Positions 1-43,605 of a DNA stretch of 43,605 bases are shown one piece after another; position 1 is the stretch's first letter, and each line of letters begins with the position of its first letter. This DNA is from Bacillota bacterium (GTDB taxonomy: Bacteria > Bacillota > Dethiobacteria > DTU022 > UBA8154). The notes beneath the pieces are model-generated. The model saw only the letters and a program-made list of their open reading frames with translations. It was not told the origin of the DNA and ran no database searches. The position numbers were made by a program, and so were the translations under genes. The stretch is from contig JAAYFF010000063.1 in assembly GCA_012728375.1 (NCBI GenBank), forward strand, positions 1 to 43,605, written 5' to 3'.

Positions 1-71
1 ATGCAGTTATATTATACCATAAAATCCTATACATTCCTATACCTTTTTAAGATAAAAAAATAAAAAAAATT

Positions 72-100
72 AACCCTTGAAGCATTGTGCTGCAAGGGTT
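72..100. terminator. Inverted repeat, possible terminator of an upstream gene
   Basis: AACCCTTG (72-79) and CAAGGGTT (93-100) are perfect 8-base complements around a 13-base loop. A T-rich stretch (GTTTTCGTTTTTT) follows about ten bases later rather than directly, so this is a weak terminator candidate. It could serve a gene lying before the window. Nothing else in bases 1-254 looks coding. Confidence 0.3.
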
Positions 101-159
101 TGTAGGTTTTCGTTTTTTATTAAGTTGTCAAACTAACGAGGGCTTGTCTTTTTAGCCTC

Positions 160-180
160 TTGTACAATATACTTGTACAA
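160..180. promoter_or_regulatory. Tandem TTGTACAA palindromes, possible operator
   Basis: The self-complementary octamer TTGTACAA occurs at 160-167 and again at 173-180, thirteen bases apart, 75-95 bases before the VOC gene. Two identical palindromes about one helical turn apart suit a dimeric repressor bound in tandem. The cognate regulator is not recognisable, and no ArsR-type gene lies in the window. Confidence 0.3.
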
Positions 181-254
181 AATAATTGCGTTTGCCTGAG
201 CTGAGGTTTCATAAAATGTGGTCAATCATATTATCGTTGGGGAGGTTATAGTAT

Positions 255-614
255 ATGTTTAAGCGTATTCAGCATTTTGCTTTTCTTGTAAAGGACTGTA
301 CTTCGTCTAAGCGGTTCTATCAGGAACACTTTGGCTTTAAGGTGCGGGAAGAGCTGGATAATCCGGCGCCGGGGCTAAAGAAGATCGTTTTTCTTTCCCT
401 GGGGGATATGGAACTGGAACTACTTGAAACTATGGAACCATCAAAAATATCCGGTTGTCACATTTGCCTAGGCACTGATAGTTTTGATGAGGATTTTAAG
501 CGGCTGACAGCCGCGGGGCTAGGAGTTGCGAAGCAGCCGGTGCCCACCGGCGACGGAAGCAAAAGGGCGGCCTTTTACGGGCCCGATGGGGAGGAGATTG
601 AGATAAAGGGATAG
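255..614 (+). CDS. VOC-family protein (glyoxalase/bleomycin-resistance fold)
   Basis: This 119-residue protein has the length and pattern of a single-module vicinal oxygen chelate protein. Likely metal ligands sit where the family has them: His7 in the first strand, an Asp-Met-Glu-Leu-Glu strand near residues 51-56, His69 opening the second half, and a closing G-P-D-G-E-E-I-E-I motif (residues 109-117). That closing motif resembles the D-P-D-G-x-x-I-E-L end of glyoxalase I-like and dioxygenase-like members. GGGGAGG lies just before the ATG. The substrate cannot be read from sequence. It lies next to an ArsM-like gene, but it lacks the paired cysteines I would expect of the ArsI C-As lyase branch, so an arsenic role is not claimed. 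Confidence 0.8.
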   Translation: MFKRIQHFAFLVKDCTSSKRFYQEHFGFKVREELDNPAPGLKKIVFLSLGDMELELLETMEPSKISGCHICLGTDSFDEDFKRLTAAGLGVAKQPVPTGDGSKRAAFYGPDGEEIEIKG

Positions 615-718
615 CAGATTCGAATTTAGGGGAAAAATTTGTTTTTTTGGCAAAGATATGCTTTCAGTCTCGGCAAAGGTTAGGGTTAAGTCCTAGTATC
701 AAGTAGGGAGTGGTAAAT

Positions 719-1510
719 ATGTTGGACAAAAGGGAAACTGACGTTAGAAATGCGGTTCGCACGAGCTATGGAAAAATTGTTACGGGAGAAGCAAAAGACG
801 GAGGATGCTGCGGCAGCACTATTAACATTATAAATTCTGCAAAGGTAATATCAAGGGAAATCGGGTATTCTGATGAAGAAATGTTGACAGTACCGGAAGA
901 AGCCAACATGGGGCTGGGCTGTGGAAATCCCCAGCTAATAGCAGAGATAAAAGAAGGTGAAACAGTAATTGACCTTGGAAGCGGCGGGGGCTTTGATTGT
1001 TTCCTGGCGTCTAAAAAGGTAGGTCCAAGGGGATATGTAATCGGGGTGGATATGACTCCTGAGATGTTGAACAAAGCAAGAATGTTAGCATGGAAACATG
1101 GATATACGAATGTGGACTTTAGATTAGGCGAAATTGAGAATCTTCCGGTAGCTGATAATGTAGCAGATGTCATTATCTCAAATTGCGTAATAAACTTATC
1201 CCCGAACAAGCAAAGGGTATATAATGAGGCGTACAGAGTATTGAAAAAAGGCGGCAGAGTTGCTATCGCCGATATAGTTCGTATTAAAGAACCCACTGAG
1301 GAAATGAAGCAGGATGAAAAGCTTTATTGCGGCTGAGTTACCGGTGCTTCTTCAGTTGAAGAACTAAAGTTATATTTAGCAAGGGCAGGCTTTAGTAAGA
1401 TAAGTATTGAAACTAAAGAGATATCTAAGGAATACGCTGAAAAATGGGCACATGATTTAAAAGTGGGGGAGTTCATAATGTCTGCTTCAATCAAAGCGGT
1501 TAAATTGTAA
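719..1510 (+). CDS. arsM: ArsM-like SAM methyltransferase, probable selenoprotein (UGA = Sec206)
   Basis: The gene encodes a probable arsenite (As(III)) S-adenosylmethionine methyltransferase. Seen: an early G-G-C-C-G-S motif, the family hallmark A-N-M-G-L-G-C-G-N-P, the SAM-binding D-L-G-S-G-G-G-F-D loop, and L-Y-C-G near residue 205. The frame then meets TGA at 1334-1336 and continues without another stop through V-T-G-A-S-S-V-E-E-L, a normal ArsM C-terminal segment, to TAA at 1508-1510. Family members carry an arsenic-binding cysteine where the TGA falls (G-C-V-x-G-A), so TGA replacing that Cys is the classic sign of selenocysteine. A SECIS-like hairpin follows at the right distance. ATG 719 is preferred over GTG 710 because AGGGAG (705-710) stands eight bases before it. 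If Sec is inserted the product has 263 residues; otherwise it is a 205-residue truncated protein or a nonsense mutant. Confidence 0.75.
1348..1363 (+). promoter_or_regulatory. Candidate bacterial SECIS hairpin
   Basis: TTCTTC (1348-1353) pairs perfectly with GAAGAA (1358-1363) around the four-base loop AGTT. The hairpin begins 11 bases after the in-frame TGA (1334-1336), and the loop G is 19 bases downstream. Bacterial SECIS elements need a short stem with a G in the first two apical positions, about 16-37 bases after UGA, which this meets. It lies inside codons for V-T-G-A-S-S-V-E-E, so it is read by SelB and translated as well. Confidence 0.6.
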
Positions 1511-1795
1511 TGCTGTTTGCCGTGAGAGCTTAGTGGAATCACCTGAAAATCCTGCAGCCCCTTTAATGCCAATATATAGAAGGAAATATTTGAACGAAAA
1601 GTCCGAATTTTTCGGCAACATGAGCTCTCCTGTTTACCGTAAAACAACATTTTTCTTACTAATTAGAAGTATATTTAACCTATTCTTACAGCCGGCCACA
1701 TAATAAAATATTAAAAGTTGATGGGATTACGTAGCGCTTTTATGGTTAACGATGCCGTTGGCCTAAAAAAATCGGATTAAAAGGAGGAAAAGGAC

Positions 1796-2701
1796 ATGGG
1801 GTTTTGTAGTAATTGTGGAAATCAGATACAGGATGGAGCAAAATTCTGCTCTTCATGCGGCAGCCCGGCAGTTCCGGGCGCGGGACAACCGACCCGGATG
1901 AAACGGGCAGACGAGGTGGAGTTTAAAATCTACGGGGAGGATTTGCAGTTTGTGGAAATCATGCTTGACCCCGGCGAAACCGTCATTGCCGAGGCAGGGG
2001 CTATGATGTATATGGATAGCTCTATCCAGATGGACACGATTTTTGGGGACGGATCCGGCCGCGATGAGGGCAAGGGGCTCATGGGCAAGCTGGTTTCGGC
2101 CGGGAAACGCTTAGTTACCGGCGAAAGCTTGTTCATGACCGCTTTCACCAACATCGGCAGGGATAAGAGATGTGTCGCCTTCGCTGCTCCCTATCCCGGC
2201 AGCGTCATTCCCTTTGACCTGAGCGATGTGGGCGGGACAATCATTTGCCAGAAGGATTCCTTTTTATGCGCAGCTAAGGGTGTTTCTATCGATATAGCTT
2301 TTCAGAAGAAGATCGGCGTGGGCCTGTTCGGCGGCGAGGGATTTATCATGCAAAAGCTTGAGGGGGACGGATTGGCCTTCATGCACGCAGGCGGTGCTAT
2401 CATCAAAAAGGATTTAAACGCCGGCGAGACCTTGAAGCTGGATACCGGCTGCCTGGTTGCCTTGACTTCCAGCGTTAATTATGACGTACAATTCGTTGGC
2501 GATATTAAAACTGCACTATTTGGCGGCGAAGGTCTGGTGCTGGCCACTTTAACCGGGCCGGGGACGGTCTGGCTGCAATCCCTGCCCTTTTCCCGCATGG
2601 CTGACCGGATCGTTTCTGCCAGCAGAAAAGGCGGTAAAGGAAAGGAAGAAGGGAGTATACTGGGCAAAAAGGGTATAGGAACTTTTTTTAGCGACCGCTG
2701 A
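1796..2701 (+). CDS. Zinc-ribbon + AIM24 (TIGR00266-type) protein
   Basis: Residues 1-24 form a zinc ribbon with two C-x-x-C knuckles (Cys4/Cys7 and Cys18/Cys21). From about residue 38 the protein matches the AIM24/DUF124 beta-roll family, with repeated short strands and segments such as A-G-A-M-M-Y-M, G-E-S-L-F-M-T-A-F-T-N, F-G-G-E-G-F-I-M-Q-K-L-E-G and a near-C-terminal G-P-G-T-V-W-L-Q-S-L-P. The bacterial family has no settled biochemical role; the mitochondrial relative AIM24 helps cristae organisation. The C-terminal tail is Gly/Lys-rich. AAGGAGG stands well placed before the ATG, and a strong terminator follows, so this is probably a single-gene transcript. Confidence 0.85.
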   Translation: MGFCSNCGNQIQDGAKFCSSCGSPAVPGAGQPTRMKRADEVEFKIYGEDLQFVEIMLDPGETVIAEAGAMMYMDSSIQMDTIFGDGSGRDEGKGLMGKLVSAGKRLVTGESLFMTAFTNIGRDKRCVAFAAPYPGSVIPFDLSDVGGTIICQKDSFLCAAKGVSIDIAFQKKIGVGLFGGEGFIMQKLEGDGLAFMHAGGAIIKKDLNAGETLKLDTGCLVALTSSVNYDVQFVGDIKTALFGGEGLVLATLTGPGTVWLQSLPFSRMADRIVSASRKGGKGKEEGSILGKKGIGTFFSDR

Positions 2702-2768
2702 TGGGTTATCATGCTCTTACCCTGAAAAAGTTGAAGTGCGTTCAGTAATGAATTGTTCAATATTGTTA

Positions 2769-2812
2769 TAAGAAGCAGCCGGGTTTTTATAAGAAGGTCC
2801 GGCTGCTTCTTA
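2769..2812 (+). terminator. Intrinsic terminator after the AIM24 gene
   Basis: TAAGAAGCAGCCGG and CCGGCTGCTTCTTA pair perfectly around a short loop. The stem starts about 70 bases after the AIM24 stop codon. T-rich sequence on the right and A/T-rich sequence on the left could let it act in both directions. Confidence 0.75.
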
Positions 2813-2988
2813 TTTCAAAACAACATTTTTCATTCCTAATTATAGGTCTGTTGAAATTGTCCTTTCATGCAGACGGTTAACAGAATATTGCTGGAGTCTA
2901 GAAAATGCGAATACCGCTAAAGGTAGATAAAAATACATTGTAGAATAATTTATAAACAGCTTGCACCTTGTATCGGGAGAACAAAAGT

Positions 2989-4173
2989 ATGAGGCGGCAA
3001 TTCGCTATATTAAAGCTGATAATAAACCTGAGCATATTCGGGTTTGCCCTTTCCTTTGAGGGGGCTTCGCCGGAGCGGACCACCCTTTTGGTGGTGCTGT
3101 TTTCCGTTTTTCTGGCCTGGGGCTTTGTCAGGCCGCGGCTTAAAAAAGACGGTTCCTTATGGTATGCGGTGGATGCTGCCCTTATTTTCCTCCTTGAGTA
3201 CCAGTCCAAATACCTGGTAAATTACTTTTTCCACATACTATACGTCTCCTCCATCGTGGAGGCGGGGATAAGCCTTGATCGGAAGCGTGGAAATCTAGCG
3301 TCAGCCATGCTTTCAGCGGCGGCACTGTCAAAATACATTTACGCCCTTGGCTTTGGGGTCAGCGCAGCAATTTTGTCACAGCTCATCTTCAACTTGTTTG
3401 CGCTGGCCTTCCTTATTACCCTTATCAACTTTGGCAAGCTACAGCAGGAAGAACGGGAGAAGGGCCAGCGCCTTTACCGGGAACTGGTGGAGGCATATCA
3501 CCGGCTGGAGGAGCTTTCCGCCCAGAAGGAGAAGGCCGCAGCCCTTGAGGAAAGAAACAGGATTGCAAGGGAGATGCACGATTCCCTGGGGCACCGGCTT
3601 ACCGCGCTAATCATGCAACTGGAGATGGGAAAGGAATACCTGAAAAAGGAACCGGCGAAAACCGGCCAGTACCTGGACCGGTGTGCTGATAACGCCCGAG
3701 AGGCCCTTGCCGACACCCGCAGGGCGCTCAGAGCCCTCAGCGGCATGAGAAGAGACAGGGCTGGGGAGAACGGTAGCGAGGGCGGGACAGGCAGCGGTAT
3801 GGAGACGATGGACAGCATCCTAGATATGATTGAGGAGTTCAGTAAAAATACCGGAATTGAGATAAACTACAAACTGCCCGGAGGGAGTCTCAGCCCGCAG
3901 GAAAATAATGTCCTTTACAGGGTTATTCAGGAAGCCATCACCAACGCAGCCCGCCATGGAGGAGCAACAAGGATAAACATAGAAGCAGGCCGGGAGGAAA
4001 ACTGGATATGGTTTCGCATAAAGGACAACGGCAGGGGCGGCGACTTTGCCGAGGGGTTTGGCCTGGGCAGCATGCGCAAAAGGTTGGAGGATATGGGCGG
4101 AAGCCTTGAGATAGAATCCGGGCAGGGCTTTTGTCTTACCGGGAGATTCGCAACAGTTGACCGGAGAGGTTAA
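2989..4173 (+). CDS. Membrane sensor histidine kinase (NarL/LiaS type)
   Basis: The N-terminal ~148 residues hold several hydrophobic segments without a large outer loop. A charged coiled-coil linker (about 150-190, rich in Glu/Lys/Arg) leads to a HisKA_3 dimerisation domain with R-E-M-H-D-S-L-G-H; His197 is the phosphorylated residue. A HATPase_c domain follows, with N-box I-Q-E-A-I-T-N-A-A-R-H-G and G-box D-N-G-R-G. HisKA_3 kinases pair with NarL/LuxR regulators, as here. The upstream TTG at 2968 is possible, but ATG 2989 has GGGAG (2975-2979) nine bases before it and is preferred. With short intramembrane sensor regions, such kinases often sense membrane or cell-wall stress and control a neighbouring ABC exporter; the ligand here is unknown. 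Confidence 0.85.
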   Translation: MRRQFAILKLIINLSIFGFALSFEGASPERTTLLVVLFSVFLAWGFVRPRLKKDGSLWYAVDAALIFLLEYQSKYLVNYFFHILYVSSIVEAGISLDRKRGNLASAMLSAAALSKYIYALGFGVSAAILSQLIFNLFALAFLITLINFGKLQQEEREKGQRLYRELVEAYHRLEELSAQKEKAAALEERNRIAREMHDSLGHRLTALIMQLEMGKEYLKKEPAKTGQYLDRCADNAREALADTRRALRALSGMRRDRAGENGSEGGTGSGMETMDSILDMIEEFSKNTGIEINYKLPGGSLSPQENNVLYRVIQEAITNAARHGGATRINIEAGREENWIWFRIKDNGRGGDFAEGFGLGSMRKRLEDMGGSLEIESGQGFCLTGRFATVDRRG

Positions 4174-4188
4174 AACGGGGGGAAGCAA

Positions 4189-4826
4189 ATGATAAGGATA
4201 GGTATCATCGACGACCAGGAAATATTCAGGGAGGGCATGAAAATGATCCTCTCATCCCAGGAAGACATAGAAGTGGTTGGCGAGGGAGCCACCGGCCTTG
4301 AGGCCTACCGCCTTTGCGAAGAGCGCGCCCTGGACCTTCTGCTTATGGACGTCAGGATGCCGGTTATGGACGGCGTGGAAGCCACGAGGAGAATAAAGCG
4401 GGACTTCCCCCGCGTGCGGGTGATCATACTGACCACCTTTGATGAAGACGAGTATATATTCCAGGCACTCAAGTTCGGCGCCTCAGGTTACCTTTTGAAG
4501 GATGCCCCGCCTGTCAAGATAATTGAGGCCATCAGGGAGGTCCATGGCGGCGGAGCCCTTATGCAGCCGAATATTGCGGCCAGGGTGGTAGAGAAGTTCC
4601 GCAGCATGGAGAAGGATACACAGACCCGCGGATTAAGTCTCTTACCGCCAGGGAAAGGGAGATAGTGCGGCTTCTAGGCGAAGGCAAAAACAACCGCGAG
4701 CTAGCAGGCGAGCTTTTCATTACCGAGGGCACCGTGAAGAACCATATATCCAGCATCCTTCTCAAGCTGGACCTCAGGGACAGGACCCAGCTGGCCATAT
4801 TCGCGGTGAAAAATAAACTTCTATGA
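4189..4826 (+). pseudogene. NarL/LuxR-type response regulator, frameshifted between domains
   Basis: The first frame (4189-4665) encodes an intact receiver domain: acidic pair Asp8/Asp9, phospho-acceptor Asp54 in L-L-M-D-V-R-M-P, then T-T-F and K-D conserved sites. It then runs into G-L-S-L-L-P-P-G-K-G-R and stops. The missing LuxR helix-turn-helix is present in another frame from about 4630 to TGA 4824-4826: S-L-T-A-R-E-R-E-I-V-R-L-L and T-V-K-N-H-I-S-S-I-L. Adding one C to the CCC run at 4625-4627 restores Q-T-P-R-I-K-S-L-T-A-R-E and a normal 212-residue regulator. This is either a true one-base deletion or a base-calling error. As written, the protein could be phosphorylated but could not bind DNA. 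Confidence 0.8.
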
Positions 4827-4927
4827 CTTTTGTCATGCATAAAAGCAGAAAATCATTACTTTTCATACAGGCTATCCTTCTTCATTGACTCTAAAATAGA
4901 GACAGATACATCGAAGGAGGTTTTTTT

Positions 4928-5974
4928 ATGATGAAAAAGATGGCGGTGCTGATCATAATATCCCTGCTGCTTGTGGTTTGGGCTTCCGGCTGCACGGAGA
5001 GCGATTATGAAGTCTACATGAAGGCATCCGAGCGAACCGGCAATGTATTAAGGGGCAAGTCGGAACTGAAGATGACCATGAAGTTGAAGTTTAATAAAGA
5101 GGGGCTTTCCGGGGATGTATCCGACGTCTTGGAGATGTTCGAGGAGACGGCCTTTGAACTAAGGAGGGAGTACGACAGGGAGAGGGAAGAAAGCCTTAAC
5201 AAGCTATTTGTAAATTTAAAGGATATGGGGTTTGATGCCAAGGTATACGCTAAAGGCGACGTGGCCTACGTTATAACGCCCCTTATACCAAAGATCGTGG
5301 TCATAAAAGGCGAGGAGTTTATCAATCCGGATCTGGGAGCGGAAGATATTGAAAAGATGCCTGCCCTCTCACAAGAAAGCCTTGAGGCCATAGAAAAGGT
5401 GTGGAAGTCGCTCTATGGCGAAGAGAACGTGTCGGCCCTGGAAAAAATAGTGCTGGACACCCCCGAGGGCAGCGTCAAGGCCACGAGGTACGAGATAAAT
5501 TTAAGGGACGAGCAGCTTAAGCCTGCGATAAGGAAAACCATGGAGATAGTGTTGAACGACAGCGCCTTTATGAAGGGCCTGGAGGAGATGATGCGATCTG
5601 CTATAACAGAATATGCTAAGGATGATGCAGGCATTGGCGAATTCCAGGCGGAGTACTTTTCCTTTGCAGAGGTCATGCGTTCCCACATGGAGGCCATAGA
5701 AAATTCCACCATAAAGGCCTTTAGCCAGACGGCCTTCATTGACAGGGATAACTACATCATCGAAGAAAGGTTTAAGATAGATGTTCTGTACCATTTCACC
5801 GGGGCAGGGGCGCCTGATTCCTTCAGCATGGAGATGACCATTAAAAACTGGGACCTGAACAGAAGGCAGGAAATATATTTCCCGGAGGTTACTAACGAAA
5901 ACAGCATCACGCTGAAGGAATTAAAGGATGAATACAAAGGCGGGCTGAATCTGTTCAAGGGGGAGACCGATTAA
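4928..5974 (+). CDS. Predicted lipoprotein of the ABC-2 transporter operon
   Basis: A Lys-starting signal peptide with a hydrophobic core ends in the lipobox W-A-S-G-C; Cys22 would be lipidated and the protein held on the outer face of the membrane. The remaining ~325 residues are rich in charged residues with no membrane segment and no family I recognise. The pattern of alternating strands and helices recalls clostridial LppX/LolA-like or DUF-type lipoproteins, but that is only a guess. AAGGAGG precedes the first ATG. Its stop overlaps the start of the ABC ATPase by one base (TAATG), so the two are translationally coupled and it is probably a sensing or substrate-handling partner of the transporter. 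Eleven of its 15 arginines use AGG by my count. Confidence 0.7.
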   Translation: MMKKMAVLIIISLLLVVWASGCTESDYEVYMKASERTGNVLRGKSELKMTMKLKFNKEGLSGDVSDVLEMFEETAFELRREYDREREESLNKLFVNLKDMGFDAKVYAKGDVAYVITPLIPKIVVIKGEEFINPDLGAEDIEKMPALSQESLEAIEKVWKSLYGEENVSALEKIVLDTPEGSVKATRYEINLRDEQLKPAIRKTMEIVLNDSAFMKGLEEMMRSAITEYAKDDAGIGEFQAEYFSFAEVMRSHMEAIENSTIKAFSQTAFIDRDNYIIEERFKIDVLYHFTGAGAPDSFSMEMTIKNWDLNRRQEIYFPEVTNENSITLKELKDEYKGGLNLFKGETD

Positions 5975-6906
5975 TGCTCATTAAAGCAAAGGGCATAAAA
6001 AAGTATTATAAAAAAGTAAGGGCAGTGGACGGCATTGACCTGGAGGTCAGGCAGGGCGAAATACTGGGGTTGCTCGGTCCCAACGGCGCCGGCAAGTCCA
6101 CCGCCATATCGGTGCTCTCATCGCTTATTAAGCCGGACGAAGGAGACGTCTTTTTCAAGGGAGAAAGCATTCTCAAAAACCCCGCGGCCATTCGAAAGGC
6201 AATGGGCATTGTGCCCCAGGATGTGGCTCTGTACCCCGACCTTTCGGCAGCGGAAAACTTGAAGTTCTTCGGCAAATTATACGGCCTGCGGGGAGAAATG
6301 CTTAAAACAAGGATACAGGAAGTGCTGGAACTCCTGGGGTTGAACGGAAGGGCAAAAGATGCGGTGAAGAACTACTCCGGCGGTATGAAAAGAAGGGTCA
6401 ATATTGGCGCAGCCCTGCTGCACCACCCGGAAGTTCTCATCATGGATGAACCAACCGTCGGTATAGACCCCCAGTCCCGCAGCCACATACTGGGCACTGT
6501 GAAGGATCTTAATAAAAAGGGCATGACCATTATCTACACCAGCCACTACATGGAGGAGGCCGAGCACCTTTGCCACAGGATATATGTAATGGATCACGGC
6601 AAAATAATCGCCTCGGGGACCAAGGAGGAACTTAAAAGCCTCATGGCTGGCGACGATCTCGTGTTGTTCCGGACCGACAGGGTAGATGAGGGCTTCCTCA
6701 AAGCTTTAAGGGGCAATCTCAAGGTAAAGGACGTCAGCCAAACGGACGGCAACATTATCCTTACGGTGCAAAAGGAGAGTGACATACTCTCCGACATTTT
6801 CGAGGCAGCTTCCGCAAGCCGCGTCAAGCTTAAGTCGCTGGAGGTAAAGACCCCTACCCTGGAGGATGTGTTCCTTTATCTTACCGGCCGCGGGCTGAGG
6901 GATTAG
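5974..6906 (+). CDS. ABC transporter ATP-binding protein (drug/antibiotic exporter type)
   Basis: This is a single nucleotide-binding domain of the CcmA/DrrA type: Walker A G-P-N-G-A-G-K-S-T (35-43), Q-loop V-P-Q-D, signature Y-S-G-G-M-K-R-R (134-141), Walker B V-L-I-M-D-E-P-T (Asp158, Glu159) and a switch His in Y-T-S-H-Y. The ~90-residue C-terminal tail (V-K-T-P-T-L-E-D-V-F-L-Y-L-T-G-R) is the usual extension of exporters of this class. It energises the two ABC-2 permeases that follow. The start codon overlaps the lipoprotein stop. Confidence 0.93.
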   Translation: MLIKAKGIKKYYKKVRAVDGIDLEVRQGEILGLLGPNGAGKSTAISVLSSLIKPDEGDVFFKGESILKNPAAIRKAMGIVPQDVALYPDLSAAENLKFFGKLYGLRGEMLKTRIQEVLELLGLNGRAKDAVKNYSGGMKRRVNIGAALLHHPEVLIMDEPTVGIDPQSRSHILGTVKDLNKKGMTIIYTSHYMEEAEHLCHRIYVMDHGKIIASGTKEELKSLMAGDDLVLFRTDRVDEGFLKALRGNLKVKDVSQTDGNIILTVQKESDILSDIFEAASASRVKLKSLEVKTPTLEDVFLYLTGRGLRD

Positions 6907-6916
6907 GGGGAAAAAG

Positions 6917-8248
6917 ATGCTACTTACCATGATTTGGAAGGATTTGCTGGTAATATTGAAGGACAAAAAGTCTCTGCTCATTACCCTGTGCATGTCGGCC
7001 ATACTTACAACCATACTGGGGTTTGCCTTCCAGGGCATGATGGGCCGCGGCCTTTCCATTGGTCGGGCAAATATTGCCATGGTAAGCCTGGGCAGCCGGG
7101 AGCAGGATATGGAAAGGATAAGGGAATTTCTGGACAGCCCCAACCTGGAGGGAAGGCTGACCGATGAACAGCGGAAAGAACTTCTGGAACTTCTGGGCGA
7201 GATGGACTTTGAGGATATCCTTTATGAGAAAGTGTTGGGCAACCACGAAGTAGGGGAGTTCATCCGGTACGAGAGGATGGGCCTTGAGGAGGCTGAAGCC
7301 CTGCTGGAAAAAGGGGAACTGGCAGCGGTGGTGGTGCTGCCGGAGGGGTTTACCTACAATACTTTCATGAATCTTGCGCTGCCCTACAGGAACCCCATAA
7401 CCATTGAAGTGATCAAGCACCCTGACCACAGCATTAAAGGCGAGATGGTGTCGGGAATAGTAAAGGGCTTTTCTGATGCCCTGTCCGCGGGCATTATTGC
7501 CAAGAAGGTCCTCCTCGAGGCTGCTATTGAAAACAATGCGGGCGATAAGGCCATGGAAGAAATAGAGGATTTGATTAGCGGGATGTATCATGTTGGCGTA
7601 AGGGAGATCAGGATTGACGAGGTGACGGTGGAGGGCAAACGGAAGGTATCCTCCTTCCAATATTATGCAGTGGGCATGGCGGTTATGTTTATACTGTATG
7701 TCGCGGCTGACGGGGCGCAGTATTCCATTGACGAGTTAAACAACGGCACCTACCGGCGGCTGATCATGGCAGGGGCAGGCCGTCTGCGCTTCTTTGCGGC
7801 AAGGTTTGCGGCCACTGCGCTTTTTGCCCTGATGCAGTTTACAGTCCTTCAATACTACAGCAAACTTGTCTTTAAAACCGATTGGGGAAGCCCCTTAGGG
7901 GTGGCCCTTATTTCCATATTTCTGGCGGTAGCGGTGGGAGCCCTGGCGGTGCTTTTGTCAGCCGTAAACCTGAGGCTTAAAAACAGCAAGGCCTCCACCG
8001 TATTTCAGACGGTTGTGATACAGGTTTTTGCCCTTTTGGGGGGAAGCTTTTTCCCGGTTGCCGGGATCCCGGTAATGCGCCTGCTGGGGAATCTTACCGT
8101 AAACGGTGCGGCGATGTCGGGGTTCCTTAAGTTAATGATGGGATACAGTCCCAGCGAAGTAACGGGTACGCTTATTACCCTGTCGGGAATTGCGCTGGTG
8201 TTTTTTGCCGCGGGAGCGTACCTGGCAGCCGGGGCTAGGGAGGTCTAG
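6917..8248 (+). CDS. ABC-2 type permease, first subunit
   Basis: One N-terminal membrane segment (about 20-40) is followed by a ~190-residue external domain, then five hydrophobic segments in the C-terminal half. This is the layout of YhgE/DrrB/ABC2_membrane_3 exporters. GGGGGAAAAAG precedes the ATG eleven bases after the ATPase stop. It should form a heterodimer with the next gene. Export of a hydrophobic compound, peptide or antibiotic is typical of the family; the actual substrate is unknown. Confidence 0.88.
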   Translation: MLLTMIWKDLLVILKDKKSLLITLCMSAILTTILGFAFQGMMGRGLSIGRANIAMVSLGSREQDMERIREFLDSPNLEGRLTDEQRKELLELLGEMDFEDILYEKVLGNHEVGEFIRYERMGLEEAEALLEKGELAAVVVLPEGFTYNTFMNLALPYRNPITIEVIKHPDHSIKGEMVSGIVKGFSDALSAGIIAKKVLLEAAIENNAGDKAMEEIEDLISGMYHVGVREIRIDEVTVEGKRKVSSFQYYAVGMAVMFILYVAADGAQYSIDELNNGTYRRLIMAGAGRLRFFAARFAATALFALMQFTVLQYYSKLVFKTDWGSPLGVALISIFLAVAVGALAVLLSAVNLRLKNSKASTVFQTVVIQVFALLGGSFFPVAGIPVMRLLGNLTVNGAAMSGFLKLMMGYSPSEVTGTLITLSGIALVFFAAGAYLAAGAREV

Positions 8249-8250
8249 TT

Positions 8251-9444
8251 ATGTTGCCAATAATCTATGGAAGACTTCTTAATCTAAAACGGAACTGGAT
8301 GCCCTACGCATTAATGGTAGTGCTGCCGCTGATGCTGATGTTCGTGTTCGGGGCGGTCATAGGCGAAGAAGTATCGAAGGTTGCCCTGCCAATCGTTGAT
8401 CTGGACAAATCGGGCCCTTCCGCGGAGCTGGTGGAGGAACTAAAGAGCCTTGGCGCATATAACATCAAGCTTACTAATATGGAAGATTTAAGGAAAACTG
8501 TTATGGAAAACGGGGCTGAGGCCGGGCTGATTATCCCCCGGGGGTTTGGCGAGGCCATCATCAAAGGGGATACTCCGCGACTTGACCTCTTTGTAACCCG
8601 GGAAACCCAGACCGGCTATTCGTTGCATGGGGTGCTCCTCGTCGCGGTGCAAAGGCTGGCCTACAGCACCGCCATTGTGGAGGGGACGGTGGAATTTTTG
8701 GAAAGACATGCAGCCCTTGACCAAGGGAACAGGGGTAAAATGGAAGAGAGGATCCGCAGCCTGGTGGCCGAAGAATGGGAAGAAAGGCTGCCCGTAAAGG
8801 TGGCGGGCAGGACCATAAAAACAGGCGGCCGCGAAGGTGGCGTTCCCTTTAATATGTACACCCAGACCTCCATAGGTTTTACCATTTTCTTTTCCATGTT
8901 CACCATCATCTTTGCGGTGGGGGAGATCCTGGAAGAAAAGCGCACCGGGGTGTGGGGCAGGATTAACGTATCCCCGGTATCAAGGTTTAAGGTGCTTACG
9001 GGTAACTTGATCTGCGCCTTTGTCATGGGGATGATCAATATGACCGTTTTAATGCTGATAGGGGACCTGGCGCTGGGGGTGAACTGGCTGGGACATATTG
9101 GCGGCGTGCTTGTGATACTGACGGCTTTCAGCTTTTGTATGACTTCCTTTGGGCTGCTGCTGTCCTTCGGTATAAAAACAAGTCAGCAGCTTCAGGTGAT
9201 AGCCCCGGTGGTGCTGGTGAGCTCCGCAATGCTGGGCGGGTGCTGCTGGCCACTGGAAATCGTTACTTCCAAGGCAATGCTCGTTGCAGCGAAGCTAGTC
9301 CCTGCCGGGTGGGCAATGCAGGGACTCAAGGATATGATTGTCTACAACCGGGGCTTGGAGGCGGTGTACCTCCCGGCAGCAGTGTTGCTACTCATGGGGA
9401 TTGTTTTTCTCGGTACTGCGGTGCAGCTTGGAGAGCAGGCATGA
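8251..9444 (+). CDS. ABC-2 type permease, second subunit
   Basis: The topology matches the previous gene: an N-terminal membrane helix (M-L-M-F-V-F-G-A-V-I), an external domain to about residue 205, then several C-terminal helices including the conserved E-E-K-R-T-G-V-W-G-R loop of ABC-2 exporters before the membrane core. It starts two bases after the first permease, with its GGGAGG ribosome site inside the end of that gene, so stoichiometric production of the pair is expected. It is the last gene of the kinase-regulator-lipoprotein-ABC module. Confidence 0.88.
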   Translation: MLPIIYGRLLNLKRNWMPYALMVVLPLMLMFVFGAVIGEEVSKVALPIVDLDKSGPSAELVEELKSLGAYNIKLTNMEDLRKTVMENGAEAGLIIPRGFGEAIIKGDTPRLDLFVTRETQTGYSLHGVLLVAVQRLAYSTAIVEGTVEFLERHAALDQGNRGKMEERIRSLVAEEWEERLPVKVAGRTIKTGGREGGVPFNMYTQTSIGFTIFFSMFTIIFAVGEILEEKRTGVWGRINVSPVSRFKVLTGNLICAFVMGMINMTVLMLIGDLALGVNWLGHIGGVLVILTAFSFCMTSFGLLLSFGIKTSQQLQVIAPVVLVSSAMLGGCCWPLEIVTSKAMLVAAKLVPAGWAMQGLKDMIVYNRGLEAVYLPAAVLLLMGIVFLGTAVQLGEQA

Positions 9445-9500
9445 TAACCTGGCTATTTCTACACCTTTCGCAAAGAGCTGCTCTTAAGACAAGAGAAACT

Positions 9501-9656
9501 TTACAAATCCGCTATGGCAACAATTAAAATTCCTGCCAAAAGAATTATGACAATAAAGAGTTTCGTATCAATCCTGCCAAGCTGTTTGCTTATATCAAAA
9601 ATGCTTTTTGGGCTGAGATCGCTTTTAAATTTATTTACATCTTTTTTCTTATCCAT
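9501..9656 (-). CDS. Small single-span membrane protein (51 aa)
   Basis: A 51-codon frame begins at ATG (9654-9656), preceded by an excellent AAGGAGGAG eight bases away, and ends at TAA (9501-9503). The product has a very hydrophilic, Lys/Asp-rich N-terminus, then L-G-R-I-D-T-K and one 18-residue hydrophobic helix (L-F-I-V-I-I-L-L-A-G-I-L-I-V-A-I-A) at the C-terminus, as in a tail-anchored or N-in protein. No family is recognised. The strong ribosome site and the charge-then-membrane layout make it a likely gene despite its size. It lies convergent to the ABC permease. Confidence 0.55.
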   Translation of the reverse strand: MDKKKDVNKFKSDLSPKSIFDISKQLGRIDTKLFIVIILLAGILIVAIADL

Positions 9657-9921
9657 CAGACGGCTCCTCCTTATTTTCCGGCATAATTGATTCCTTTTTA
9701 TATTTATATTTGCCTCTTAACCGTATTAGAAGAGAAGGCATAAACATTATTTTCGGAGGCCGCCGGGCAATGAAAAAGCTTTTTAAGAGAAGGTTAAGCC
9801 CGGCTTGTATAAAAAAGTCCGGGTTATTCTTCCCCTGGTTTATTTTTTTGGGATAGTATAGTAATATAAACTCAATGAGTTTTCATGCTTGAAAACTCAA
9901 TTTCCAACGGGGGGATGTACC

Positions 9922-11100
9922 GTGCGTTATACACCTAAGTCCGAGCTGGACAGCAGGATTGCCAAATTACAGGAGATTTTGCGTAAAAACGGTATTGACG
10001 GGGCCATACTTATTCAGAATGCCGACCTTTTTTACTTTACAGGAACCATACAACGTTCTCATCTATTTATACCGTCAGAAGGCCAGCCTGTCCTGCTCGT
10101 CAAAAAAAATCTGGAACGGGCAAAATTTGAGTCACGGTTGGATAACATCATTGGTGTGAACAGTTTAAGGGAAGTAAGCACGGTTTTGCAATCTTACGGT
10201 TACGGTCCATTTAAAACCCTGGGTTTTGAACTGGATGTGCTCCCTGCAAACCAGTACTTGCGCTATCAAAAGTTGTTTGCACCGGCTGAAATTGTTGATA
10301 TTAGCATGTTCATTCGTTCTGTGCGGATGGTTAAATCGCCTTATGAGATTGAAATTCTCAAGGATGTGGCAAAGCTTCACCAGGAAGTATATTTTTTTGT
10401 TAAAGATAATCTCCGGGAAGGCATTTCGGAGTTGGAATTGTCGGCAATGATTGCAGCTTATTCACGCCGGAAAGGTCACTCCGGTTTCATGAGGGTGCGG
10501 GGATTTAATGAGGATCTCTTTTATATTCATCTACTATCCGGCAACAATACGCAGCCGAGCTATTTTGACGGATCAGTCGGCGGAAAAGGAGTTGGCCCCG
10601 CGTTTGCCCAGGGTTCCTGCAATAAAGTGATCGGGAAAAACGAGCCGGTGCTGTTTGACTTTGATTTCGTTTTTGACGGGTATATGTTGGACCAGACCAG
10701 AGTGTTCTGTATTGGCAAACTGGCGGATCACCTGACCCGGGCCCACGGGGTGGCCCTTAATATTCTCAAGGAGATGGAAAAAATGGCTAAACCAGGGGTT
10801 CCCTGCGGCAAGCTTTACGACAGGGCCATGGAACTTGCCGGGGAGAGTCCGTTTGCCGGGCATTTTTTAGGTTTTCCCGACCATGTCTCCTTTATCGGCC
10901 ACGGTATCGGCATCGAGCTGGATGAACCTCCGATAATCGCCCGGGGCTTTGATACCCCGCTGGAAGAGGGGATGGTTTTTGCCCTGGAACCGAAGTTTGT
11001 CTTTCCCGACGGTGTTGTTGGGGTAGAAAATACCTATTTGGTAACGAAGGATGGATTGGAGAATATGACTGTGTTTGAGGAAGATATTATTTATCTTTAA
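9922..11100 (+). CDS. M24-family metallopeptidase (Xaa-Pro aminopeptidase-like)
   Basis: An N-terminal creatinase/prolidase domain (to ~130) precedes the pita-bread M24 catalytic domain. Metal-binding residues appear in order: Asp in F-D-F-D-F-V-F-D-G-Y and D-Q-T-R, His in G-H-G-I-G-I-E-L-D-E-P-P, Glu in L-E-P-K-F and Glu in V-E-N-T-Y. Such enzymes are cytoplasmic di-metal peptidases removing residues before proline, though many members are uncharacterised. The frame can be opened at TTG 9889, but GTG 9922 has GGGGGG (9909-9914) just before it and starts where the family does, so it is preferred. It opens a plus-strand run of metabolic genes. Confidence 0.85.
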   Translation: MRYTPKSELDSRIAKLQEILRKNGIDGAILIQNADLFYFTGTIQRSHLFIPSEGQPVLLVKKNLERAKFESRLDNIIGVNSLREVSTVLQSYGYGPFKTLGFELDVLPANQYLRYQKLFAPAEIVDISMFIRSVRMVKSPYEIEILKDVAKLHQEVYFFVKDNLREGISELELSAMIAAYSRRKGHSGFMRVRGFNEDLFYIHLLSGNNTQPSYFDGSVGGKGVGPAFAQGSCNKVIGKNEPVLFDFDFVFDGYMLDQTRVFCIGKLADHLTRAHGVALNILKEMEKMAKPGVPCGKLYDRAMELAGESPFAGHFLGFPDHVSFIGHGIGIELDEPPIIARGFDTPLEEGMVFALEPKFVFPDGVVGVENTYLVTKDGLENMTVFEEDIIYL

Positions 11101-11160
11101 TGCTGTCTACACCGCCTTTTGGGGCAGCTTTTACTTTTAAATGAGAATGGGGGAATGATT

Positions 11161-12330
11161 TTGCAAAGTTTAAACTTGAAGTACGGATGCAATCCGCACC
11201 AGAAACCGGCAAGGATATACATGGAAGATAGGGAGTTGCCCATTAAAATTTTAAATGGAAATCCAGGATACATTAATTTGCTGGATGCCGTTAATTCCTG
11301 GCAACTGGTAAAGGATTTAAAAGAAGTGTTAAAGCTGCCTGCCGCTGCCTCTTTCAAGCATCTTAGCCCTGCAGGTGCAGCCGTTGCTTTGCCCCTTAGC
11401 GACACCTTAAAAAAAGCCTATTTTGTTGAAGATGTGGAGTTGTCTCCCCTTGCCGCGGCATATGCCCGGGCCAGAGGCGCGGACAGGATGTCCTCCTTTG
11501 GCGACTGGGCTGCCCTCAGCGATATTGTTGACGAATCTACGGCGACCATATTAAAAAGGGAAGTTTCCGATGGGGTAATTGCTCCGGGATATACGGAAAA
11601 AGCGATTGAAATTCTTAAAACGAAGAAAAAAGGCGGTTACAACGTTATTGAAATAGACAAGGATTACGAACCCGGAGATATTGAGAAGCGAAGCGTTTTT
11701 GGAATCACCTTTGAGCAGGTAAGAAATAAGGCGTTGCCCGGTTATGGAGACCTTTTGCATGTTGTTACCGAAAACAAGTCTCTTCCCGAAGAAGCGAAAC
11801 GGGATTTAATTATCAGCATGATTACTCTAAAATATACCCAGTCAAATTCAGTATGTTATGTTTATGACGGACAGGTGATCGGAAACGGTGCAGGGCAACA
11901 ATCCCGCATACATTGCACCCGCCTGGCAGGGGACAAGGCTGATACCTGGTATTTGAGGCAGCATCCGGCAGTATTACAGTTAAAATTTAAAAAGGGTATC
12001 AGCAGGCCGGAAAGGGATAATGCCATTGATTTATATTTGCGGGATGATATAACGGAAAATGAAGAGAAAGCCTGGCTGGAACTGTTTGCAGAGCCGCCCC
12101 GTAGGTTAACCAAAGCTGAAAAGGATGAATGGATTGCCGGTCTTCAGGGTGTTTCGATAGGCTCTGATGCTTTTTTCCCGTTCAGGGACAACATTGACCG
12201 CGCTTATAAAAGCGGAGTCAGGTACGTAGTCCAGCCGGGAGGGTCCCTCAGGGATGAAGATGTTATTAAAGCCTGCAATGAGTACGGTATTGTCATGATC
12301 TTTACCAATATTCGCCTTTTTCATCATTAA
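11161..12330 (+). CDS. Stand-alone AICAR transformylase (PurH transformylase domain only)
   Basis: The enzyme transfers a formyl group from 10-formyl-tetrahydrofolate to AICAR, the ninth step of purine synthesis. Family hallmarks: F-K-H-L-S-P-A-G (the Lys-His pair of the active site), A-R-A-R-G-A-D-R-M-S-S-F-G-D, K-Y-T-Q-S-N-S-V-C-Y and G-A-G-Q-Q-S-R-I-H-C-T-R-L-A-G-D-K-A. At ~389 residues it lacks the N-terminal MGS-like IMP cyclohydrolase domain of normal PurH, so cyclisation must come from elsewhere. ATG 11155 touches its GGGGGA ribosome site, whereas TTG 11161 lies six bases from it and yields M-Q-S-L-N-L-K-Y-G-C-N-P, the usual family start; TTG is preferred. Confidence 0.85.
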   Translation: MQSLNLKYGCNPHQKPARIYMEDRELPIKILNGNPGYINLLDAVNSWQLVKDLKEVLKLPAAASFKHLSPAGAAVALPLSDTLKKAYFVEDVELSPLAAAYARARGADRMSSFGDWAALSDIVDESTATILKREVSDGVIAPGYTEKAIEILKTKKKGGYNVIEIDKDYEPGDIEKRSVFGITFEQVRNKALPGYGDLLHVVTENKSLPEEAKRDLIISMITLKYTQSNSVCYVYDGQVIGNGAGQQSRIHCTRLAGDKADTWYLRQHPAVLQLKFKKGISRPERDNAIDLYLRDDITENEEKAWLELFAEPPRRLTKAEKDEWIAGLQGVSIGSDAFFPFRDNIDRAYKSGVRYVVQPGGSLRDEDVIKACNEYGIVMIFTNIRLFHH

Positions 12331-12345
12331 TTGGGGGAGACGGTC

Positions 12346-13545
12346 ATGGGCTATGACCTGGACAGCTTTATTGATCCCAGCGGAACGAACAGCATTAAAT
12401 GGGAATTTATGAGCCTGTTTGCTCCGAATGCGACGGAAAAGGCAATTCCCATGTGGGTCGCAGATATGGATTTTCCCTGTGCGGAACCTATTCTGGCAGC
12501 TCTCCACCGCCGCGTTGACCGGCAAATTTTTGGCTATAGCACGCACAGAACAGCCGAATATTTTCGTGCTGTTTGTGGATGGTACCAGCACCGCTTCAAC
12601 TGGTACGTCAATTCAACGGATCTGGTGTACAGCCCCGGCGTTGTTCCGGCCCTTTCCTATTTAATCCATATTTTAACCGAGCCCGGAGACGGAGTAATTA
12701 TTCAAAGGCCGGTTTATGCACCCTTTTCGAGCGTGATTGAAAAGCAGGGCAGGACTCTGGTTAATAACCCTTTAGTAAACCGCGGCGGCTATTATGTGAT
12801 GGACTTTGACGACCTGGAGAGGAAAGCAAAAGAACCGGGCACGAAATTAATGCTACTGTGCAGCCCCCATAATCCCGTGGGACGGGTCTGGAAAGGGGAT
12901 GAGCTAAAAAAACTAGGTCAAATTTGCCTGGAAAACGATCTTTTGATCATTTCCGATGAGATACACTGCGACCTGGTTAGGAAAGGAATTAAACATACGC
13001 CGCTGGTAACGCTGTTTCCGGAACATAAAAATAAAATTATCACCGCCACGGCTCCCAGCAAGACTTTCAACATTGCCGGGATGCACCTGTCCAACATTAT
13101 TATTCACGATCGGAAAATAAGGAAAAAATGGCTCGAGTATGTGTCGGGTCAGCTGCGCCTTTCGGCACCGGACCCTTTAGCAATAGTTGCGGCGCAGGCT
13201 GCTTATTGCCTGGGGGAGGAATGGCTTGAAGAGGTCCTCGCTTACCTGGACAACAATATTTCTTTTCTGGAAAGCTATTTGCAGGAGCACCTGCCCGAAG
13301 CCAGATGCACTCCTCTGGAAGGCACTTACCTTGCCTGGGTGGACCTTAGGGCATATGGCTATACCCAGGAAGAATTGAAGGAAAAGATTCTGGAGGAAGC
13401 GCAAGTTTTAATCGAGGAAGGAACAATCTTTGGAGAAGAAGGCAAGGGTTTTATCCGCATCAATATAGCCTGCCCCATCAACATTTTAAAGGAAGGGCTT
13501 AAGCGTATTGCCGGGGTACTTAACCCTAAGGGGAAGGAGGCGTGA
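12346..13545 (+). CDS. patB: MalY/PatB-type pyridoxal-phosphate C-S lyase / aminotransferase
   Basis: A fold-type I PLP enzyme of ~399 residues. It begins with the PatB-type pattern F-I-D-P-S-G-T-N-S-I-K-W, has M-W-V-A-D-M-D-F near residue 45, S-P-H-N-P-V-G-R in the middle and the PLP lysine in S-K-T-F-N-I-A-G. Members cleave cystathionine or cysteine conjugates to pyruvate, ammonia and a thiol; some are aminotransferases. The ORF opens at TTG 12331, but GGGGGAG (12333-12339) serves ATG 12346. Its stop codon overlaps the possible GTG start of the next gene. Confidence 0.85.
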   Translation: MGYDLDSFIDPSGTNSIKWEFMSLFAPNATEKAIPMWVADMDFPCAEPILAALHRRVDRQIFGYSTHRTAEYFRAVCGWYQHRFNWYVNSTDLVYSPGVVPALSYLIHILTEPGDGVIIQRPVYAPFSSVIEKQGRTLVNNPLVNRGGYYVMDFDDLERKAKEPGTKLMLLCSPHNPVGRVWKGDELKKLGQICLENDLLIISDEIHCDLVRKGIKHTPLVTLFPEHKNKIITATAPSKTFNIAGMHLSNIIIHDRKIRKKWLEYVSGQLRLSAPDPLAIVAAQAAYCLGEEWLEEVLAYLDNNISFLESYLQEHLPEARCTPLEGTYLAWVDLRAYGYTQEELKEKILEEAQVLIEEGTIFGEEGKGFIRINIACPINILKEGLKRIAGVLNPKGKEA

Positions 13546-13547
13546 AC

Positions 13548-14333
13548 TTGCAAATAAAGTGCGTAAAATTGGTATATTTCAGCCCGACGGGCAATGTGCG
13601 CAGGACGCTGCGAAAAATTGCCGCAGGTACGGGTTGGGAAACTGTGGAATATGATTTGACCTCCTTCGACGCCAGGTGGCAAAAGTATATGTTTTCTGCA
13701 GAGGATTTGGTGCTGATCGGTATGCCCGTGTACTACGGCAGGATCCCGGCAATTTCCGAAGAATTTTTTCGAGGGATCAGGGCCGCGGAGAATACGCCGG
13801 CAGTGTTTGTAGTCTCTTATGGGAATAGGGATTACGAGGGCGCTTTGCTGGAGCTAAAGCAAAAGTGTGAGCAAAAAGGCTTTGCAGGTATTGCTGCTGC
13901 TGCTTTTATCGGCGAACACTCCTGCTGCCCACGCGTTGCCGCCGGAAGGCCGGACGCGCTCGATGAAGAAAAAGCTTTGTTTTTCGGCCGGGAAATCAGA
14001 AAAAAGGTTGCTGACGTCGCCGATATCTCCATGTTGAAAAACCTGCAGGTAAAGGGGAAGTACCCTTACAGGAAAAGTAAAGAAAGGCCGGTTTGTCCGG
14101 TTACCGCTGACCATTGTGACAGCTGCGGGCTTTGTTCCCGGGAGTGCCCGGTGTCTGCCATTAACCCCGCTGATCCCAAAGAAACGGATCCCTTTAGGTG
14201 CCTAATTTGTTTTCGCTGTATTAGGAACTGTCCAAACGGGGCAAAGTATATTGAAAACGATAAGTTTAATAATTTGATTGCAGAGCTTGAGAAGAACTGT
14301 ACAGTCAGAAAAGAACCGGAGATTTTTATTTGA
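13548..14333 (+). CDS. EFR1-type flavodoxin-ferredoxin fusion protein
   Basis: The N-terminal half is flavodoxin-like, with the FMN phosphate loop F-S-P-T-G-N near the start and G-M-P-V-Y-Y-G-R-I-P further on. The C-terminal part carries two 4Fe-4S motifs, C-D-S-C-G-L-C-S-R-E-C-P and C-L-I-C-F-R-C-I-R-N-C-P, as in a bacterial ferredoxin. Such EFR1 proteins are predicted soluble electron carriers of anaerobes, with unknown partners. Either GTG 13542 (four-base overlap with the previous gene) or TTG 13548 may start it; AAGGAGG ends seven bases before the TTG and only one before the GTG, so TTG is chosen. Confidence 0.85.
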   Translation: MQIKCVKLVYFSPTGNVRRTLRKIAAGTGWETVEYDLTSFDARWQKYMFSAEDLVLIGMPVYYGRIPAISEEFFRGIRAAENTPAVFVVSYGNRDYEGALLELKQKCEQKGFAGIAAAAFIGEHSCCPRVAAGRPDALDEEKALFFGREIRKKVADVADISMLKNLQVKGKYPYRKSKERPVCPVTADHCDSCGLCSRECPVSAINPADPKETDPFRCLICFRCIRNCPNGAKYIENDKFNNLIAELEKNCTVRKEPEIFI

Positions 14334-14447
14334 TGAGTGTCGTTATTATTTTTGAGGGTAAGGGAGAAAAAGGCGTAAAAATAATGTATAATACTGTTGG
14401 GTTTTTGAGCTTTACTTATTACAGAAAAAAACAATGGGAGGGGTTAA

Positions 14448-16061
14448 GTGAGCTGGACGCTAGCTGCAGGAATAGTAGGAGGTCTCGGACTTTTCCTATT
14501 CGGAATCCAGATGATGGCGTCGGGGATGCAAAAGGTAGCTGGGGACAACCTCAGGCGCGTTCTGGGGATACTGACGGGCAAACCGATAATGGGCGTTTTA
14601 ACAGGTATGGCAGTAACGGTACTGGTGCAGAGCAGCAGCACTGTCACTGCAATGCTCGTCGGATTCGTCAATGCCGGTTTGATGACTTTACCCCAGGCAT
14701 TCAGCGCAGTTATGGGGGCTAATATCGGCACAACGATTACTGCGCAAATGGTTTCTTTTAAACTTGACGTTTTGGCTCTTCCTGCTGTGGGAATAGGAGG
14801 GCTGCTCAATTACTTCAGCAAACGCAGGTTACACCGGTATATCGGCCAGGTTATCCTTGGCTTTGGATTGTTGTTTGCCGGGATAATTACCATGTCTAAT
14901 GCTGTCTACTTTTTGCGGGAAAGTCCCTTCTTTCTGGACATGTTGGTAAAGTTCGGCCAGCAACCTCTTCTCGGTATTCTTATTGCAGCCTTTTTTACGG
15001 CAGTTATCCAGAGCAGCAGCGCAGCGACGGGAATTATTATTGCCCTTACTTTACAGGAAGTAATTACAATTAATATAGCCATTCCTCTTATCTTGGGAAC
15101 CAATATCGGTACCTGCATTACGGCTGTTCTGGCAGGGTTGGGAACATCACTTGCAGCCAGGAGAACAGCGCTTTCCCACGTCCTTTTTAACATCTTCGGC
15201 GTTTTAATAATGCTGATTATTTTAAGACCTTTTACCGATTTAATCATTCATACGGGCGATACAGTAGCACGGCAGACCGCCAACGCGCATACACTTTTTA
15301 ACGTTTTTACGACAATTTTGGTGTTTCCCTTCTTTAAGCATTTTGTCCATCTTGTTAACGTTATTTATCCCGGTGAAAATGAAACCGTTGAGTTCGGCCC
15401 CAAATATTTAGACAAACGGATGCTCATAACTCCTGCTGTTGCCATACAAGGAGCACGCCAGGAACTGATCCGTATGGCCAATGTGGCCCGAGATATAGTG
15501 AAAGAAGCGGTTGATATGTTTTATAAGGGAAATTTAAAAAATTTACCTCATATTATCCAATTGGAAGATTTACTGGACGACCTGGAAAAAGAAATTACTC
15601 ATTATTTGCAAAGGCTGTCCCAGCATTCGCTGACTTATAAGCAAACAATCGCTGTTTCCGGAGTAATGAACGCGGCCAATGACATGGAGCGCATCGGGGA
15701 TCATGCCATGAATATTGCTTTTCTCTCCGAAACAGTCATCGAGAATAAATTAAGTGTTAGTACAGCAGCAAAAGAAGAGGTTTTGAAGATGTTCCACAAG
15801 GTTGATGAAATTACCGCCAGTGCAATTGATGCTTTTTCCAGGGAAGATCTGCGCCTTGCCAGGGAAGTTGTTCAGCAGGATGATTTAGTTGATAACATGG
15901 AAAAAGATTTGAGAAAAAGTCATATAGATCGTATCAACCGTAATGAATGTATTCCGGAAAGCGGTGTCATATATCTGGATATTTTGAGCAATCTGGAAAG
16001 AATTGCTGACCACGCCACCAATCTTGCCGAAGTTGTTACGGAGGAAGTTATAAAAGAATAA
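14448..16061 (+). CDS. Na+/phosphate symporter with C-terminal PhoU domain
   Basis: The membrane part (about 1-310) holds the two inverted Na/Pi repeats with the signature V-Q-S-S-S-T-V-T-A and its twin I-Q-S-S-S-A-A-T-G, plus G-A-N-I-G-T-T and G-T-N-I-G-T-C. From about 340 a PhoU-like helical domain follows, with two A-x-D-M-E-R-I-G-D-H / L-E-R-I-A-D-H motifs that bind metal clusters. Family members import phosphate with sodium, and the PhoU part may regulate the transporter. The GTG start is preceded by GGGAGGGG. It ends six bases before the convergent folD. Confidence 0.92.
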   Translation: MSWTLAAGIVGGLGLFLFGIQMMASGMQKVAGDNLRRVLGILTGKPIMGVLTGMAVTVLVQSSSTVTAMLVGFVNAGLMTLPQAFSAVMGANIGTTITAQMVSFKLDVLALPAVGIGGLLNYFSKRRLHRYIGQVILGFGLLFAGIITMSNAVYFLRESPFFLDMLVKFGQQPLLGILIAAFFTAVIQSSSAATGIIIALTLQEVITINIAIPLILGTNIGTCITAVLAGLGTSLAARRTALSHVLFNIFGVLIMLIILRPFTDLIIHTGDTVARQTANAHTLFNVFTTILVFPFFKHFVHLVNVIYPGENETVEFGPKYLDKRMLITPAVAIQGARQELIRMANVARDIVKEAVDMFYKGNLKNLPHIIQLEDLLDDLEKEITHYLQRLSQHSLTYKQTIAVSGVMNAANDMERIGDHAMNIAFLSETVIENKLSVSTAAKEEVLKMFHKVDEITASAIDAFSREDLRLAREVVQQDDLVDNMEKDLRKSHIDRINRNECIPESGVIYLDILSNLERIADHATNLAEVVTEEVIKE

Positions 16062-16067
16062 TTGCAG

Positions 16068-16937
16068 TTATTTTCTTGAAACCCCGTTTTGTATTTCGCA
16101 GGCCATAACGGTATGTTTGCATAGAACAGCAGAGGTAACGGAGCCTACGCCGCCGGGGACTGGTGTAATTCCCGCCACAATGGGTTCCACAGACGCAAAG
16201 TCCACATCACCGCAATATTGTTCCGGATTTTCAGGGTCTTCATTGATCCCGACATCAATAACTATCTGTCCGGGTTTTACATATTCCCCGTTAATCATGC
16301 GGGCTCGTCCGATGGATGCTACCAGAATATCGGCTTCTCTGCAAACTGCCGGAAGATTTTCGGTCCTGGAATGGCAGATGGTAACCGTGGCGTGATTTCT
16401 GAGCAGAAGCATGGAAACAGGTTTGCCCACAACCAGGGAGCGGCCCAGGACAACAACTTTTTTCCCTAAAAGAGGGATATTATAAAAGTTGAGCAGTTCC
16501 ATACATGCAGCGGGGGTGCAGGGCGGAAAGCCGGTGTCATCGTCAGCAAAAACCCTTCCGGCACTGTTCGGATTGAGGCAGTCAACATCTTTTTCAACCG
16601 GAATCAGGGAGCGAATTTTTTTTTCGTCCAGGTTTTTGGGCAGGGGAGCAAATAATAGAATACCATTAATTTTCCTGTCGTTTCCAATTTCTGTAACAGT
16701 CTTTTCAAAGTCCAGCTGTGAAATGTTCTCGGGATATGTAAATATTTGAAAATCTATTCCTATGGAAGAACAAGTATTTTTAGCCCCTTTTTCATAAAAA
16801 AGATCGTCCGGACGGGAGCCTACCCTGATCATGCCAAGTCTGGGGGTTATCCCTCCAGCTTTCAGCGCTTCAACCCTTTTTGTCAGTTCACTTTTTATGG
16901 CATCAGCAACTGCTTTTCCTTTTAATAATTCGGCCAT
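16068..16937 (-). CDS. folD: Methylene-tetrahydrofolate dehydrogenase (FolD family)
   Basis: The protein has the normal FolD length (289) and a Rossmann NADP site ([12 protein letters not shown]), with the C-terminal hallmark [11 protein letters not shown]. It oxidises 5,10-methylene-THF. The classic active-site motif Y-x-x-x-K-x-K reads Y-E-K-G-A-K-N here: Tyr48 is kept, but the residue four on, normally the lysine needed for cyclohydrolase activity, is Ala52. This resembles the D-D-L-x-Y-E-x-G-A branch of FolD that I associate with a separate FchA, and fchA is the next gene, four bases upstream. I infer a dehydrogenase that relies on FchA for the cyclohydrolase step. Confidence 0.9.
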
Positions 16938-16941
16938 TTGT

Positions 16942-17580
16942 CTATCTCCCTTTTTGCAGCTTGGCCTTTACCAGCTGAAGAGTATCCTCGGCAATTCTAC
17001 ATCCCTCTTCCAATAAACTATCCATTTCTTCAGAAATTTTCCTGACAAATTCTTTATCGTTAATTGTATTGGTGTTAATAATAATATTTAAAGAGCCGCT
17101 GATTAACGCGGCTTTAAGAAAGGCGACCCCGCATCCCACGTCGGAAAGGGCAATTAATGAGCCGATTTGCCCCATCCTCTCATGTATCTTAATTCCTTCG
17201 AAGGATTTTCGCATTATTTCCAAGGGAACTAAGCAAGCCTCTTTGGAACGTTCCTCCAAAATTTCTTCCTTGTATTTTATCTGTTCAGGAGTATCCGAAG
17301 GCAAACGGTAAGCTTGGGAAAGGGGTTCAAAGACTTCTGCATCCCTGTCAACAAGGGTTTTTAAATCCTCTATGATTTTAGAGCCTTTTTCAAGCAGCCC
17401 TTTTATCTCATCCTGCACACCGGCATATTTTTTTTTGCCGAGCGTAAGATTTGCTACCATATTGGAAAGGGCCATACCAATGGCGCCGCCCATGGCAGCC
17501 GCTCCTCCGCCTCCGGGAACAGGAGCGCGGGAGGCTAATTCATTAAGAAATTCACTGCACGTTTTATCATTTAGAGACAT
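16942..17580 (-). CDS. fchA: Methenyl-THF cyclohydrolase / formimino-THF cyclodeaminase family
   Basis: This 212-residue, mainly helical protein matches the FTCD_C/FchA family: [19 protein letters not shown] near residues 20-35, the L-T-L-G-K-K-K-Y segment, a D-R-D-A-E-V-F acid cluster and a late [11 protein letters not shown]. FchA opens methenyl-THF to 10-formyl-THF in acetogens and purine degraders. It is followed four bases later by folD, so the two are one operon. The product would feed AICAR transformylase as well as C1 catabolism. The bare cyclodeaminase reading is the alternative. Confidence 0.85.
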
Positions 17581-17659
17581 CTTTTATCTCCCTCTAATTA
17601 ATTATTCAGGTAAAGGTATTATTGCAAAAAAAAAAGAATGGGATAAAAAAATTCTACAT

Positions 17660-17672
17660 TGAGTATACCATT
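17660..17672 (-). promoter_or_regulatory. Possible extended -10 for fchA-folD
   Basis: Read on the minus strand, TGGTATACT is a TGn-extended -10 box about 85 bases before fchA. No good -35 is seen at the usual spacing, which is tolerated by extended -10 promoters. Confidence 0.35.
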
Positions 17673-17717
17673 TCCTTCTGTAAAATGGGTGGTCTTTAAC
17701 AAAGTCTTCCTTGGGGC

Positions 17718-19385
17718 TTACAGATGAATTAGCGCCATCCCTAACAAACCCGTTGCCAGGGCATAAATTATTACGGGCAGGAGATTATAGCGGATAATTT
17801 TCCCTTCTTTCCCAAGAATCCCGACAACAGTACAGGCAGCGACAACGTTGTGGACGGCAATCATATTACCCGTAGCCCCTCCTACGCCTTGGAGCGCCAG
17901 GATAATGGGGGAGGCGAACCCCAGCTTCTCGGCAATGCCATACTGGAAGCCTCCAAAAAGGAGATTGGACACCGTATTGGATCCGGAGATGAAAGCGCCC
18001 AAAACTCCCGTCAAAGGAGAAAACAGGGGCCAAAGGTTCCCTACCTTTTGGGCGGCAAACGCGGACAAGGTGAGAAGCATGCTCTCCAGACCCGCCTGGT
18101 TAATCCCGGATTGAACCATGACGCGCACCATAGCTACGGCAAAAACCAGGGCAATGGTGGCGGGGGCCAGCTGCCGAAAAGTAATTTTCCAGGCTGAAAC
18201 AGCCTCATCTATTTTCATTTTGTGCAAGAAAATTGTCAGGACAGCGATAAGCAGAAAAGGAATAATTCCCGGCAGAAAAAGGGGCCGCAGGGTATAGCCG
18301 ACCTCTTTCTGTCCAAGTATGTTTTCCCAGGAAACCGACCAGGCTTGCAGTAGTTCCTTGATGCCAAAGGCAGGGATACGCGTGACGACGAGGATAAGGG
18401 CAATAAGAAGATAAGGGGTCCAGGCCAGAAGAAGGCTTAGCTTTGGCTTTACGGAGTTGTCTGCTTCTGTCTTTTCGTGGCCGGGCGATGTTTCCCCCTG
18501 AACCGTCAATACTTCATTGTTGCGGGGAAAATCCCACGCGTTGCGGGGTGTGAGAAATCTTCTTTTCGCTGCCCACAGTACTACAGGCATTCCCACCAGG
18601 GCACCGATCAGGGAGGGAAGCTCGGGGCCCAGGAAAAAAGCAATAAGAAAACAGGGAACAGTAAAGGCCAGGCCTCCAAGCAAGGCAAAGGGGGCAGCCT
18701 CGAGCCCTTCCCTGAAAGAACCTTTTTCCCCAAAATATCGCGTCATGATTATTATGGCCAGAAGGGGTAAAAAAGTGCCCACCGCCAGGTGAAACACTGC
18801 TGACCAGATTCCAACCTGAAAAAGTAAATGCTCCATATTAATCGTTTCGGGAATTATCCCTTCCACAGCATTTCTGATGCCGACAAGAATTGGGGTTCCC
18901 ACAGCTCCATAACTTACTGCAGTGCTGTTAAAGATCAGGGCGATCATTACGGCAGCCGAAGGAGGGAAACCAAGTCCCACTAAAAGGGGCGCAGCCAGCG
19001 CCGCCGGAGTACCGAAACCGGCTGCTCCTTCCACAAAGGAGGAAAACATCCACCCGACAATAATAGCCTGAACGCGGCGATCCGGACTGATGCCGTAAAA
19101 GCCCCGGCTAATTACATTCATGGCCCCGCTTTTTTCTAAGGTGTTTAAAAGAAGGATGGCACCGAAGACAATGATTAAAATATTAAGCGCTTCGGCAGCG
19201 CCTTCAATGCTTGCGGCCAGGACGCGAATTTTTTCTACCCTCCAGACAAAAATGGCCAGGAGAGCAGCAACCGCCCAGGTAACGGGCATCGCTTTTTTTG
19301 CGGGCCACATCAATCCGGCCATCAGAAAAATGGTGAGCAGAATGGGCAGTGAAGCAATTAAAGCCGCATATGCAGATAAGAGCAC
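17718..19385 (-). CDS. lctP: L-lactate permease (LctP family)
   Basis: A 555-residue polytopic protein with about 12 or more hydrophobic helices and the LctP hallmarks: [21 protein letters not shown] early, [13 protein letters not shown], and late [19 protein letters not shown] and [11 protein letters not shown]. It imports L-lactate (some members glycolate) with protons or sodium. A GTG start is preceded by GGAGG at eight bases. It stands alone; a lactate dehydrogenase is not in the window. Pyruvate made from lactate would go to PorGDAB. Confidence 0.93.
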
Positions 19386-19842
19386 GTTTTACGCCTCCGG
19401 TATGAAAGCTTTATTGGCTGCAGGGCAGTGTGCTGTCCTGCTTAGTATAAGCGTACCAACGCTGCCGTATTCTTCAAGAAAGGCCGGCAAAATTACTGTA
19501 GGGTTTTTAAAGAAATTTTCTAAGGGAACTAGAGGAACTCACATTCCAAAAAGAATAAAGAATACTAAAAGATGGCAGAAGATTCTTATGAATATAGTTC
19601 GCTTAAATAGTAAAAATTCCTTTTAACAGTAGAAACAATTGAAAAAATATTTTGCCAAGCTGTCAAGAACACCTTTTAAATGGCTTACACGATTTTTAGT
19701 AAAGATCCTTTTATCCTTGGTCTTCAAATGATATAATATCTGTAATAATTACTGTGTAACTGACGAAGACGATGGAACCGTCCCCCTGCAATGACAGATT
19801 ATCTTTTAGACTGAGCAGTTATACGGGAGGTCGTAAGAAGAG
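19386..19842. other. 457-base intergenic region between lctP and the PAS kinase
   Basis: I see no gene here. A plus-strand frame continues into it from lctP but is an antisense shadow. It holds a hairpin near the lctP start, an A/T-rich middle, and TATAAT at 19732-19737, about 110 bases before the kinase start, with no convincing -35. Opposing promoters for both flanking genes must lie here. Confidence 0.5.
19420..19441 (-). promoter_or_regulatory. Inverted repeat in the lctP leader
   Basis: GCAGGGCAG and CTGTCCTGC pair over nine bases (one G-T) around the loop TGTG, 35 bases before the lctP GTG. It may be a repressor operator or a leader hairpin. There is no T run after it, so it is not a simple terminator. 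Confidence 0.4.
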
Positions 19843-20889
19843 ATGCCTCTGGAAAATTACGAACTTATCTTCCGGGAGATTCCCGAAGCAGTAATTTTAA
19901 CGGATATGGAATGTAGAATACTGGCGTGCAATACCTTGGCAGAAGAACTCCTAGGTACTAAAGGCGAAGATATCAGGGGAAGACGAATACAGGCTTTTTT
20001 GAATAGCCCCCCGCTCATGAATTTGCTGGATGAGGCAGTCATGTTTGCCAGGGTACCCGCCCTTAATCACGAAAATTCCGTTATTGAGTTAAATATCAGG
20101 GGCAAAAGAAAATATTATAAAGTATCTATGAAACTTTTTGAATTACAAGATCCAAAATCCAAAACCCTTCTTTTTACGCTGACCGACATCACAATTATAA
20201 AAGAGATGGAGCAGCATAAAACTGATTTTTTTGCCGTTGCCTCCCATGAATTTCGTACTCCGTTGACTTCGATTTTCATGGGGGTGGGCATGATTAAGAG
20301 CGGCCAACTGGGTCAAATTACACCAAGGGGAAAGGAAATTCTTGAGGCCATCGAGAGTGATTGTACGCGGCTTCTTCAGCTGGCCAACAATCTTCTGGAC
20401 CTTTCCCGCATGGAAACAGGGTGGATCAGCTTGGAGCTGGAAGATGTCAGCGTATATGATGTTATTAATGCCGCGCTTGCCACCCTCAAGCTTCAGGCGG
20501 AGCATAAAAATATTGCCCTGTACACAAAGTTGCCGTCAGACTTGCCCCTGGTCAGAGCCGATGTGAACAAGATAATTTGGGTAGTGACCAATCTTGTGGG
20601 AAATGCTTTGCGCTATACGGAGGAAAAGGGTTCTATTATCGTTAAAGCAATTAGGAAAGGTTCGAGGGTTATTTTTTCTGTTGCGGATACGGGAAAAGGA
20701 ATTCCTGATACCTATCATGAAAAAATTTTTCAGAAATTCGTTCAAATTGATGGCGGGACCGGAGGAGCAGGATTGGGCTTGGCGATTTGTAAAGAGATTG
20801 TCGAAGCACACGGCGGAGAAATTTGGTTGAAAAGTGAACTTGGAAAAGGCTCTACCTTTAGTTTTTCCATTCCCGTGGGCAGAGGCTAA
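19843..20889 (+). CDS. Soluble PAS-domain sensor histidine kinase
   Basis: Residues 1-125 form a PAS domain ([12 protein letters not shown] near the start, ending L-F-T-L-T-D-I-T). The HisKA domain follows with [15 protein letters not shown], where the His is phosphorylated, then a HATPase domain with N-box [11 protein letters not shown]1 D-T-G-K-G-I-P and G2 G-A-G-L-G-L-A-I. No membrane segment is visible, so it senses an internal signal. GGGAGG precedes the ATG. The receiver protein is 21 bases downstream and is the likely partner. Confidence 0.9.
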
Positions 20890-20910
20890 GAATTTGAAGG
20901 GAGGTTAATT

Positions 20911-21273
20911 ATGCAAAAAATACTTTTGGTGGAAGACGAGAAAAATATTATTTTAGGGGTAAAAACCTGCCTGGAGGTGGCAAATTACCAGGTTCTAGTA
21001 GTTGAAGACGGCGAAAAGGCCATTGAAACCGCTGTAAACGAAAGACCGGATCTAATACTGCTGGACCTGATGCTGCCCAAAATAGACGGTTTTACAGTGT
21101 GCAGGGAGCTGAAGTCGAAAGAGGAGACAAAAAACATTCCCATTGTGGTCCTGACAGCGAAGGTGGAAGAGGAAAGTCGGCGGCGGGCTATGGAAGCAGG
21201 CGCGGATTCCTATATGACCAAACCTTTTCGCCCTGAGGAGCTGTGGCAGGAGATTAAAAAATTTATTGTTTAG
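20911..21273 (+). CDS. Stand-alone response-regulator receiver (CheY-like)
   Basis: At 120 residues this is only a receiver domain: E-D-E acidic pocket near residues 8-10, phospho-acceptor Asp in L-I-L-L-D-L-M-L-P-K, then the T of V-L-T-A-K and K of M-T-K-P-F-R-P. There is no output domain, so it must act through protein contact or as a phosphate relay. It is co-transcribed with the PAS kinase. A strong terminator follows the stop. Confidence 0.92.
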   Translation: MQKILLVEDEKNIILGVKTCLEVANYQVLVVEDGEKAIETAVNERPDLILLDLMLPKIDGFTVCRELKSKEETKNIPIVVLTAKVEEESRRRAMEAGADSYMTKPFRPEELWQEIKKFIV

Positions 21274-21310
21274 TTTAGTATGCCGAATTAGGTTTACTTG
21301 CTCAATATTA

Positions 21311-21351
21311 AAAAAGGCCGGTTTGCGTAAAATCGCATAACCGGCCTTTTT
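21311..21351. terminator. Bidirectional terminator between the receiver gene and porB
   Basis: AAAAAGGCCGGTT and AACCGGCCTTTTT pair perfectly, and an inner GCG/CGC extends the stem. A and T runs at the two ends serve as U-tracts in both directions, so it can end both the kinase-receiver transcript and the convergent por operon. Confidence 0.85.
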
Positions 21352-21361
21352 AACGGAACTT

Positions 21362-22291
21362 TTATTTTTCTCCGCATAAATGAAGCAGCTTTTCCCATTC
21401 CCTGTCTATATTTTCCTGTATGGCAGCCAGCACCTCCGGGCTTTTTTTGAAAAGGTGCGCAAACCTGCCCTGGGGTTTGAGATACTCTTCGATGGGTTTT
21501 TTATCCCTGACCTTGACGGTCAGATTCCATTTGCCGTTTTCCACCTCGTAAAGGGGCCACATACAAGTTTGCACGGCCAGCTTGGCAATCTCCACCGTTT
21601 TTTCCATAGGGAAGCGCCAGCCGCGGTGGCACGGCGTTAGGACGTTGAGAAAGACAGGTCCGTCTGTGGCGAAAGCTTTTTTTGCCTTGCGGACCAGGTC
21701 CTTCCAGTGGCTGATAGAACCCTGGGCCACATAAGGTATATTATGGGCTGCTGCAATAGCCGTCAGATTTTTCTGATTCTCTTTTTTCCCGTAGCTGTTG
21801 TTCCCGAAGGGGCTGGTTGTGGTCCAGGTACCCTTAATTGTAGCCCCTGAGCGCTGGATACCGGTATTCATATAAGCCTCATTGTTGTAACAGACGTAAA
21901 TAAGGCGGTGCCCTCTTTCCAAAGCACCTGAAAGGGATTGTAAACCAATATCATAGGTTCCCCCGTCTCCTCCAAAGGCAATAAAACGATACTCTTCTTT
22001 TATTTTGCCCTGTTCTTTGCAGGAACGGTAAGCAGTTTCAACCCCGCTTAAAGTAGCGGCAGCATTTTCAAAGGCGCAGTGAATATAGGAGCAGTTCCAG
22101 GAAGTATAGGGGTAGATTGTTGTTGATACTTCCAGACAACCTGTCGGGCAGGCTACCACTATTTTTACGTCGTCAGGAACGCCCATTAAAACCTGTCTGA
22201 CAGCTATGGGTGCTCCGCAACCCGCGCATAGCCTATGCCCGCCGGACAATATCTGAGGTTTTTTGGCCAGGTCCTTTAATTTTGTCGACAT
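21362..22291 (-). CDS. porB: Pyruvate:ferredoxin oxidoreductase, beta subunit
   Basis: The beta subunit binds thiamine diphosphate and one 4Fe-4S cluster. Seen: C-A-G-C-G-A-P (Cys22, Cys25), V-A-C-P-T-G-C (Cys48, Cys52), the TPP motif G-G-D-G-G-T-Y-D-I-G and a later L-T-P-C-H-R-G-W cysteine, a C-terminal layout typical of PorB. Together with the other three subunits it oxidises pyruvate to acetyl-CoA, CO2 and reduced ferredoxin, or the reverse. It is the last gene of the operon, 11 bases after porA. Confidence 0.93.
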   Translation of the reverse strand: MSTKLKDLAKKPQILSGGHRLCAGCGAPIAVRQVLMGVPDDVKIVVACPTGCLEVSTTIYPYTSWNCSYIHCAFENAAATLSGVETAYRSCKEQGKIKEEYRFIAFGGDGGTYDIGLQSLSGALERGHRLIYVCYNNEAYMNTGIQRSGATIKGTWTTTSPFGNNSYGKKENQKNLTAIAAAHNIPYVAQGSISHWKDLVRKAKKAFATDGPVFLNVLTPCHRGWRFPMEKTVEIAKLAVQTCMWPLYEVENGKWNLTVKVRDKKPIEEYLKPQGRFAHLFKKSPEVLAAIQENIDREWEKLLHLCGEK

Positions 22292-22302
22292 ATTGAGACC
22301 TC

Positions 22303-23499
22303 CTACTCTCTTAGCCCAAGGTAATAGACATTTTGTTGAATAATCTCGTTTGGTTTAATATCTATTAGCCGGCTGACAGCTTTTTTTACCAGTTCTACAG
22401 AAAGATCCCGACCGCCAAGGCCGAAGACATAATTAATTATCCGCGGTCTCTTTTCCAGTTCGTACAAGGAGGAGCGAAGTTCAATAAAGATCGGCCCGCC
22501 GATATTGCCTGCAAAAGTATTGGAGCGGTCAAAAACGGCAACGGCTTTAAGCCCGGAAAGGAGCTTTGCCAGCTGCACAGCCGGGAAAGGACGAAAAGAG
22601 CGCAACTTGACCATTCCGATAGGAATTCCTTTGGAACGCAGTCTTTCTACTTCGGTGCGAATGGTTCCGGCTGCTGAACTCGTTGCGACAACGGCATATT
22701 CGGCATCTTCCATGCCAACTGTTTCAAAAAGACCATAGGGACGTCCAAAAAGGGATCCGAATTCTTTCCCGACTTCTTGAATTACTTTTAAAGCGTTTGA
22801 CATTCCTTCTTCCTGCTGGCGTTTAAATTCAAAGAAATAACCGTATAATGAATCGAAGGTGCCGACGCTGACCGGACTTTGTGCATCAAGCAACGAATAA
22901 GTCGGGTTTCTGGTGCCAATAAAATTTTGTACACTTGCATCATCCTGGATGTCGAGCCGGTCGATGGAATGAGAAATAATAAAGCCGTCCATAAGAACCA
23001 TTACCGGCAATTGAACGTCAGGATGCTCGGCAATGCGTATGGCTTGAATGGTGTTGTCATAAGCTTCCTGAGCATTTTCGGAAAAAAGCTGGATCCAACC
23101 GGAATCCCTGGCTCCCATACTGTCTCCGTGGTCACAGTGAATGTTAATGGGAGCGGAAAGAGAGCGATTGACATTGGGCATAACGATAGGCAGCCGCAGG
23201 CCTGAGGCAATATACAAAAGCTCCCACATCAGCGCCAGACCCTGTGAAGAAGTGCAGGTCATTGCCCGTATGCCGCAAGATGCAGCACCAATAGTAGCAC
23301 TCATGGCACTATGCTCGCTTTCAACGGCAATCATATGCGTCTTAACCAGTCCGTCTGCCACCATTTGAGAAAAAGTTTCTACAATAGCTGTTTGGGGAGT
23401 AATTGGGTAAGCGGCTACAACGTCGGGGTTGATCTGCCTCATGGCTTCTGCTACAGCATCGGTCCCGACAAGCGCTGCAGTTTTGGTCAGTGAATTCAT
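22303..23499 (-). CDS. porA: Pyruvate:ferredoxin oxidoreductase, alpha subunit
   Basis: A 398-residue alpha subunit with G-T-D-A-V-A-E-A near the start, Y-P-I-T-P-Q-T (family substrate-site motif), E-S-E-H-S-A-M, and T-S-S-Q-G-L-A-L-M, all typical of the PorA/VorA pyrimidine-binding domain. A C-terminal domain follows (S-F-R-P-F-P, D-R-S-N-T-F). GAAGGAGG precedes the ATG. The pyruvate-specific type is inferred from similarity; 2-oxoacids such as 2-ketoisovalerate are the main alternative. Confidence 0.92.
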   Translation of the reverse strand: MNSLTKTAALVGTDAVAEAMRQINPDVVAAYPITPQTAIVETFSQMVADGLVKTHMIAVESEHSAMSATIGAASCGIRAMTCTSSQGLALMWELLYIASGLRLPIVMPNVNRSLSAPINIHCDHGDSMGARDSGWIQLFSENAQEAYDNTIQAIRIAEHPDVQLPVMVLMDGFIISHSIDRLDIQDDASVQNFIGTRNPTYSLLDAQSPVSVGTFDSLYGYFFEFKRQQEEGMSNALKVIQEVGKEFGSLFGRPYGLFETVGMEDAEYAVVATSSAAGTIRTEVERLRSKGIPIGMVKLRSFRPFPAVQLAKLLSGLKAVAVFDRSNTFAGNIGGPIFIELRSSLYELEKRPRIINYVFGLGGRDLSVELVKKAVSRLIDIKPNEIIQQNVYYLGLRE

Positions 23500-23575
23500 G
23501 TCTGTCCTCCTTCTATTTGCTGTTTTAGGATATTTTAACTACAGATGATTCTCCTTAAGACATCGCGCTTTTCTT

Positions 23576-23881
23576 CTAATTCCCGGTTTCATCTTGCATC
23601 TTGATAGCATCCATAGGACATTCCTGGGCGCAAATCCCGCAGCCTTTGCAAAAACGGTAGTCGATATCCGCTATTTTGTCATCCTTTGTTAGGATAGCGC
23701 TGTCGGGACAATAAACAAAGCAAATGAGGCACTGGGTGCATTTGTTTTCGTCCCTGACCGGGCGGAAAGCCCGCCAGCCTCCCGTTTCAAATTTGCGGGA
23801 ATTGCCGGGATCATTTATAATACCTCCAAGGGGATGTTTTTTCCAGCTCCATTTTTGGATTTCCGTTATATCCCAGGTCAT
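23576..23881 (-). CDS. porD: Pyruvate:ferredoxin oxidoreductase, delta (ferredoxin) subunit
   Basis: A 101-residue subunit with two 4Fe-4S motifs in its C-terminal half: C-T-Q-C-L-I-C-F-V-Y-C-P and C-K-G-C-G-I-C-A-Q-E-C-P. The N-terminal W-R-A-F-R-P-V segment is characteristic of PorD. It passes electrons to external ferredoxin. Its first codon overlaps the porG stop by four bases. Confidence 0.93.
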   Translation of the reverse strand: MTWDITEIQKWSWKKHPLGGIINDPGNSRKFETGGWRAFRPVRDENKCTQCLICFVYCPDSAILTKDDKIADIDYRFCKGCGICAQECPMDAIKMQDETGN

Positions 23882-24450
23882 TCCGTCTTTACCTCCTCAA
23901 AAGCCCGCTTTAGAGCTGCAATATTGCTTTCTACTACTTTCGGGGGAAATTTTTTGCTGAAAGAATCCTGTAAAAACGCAATAGCTTCTTCTTTGGTCAA
24001 AAAATTTGTTACTTTCAATAAAGCTCCCAACATGGGAATGTTGGGCATAAACCTCCGCAATTCTTCTAAAGAGATGTGTGTTGCATCGACCGTGTAAATT
24101 TTTCTCCCGTTGAGGTTTAGTTTAGCCCGGACCTGGTTCGGTTGGAGAGTAGTATTAATAATGACAATGCCGTTATCATCAAGGCCCGCGGTTATATCGA
24201 CAATATCCAGTAGGGTGTGATCCACAACGATAACAATGTGCGGATTGGTTATGCCGCAGTAGGTGTTTATCTTGTTTTTACTGAGACGGTTAAAGCACTG
24301 AATGGGTGCCCCCATTCTTTCCGGCCCGTATTCGGGAAAAGCTTGAAAAAACATATTTTTAGTCAGGGACATCTCCGCCAAGGTTTTGGCAGCTGTTACT
24401 GCCCCCTGGCCTCCCCTGGCATGCCAACGGATTTCCACAACAGGATCCAT
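23878..24450 (-). CDS. porG: Pyruvate:ferredoxin oxidoreductase, gamma subunit
   Basis: The 190-residue gamma subunit opens with the hallmark W-H-A-R-G-G-Q-G-A-V-T-A and continues with F-P-E-Y-G-P-E-R-M-G-A-P. It is the first gene of the porG-porD-porA-porB operon, the order seen in the Thermotoga/archaeal type of split enzyme, unlike the single-chain clostridial one. GAGGTGGG precedes the ATG. Confidence 0.92.
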   Translation of the reverse strand: MDPVVEIRWHARGGQGAVTAAKTLAEMSLTKNMFFQAFPEYGPERMGAPIQCFNRLSKNKINTYCGITNPHIVIVVDHTLLDIVDITAGLDDNGIVIINTTLQPNQVRAKLNLNGRKIYTVDATHISLEELRRFMPNIPMLGALLKVTNFLTKEEAIAFLQDSFSKKFPPKVVESNIAALKRAFEEVKTE

Positions 24451-25021
24451 TAAAACCCACCTCTTTAAAATTTACTATTTGAAGAAAGCTTGTCCTGAAA
24501 CTGATAATTTACAGGAACAATAAACGAATGCGAGTAAAAAAAAGCGGACAAAAAGCCCGGGAAAAAAGGTATAAGCTCTACACCCCCCTGGCCTAAAATA
24601 GTGTAAATTATGCTTTCTTTTGTCGGTAAAAACGGACGCATTTTCTCAGACAGTTTATCTTCCGCGATGTACATACCAATTTTAACACACAACAATAAGA
24701 AATACTACAATAAAATTAGAGCGTTGCAAAGTTTTCTTTAAAAAATAATAGCATTCTCTTTAAATTATGGCCGAGAAGGCTAAAAAATGAAATATGCAGG
24801 CAAATATGTCGGAAATAATATAAAACTATCAATATTTATAAAATAAGCCGAAGGCTTCCCAAATGGTAAAGAGCATAAGATTAAAGGGAGCTTTAAAATG
24901 GGAGCTATTGACACATTTTTTTTCTATTGTTACACTGGCTAGCGAGCGAAGTTAGAAATATTTTTTAGGCTGGAACTACAGTAACAAAAACTTTTTTTCC
25001 GCGGAAAGGTGACAATAAAAA
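24451..25021. other. 571-base A/T-rich intergenic region before porG and UPF0316
   Basis: No gene is supported. A 76-codon minus-strand frame (24465-24695) lacks a ribosome site, and a 14-codon frame near 24898 is too small to trust. Short palindromes occur (AAGCC GAA GGCTT near 24843-24857), and the promoters of two divergent units must be here. I recognise no known riboswitch or RNA. Confidence 0.5.
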
Positions 25022-25546
25022 TTGGGCCTAAACATTATAATTGGGTTGTTTATTTTTTTGGCCAGGGTCGCGGATATGTCTCTGGCTACATTGCGAATTC
25101 TCATGATTATGAGGGGGAAAAGCTTCTTAGCGGCAATGATCGGTTTTGGGGAGGCCTGTTTTTATATAACAGCCTTAAGCCAGGTTGTCAGACACTTGGA
25201 TAACCCTATTAACCTTATTCTTTACGCCGCCGGTTTTGCAGCGGGCACCTATACGGGCGGAATAATCGAAAACTTTATCGCTTTGGGGCATGTTAACGTC
25301 CAAATAATTTCTCTTGAGGATAGTAGCAGGTTGCAGGAGATATTGAGGGAAAACGGATTTGGTGTTACGATGGTGGAAGGCCGCGGAAAAGACGGGATGC
25401 ACAATATTCTCTATGTCCTGTTAAAAAGAAGAGATCTCCAACGCCTGATGAAATTAATTGACAGTGAGGACAAAAAAGCCTTTATCTCTGTCATGGATAC
25501 GCGCAAAATTGTCGGAGGTTTTTTCCCGCGCCGAAAAGCGAAGTAA
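25022..25546 (+). CDS. UPF0316 membrane protein (DUF5698/DUF2179 family)
   Basis: Three hydrophobic helices in the first ~85 residues carry the family marks A-D-M-S-L-A-T-L-R-I-L and A-A-G-F-A-A-G-T-Y-T-G. A soluble C-terminal DUF2179 domain follows, with Y-V-L-L-K-R-R-D-L and F-I-S-V-M-D-T-R. The family has no confirmed function. The start is a TTG with AAGGTGA eleven bases before it, a weak site. It is followed 25 bases later by murI and is probably co-transcribed with it. Confidence 0.85.
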   Translation: MGLNIIIGLFIFLARVADMSLATLRILMIMRGKSFLAAMIGFGEACFYITALSQVVRHLDNPINLILYAAGFAAGTYTGGIIENFIALGHVNVQIISLEDSSRLQEILRENGFGVTMVEGRGKDGMHNILYVLLKRRDLQRLMKLIDSEDKKAFISVMDTRKIVGGFFPRRKAK

Positions 25547-25571
25547 CGCTTGAAAAGGGAGGTTTTCTTCT

Positions 25572-26402
25572 TTGGATAGCAATAAGGCGATTGCCTTGTT
25601 TGATTCCGGGGTTGGAGGGTTAACCGTTGTCAAAGAAATTTATCGGCAGCTTCCCGGGGAAAAGATTATTTATTTTGGAGATACCGCACGGTTTCCTTAT
25701 GGTCCTAGGCCTCATGAACAGGTACGCAGATTTGTTTTTGAAATAATGGATTTTTTGCTGGCTCAAGAAATTAAAGCTTTGATTATAGCCTGCAATTCGG
25801 CGACAGCAGCGGGACTGGAGTACTACAGGGAGAGAACTGATTTGCCCCTTTTGGGTGTTATTGAACCCGGGGTCAGGGCTGCCTTGGCCCGGACAAAAAA
25901 AGGGAAAGTCGGTGTTATCGGCACCCAGGGAACAATTGAAAGCGGTGCATATTTGAATGTTTTCCGCAGGCTGGCGCCGGAGATGGAGCTCTATAGCCAG
26001 GCGTGCCCGCTTTTCGTTCTTCTGGTGGAAAATGATCTCATAAATACCCCTGAAGCCCGGCGGGTAGCCGAGGTTTACCTTTCTCCCTTAAAAGAGAAAA
26101 AGATAGATACCCTTATTCTGGGCTGTACCCATTACCCCCTGATGGCCGATGTGATTCAGGAAGTAATGGGTCCTGAGGTGCAACTGATCAGTTCCGCGGA
26201 GGAGACGGCACGGGAGACCAGGGAAACAATGGAGAGACAAGGACTTTTAAATTTGTCCGGCACAAGCGATTCCCGAAGCCGTTTTTTTGTTAGCGGGCCG
26301 GCCGGGGCTTTTCAGGAACTGGCAAGTAAGCTGCTTGGAGAAAGTATCAAAGCCTACCAGGTTGTCCTTGACCACAATAATCCCCTTATCAGGCAGGAAT
26401 AG
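25572..26402 (+). CDS. murI: Glutamate racemase
   Basis: MurI makes D-glutamate for peptidoglycan. Residues: F-D-S-G-V-G-G-L-T-V near the start, the first catalytic Cys74 in A-C-N-S-A-T-A, the second in G-C-T-H-Y-P-L near residue 186, and F-G-D-T-A-R-F-P-Y-G. Length 276 is typical. TTG is the start, with GGAGG in front. A G/C-rich hairpin with eight Ts closes the transcript. Confidence 0.95.
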   Translation: MDSNKAIALFDSGVGGLTVVKEIYRQLPGEKIIYFGDTARFPYGPRPHEQVRRFVFEIMDFLLAQEIKALIIACNSATAAGLEYYRERTDLPLLGVIEPGVRAALARTKKGKVGVIGTQGTIESGAYLNVFRRLAPEMELYSQACPLFVLLVENDLINTPEARRVAEVYLSPLKEKKIDTLILGCTHYPLMADVIQEVMGPEVQLISSAEETARETRETMERQGLLNLSGTSDSRSRFFVSGPAGAFQELASKLLGESIKAYQVVLDHNNPLIRQE

Positions 26403-26404
26403 CA

Positions 26405-26425
26405 GGGGCTTGGCCCCTTTTTTTT
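26405..26425 (+). terminator. Intrinsic terminator after murI
   Basis: GGGGC TTG GCCCC forms a tight stem-loop two bases after the murI stop codon and is followed by a run of eight T. Confidence 0.85.
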
Positions 26426-26491
26426 CATAAATTCCTTTCACCCGCGATAAATATATATACAAAATAAGTTACGGTGAAAGGGGAGATCCCC

Positions 26492-27550
26492 ATGAGGGGA
26501 AATTATTGCAGGAAATTTTTCCTTATATTATTCTGCTGCTTAGTTTTTCTTTTGTTGCCGGCGGGTTGTCTTCAGGAGATCATTCCCCAGCTTCTGGTTG
26601 AAAGGGACAAGGCTGAAGATGAAGGGATGCCGCCTAACGTAGAGAAGGAAGTAAAACCAATGGAAGATGTTCTACCGGAAGGTATTCTTCATTTCCAGGT
26701 CTTCTTTTGGGATGAAAAGGGAAAGCATCTTGTCCCTGTAACTATTGCCGCACCCTGGACAGAAGGAGTCGGGAGGGCTGCTTTAAACAGGCTTATTGCC
26801 GGGCCTACCCCGGCCCAAGAAATGCGATTCGGTTTAACTTCAGTGCTGCCTCCCGCTACGGAGGTCCTTGGATTGACAATTCGGGAAGGGTTGGCCAGGG
26901 CGGACTTCAGCAAAGCTTTCCTGGAATATGATCCGGAGATGGAAAGGGAGGTTATCGATAGTGTGGTTTTTACCCTTTTGCAATTTCCTTCCGTTGAAGA
27001 GGTAGAGATTATGATTGAAGGAACTGTCCCCAAGGTTTTCCCCGGGGGAACGCCAGGTGAGAGTTCTTTTACCCGCCAGAGGGGCATTAACCTGGAAGTA
27101 GCGGATGAACTGGAGGATTACGGGGATACACAACAGGCAGTACTTTATTTCTGCCATGCCATGGGCGACAGCCATGTTTTTTATATTCCGGTAACCCGGG
27201 TTATTGCCGGGGAAAGGAGTTTCCCCAGGGCAGTCTTGGAAGAGCTTCTACGCGGTCCGCGGAGTAAAAGCGGGCTATTTAGCGAAATCCCTCCCGGAAC
27301 AACTTTAAGGGAAGTTGCTGTGGAGGGTGACTTGATTATAGCTGATTTTTCCCGCGAGATTCTCAATTATCGCGGCGGTATTAGCGGTGAAGAACATCTT
27401 TTCAGGCAAATAGTTTATACTTTGTCGGCTATTCCCGAGGTAAAAAGGGTGCAGATCCTGGTGGAAGGGGAAGCCATAGACCTTCCTTACGGAATTTCCT
27501 TTAAAGAACCTATAAACGCATCATCGCTTTTAATAAATCTGCTCGTTTGA
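26492..27550 (+). CDS. Lipoprotein with two GerMN domains
   Basis: A signal peptide ends in L-L-P-A-G-C, with Cys26 as the lipid site. Two repeats of the GerMN (spore germination/sporulation) domain follow, at about residues 65-175 and 205-340, each with the pattern L-L-x-G-P, an L/I-P-P x-T x-L/V motif, and D-F-S. GerM-type lipoproteins belong to the spore coat/germination and sporulation machinery. The ORF can open at GTG 26474, but ATG 26492 has AGGGGAG six bases before it. Single GerM in Bacillus subtilis also has two such domains. Confidence 0.85.
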
Positions 27551-27669
27551 TGCTCTGGAAAGCAGTTAAGGACATAATTGCCAGCGGGGAGAAGCGAAAA
27601 ATTATTAGCCCGGAAACGAATAATAAAAATAGTCGCAGCGGTGCGGACGAAACGAGGAAAGGAGAACAT

Positions 27670-29019
27670 ATGAGGAATTATTGCAGAGAAAGGGCCGAAC
27701 TTCGAAACGTTCAGATTAAAAGAGGCTATCTCCGGTATGCAGAGGGGTCGGCGTTAATAGAAATAGGTGATACCCGTGTGCTGTGTGCTGCTACTGTAGA
27801 AGAAAATGTTCCGGCTTGGATGAAAGGGGAGAAGCGGGGTTGGGTAACGGCTGAGTATTCTCTGCTTCCCCGGGCAACACACAAAAGAAATGTTCGCGAC
27901 GCAACCAGGGGGAAAGTTAGCGGCCGTACTTCGGAAATACAGAGGTTTATCGGGCGTGCCCTGCGGGCTGTGGTAGATTTTGAGGCTCTGGGAGAGAGAA
28001 CCATCTGGCTGGATTGTGATGTGCTGCAGGCTGACGGAGGAACGAGAACAGCTGCGGTAACGGGTGCTTTTGTCGCCTTGGCCGAAGCGTGCCATTTTTT
28101 AGAACGGGAGAAAAAGATTTCCCGTTTTCCCCTAAAAGATTTTGTTGCTGCAGTCAGCGCGGGTATTGTGGACGGAAAAGCACTGCTGGATCTTTCTTTT
28201 GGAGAGGACAGTGAGGCGCAGGTGGATATGAATGTTGTTATGACAGGTAGCGGCCATCTGGTTGAGATTCAAGGAACTGCTGAGAAGGAACCCTTTCATA
28301 AAGACGAACTCGATCAGCTCCTACAACTTGCAGCCCGGGGAATAGAATTTCTTATTTCTGTTCAGCGGGAATCGCTGGGAGAAATTGCTGCGAAAATAGG
28401 GTCCTCGCCTCCCAAAAGGAAGCTGCTTCTGGCTTCATTTAATGAGGGAAAAATTAAGGAACTTAAGGAGATCCTCGCCCCGCTACCCTTGGAGATTATA
28501 TCGCTCCGAGATTTTCCGGGTATTTCTCCCGTAGAAGAGACCGGCTCCACTTTCGAAGAAAATGCTGTCTTAAAGGCGGAAACCTATGCCAAGCTAACGG
28601 GGCAGATGGTCCTGGCTGACGATTCCGGCCTGGAGGTGGACTATCTGAACGGTAAACCCGGCGTCTATTCCGCCCGCTTTACCGGCGAAGGAGCTAGCGA
28701 TGAGCAAAACAACGCGCTTTTGCTAAAAATGATGGAAAAAGTCCCCCCTGCTGAAAGAAAGGCGCGTTTTGTCTGCGTAATTGCAATTGCTGTCCCAGGC
28801 GGGAAGACGCATACAGTTAAGGGAATCTGCGAGGGGAGTATTGTTGACAGCCCGCGGGGTAAACTGGGGTTTGGCTACGACCCTCTGTTTCTTCCCCTAG
28901 AGGGAAATAAAACATTCGCGGAGATGGATCCTGATGCCAAAAACAAAATCAGCCATCGGGGAAAAGCTTTAAAGGAAGCGGGAGAACTCCTGAAGAAAAT
29001 TTGTTACGATAAATGTTAA
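27670..29019 (+). CDS. rph: RNase PH - dITP/XTP pyrophosphatase (RdgB) fusion
   Basis: Residues 1-~245 are a full RNase [37 protein letters not shown], and [13 protein letters not shown]. It trims tRNA 3' ends using phosphate. Residues ~248-449 are an RdgB/HAM1 nucleotide-sanitising domain: [35 protein letters not shown], and S-H-R-G-K-A. The frame is open from 27547, but ATG 27670 has AAAGGAG five bases before it and matches the family start. The two genes are adjacent in many Firmicutes; here they are one protein. Confidence 0.92.
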
Positions 29020-29078
29020 ATTACAAAATAATAAATGTAACTGCAGATGGAGCAAAGCTTTTGTAATTTTTATTTACA

Positions 29079-29111
29079 TCCGTGAGGCTGTCTCAACCTC
29101 ACGGATTTTTT
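29079..29111 (+). terminator. Intrinsic terminator after rph-rdgB
   Basis: TCCGTGAGG and CCTCACGGA form a perfect nine-base stem with a nine-base loop, followed directly by TTTTTT. Confidence 0.88.
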
Positions 29112-29388
29112 GAATTAAAGTGTATTTATTTTTTTAATTTATCTATCATTTAGTTATTTTGTATTGTTTTTATTTAAAAATAGTGCTAAAATAAAAAAAG
29201 TAAGAAATTTAAGATTTAATAATTACTTTGGAGAATGTTCGCTTCCCTTAAATAAATATGCCAATTATTACCTCTGCTGGGATTTTACGCTTTTAAAATG
29301 TTATATGAAATTCTCTCTATTTGAAAGTGATTTTTTTCCCTTAATAAATCAGGCAACTATAAAATATTTCAGAAAGGGGCAATAAATA

Positions 29389-30735
29389 ATGCAAAAAAAA
29401 GAAACACAAAAATATTGGAATCCGATCTTAGAAACGTTGCCACCCAAAAAAATTAAAGAGCTGCAATTCAAAAAATTTAAGCGTATTGTTGAATGGGCGT
29501 ATGCAAATTCCAAGTTGTACCGCCGTTTATACGATGATGCCGGATTTAAACCGGAAGATTTAAAAAGGTGGGAGGATATTTATAAAGTACCCATCGTTCA
29601 AAAAGAAGACTACCGTAAAGCACAGGCTAAAGAACCCTGGCCGTATGGTGACACCCTTTGTGTCCCGCTGGATGATGTAACAGAATATCACCAAACCAGC
29701 GGCACAACGGGTCAGCCTGTGTACCAGCCGGATACCTGGCAGGATTGGGAGTGGTGGTCTGAAATGTGGGCATATATTCTCTGGGCCCAGGGTTTTCGTA
29801 AAAGTGACCGGGTATTTATTCCTTTCGGTTACAATGTGACCATGGCTTCCTGGGCGGGTCATTATGCCAGTGAAAAAGTCGGTTGTGAAGTTGTTCCCGG
29901 TGGTATCCTGAATACCGAAGAACGGTTGCTGAAAATTAAAGAACTGAAAGCCTCCGCTATTATGGCTTCTCCTTCCTATGTTATAAAAATGGCGGAAACC
30001 TGCAAAAAACAGCTGAAGATGGACCCCAGCGAACTGAATATCCAAAAAATACTTTGTGCGGGAGAACCGGGAGCCAGCGTTCCCTCAACAAAGAAACGCA
30101 TGGAGGAGGAGTGGAATACAAAGGTATATGACAACGTCATGGCTACCGAAGTAGGCGGATGGGCATACGAATGTACATCCCAACCGGGGGGCTTGCACGT
30201 TAATGAAGCTTTCTTCCTGGTTGAACTTGTGGATATTGATACGGGAGATCCCATTGAAGAGCTTCATATTCCGGGCAAGATTATAATAACTGCTTTTGAT
30301 CGCTATGCACAACCCTGTATCAGATTTGATACCAAAGATATAAGCATGTGGGGAAAACCCTGTGAATGCGGACGCACTTATAGAATACTTAAAGGCGGGG
30401 TTCACGGCCGTGTGGACCATATAACGAAGATTAAGGGAGTGTCATTTAATCCCCTTTCTGTTGAAGAAGTTGTTCGCAATACACCGGAACTTGCCGATGA
30501 ATATTTTCTTGAAGTTAAAGAGGAGGGCGCTGCTGAAGTACTAATTTTAAAGGTGGAAAAACGTCCGGATGTGAGCATTGACACCGAGACATTGAAACAT
30601 AACCTGGCCCGCCAGCTTCGGTTAAAAACAAATCTTAACTTCCGAATAGAATTCCTGGAGTACGGTACTTTGCCTCGCCCGGAAGTAAAAATCCAACGGT
30701 TCATAGATCTGAGAACAAATAAAGGGAAAAGGTAA
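29389..30735 (+). CDS. Phenylacetate-CoA ligase (PaaK)-family adenylate-forming enzyme
   Basis: At 448 residues this is the PaaK type, with the phosphate-binding P-loop Y-H-Q-T-S-G-T-T-G-Q-P, a middle A-T-E-V-G-G-W-A-Y-E adenylate motif, F-D-T-K-D and a C-terminal G-R-V-D-H-I-T-K-I-K-G-V domain with the mobile lysine site. It would activate a carboxylic acid (aryl or other) as acyl-AMP and then CoA thioester. The substrate is not evident and no aromatic-degradation neighbour is present. AAAGGGG precedes the ATG. The 73-codon frame before it is rejected. Confidence 0.85.
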   Translation: MQKKETQKYWNPILETLPPKKIKELQFKKFKRIVEWAYANSKLYRRLYDDAGFKPEDLKRWEDIYKVPIVQKEDYRKAQAKEPWPYGDTLCVPLDDVTEYHQTSGTTGQPVYQPDTWQDWEWWSEMWAYILWAQGFRKSDRVFIPFGYNVTMASWAGHYASEKVGCEVVPGGILNTEERLLKIKELKASAIMASPSYVIKMAETCKKQLKMDPSELNIQKILCAGEPGASVPSTKKRMEEEWNTKVYDNVMATEVGGWAYECTSQPGGLHVNEAFFLVELVDIDTGDPIEELHIPGKIIITAFDRYAQPCIRFDTKDISMWGKPCECGRTYRILKGGVHGRVDHITKIKGVSFNPLSVEEVVRNTPELADEYFLEVKEEGAAEVLILKVEKRPDVSIDTETLKHNLARQLRLKTNLNFRIEFLEYGTLPRPEVKIQRFIDLRTNKGKR

Positions 30736-30752
30736 ATTCAAAGGAGCATAAA

Positions 30753-30809
30753 ACAGGAATTCCGCAAAGCTCGGAGTTTATATTAAAAACGTTTTTGCGG
30801 AATTCCTGT
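30753..30809 (+). terminator. Long perfect inverted repeat after the PaaK-like gene
   Basis: ACAGGAATTCCGCAAA and TTTGCGGAATTCCTGT are perfect 16-base complements with a 25-base loop, starting 18 bases after the stop codon. No clear T run follows. It may be a terminator or an RNA stabiliser at the 3' end; its palindromic arms could also be a transposon scar. Confidence 0.5.
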
Positions 30810-30871
30810 CAGTTTAGAATAGCATCTTGCAAATCTTCGTTTGTTATGGTAATATTGTGCGTAACGTTAGG

Positions 30872-30948
30872 CGGGGCGTGGCGCAGCTTGGTAGCGCGCT
30901 TGGTTTGGGACCAAGAGGTCGCAGGTTCGAATCCTGTCGCCCCGACCA
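30872..30948 (+). tRNA. tRNA-Pro (TGG anticodon)
   Basis: The acceptor CGGGGCG pairs with CGCCCCG, and the CCA is encoded. The anticodon stem CTTGG/CCAAG encloses the loop TTTGGGA with anticodon TGG, and the T-arm carries GGTTCGAATCC. All four stems close. It is 77 bases long including CCA. Confidence 0.97.
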
Positions 30949-31036
30949 ATAAGATATATAACTGCTTGCACCTTTGAACGAAAAGGTTTATAATTAAAAG
31001 GTGTTAAAAAGTGTTGAGAGTTCATAATAAATGCGT

Positions 31037-31110
31037 GCGGGTGTAGCTCAATGGCAGAGCCCTGGCCTTCCAAGCCAGTCGCGTGGGTTCGATTCCCATC
31101 ACCCGCTCCA
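31037..31110 (+). tRNA. tRNA-Gly (TCC anticodon)
   Basis: The acceptor GCGGGTG pairs with CACCCGC and is followed by T and CCA. The anticodon stem CTGGC/GCCAG encloses CTTCCAA, giving TCC. The T-arm has GGGTTCGATTCCC. It is 74 bases long including CCA and sits 88 bases after tRNA-Pro. Confidence 0.97.
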
Positions 31111-31208
31111 TTTTTTTTGTGCAAAAGAAGGTTGGTCCTTTCGCATGTTAACATGCCTGAATAGTTGCAAGACTTTCAAGAAAGAATCTTCTGGAGGGAA
31201 TTGTTAAG

Positions 31209-31853
31209 ATGAAAAGCACTGAGGTGTTTATTTCCAGCAGCGGCCCGGCCTTGGAAGCGCGCCTGGATCTTCCGGATTTGCCTCCGCCTTTTCCGGGGGT
31301 GCTCATTTGTCACCCACACCCCCTTTATGGAGGAAATATGAACAATAATGTAGTTATAGGCGTGGGGAATTGTTTGGTAAAAAAAGGTTTTGCTGTTTTG
31401 CGTTTTAATTTTCGGGGAGTGGGCAGGAGCGAGGGAACATTTGACGAAGGCAACGGTGAACAGGATGATGCCCGCGCCTGTCTCAAATTCCTTCTGGAAA
31501 GGGAAGAGATTGATCCCGAAAGGATAGGGCTTGTGGGGTACTCCTTCGGAGGAATGATAGCTCTATCTGTGGGCGTGCGGGAAGACGCTGTCAGGGTAAT
31601 GGCGGGAATATCCCCGATTATGCCCAAGGATATATTGAAGGGATGCAACAAGCCAAAGATAATTTTCAGCGGGACGGAGGATAACATGGTTCCTTCGAGG
31701 CTGATTTTGCAGGAAACGAAAAAAGCCGGGGAACATACGGAAATCAAGGTTATCGACGATGCCGACCACTTTTGGTGGGGCTATGAAAGACAGCTGGGAG
31801 AAATGGTAGCCGCTTTTTTTGCAGATAATTTTAGCAATGCCGGAGAACAATAA
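31209..31853 (+). CDS. Alpha/beta hydrolase (dienelactone-type/UPF0227-like)
   Basis: A 214-residue serine hydrolase fold with C-H-P-H-P-L-Y-G-G-N-M (oxyanion region), N-F-R-G-V-G-R-S-E-G, the nucleophile elbow G-Y-S-F-G-G (Ser), an acid near G-T-E-D and the catalytic His in D-A-D-H-F-W. These small hydrolases act on esters or peptides in the cytoplasm; the substrate cannot be told. TGGAGG lies about ten bases before the ATG. It stands alone between the tRNAs and the repeat element. Confidence 0.85.
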   Translation: MKSTEVFISSSGPALEARLDLPDLPPPFPGVLICHPHPLYGGNMNNNVVIGVGNCLVKKGFAVLRFNFRGVGRSEGTFDEGNGEQDDARACLKFLLEREEIDPERIGLVGYSFGGMIALSVGVREDAVRVMAGISPIMPKDILKGCNKPKIIFSGTEDNMVPSRLILQETKKAGEHTEIKVIDDADHFWWGYERQLGEMVAAFFADNFSNAGEQ

Positions 31854-31869
31854 GACAAAAGAACGTCTT

Positions 31870-32076
31870 TATTCTGCTGCATTAAACAAAATTTGCTTTG
31901 AGTCGTGAGCTGCAAAAACAGCCCATGAAGACGTAATAATTTTGAAGCAAAAATGGCAGGATGCCATTTTTAGGGCCACTGAACAGGACGTTCAATTGGC
32001 CCGTGCGAAAAATTGTGAGTCAAATGGTTGCTGTTTTCAGCGAACGCTTTGCAAATAGAGTTTATGCAGTAGAATA
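31870..32076 (+). repeat. Structured repeat element, copy A
   Basis: About 205 bases are repeated at 41276-41482 (about ten differences by eye). The ends pair: TTCTGCTGCATTAAAC (31872-31887) with GTTTATGCAGTAGAA (32060-32074). Inside, ATTTGC (31891-31896) pairs with GCAAAT (32051-32056). Four hairpins fold between: 31903-31928; 31949-31971 with loop AGGAT on a nine-base stem; 31973-32002 with loop AGGAC; and 32027-32045 with loop TTTT. There is no coding frame of note. It ends seven bases before the M20 peptidase ribosome site, so it lies in that gene's leader if transcribed. Confidence 0.8.
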
Positions 32077-32099
32077 AGCCTTAAGGAGGTAGACAATAT

Positions 32100-33383
32100 T
32101 TGAACCCGGAGCAAATTCTCTCCGATTTGATCAGGATAAATACGGTAAATCCCCCGGGAAACGAGATGGAGGCCGCGCTTTATCTGAAAGATCTTTTTGC
32201 GCGGGCAGGTGTGCCCGGTGAAATAGTGGAAACGGGAAAAGGCCGGGGAAATTTTTTCGCCAGAACGGGAAGCGGTTCAAAACGTCTTCTTTTTCTTTCC
32301 CATCTCGATGTGGTCCCTGTAGGAGAAGGATGGGATTTTGATCCTTTCTCGGGAGAAATACGGGAAGGAATGGTTTTGGGACGGGGAGCGCTGGATTGTA
32401 AAGGATTGGTTGCCGCCCAGGCCTTTACTTTTTTAAAACTTGTTCGTGAAAAAGTACCCTTAAACGGCACCCTGATTTTTGCTGCAACTGCTGATGAGGA
32501 AAGAGGTGGGGACTTTGGTGTGAAAAGCCTGCTGGATGATGTCCCTGAGAAACTTCAGGCTGACTTTGCCATAAACGAAGGAGGGGAGGAACCCCTTAAA
32601 TTAAACGGCAGGACGGTGTTTTTTATCCAGATCGGGGAAAAGGGTACCGCCTGGAGCAAATTGACCGCGTCTGGTGTCTCCTGCCATGGCTCAATCCCTT
32701 CGCTGGGAGATAATGCGGTTGTAAAAATGGTCCGCGCCCTCAATAACCTGGCCGGCTGCCGGCCGCAGGTTACCTTAATCCCGGAGGTTAAATATATGCT
32801 CCAGGAGCTTACCGGAATTTTGGGGCTGAATATTAATGTGGATGAGCAAAACGTGGATTCCATTCTGGAAAATTTTAAAAACAGGACTTTTGTGGAGACC
32901 TTGCGGGCCATGACGCGCATGACCATTTCCCCCAATGTGGTGCAGGGGGGAAGCAAGACCAATGTTGTTCCCGATATGTGTACCGCGAGCATCGATATAC
33001 GCATACTGCCGGGGCAGGACAAGGAATACGTACTACGGGAGCTCCGCAGGTATATCGGGGAAAAAATTAATATCGAAGTGACAAACTATTATCCGCCTAC
33101 TTTTTCTTCTTCCCAATCGGAGCATTACCGGGCTATTGTAGAAGCAACCCGGGATGTTGCCGGCACGGAAGCAATCTGCCTTCCATGCATCTCCACCGGG
33201 GCAACTGATTCCCGTTTTCTCCGGGAAGCGGGGATTCCTTCCTACGGTATCGGCCTTATGGCCGAGGGATTTGACCGGGAGCTCTTAACTACTGTTCACG
33301 GTAAAAATGAGAGGATAGACGTGGCGAGCCTGCATTTTATCGCATTTTTTCTCGAAAGACTGGCCATAAAGTACCTGTCCTAG
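32100..33383 (+). CDS. M20-family metallopeptidase (ArgE/DapE/peptidase type)
   Basis: A 427-residue di-zinc hydrolase with the M20 pattern: S-H-L-D-V-V-P (first metal His and Asp), G-R-G-A-L-D-C-K-G (bridging Asp), A-D-E-E-R-G-G (catalytic Glu and metal Glu), N-E-G-G, and a late T-T-V-H-G-K-N-E metal His. A lid domain lies between about residues 185 and 300. It removes N-acyl or N-terminal residues from amino acids or peptides; the exact substrate is uncertain (succinyl-diaminopimelate desuccinylase is one option). TTG is the start, with AAGGAGG nine bases upstream. Confidence 0.88.
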   Translation: MNPEQILSDLIRINTVNPPGNEMEAALYLKDLFARAGVPGEIVETGKGRGNFFARTGSGSKRLLFLSHLDVVPVGEGWDFDPFSGEIREGMVLGRGALDCKGLVAAQAFTFLKLVREKVPLNGTLIFAATADEERGGDFGVKSLLDDVPEKLQADFAINEGGEEPLKLNGRTVFFIQIGEKGTAWSKLTASGVSCHGSIPSLGDNAVVKMVRALNNLAGCRPQVTLIPEVKYMLQELTGILGLNINVDEQNVDSILENFKNRTFVETLRAMTRMTISPNVVQGGSKTNVVPDMCTASIDIRILPGQDKEYVLRELRRYIGEKINIEVTNYYPPTFSSSQSEHYRAIVEATRDVAGTEAICLPCISTGATDSRFLREAGIPSYGIGLMAEGFDRELLTTVHGKNERIDVASLHFIAFFLERLAIKYLS

Positions 33384-33470
33384 CTTTCATCTAGAAAAAA
33401 TTGGTTATCTGCCGGCGATGGTAAGGTTCCTCATCATCCCCGGCAGGAAAGGACGGTATTACGGTATTTT

Positions 33471-34178
33471 ATGAAAGAATCTCGAAATAATTGGTGGCTT
33501 GGGCTGGTGGTTATAGCCCTGGGAGTGCTCATACTGCTGAACAATTTGGGCATTGCAGATATTTCTTCCGCCGGTAGACTCATTCGCAATTACTGGCCGC
33601 TTCTGCTGGTAATTCTGGGATTGAGGATCCTGCAACAGAAAAACGGGGCAGGTTACCTTTCAGGCGGCATACTAATATTCCTTGGGTTTCTGCTGCAGGG
33701 GGGAAAACTTGGGCTTCTGGATTTTGACATTTCCTTGCTTTGGAAAGCATTCTGGCCTGTTATACTAATTTTGCTCGGCATAAGCATCCTCAGGGGGCCA
33801 AAATGGCAGGAAAAAAGTAATTGGGCTGTTATGGGGGGAATCGATAGGACCAAGCATCCCTGGAAACTGGAAAATGGCAACTATCTGGCCTTTATGGGCG
33901 GTATCACCCTGGATTTACGCCAAGCGGAAATGGAAAGAAAGGAATATTTTTTGAACTGTACTGCTCTGATGGGCGGCATAGATATTATCGTGCCGGAAGA
34001 TCTAACTGTTGTTTGCCGGGGGACGGCTATCCTCGGAGGGATAGATTTCCTGGGCAAAAGTAACGGCGGAATTTTTGCCACTGATGAAGGACAGCAGGGC
34101 GGACATAATTCAGACCGGGTGGTTAATATTTCTGCACTGGCAGTCATGGGAGGAGTGGATGTAAAGGTAAAAACTTAA
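33471..34178 (+). CDS. LiaF-like membrane protein (DUF5668 type)
   Basis: The N-terminal half has four or so hydrophobic segments in two repeated units, W-W-L-G-L-V-V-I-A-L-G-V-L-I-L-L-N-N-L and W-P-V-I-L-I-L-L-G-I-S-I-L. The C-terminal half is a soluble LiaF/DUF2154-type beta domain with repeated G-G-I/V-D and M-G-G-I motifs. LiaF proteins inhibit a sensor kinase in cell-envelope stress systems. No kinase is adjacent, so its partner is elsewhere, or the 2989-4189 pair is a distant candidate. Confidence 0.8.
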   Translation: MKESRNNWWLGLVVIALGVLILLNNLGIADISSAGRLIRNYWPLLLVILGLRILQQKNGAGYLSGGILIFLGFLLQGGKLGLLDFDISLLWKAFWPVILILLGISILRGPKWQEKSNWAVMGGIDRTKHPWKLENGNYLAFMGGITLDLRQAEMERKEYFLNCTALMGGIDIIVPEDLTVVCRGTAILGGIDFLGKSNGGIFATDEGQQGGHNSDRVVNISALAVMGGVDVKVKT

Positions 34179-34196
34179 CGCTTTTATTATAAATAG

Positions 34197-35234
34197 TCAA
34201 CAGGAAGAACAATAAAGATTTTTATTTTTGCTTCCTTGGGATATGCTTTTTACCTTTCCCCTTTGTTCCATATATTTTAAGTGTGCCAGCGTTTCTGCTA
34301 AAGCCATCCACCGCAGCTCTACTGTAAATTTATCCCATGGCAAAGGGATATTCCAGCTTACTTTGGAAGCTATTTCATAAGCACTTTTGCCGTTTACATC
34401 GAGAACAGAGGCAATTTCACCTTCTCTGCGGCAATGGTGTTTTTTTATTTCCAAAATCCTGTCCCGGTGGTTCCGGAAGGCGCGGCGATGTCCCGGAAGA
34501 ATGGTTTCAATCTCCAGATTAAATACCCTGTCAAGGCTTCTTAAATAATCAGCCAGGGGATTTTGGTCATCTCCTGACCAAAGAAAAATTGCCGGAGTAA
34601 TTGTCTCCAGGATGTGATCGCCGGAAAAAAGAAGCTTTTCGTTGGGTTCGTAGAGGCAAATGTGCCCACAGGAATGTCCGGGCGTCATCAGACATCTAAG
34701 GGAGTATTTTCCAACATTTAATATTTCTCCATCCCCAATAATTTGGAAGCGGGTTTTTCGGGAGGGTGTCCGGCCTTCATAAAATTTCACTGCTTCCTTT
34801 ATTTCATCCAATGGAAACTTTTTTAGGAAGTCCGGGGTATTGTTAATAAATTTTTTTAATTCTTCTTCGGGAAAGCCGTTTTTTAACCCATGAACAAGGC
34901 CTGCCTTCCACCTTCCCAGGTCCTCCCAATAAACTGCTTCAGGGAAGGTAAGATAAATTGTTGATCTATTTGAAGCTATGGAAGGAGCAAGGCCGAAATG
35001 ATCCTCATGAAAGTGGGTGATAAAAAAATCCGTTCTTTCCAAATCTACATCAAGTTCCCGAAGTGCTTTAAGCAAAGCTGCTCTGCATTCTTTCTCATCT
35101 ATTCCCGAGTCAATAAGAAGATCGCGCTCATCCCCTTTCAGCAGGTAGGAGTTCACCGTTTGCAGCGCGAAGTCGGGAAGGGGCAGTTCAATCCGGAAGA
35201 TTCCGGGCAAGATTTTTTCGATCATTTTTTTCAT
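34197..35234 (-). CDS. Metallo-beta-lactamase-fold hydrolase
   Basis: The MBL zinc motif appears as H-F-H-E-D-H-F-G near residue 95; further ligands are the His in T-P-G-H-S-C-G-H and Asp in S-G-D-H-I-L. A ~70-residue insert (M-K-...-K-F-I-N) follows the first site, and an extra C-terminal helical domain runs to 345 residues, as in RNase Z-distant, thioesterase-like or lactonase-like MBL groups. The substrate is unknown. The first ATG has only AACAGG beside it; ATG at 35223-35225 is an alternative start with slightly better spacing. It converges on the LiaF-like gene. Confidence 0.85.
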   Translation of the reverse strand: MKKMIEKILPGIFRIELPLPDFALQTVNSYLLKGDERDLLIDSGIDEKECRAALLKALRELDVDLERTDFFITHFHEDHFGLAPSIASNRSTIYLTFPEAVYWEDLGRWKAGLVHGLKNGFPEEELKKFINNTPDFLKKFPLDEIKEAVKFYEGRTPSRKTRFQIIGDGEILNVGKYSLRCLMTPGHSCGHICLYEPNEKLLFSGDHILETITPAIFLWSGDDQNPLADYLRSLDRVFNLEIETILPGHRRAFRNHRDRILEIKKHHCRREGEIASVLDVNGKSAYEIASKVSWNIPLPWDKFTVELRWMALAETLAHLKYMEQRGKVKSISQGSKNKNLYCSSC

Positions 35235-35461
35235 CCTGTTTTAAATAATAATAGTAACTACTAATATTCTAACATAAGACATTAACAATTGGAACTTTTT
35301 TCATTGGCAGCCGTCTAAGCTAAGTGAATATGAATTGGAGATTTTTTATGGTATATTTGTAAAGGGATGCCAGCCGGAAAATAAAGAGCAGCGGTGTGGT
35401 GTCAAGCAAACAGCCGGAAATTATTTAATAAAATTGTAGGCTCTACAAGGAGGCAAAGTTA

Positions 35462-37120
35462 ATGGCATTTTCTTGGAAAAAAATATTCCAGACATTTTCA
35501 AGCAAAGCTTTTTACGTTCCCATCTTCATATCTTTTTTGGGCCTATTACTATTTCCGTCAAGGGCTGCTTCCCTTTCGCAGGAAGACTTGTCAGGCTATA
35601 CCAATGCAAAATATGAACCTGTTAAAGGGGTTTATCTGGGTGCGTACATAGATCAGGCTTACTGGATTAAACGGGATATAAAGGCTTTTAATGAAAGAGT
35701 CGGGAAGAAACATGCTTCTTTTTTCCGTTATGTCACTTATGGACAACCTTTTCCCGAAAAATGGGTCGGGGAGGTTGTTGCAGCAGGAGCAGTACCGCAA
35801 ATTGCCTGGGAACCTAATAAAGGACTGGAGCAGGTCCAGGACGATGAGTACCTGCGCAGCTTCGCCCGCCAGGCAGGAGAAACAGGTGTACCCATTTTCT
35901 TGCGTTATGCCTCGGAGATGAACGGGGACTGGTGTGCGTACAGCGGCGATCCGGAGCTTTACATAGAAAAATGGAGGCTGGTCCACAGGGTTATGGAGGA
36001 GGAAGCCCCCAATGTAGCTATGGTCTGGACTGTTTTTACCAATCCTCAGGGCAACATTCTCCAGTATTATCCCGGAGACGAGTACGTCGATTGGGTAGGA
36101 GTAAATGTTTATAGCGTCCTTTATTATAATGCCAATCCTGAGACTCCTTCCCTGGTACGGGATCCCATTGAATTGCTGGACTTTGTCTACAAAAACTTTA
36201 GCGAGCGCAAGCCTATTCATATTTCCGAGTGGGCGGCCGTCAATTATACAATTGCAGATCATAAGGATCACGGAGATTTTGCCCGGGAGATGATCCGGCG
36301 CATGTATGAAGGCATTAAGAAAGAAAGACCGCGCGTTAAGGCGATTTACTACTTTGATGCCAACATTATGGAAACCGCACCTGCGGGGAGGCGCATCCGG
36401 GATTATTCCGTCAGCCGTAAGGATGAAATTTTAAAAACATATCAGGAGATAATCAGCGATGACTATTACCTTTCTGCTGTAAAGGACAACATAAATCCGG
36501 ATATTGAGGTCGACGGGAAAAGGCTCTCCTTTAAGCATAGGCCCATCATCGACGGAGAGGAAATTTATGTCTATGCCGGCGATTTGGCCGCAGCTCTGGG
36601 GAGATCCCTTTCCTGGCTGGGCGGCGGTAAATTACGCCTGGGAGGATGGGAAATGCGCCTCGGAGAAAGCTATGTGTTAAAAAACGGAAAAGTTGTGGAA
36701 ACCAGGTTATATCCCCTTCTCTACCGGGAACGCACTTATCTGCCGTTGAAAGACTTTTCCGCTGCATTGGGCTTAAGCCTGTCCTTTGCCAATGATAATA
36801 TGCAAAACGACTCTTCCGGGAATATAGAGGATTCTTCCGGGCAAAATAAAAAGAAAACGGGGGTTAGAATTATGAAAATTGCGGTTAGCCCGGTGCTTTC
36901 CAATATCAAAGAGCACTTGAGCGAAGAAGGGTTCGATGTCATTACTTTTGAGAATAAAAATTTTGCCCGTCTGCCCGGCGAAGTATCTGCCATTGTCATA
37001 TCCGGGCTTGATAAAAACTTTTTGGGCATGGAGGATTTGCAGGCGCAAATTCCTGTTATTAATGCGGAAGGGAGAACTCCTGAAGAGATCTCCATGGAAA
37101 TAAAAGAGAGGCTTTTTTAG
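35462..37120 (+). CDS. Secreted GH26-type glycosidase with copper-amine-oxidase-N and UPF0180 domains
   Basis: Residues 1-36 are a signal peptide. About 55-335 resemble a GH26-like mannanase/xylanase TIM barrel: acid/base Glu152 in R-Y-A-S-E-M-N-G-D-W and nucleophile Glu256 in I-H-I-S-E-W. About 345-445 match the copper amine oxidase N-terminal domain (D-I-E-V-D-G-K-R-L, Y-L-P-L-K-D-F-S-A-A-L-G), a common surface-protein tail in Clostridia. The last 82 residues (471-552) match the small cytoplasmic protein family UPF0180/YkuS (K-I-A-V-S, V-I-S-G-L-D-K-N-F-L-G, P-V-I-N-A-E-G). The UPF0180 part begins at ATG 36872, with GGGGG eight bases before it, and may also be made alone. Confidence 0.78.
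   Translation: MAFSWKKIFQTFSSKAFYVPIFISFLGLLLFPSRAASLSQEDLSGYTNAKYEPVKGVYLGAYIDQAYWIKRDIKAFNERVGKKHASFFRYVTYGQPFPEKWVGEVVAAGAVPQIAWEPNKGLEQVQDDEYLRSFARQAGETGVPIFLRYASEMNGDWCAYSGDPELYIEKWRLVHRVMEEEAPNVAMVWTVFTNPQGNILQYYPGDEYVDWVGVNVYSVLYYNANPETPSLVRDPIELLDFVYKNFSERKPIHISEWAAVNYTIADHKDHGDFAREMIRRMYEGIKKERPRVKAIYYFDANIMETAPAGRRIRDYSVSRKDEILKTYQEIISDDYYLSAVKDNINPDIEVDGKRLSFKHRPIIDGEEIYVYAGDLAAALGRSLSWLGGGKLRLGGWEMRLGESYVLKNGKVVETRLYPLLYRERTYLPLKDFSAALGLSLSFANDNMQNDSSGNIEDSSGQNKKKTGVRIMKIAVSPVLSNIKEHLSEEGFDVITFENKNFARLPGEVSAIVISGLDKNFLGMEDLQAQIPVINAEGRTPEEISMEIKERLF
36872..37120 (+). CDS. Possible internal start: UPF0180 (YkuS-like) protein alone
   Basis: In frame with the fusion, ATG 36872-36874 has GGGGG at 36859-36863. 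From it the frame encodes 82 residues, the usual length of UPF0180/YkuS proteins, with K-I-A-V near the start and P-V-I-N-A-E-G near the end. A secreted fusion partner would put a cytoplasmic-type domain outside the cell, so separate translation, or a fused gene that kept the old ribosome site, is plausible. Confidence 0.4.
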   Translation: MKIAVSPVLSNIKEHLSEEGFDVITFENKNFARLPGEVSAIVISGLDKNFLGMEDLQAQIPVINAEGRTPEEISMEIKERLF

Positions 37121-37172
37121 GAGGAAAAAGGCAGCCCTCCGCCTTTAAACCAAAACCGTGAAGAGACTGACC

Positions 37173-37212
37173 AAGAAGCGCTTCTTTAGCAAATGAGGGG
37201 CGCTTTCTTTTT
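37173..37212 (+). terminator. Likely terminator after the glycosidase gene
   Basis: AGAAGCGC and GCGCTTTCT pair with one bulge and the right arm is followed by TTTTTA. The loop is longish, so confidence is moderate. Confidence 0.5.
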
Positions 37213-37233
37213 ATAAGCATTTGCAGGAAGATA

Positions 37234-37271
37234 ACAGGTGTCTTTACATCTGTTGAAAAAAAAGTTATCAT
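37234..37271 (+). promoter_or_regulatory. niaR promoter with overlapping NiaR-type operator
   Basis: TTTACA (37243-37248) and TATCAT (37266-37271) lie exactly 17 bases apart as -35 and -10. The near-palindrome ACAGGTGTCTTTACATCTGT (37234-37253) covers the -35 and resembles NiaR boxes of Firmicutes. It supports autorepression when nicotinic acid is plentiful. Confidence 0.65.
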
Positions 37272-37294
37272 TGTTTCAACGGGAGTGAAGAGCA

Positions 37295-37810
37295 ATGGAT
37301 GCAGAGAAAAGACGTGCCGAGCTTTTAAAACTATTGCGCAAGTCAGTAAAACCGCTTACCGGCGCGGAACTGGCCGGATATTTTGGCGTGAGCCGGCAGG
37401 TTATCGTGCAGGATATCGCTATTTTAAGGGCTTCAGGGGAGCAAATATTAGCTTCCCTGCAGGGATATCTTCTAAATTTGCCGTCGCAGGAAGCGCAGGT
37501 CCGCTTCGTGGTCGCCTGCCGGCATACCAGGGAGCAGATTGAGGACGAGCTGGGCATTATTGTAGATCAAGGCGGCCGGATACTCGATGTTATTGTTGAA
37601 CACCCGGTTTACGGAGAGCTGCGCGGCAATCTAATGATCAGCAACCGTCTTGATTTAAACACGTTTTTAGAATCGCTGGAAAAAACAGAAGCAAATCCTC
37701 TCCTGGCCCTGACAGGGGGCATTCACTTGCACACCCTGGAGGTGCCTGAGCAAAAAAGTATGCAAAAAATTATCGCATCCCTTGACAAAGCCGGTTATTT
37801 AATAAAATAA
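37295..37810 (+). CDS. niaR: NiaR, nicotinic-acid-responsive repressor of NAD synthesis
   Basis: A DeoR/HTH_11-type winged helix (residues ~5-55, with V-S-R-Q-V-I-V-Q-D-I-A-I-L-R-A-S-G) is followed by the 3H domain named for three conserved His: C-R-H-T, V-E-H-P-V-Y-G-E and G-G-I-H-L-H-T-L. This is the domain order and length (171) of NiaR/YrxA. In Firmicutes it binds nicotinic acid and represses nad and niacin-transport genes. The nadA-nadB-nadC genes follow, and similar operator half sites lie before both niaR and nadA. Confidence 0.9.
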   Translation: MDAEKRRAELLKLLRKSVKPLTGAELAGYFGVSRQVIVQDIAILRASGEQILASLQGYLLNLPSQEAQVRFVVACRHTREQIEDELGIIVDQGGRILDVIVEHPVYGELRGNLMISNRLDLNTFLESLEKTEANPLLALTGGIHLHTLEVPEQKSMQKIIASLDKAGYLIK

Positions 37811-37815
37811 CTTTA

Positions 37816-37859
37816 AAGCTGTCTTTACAATTGACAAGACAGCTTGACAGTGGCATAAT
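37816..37859 (+). promoter_or_regulatory. nadA promoter and candidate NiaR operator
   Basis: TTGACA (37831-37836) and CATAAT (37854-37859) have an exact 17-base spacer. AAGCTGTC (37816-37823) and GACAGCTT (37838-37845) are perfect inverted arms around the -35, and CTGTCTTTACA echoes the niaR operator. The location of the arms across the -35 fits repression by NiaR. Confidence 0.65.
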
Positions 37860-37896
37860 ATTTAGACAACAAACTAGCTTAAAAGGTGTTGGTTAT

Positions 37897-38808
37897 ATGG
37901 AAGAAAAAAAAGCGCTACTAGAAAGGATCCGGGAACTGAAGAAGCAGCGAAATGCTGTTATCCTGGCTCATAATTACCAGACCGGCGAGATTCAGGATAT
38001 TGCCGATTTTGTTGGTGATTCCTTTGAGTTAAGCAGGATCGCTTCGCAGTCAGCTGCCGATGTGATTGTTTTTTGCGGAGTTACTTTTATGGCTGAAACC
38101 GCAGCAATTCTGGCTCCGGATAAAGTTGTCCTGCTCCCAGAAATTTCGGCCGGTTGCCCCCTTGCCGATATGGTTACGGCGAAGGCGCTGCAGGAAAAAA
38201 AGGCCCGGCACAAAGGTGCAGCAGTTGTAACCTATATTAATTCCCCGGCTGAGGTGAAGGCACAGAGCGATATCTGTGTAACTTCATCCAATGCCCTGCG
38301 CGTGGTGGATTCCCTTGATGCGGATGAAATACTTTTTGTGCCGGATATGAACCTGGGCAGCTTTGTTGCCGGGCAAACGAAAAAAAAGATCATTCTCTGG
38401 CACGGCTACTGCCCGACGCACCACCATGTTACTCTCCAGGACCTCCTTGCTGCCAGGGAAGCACATTCCGATGCGGTTGTAATGGTTCACCCGGAATGCC
38501 GTCCCGAGGTGGTTAAGGCTGCTGATTATGTCTTTTCAACGGGTGGGATGATAAAGTTTGCCCGGGATACAAGCTTTAAAAAAATAATTGTCGGGACGGA
38601 GACAGGCCTTCTTCACCGCCTGGAAAAGGAGAATCCCGAGAAACAGTTTTTTGCCCTTTCCCGGAGATTATTCTGCCCGAATATGAAGTTAACCACTCTC
38701 GAAAAGGTGCGCCGCGCGTTGGAGACGATGGAGCCGCGAATTACCGTTCTCCTGCCGGTTCGCGAACTGGCCAGGAAACCTCTTGAACGCATGCTCGCTG
38801 TGGCGTAA
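37897..38808 (+). CDS. nadA: Quinolinate synthase
   Basis: NadA condenses iminoaspartate with dihydroxyacetone phosphate to quinolinate using a 4Fe-4S cluster. The three cluster cysteines are in F-C-G-V-T-F-M (Cys60), H-P-E-C-R-P-E and L-F-C-P-N-M-K. The A-H-N-Y-Q motif (residues 24-28) is typical. The frame is open from 37831, but that would put the start in the promoter; ATG 37897 has AAAGGTG eight bases before it. Length is 303. Confidence 0.94.
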   Translation: MEEKKALLERIRELKKQRNAVILAHNYQTGEIQDIADFVGDSFELSRIASQSAADVIVFCGVTFMAETAAILAPDKVVLLPEISAGCPLADMVTAKALQEKKARHKGAAVVTYINSPAEVKAQSDICVTSSNALRVVDSLDADEILFVPDMNLGSFVAGQTKKKIILWHGYCPTHHHVTLQDLLAAREAHSDAVVMVHPECRPEVVKAADYVFSTGGMIKFARDTSFKKIIVGTETGLLHRLEKENPEKQFFALSRRLFCPNMKLTTLEKVRRALETMEPRITVLLPVRELARKPLERMLAVA

Positions 38809-38822
38809 AGGGATTGAGCCAG

Positions 38823-40379
38823 ATGGAAAATGCAAAAGGGACATACTCTTCCGGATATGACGTTGTTGTTGTCGGCAGCGGTATTGCCGGTATGCTTGCC
38901 GCCATTAAGGCGTCGCGTTTTGCCCGCGTTTGCCTGTTGACCAAGGATGCCCTCAACAATACCAACACTTGGCTTGCCCAGGGCGGGATTGCTGCTGCCC
39001 TGGCAGATGATGACAGCCCAGAGCAACACCTTGAGGATACCCTCATGGCAGGGAGCGGGTTGTGCAATATCGAGGCTGTTAAGGTAATGGTTGAAGAGGG
39101 GCCGCAGTGCATCGAGGGGCTTTTGAGCATGAACATGCCCTTCGAAAGGATTGAGGGGCGCCTGGCCATGACCAGGGAGGGTGCGCACAGCAAAAACCGC
39201 ATTGTCTATGCCGGCGGCGATGCCACAGGGCGGATCCTGTATGAAACTTTGAAAAAACAATTGCTTTCCAGCAGGGGCGTTGACATCCGTGAGCATACCT
39301 TTGTTACCGAGCTGCTTGCCCCTGACGGGGAAATCGTTGGAGTGCGGACCTTATCGGGAGAAGTACTTCCGGCCGGGTCGGTGATTCTTGCGACAGGAGG
39401 CTTGGGCCGGGTCTTTTCCTGTACCACAAACCCTCCGGTGGCTACAGGTGACGGCATCGCCATGGCTTACAACGCGGGCGCAACAATAACTGATATGGAA
39501 TTTGTTCAGTTTCACCCCACCGTTTTTCAAAGTCCACAGGGGGATATGATTCTTATTTCCGAGGCGGTGCGGGGAGAGGGAGCGATCCTTCGCAATTGCC
39601 GCGGCGAAAGATTCATGCAGAACTATCACGAAATGGGTGAACTGGGACCGCGCGATGTGGTCTCGCGCGCCATCGTGGATCAGATGAAAAAAGATGGAAG
39701 CAGCTATGTTTATCTAGATATTACTTTTAGGGAACCCGCATATCTAAAAAAGCGTTTTCCCACCATCTACAGCATGACCTTGCAGCACGGGCTGGATTTG
39801 GCCAAAGATTGGCTCCCTATAATTCCGGCCGCGCATTATGCCATTGGAGGTGTTCAGACAGGCCTTTTTGGCGAGACAAATGTAGGCGGACTTTATGCCT
39901 GCGGCGAGGTTGCCTGCACCGGTGTGCACGGGGCCAACCGGTTGGCCAGCAATTCCCTGCTGGAAGGGCTTGTTTTTGCAGAGCGCGTCGTGCGGATGAT
40001 TGAAAAAACCGGCAAAGAGCCCCCGGTGAATTTGCAAAGGGGCGGCGCCGCAAAAGGCAAAACTATTTCCCTGCAAGGGGGTGCCGCCGGGAAACTGCGG
40101 GAGGAGCTGCGCTCGCTTATGTTCAGCAACGCGGGTATTCTCCGGGAGGAAAAGGGCCTTTTAGCCATCCGGCGCTTCATAAAACAGCATGCCGATTTTC
40201 TGGAGGCTCAGCCGAAGGACCGGCTTTCCTGGGAATTGAGGAACCTTTTTATCGTGGCCGGTTTTATTGTGAACAGCGCACTTTTGCGAACCGAAAGCCG
40301 CGGCTGCCACTATCGGGTTGACTATCCGCAGCCGGATGAGGCTTGGCGGCTGCGCCACCTGTGCACTTCAGTAAGCTGA
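38823..40379 (+). CDS. nadB: L-aspartate oxidase
   Basis: NadB is an FAD enzyme that turns aspartate to iminoaspartate. Visible: the FAD loop V-V-G-S-G-I-A-G, S-K-N-R-I-V-Y-A-G-G-D-A-T-G-R, H-P-T-V-F-Q, and G-V-H-G-A-N-R-L-A-S-N-S-L-L-E-G near the C-terminal half, followed by the helical tail. TTG 38814 would touch its own AAAGGG site, so ATG 38823 is preferred (518 residues). It lies 14 bases after nadA. Confidence 0.93.
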   Translation: MENAKGTYSSGYDVVVVGSGIAGMLAAIKASRFARVCLLTKDALNNTNTWLAQGGIAAALADDDSPEQHLEDTLMAGSGLCNIEAVKVMVEEGPQCIEGLLSMNMPFERIEGRLAMTREGAHSKNRIVYAGGDATGRILYETLKKQLLSSRGVDIREHTFVTELLAPDGEIVGVRTLSGEVLPAGSVILATGGLGRVFSCTTNPPVATGDGIAMAYNAGATITDMEFVQFHPTVFQSPQGDMILISEAVRGEGAILRNCRGERFMQNYHEMGELGPRDVVSRAIVDQMKKDGSSYVYLDITFREPAYLKKRFPTIYSMTLQHGLDLAKDWLPIIPAAHYAIGGVQTGLFGETNVGGLYACGEVACTGVHGANRLASNSLLEGLVFAERVVRMIEKTGKEPPVNLQRGGAAKGKTISLQGGAAGKLREELRSLMFSNAGILREEKGLLAIRRFIKQHADFLEAQPKDRLSWELRNLFIVAGFIVNSALLRTESRGCHYRVDYPQPDEAWRLRHLCTSVS

Positions 40380-40427
40380 TACTTTTGGTTTCGCGGGGAG
40401 TTCCGGCGAGCAAAGGAGGAATTGAAT

Positions 40428-41255
40428 TTGCACCGCTTATTGTATAAAGATCTAGTTGCCCGTGCGTTGGCGGAGGATCTCGGTTTTGGGGATGTGACCA
40501 CCGGTAGCATCTTTGGCCCTGAAGAGGGGGAAGCTGTTATTGTAGCCAAGGGAAAAGGTGTTTTAGCCGGTTTAATGGTAGCCGAGGAGGTTTTTGCCCA
40601 GATTGACGGACAGATAAAATTTTTAAATTTTTTCCAGGACGGTGAAATGGTTAATCCCGGCGATCGCGTCGCCGGCCTGAAAGGGCCTGTTTCGGGAATC
40701 CTCATGGGCGAGCGGGTAGCCCTCAATTTTTTGCAGCGAATGTCCGGAATTGCCACCGCAACAAGGGAGGCTGTCGAGAGCATCAGCCATACCGGGGCAA
40801 AAATTACCGATACGCGCAAAACATCTCCCGGCCTGCGTATTTTAGAAAAATATGCCGTACGCATTGGCGGGGGGGTGAACCATCGCTTTAACCTTGCAGA
40901 TATGGTGCTCATTAAGGATAATCATATTAAAGGCGCGGGTTCTATCTCCGAGGCTGTTGCCCGGGTCAGGCAAAACTGTGGTTTCCCGGTTAAGATCGAG
41001 GTCGAGGCGGCAACCCTTGAGCATGTCAGGGAGGCATTGGTATGCGGCGTGGATATCATTATGCTCGATAATATGACCACAGACCAGATGGCTGAGGCTG
41101 TCAAACTGGTTGCAGGAAAAGTTCAGGTTGAAGCTTCCGGAGGTATTACCAAGGAAAGACTGGCCGAAGTAGCTTCTACCGGAGTAGATTTAATTTCCCT
41201 CGGGTATTTGACCACTGCAGGGCATGCGCTGGATTTATCATTACAGCTATATTAG
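40428..41255 (+). CDS. nadC: Nicotinate-nucleotide pyrophosphorylase (carboxylating)
   Basis: NadC forms nicotinate mononucleotide from quinolinate and PRPP. The hallmarks are E-D-L-G-F-G-D-V-T-T near the start, D-T-R-K-T-S-P-G-L-R, G-G-G-V-N-H-R and E-V-E-A-A-T-L-E. TTG 40422 is two bases from GGAGG and TTG 40428 eight, so the latter is preferred. It completes the nadABC operon. Confidence 0.94.
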   Translation: MHRLLYKDLVARALAEDLGFGDVTTGSIFGPEEGEAVIVAKGKGVLAGLMVAEEVFAQIDGQIKFLNFFQDGEMVNPGDRVAGLKGPVSGILMGERVALNFLQRMSGIATATREAVESISHTGAKITDTRKTSPGLRILEKYAVRIGGGVNHRFNLADMVLIKDNHIKGAGSISEAVARVRQNCGFPVKIEVEAATLEHVREALVCGVDIIMLDNMTTDQMAEAVKLVAGKVQVEASGGITKERLAEVASTGVDLISLGYLTTAGHALDLSLQLY

Positions 41256-41275
41256 TGATTCCACTGCATAAATTA

Positions 41276-41482
41276 TGTTCTGCTGCATAAAACGACATTT
41301 GCTTTGAGTCGTGAGCTGCAAAAACAGCCCATGAAGACGTAACAATTTTGAAGCAAAAATGGCAGGATGCCATTTTTAGGGCCACTGAACAGGACGTTCA
41401 ATTGGCCCGTGCGAAAATTGTAAGTCGAATGGTTGCTGTTTTCAGCGAACACTTTGCAAATGGAGTTTATGCAGTAAAATCA
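41276..41482 (+). repeat. Structured repeat element, copy B
   Basis: This is the second copy of the 31870-32076 element, in the same orientation, with its core unchanged over long stretches (GGGCCACTGAACAGGACGTT and the AGGAT hairpin arms). The paired ends are TTCTGCTGCATAAAAC (41278-41293) and GTTTATGCAGTAAAA (41465-41479). ACTGCATAAATT at 41263-41274 directly before it resembles the element's terminal arm, perhaps a remnant end. It lies between nadC and the T-box promoter. Confidence 0.8.
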
Positions 41483-41498
41483 TAACAAAAAATAAATG

Positions 41499-41528
41499 TT
41501 GACCCGAAAGTTTGTCTTATGGTAGACT
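41499..41528 (+). promoter_or_regulatory. Candidate promoter of the T-box leader
   Basis: TTGACC (41499-41504) and TAGACT (41523-41528) have an 18-base spacer, about 20 bases before the T-box stem I. The -10 is weak. Confidence 0.45.
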
Positions 41529-41548
41529 TAATTTTAATCAGTATAAAT

Positions 41549-41795
41549 CGATGAGGGGAAGAGTAGTCTGCAGCAGCTTTTTGAAAGAGAGTTGCTGGTT
41601 GGTGCAAGGCAGCAGGTTCTGCAGGTGAAAGCCGTCCCCGAGAGGGCGATTGAAAAGACTAAAGTAAATCGCCACGGTTGCTTACCGTTATGGGAAGCTT
41701 GCAATTTATAAACGAGGCGGATTCAGCAGCACTGGCTGGATCAATTAGGGTGGTACCGCGGGAAATTCCCCGTCCCTTTGAGGACGGGTTTTTTT
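41549..41795 (+). promoter_or_regulatory. T-box leader riboswitch with terminator
   Basis: The T-box core AGGGTGGTACCGCG is at 41747-41760. Stem I starts at GAGGGGAAGAGTAG (41553-41566), with the AGTA part of the specifier-loop turn; GGGGA pairs with TCCCC and CTGCAG with CTGCAG beyond it. The terminator is CCCGTCC (41769-41775) / GGACGGG (41782-41788) plus seven T. The specifier codon is not certain: GTGAAAGCC between the helices allows AGC (Ser) by the GAA-codon rule, with AAG or GCC as alternatives. Uncharged tRNA would permit transcription of the Lrp and aminotransferase genes. Confidence 0.9.
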
Positions 41796-41820
41796 ATGTA
41801 ACTTAAACGGGGGGCTGAGG

Positions 41821-42318
41821 TTGGTGGATGACCGTAAAATTAAGCTTTTGCAGGCTTTGGAGTATAATCATAGAATTAGCGTCAGCACTTTGGCAACGAT
41901 GTTAAACCTGACGGAAAAAGAAGTTAACGACCTTATCAAGGAAATGGAGGATGTCAAGATTATCCAGGGGTATGTTACCTTGATCGATTGGGAAAAAGCA
42001 GGCCATAACAATAATGTGACAGCGCTTATCGATGTCAAAATAACTCCCCAGCGCGATGTGGGATTTGATGTCATCGCAGAAAGAATCTGCCGTTTCCCGG
42101 AAGTAACAAGTGTTTACCTTATGTCGGGAGGATACGATCTGTCGGTGATGGTAGAGGGGACATCCCTGAAGCAGGTGGCCTTCTTTGTGTCGGAAAAACT
42201 TGCTATCATGGAAAACGTCCAGAGCACGGCCACACACTTTGTGTTAAAAAAATATAAACAAAACGGTATAGTTTTCAATGATGATAAAAAGGATCACAGG
42301 CTGGTGATAACCCCATGA
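41821..42318 (+). CDS. Lrp/AsnC-family transcription regulator
   Basis: An N-terminal AsnC-type helix-turn-helix (residues ~5-55: K-L-L-Q-A-L-E-Y-N-H-R, L-A-T-M-L-N-L-T-E-K-E-V-N-D-L-I) precedes a RAM/AsnC ligand-binding domain (about 70-145, with M-S-G-G-Y-D-L-S-V-M-V-E-G). Lrp-type proteins sense an amino acid and control its metabolism. A TTG start lies six bases after GGGGGG, with GTG 41824 as an alternative. The T-box precedes it and the aminotransferase overlaps its end by four bases. Confidence 0.88.
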   Translation: MVDDRKIKLLQALEYNHRISVSTLATMLNLTEKEVNDLIKEMEDVKIIQGYVTLIDWEKAGHNNNVTALIDVKITPQRDVGFDVIAERICRFPEVTSVYLMSGGYDLSVMVEGTSLKQVAFFVSEKLAIMENVQSTATHFVLKKYKQNGIVFNDDKKDHRLVITP

Positions 42319-43505
42319 CCAGGTTCGTTAATAAGAAAATTGCACAGATGCCTTACTCCGGTATAAGGAAATTCTTTGACCTGGCCGGCGGTATGAAGGG
42401 GGTTATCTCCCTGGGCGTGGGGGAACCGGATTTTATAACACCCTGGCATATTTGCGAAGCCGGTATTTATTCCCTGGAAAAGGGTTATACGAACTATACC
42501 TCCAATTGTGGTTTGGAAGAACTGCGAAGAGAAATAAGCCGCTACCTCTTGAGGAGATATGGGCTACATTATGATTATGTAAACGAGATCGTTGTAACCG
42601 TTGGTGCCAGCGAAGCCATTGATATTGCCCTGCGGTGCGTCCTTGAACCTGGTGATGAAGTTATTATACCGGAACCTTGTTTTGTTTCTTACAAGCCTTG
42701 CGCGGCTATGGCCGGAGGAGTTGTAAAAACAATCGCTACCAGGGAAAGCGACTCTTTTAAGTTAAGGCCGGAAGACCTGGAAAAGGCTATAACGCCAAGG
42801 AGCAAGGTATTGCTGCTATGCTATCCCAATAATCCGACAGGTGCCGTTATGACCGAAAAGGAACTGCAGTCCATTGCGGAAGTAGCAGCAAAATATGACT
42901 TGCTGGTCATAGCAGATGAAATTTATTCTGAACTGACTTATGAAGGGGAACACGTTTCTTTTGCTTCTTTGCCCGGAATGAAGGAACGCACGGTCCTGAT
43001 CAACGGTTTTTCCAAGTCGTTTGCCATGACGGGATGGAGGATAGGTTATGCAGCTGCCCCCGCGGAAATTGCTGCTGCCATGTTAAAAATACACCAGTAT
43101 ACAGTTATGTGTGCCCCCATAATGGGGCAGATGGCCGCGATTGAGGCACTAAAAAACGGGGAAGGGGAAATAAAGAAAATGGTCCTCCTTTATAACCAGC
43201 GGCGCAGTTTAATCGTCAACGGGTTAAACAGGGCAGGGCTTCCCTGTTTTGAGCCAAAGGGCGCTTTTTATGCCTTTCCTTCAATTAAGGCAACAGGGAT
43301 GAGTTCCCAGGAATTTTGCGAAAAGCTGCTGAAAGAGGAAAAGGTTGCCGTTGTTCCCGGAGACGCTTTCGGCGAATGCGGGGAAGGGTATATTCGCTGT
43401 TCTTATGCCGCTTCCACGGAGCAAATTGTCGAAGCCCTGAGCAGAATAGAAAAATTTGTTGAACGCCACGCCAAAAGACAAAGAGCTGTTTATGCCGTTC
43501 GATAG
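42315..43505 (+). CDS. Class I/II pyridoxal-phosphate aminotransferase
   Basis: A 396-residue fold-type I aminotransferase. Seen: G-V-G-E-P-D-F near residue 35, Y-P-N-N-P-T-G in the middle, A-D-E-I-Y, and the PLP lysine in S-K-S-F-A-M-T-G-W-R-I-G-Y. Members transfer amino groups between Asp/Ala/aromatic or other amino acids and 2-oxoacids; the substrate cannot be chosen. It overlaps the Lrp gene by ATGA and is under the T-box. Confidence 0.9.
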   Translation: MTRFVNKKIAQMPYSGIRKFFDLAGGMKGVISLGVGEPDFITPWHICEAGIYSLEKGYTNYTSNCGLEELRREISRYLLRRYGLHYDYVNEIVVTVGASEAIDIALRCVLEPGDEVIIPEPCFVSYKPCAAMAGGVVKTIATRESDSFKLRPEDLEKAITPRSKVLLLCYPNNPTGAVMTEKELQSIAEVAAKYDLLVIADEIYSELTYEGEHVSFASLPGMKERTVLINGFSKSFAMTGWRIGYAAAPAEIAAAMLKIHQYTVMCAPIMGQMAAIEALKNGEGEIKKMVLLYNQRRSLIVNGLNRAGLPCFEPKGAFYAFPSIKATGMSSQEFCEKLLKEEKVAVVPGDAFGECGEGYIRCSYAASTEQIVEALSRIEKFVERHAKRQRAVYAVR

Positions 43506-43523
43506 AACAGAAGAAATTGCAGG

Positions 43524-43605
43524 TTAAGCATTAAAACGTATGGACATAATATCCCCGTCCTTAACAAGATAATCTTTTCCCTCCAGGCGAAAAAGGCCTT
43601 TTTCC
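43524..43605 (-). CDS. ychF: YchF ribosome-binding ATPase, C-terminal end (partial)
   Basis: The last 26 codons of a minus-strand gene running off the window end encode E-K-G-L-F-R-L-E-G-K-D-Y and D-G-D-I-M-S-I-R-F-N-A followed by TAA. This matches the TGS-domain end of YchF (family ending E-G-K-D-Y-x-V-x-D-G-D-V/I-x-x-x-R-F-N-V). It is convergent with the aminotransferase, 18 bases away. Only the C-terminus is visible. Confidence 0.75.
   Translation of the reverse strand, partial: EKGLFRLEGKDYLVKDGDIMSIRFNA

Follow-up and report, generated by a model that had tools for sequence, protein, structure and literature searches.

Two copies of a strongly folded repeat in the window, which is the whole 43,605-nt stretch of Bacillota DNA that was analysed, are best explained as a MITE of an IS1182-like element, with a probability of about 0.93. 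The MITE is about 225 bp long, codes for nothing, is palindromic and belongs to the non-autonomous transposons. The evidence consists of common ends, target duplications, a locus that is empty in relatives, copies inserted in both orientations and derivatives that lack the centre. A conspicuous structured repeat is now explained as a mobile element and tied to its likely driver, an IS on contig 82 of the same genome, and the assignment guards against a false listing as regulatory RNA. The coordinates of the features are collected in Table 1.

Table 1. Positions of the repeat copies, their ends and loops, and the csrA genes (positions in the window unless a contig is given)
Feature	Position	Strand	Remarks
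MITE copy A	31871..32077	+	207 bp; without outer left inverted repeat
MITE copy B	41257..41481	+	225 bp; outer left repeat present
Inner (duplicated) left inverted repeat, copy A	31871..31886	+	
Right terminal inverted repeat, copy A	32061..32076	-	
Outer left terminal inverted repeat, copy B	41257..41272	+	GATTCCACTGCATAAA; same letters as both ends of the contig-82 IS
Right terminal inverted repeat, copy B	41466..41481	-	2 mismatches
First GGA, copy A	31959..31961	+	3-nt loop on 10-bp stem in best fold
AGGAC five-base loop, copy A	31985..31989	+	letters invariant in 7/7 full copies
csrA paralogues, this genome (G000)	C40:75636-75794, C23:4342-4491, C23:5588-5734		

Copies, ends and insertion sites

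Copies A and B are 95 % identical and lie 9,406 bp apart, in agreement with an earlier note on this DNA that had put them at about 95 % and about 9.4 kb. That note had counted two copies only; the pair is real, but the whole-genome search returned nine matches (copies or pieces), three of them full length, twice on contig 19 and once on contig 40, and the remaining matches were fragments or deletion derivatives. Four further matches were found in G002, a relative of the same genus, and four in G015, of the same family, while the rest of the relatives, in a set of 60, gave none. When genome_contigs was scanned for a conserved 22-mer, this turned up in three contigs, each belonging to a Bacillota metagenome-assembled genome, and phages, plasmids and viral contigs held no match to the element. 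The copies are dispersed and have no transposase gene inside. With the neighbouring genes called by a simple longest-ORF rule, four full copies (A, B and those on C95 and C19 of G015) were in sense orientation to their neighbours, and the other three of the seven (contig 40, C32 of G015 and C141 of G002) were antisense.

The left end of the MITE is doubled, with an outer repeat (GATTCCACTGCATAAATTATG) and an inner one (TTCTGCTGCATAAAACGA), and copy B is longer than copy A because the outer repeat was kept in B and lost on the left in A. The contig-40 copy (L053 637-907) has a further outer repeat, its third, added in tandem at one end and comparable to the left-end duplication of IS1272L.

Target duplications were read outside the GATTC...GAATC ends. 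Exact 6-bp duplications flanked the contig-82 IS (AAAAAT), a 65-bp derivative on contig 73 (AAAGAT), a derivative of about 83 bp on contig 86 (AATAAT) and one full MITE copy in G015 (ATTATA). A second G015 copy was flanked by a 7-bp duplication (ATAGTAT), and the contig-40 copy and one other G015 copy by duplications matching at 5/6 positions; at random positions a 6/6 match occurred with a frequency of 0.0003 and a 5/6 match with one of 0.005. No exact target duplication was found at copies A and B, nor at the G002 copy. The 65-bp derivative (L056 1959-2023) is a very small mobile form that keeps the doubled left end, and since it moved without the centre, the hairpins in the centre that bear GGA are not needed for movement.

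Copy A is flanked by the genes of an alpha/beta-hydrolase (31209-31853) and of an M20 peptidase (32100-33383). The locus is empty in G001 and G002, both of the same genus, where the matches to these two genes are 50-71 bp apart. Copy B begins immediately 3' of the stop codon of nadC (40422-41255), and homology with G001 breaks off where nadC ends and starts again right behind the element, the two flanks lying apart in G001. On its other side copy B is followed by a T-box leader at 41542-41780 (Rfam RF00230, 136.7 bits), which lies upstream of a Lrp/AsnC-type regulator gene (41821-42318) and of the aminotransferase gene (42315-43505) behind it.

The IS on contig 82

An exact match to the end sequence TTTATGCAGTNGAATCA is present at five places; two of these are on contig 82, 1.95 kb apart and facing each other. 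They bound an IS of 1,945 bp, both ends of which are the same 16 bp as the MITE ends (GATTCCACTGCATAAA). The suggestion of a mobile, MITE-like repeat, made from the letters of the window alone, was right, and this IS is the likely driver. Just past the 16 bases, the right end of the MITE is also similar to that end of the IS at which the transposase gene stops. The IS codes for a 545-aa DDE transposase with Pfam matches to DDE_Tnp_1_6 and DDE_Tnp_1 above cut-off. Its best NCBIfam match is IS1182 (NF033551) at 128.6 bits, and because this is below the equivalog cut-off of 270 the transposase is called IS1182-like only. A transposase fragment in G003, 58 % identical, adjoins nearly the same 16 bases (GATTTCACTGCATAAA). 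At E <= 1e-60 the contig-82 transposase was not found in G002 or G015, which both carry the MITE and are both draft genomes.

The shared ends point to the contig-82 transposase as the enzyme that probably moves the MITE. It would recognise the 16-bp inverted ends and act in trans. The MITE itself, most likely a parasite, sits between genes, and about 6 bp of the target are often duplicated at the insertion. Copy A probably lies inside a transcribed unit, where its long double-stranded RNA would be a passive passenger in read-through transcripts and possibly a substrate of RNase III. No intrinsic terminator was found over copy A.

The closest system is IS1272 of Staphylococcus, a member of the IS1182 family with 1,945 bp, 16-bp inverted repeats and a 548-aa transposase, in some copies of which the left end is duplicated in tandem (PMC5678879). 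The IS described here likewise has 1,945 bp, 16-bp repeats and a transposase of 545 aa, and its MITE has a doubled left end. It differs from the IS1182 family in that the transposase scores below the NCBIfam cut-off, and from IS1272 in that the latter reportedly takes the place of stem-loops and leaves no target duplication, whereas exact 6-bp duplications were found here. The analysis contributes an IS1182-like element whose 6-bp target duplications are clear, along with MITEs that have a doubled left end, and this bears on the stem-loop replacement reported for IS1272.

Folding and the RNA alternatives

Copy A folds at -88.2 kcal/mol compared with a mean of -51.3 for shuffled sequences (z -8.2), and is thus as heavily folded as had been claimed. 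The structure does not consist of four separate hairpins, as the earlier note had it for the interior; the reverse strand folds almost equally well (z -7.3), and the element is therefore a single long and imperfect palindrome of the DNA, which its ends close, and not specific to an RNA strand. A LexA box was considered for the sequence GAAC-N5-GTTC, which is present, and rejected, as the spacing is 5 and that of the Gram-positive box is N4.

The strength of the fold is also what would be expected of a cis-acting structured RNA, or another non-coding RNA, whose fold is kept by selection. In the alignment of the seven full copies, 6 of 71 pairs were changed on both sides, compared with 2.5 in shuffles (3 of 500 reached six) and 0-1 in slid controls, although the number of such events, in three lineages, is small. 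RNAalifold gave no net covariation support (term +1.03). If selection acted on the RNA strand, G.U changes should outnumber A.C changes, and among the pairs common to the folds of both strands there was no clear excess (10 pairs versus 8). Together with the nearly equal fold of the other strand and the relatives that lack the element at the copy A locus, this makes a selected RNA structure very improbable. The earlier note could name no known RNA family for the element, and in the Rfam search no family reached the gathering threshold, below which there were chance hits only.

A more specific proposal was that the element is a CsrA decoy or leader, with two GGA loops that titrate CsrA or recruit it to the mRNA of the M20 peptidase. 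The genome has three csrA genes and fliW, as the proposal needed; three csrA paralogues are also present in each of two relatives of the same genus. The two GGA start at 31959 and 31986, the predicted 27 bases apart, which is within the 10-63 nt that a CsrA dimer can bridge (PMC7652899), and ACAGGACGU is, as had been noticed, one base off the core of the SELEX consensus RUACARGGAUGU (PMC7652899). The AGGAC letters do not vary among the full copies, and a Shine-Dalgarno-like sequence follows closely on the end of copy A. Of the two five-base loops claimed, AGGAC was recovered, but AGGAT was not, since in the best fold of copy A the A and U on either side of the GGA are paired and leave a loop of three bases on a 10-bp stem; SELEX ligands mostly had no more than four contiguous pairs (PMC7652899). 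This first GGA is changed in one G015 copy, and in the predicted fold of another neither GGA loop remains. Read-through RNA from the three antisense copies would show UCC and not GGA, although A and B have the sense orientation. About 3 % of random 205-nt segments have two GGA loops, conservation across genera is no higher in the centre than in the outer arms (about 0.86 versus 0.83), and csrA was not found in G015, a genome that is 87 % complete and whose congener has one.

Control through CsrA is very unlikely, and the decoy or leader reading is not supported, given the mixed orientation, the near strand-symmetric fold, a first GGA that is not in all copies and substitutions without an RNA-strand bias. 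Binding of CsrA by a single sense copy such as A could still occur, and nothing found favours it. It is less likely still that the element, as it moves, spreads a CsrA-binding double hairpin over the genome, in which case each sense insertion between genes would put a new gene under CsrA control. Known CsrA/RsmA-binding RNAs likewise have GGA in hairpin loops, but the element here is a mobile, long palindrome with one clear GGA loop and inserts in both orientations.

Other small elements and the centre of the MITE

The MITE resembles Correia/NEMIS of Neisseria and QMITE2 of Coxiella in being short, non-coding and intergenic, in forming a strong hairpin when transcribed and in being moved, as we suppose here, by an IS in trans. 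It differs from them in its ends and its low copy number, and cutting by RNase III, which is reported for Correia RNA (PMC10969869), is a supposition for the element described here.

Among the three full copies in this genome the centre (31930-32010 and 41336-41415 in the window, and the corresponding part of the contig-40 copy) is nearly identical, at 0.97-0.98 compared with 0.87-0.93 in the outer arms. Perhaps this homogeneous centre results from gene conversion.
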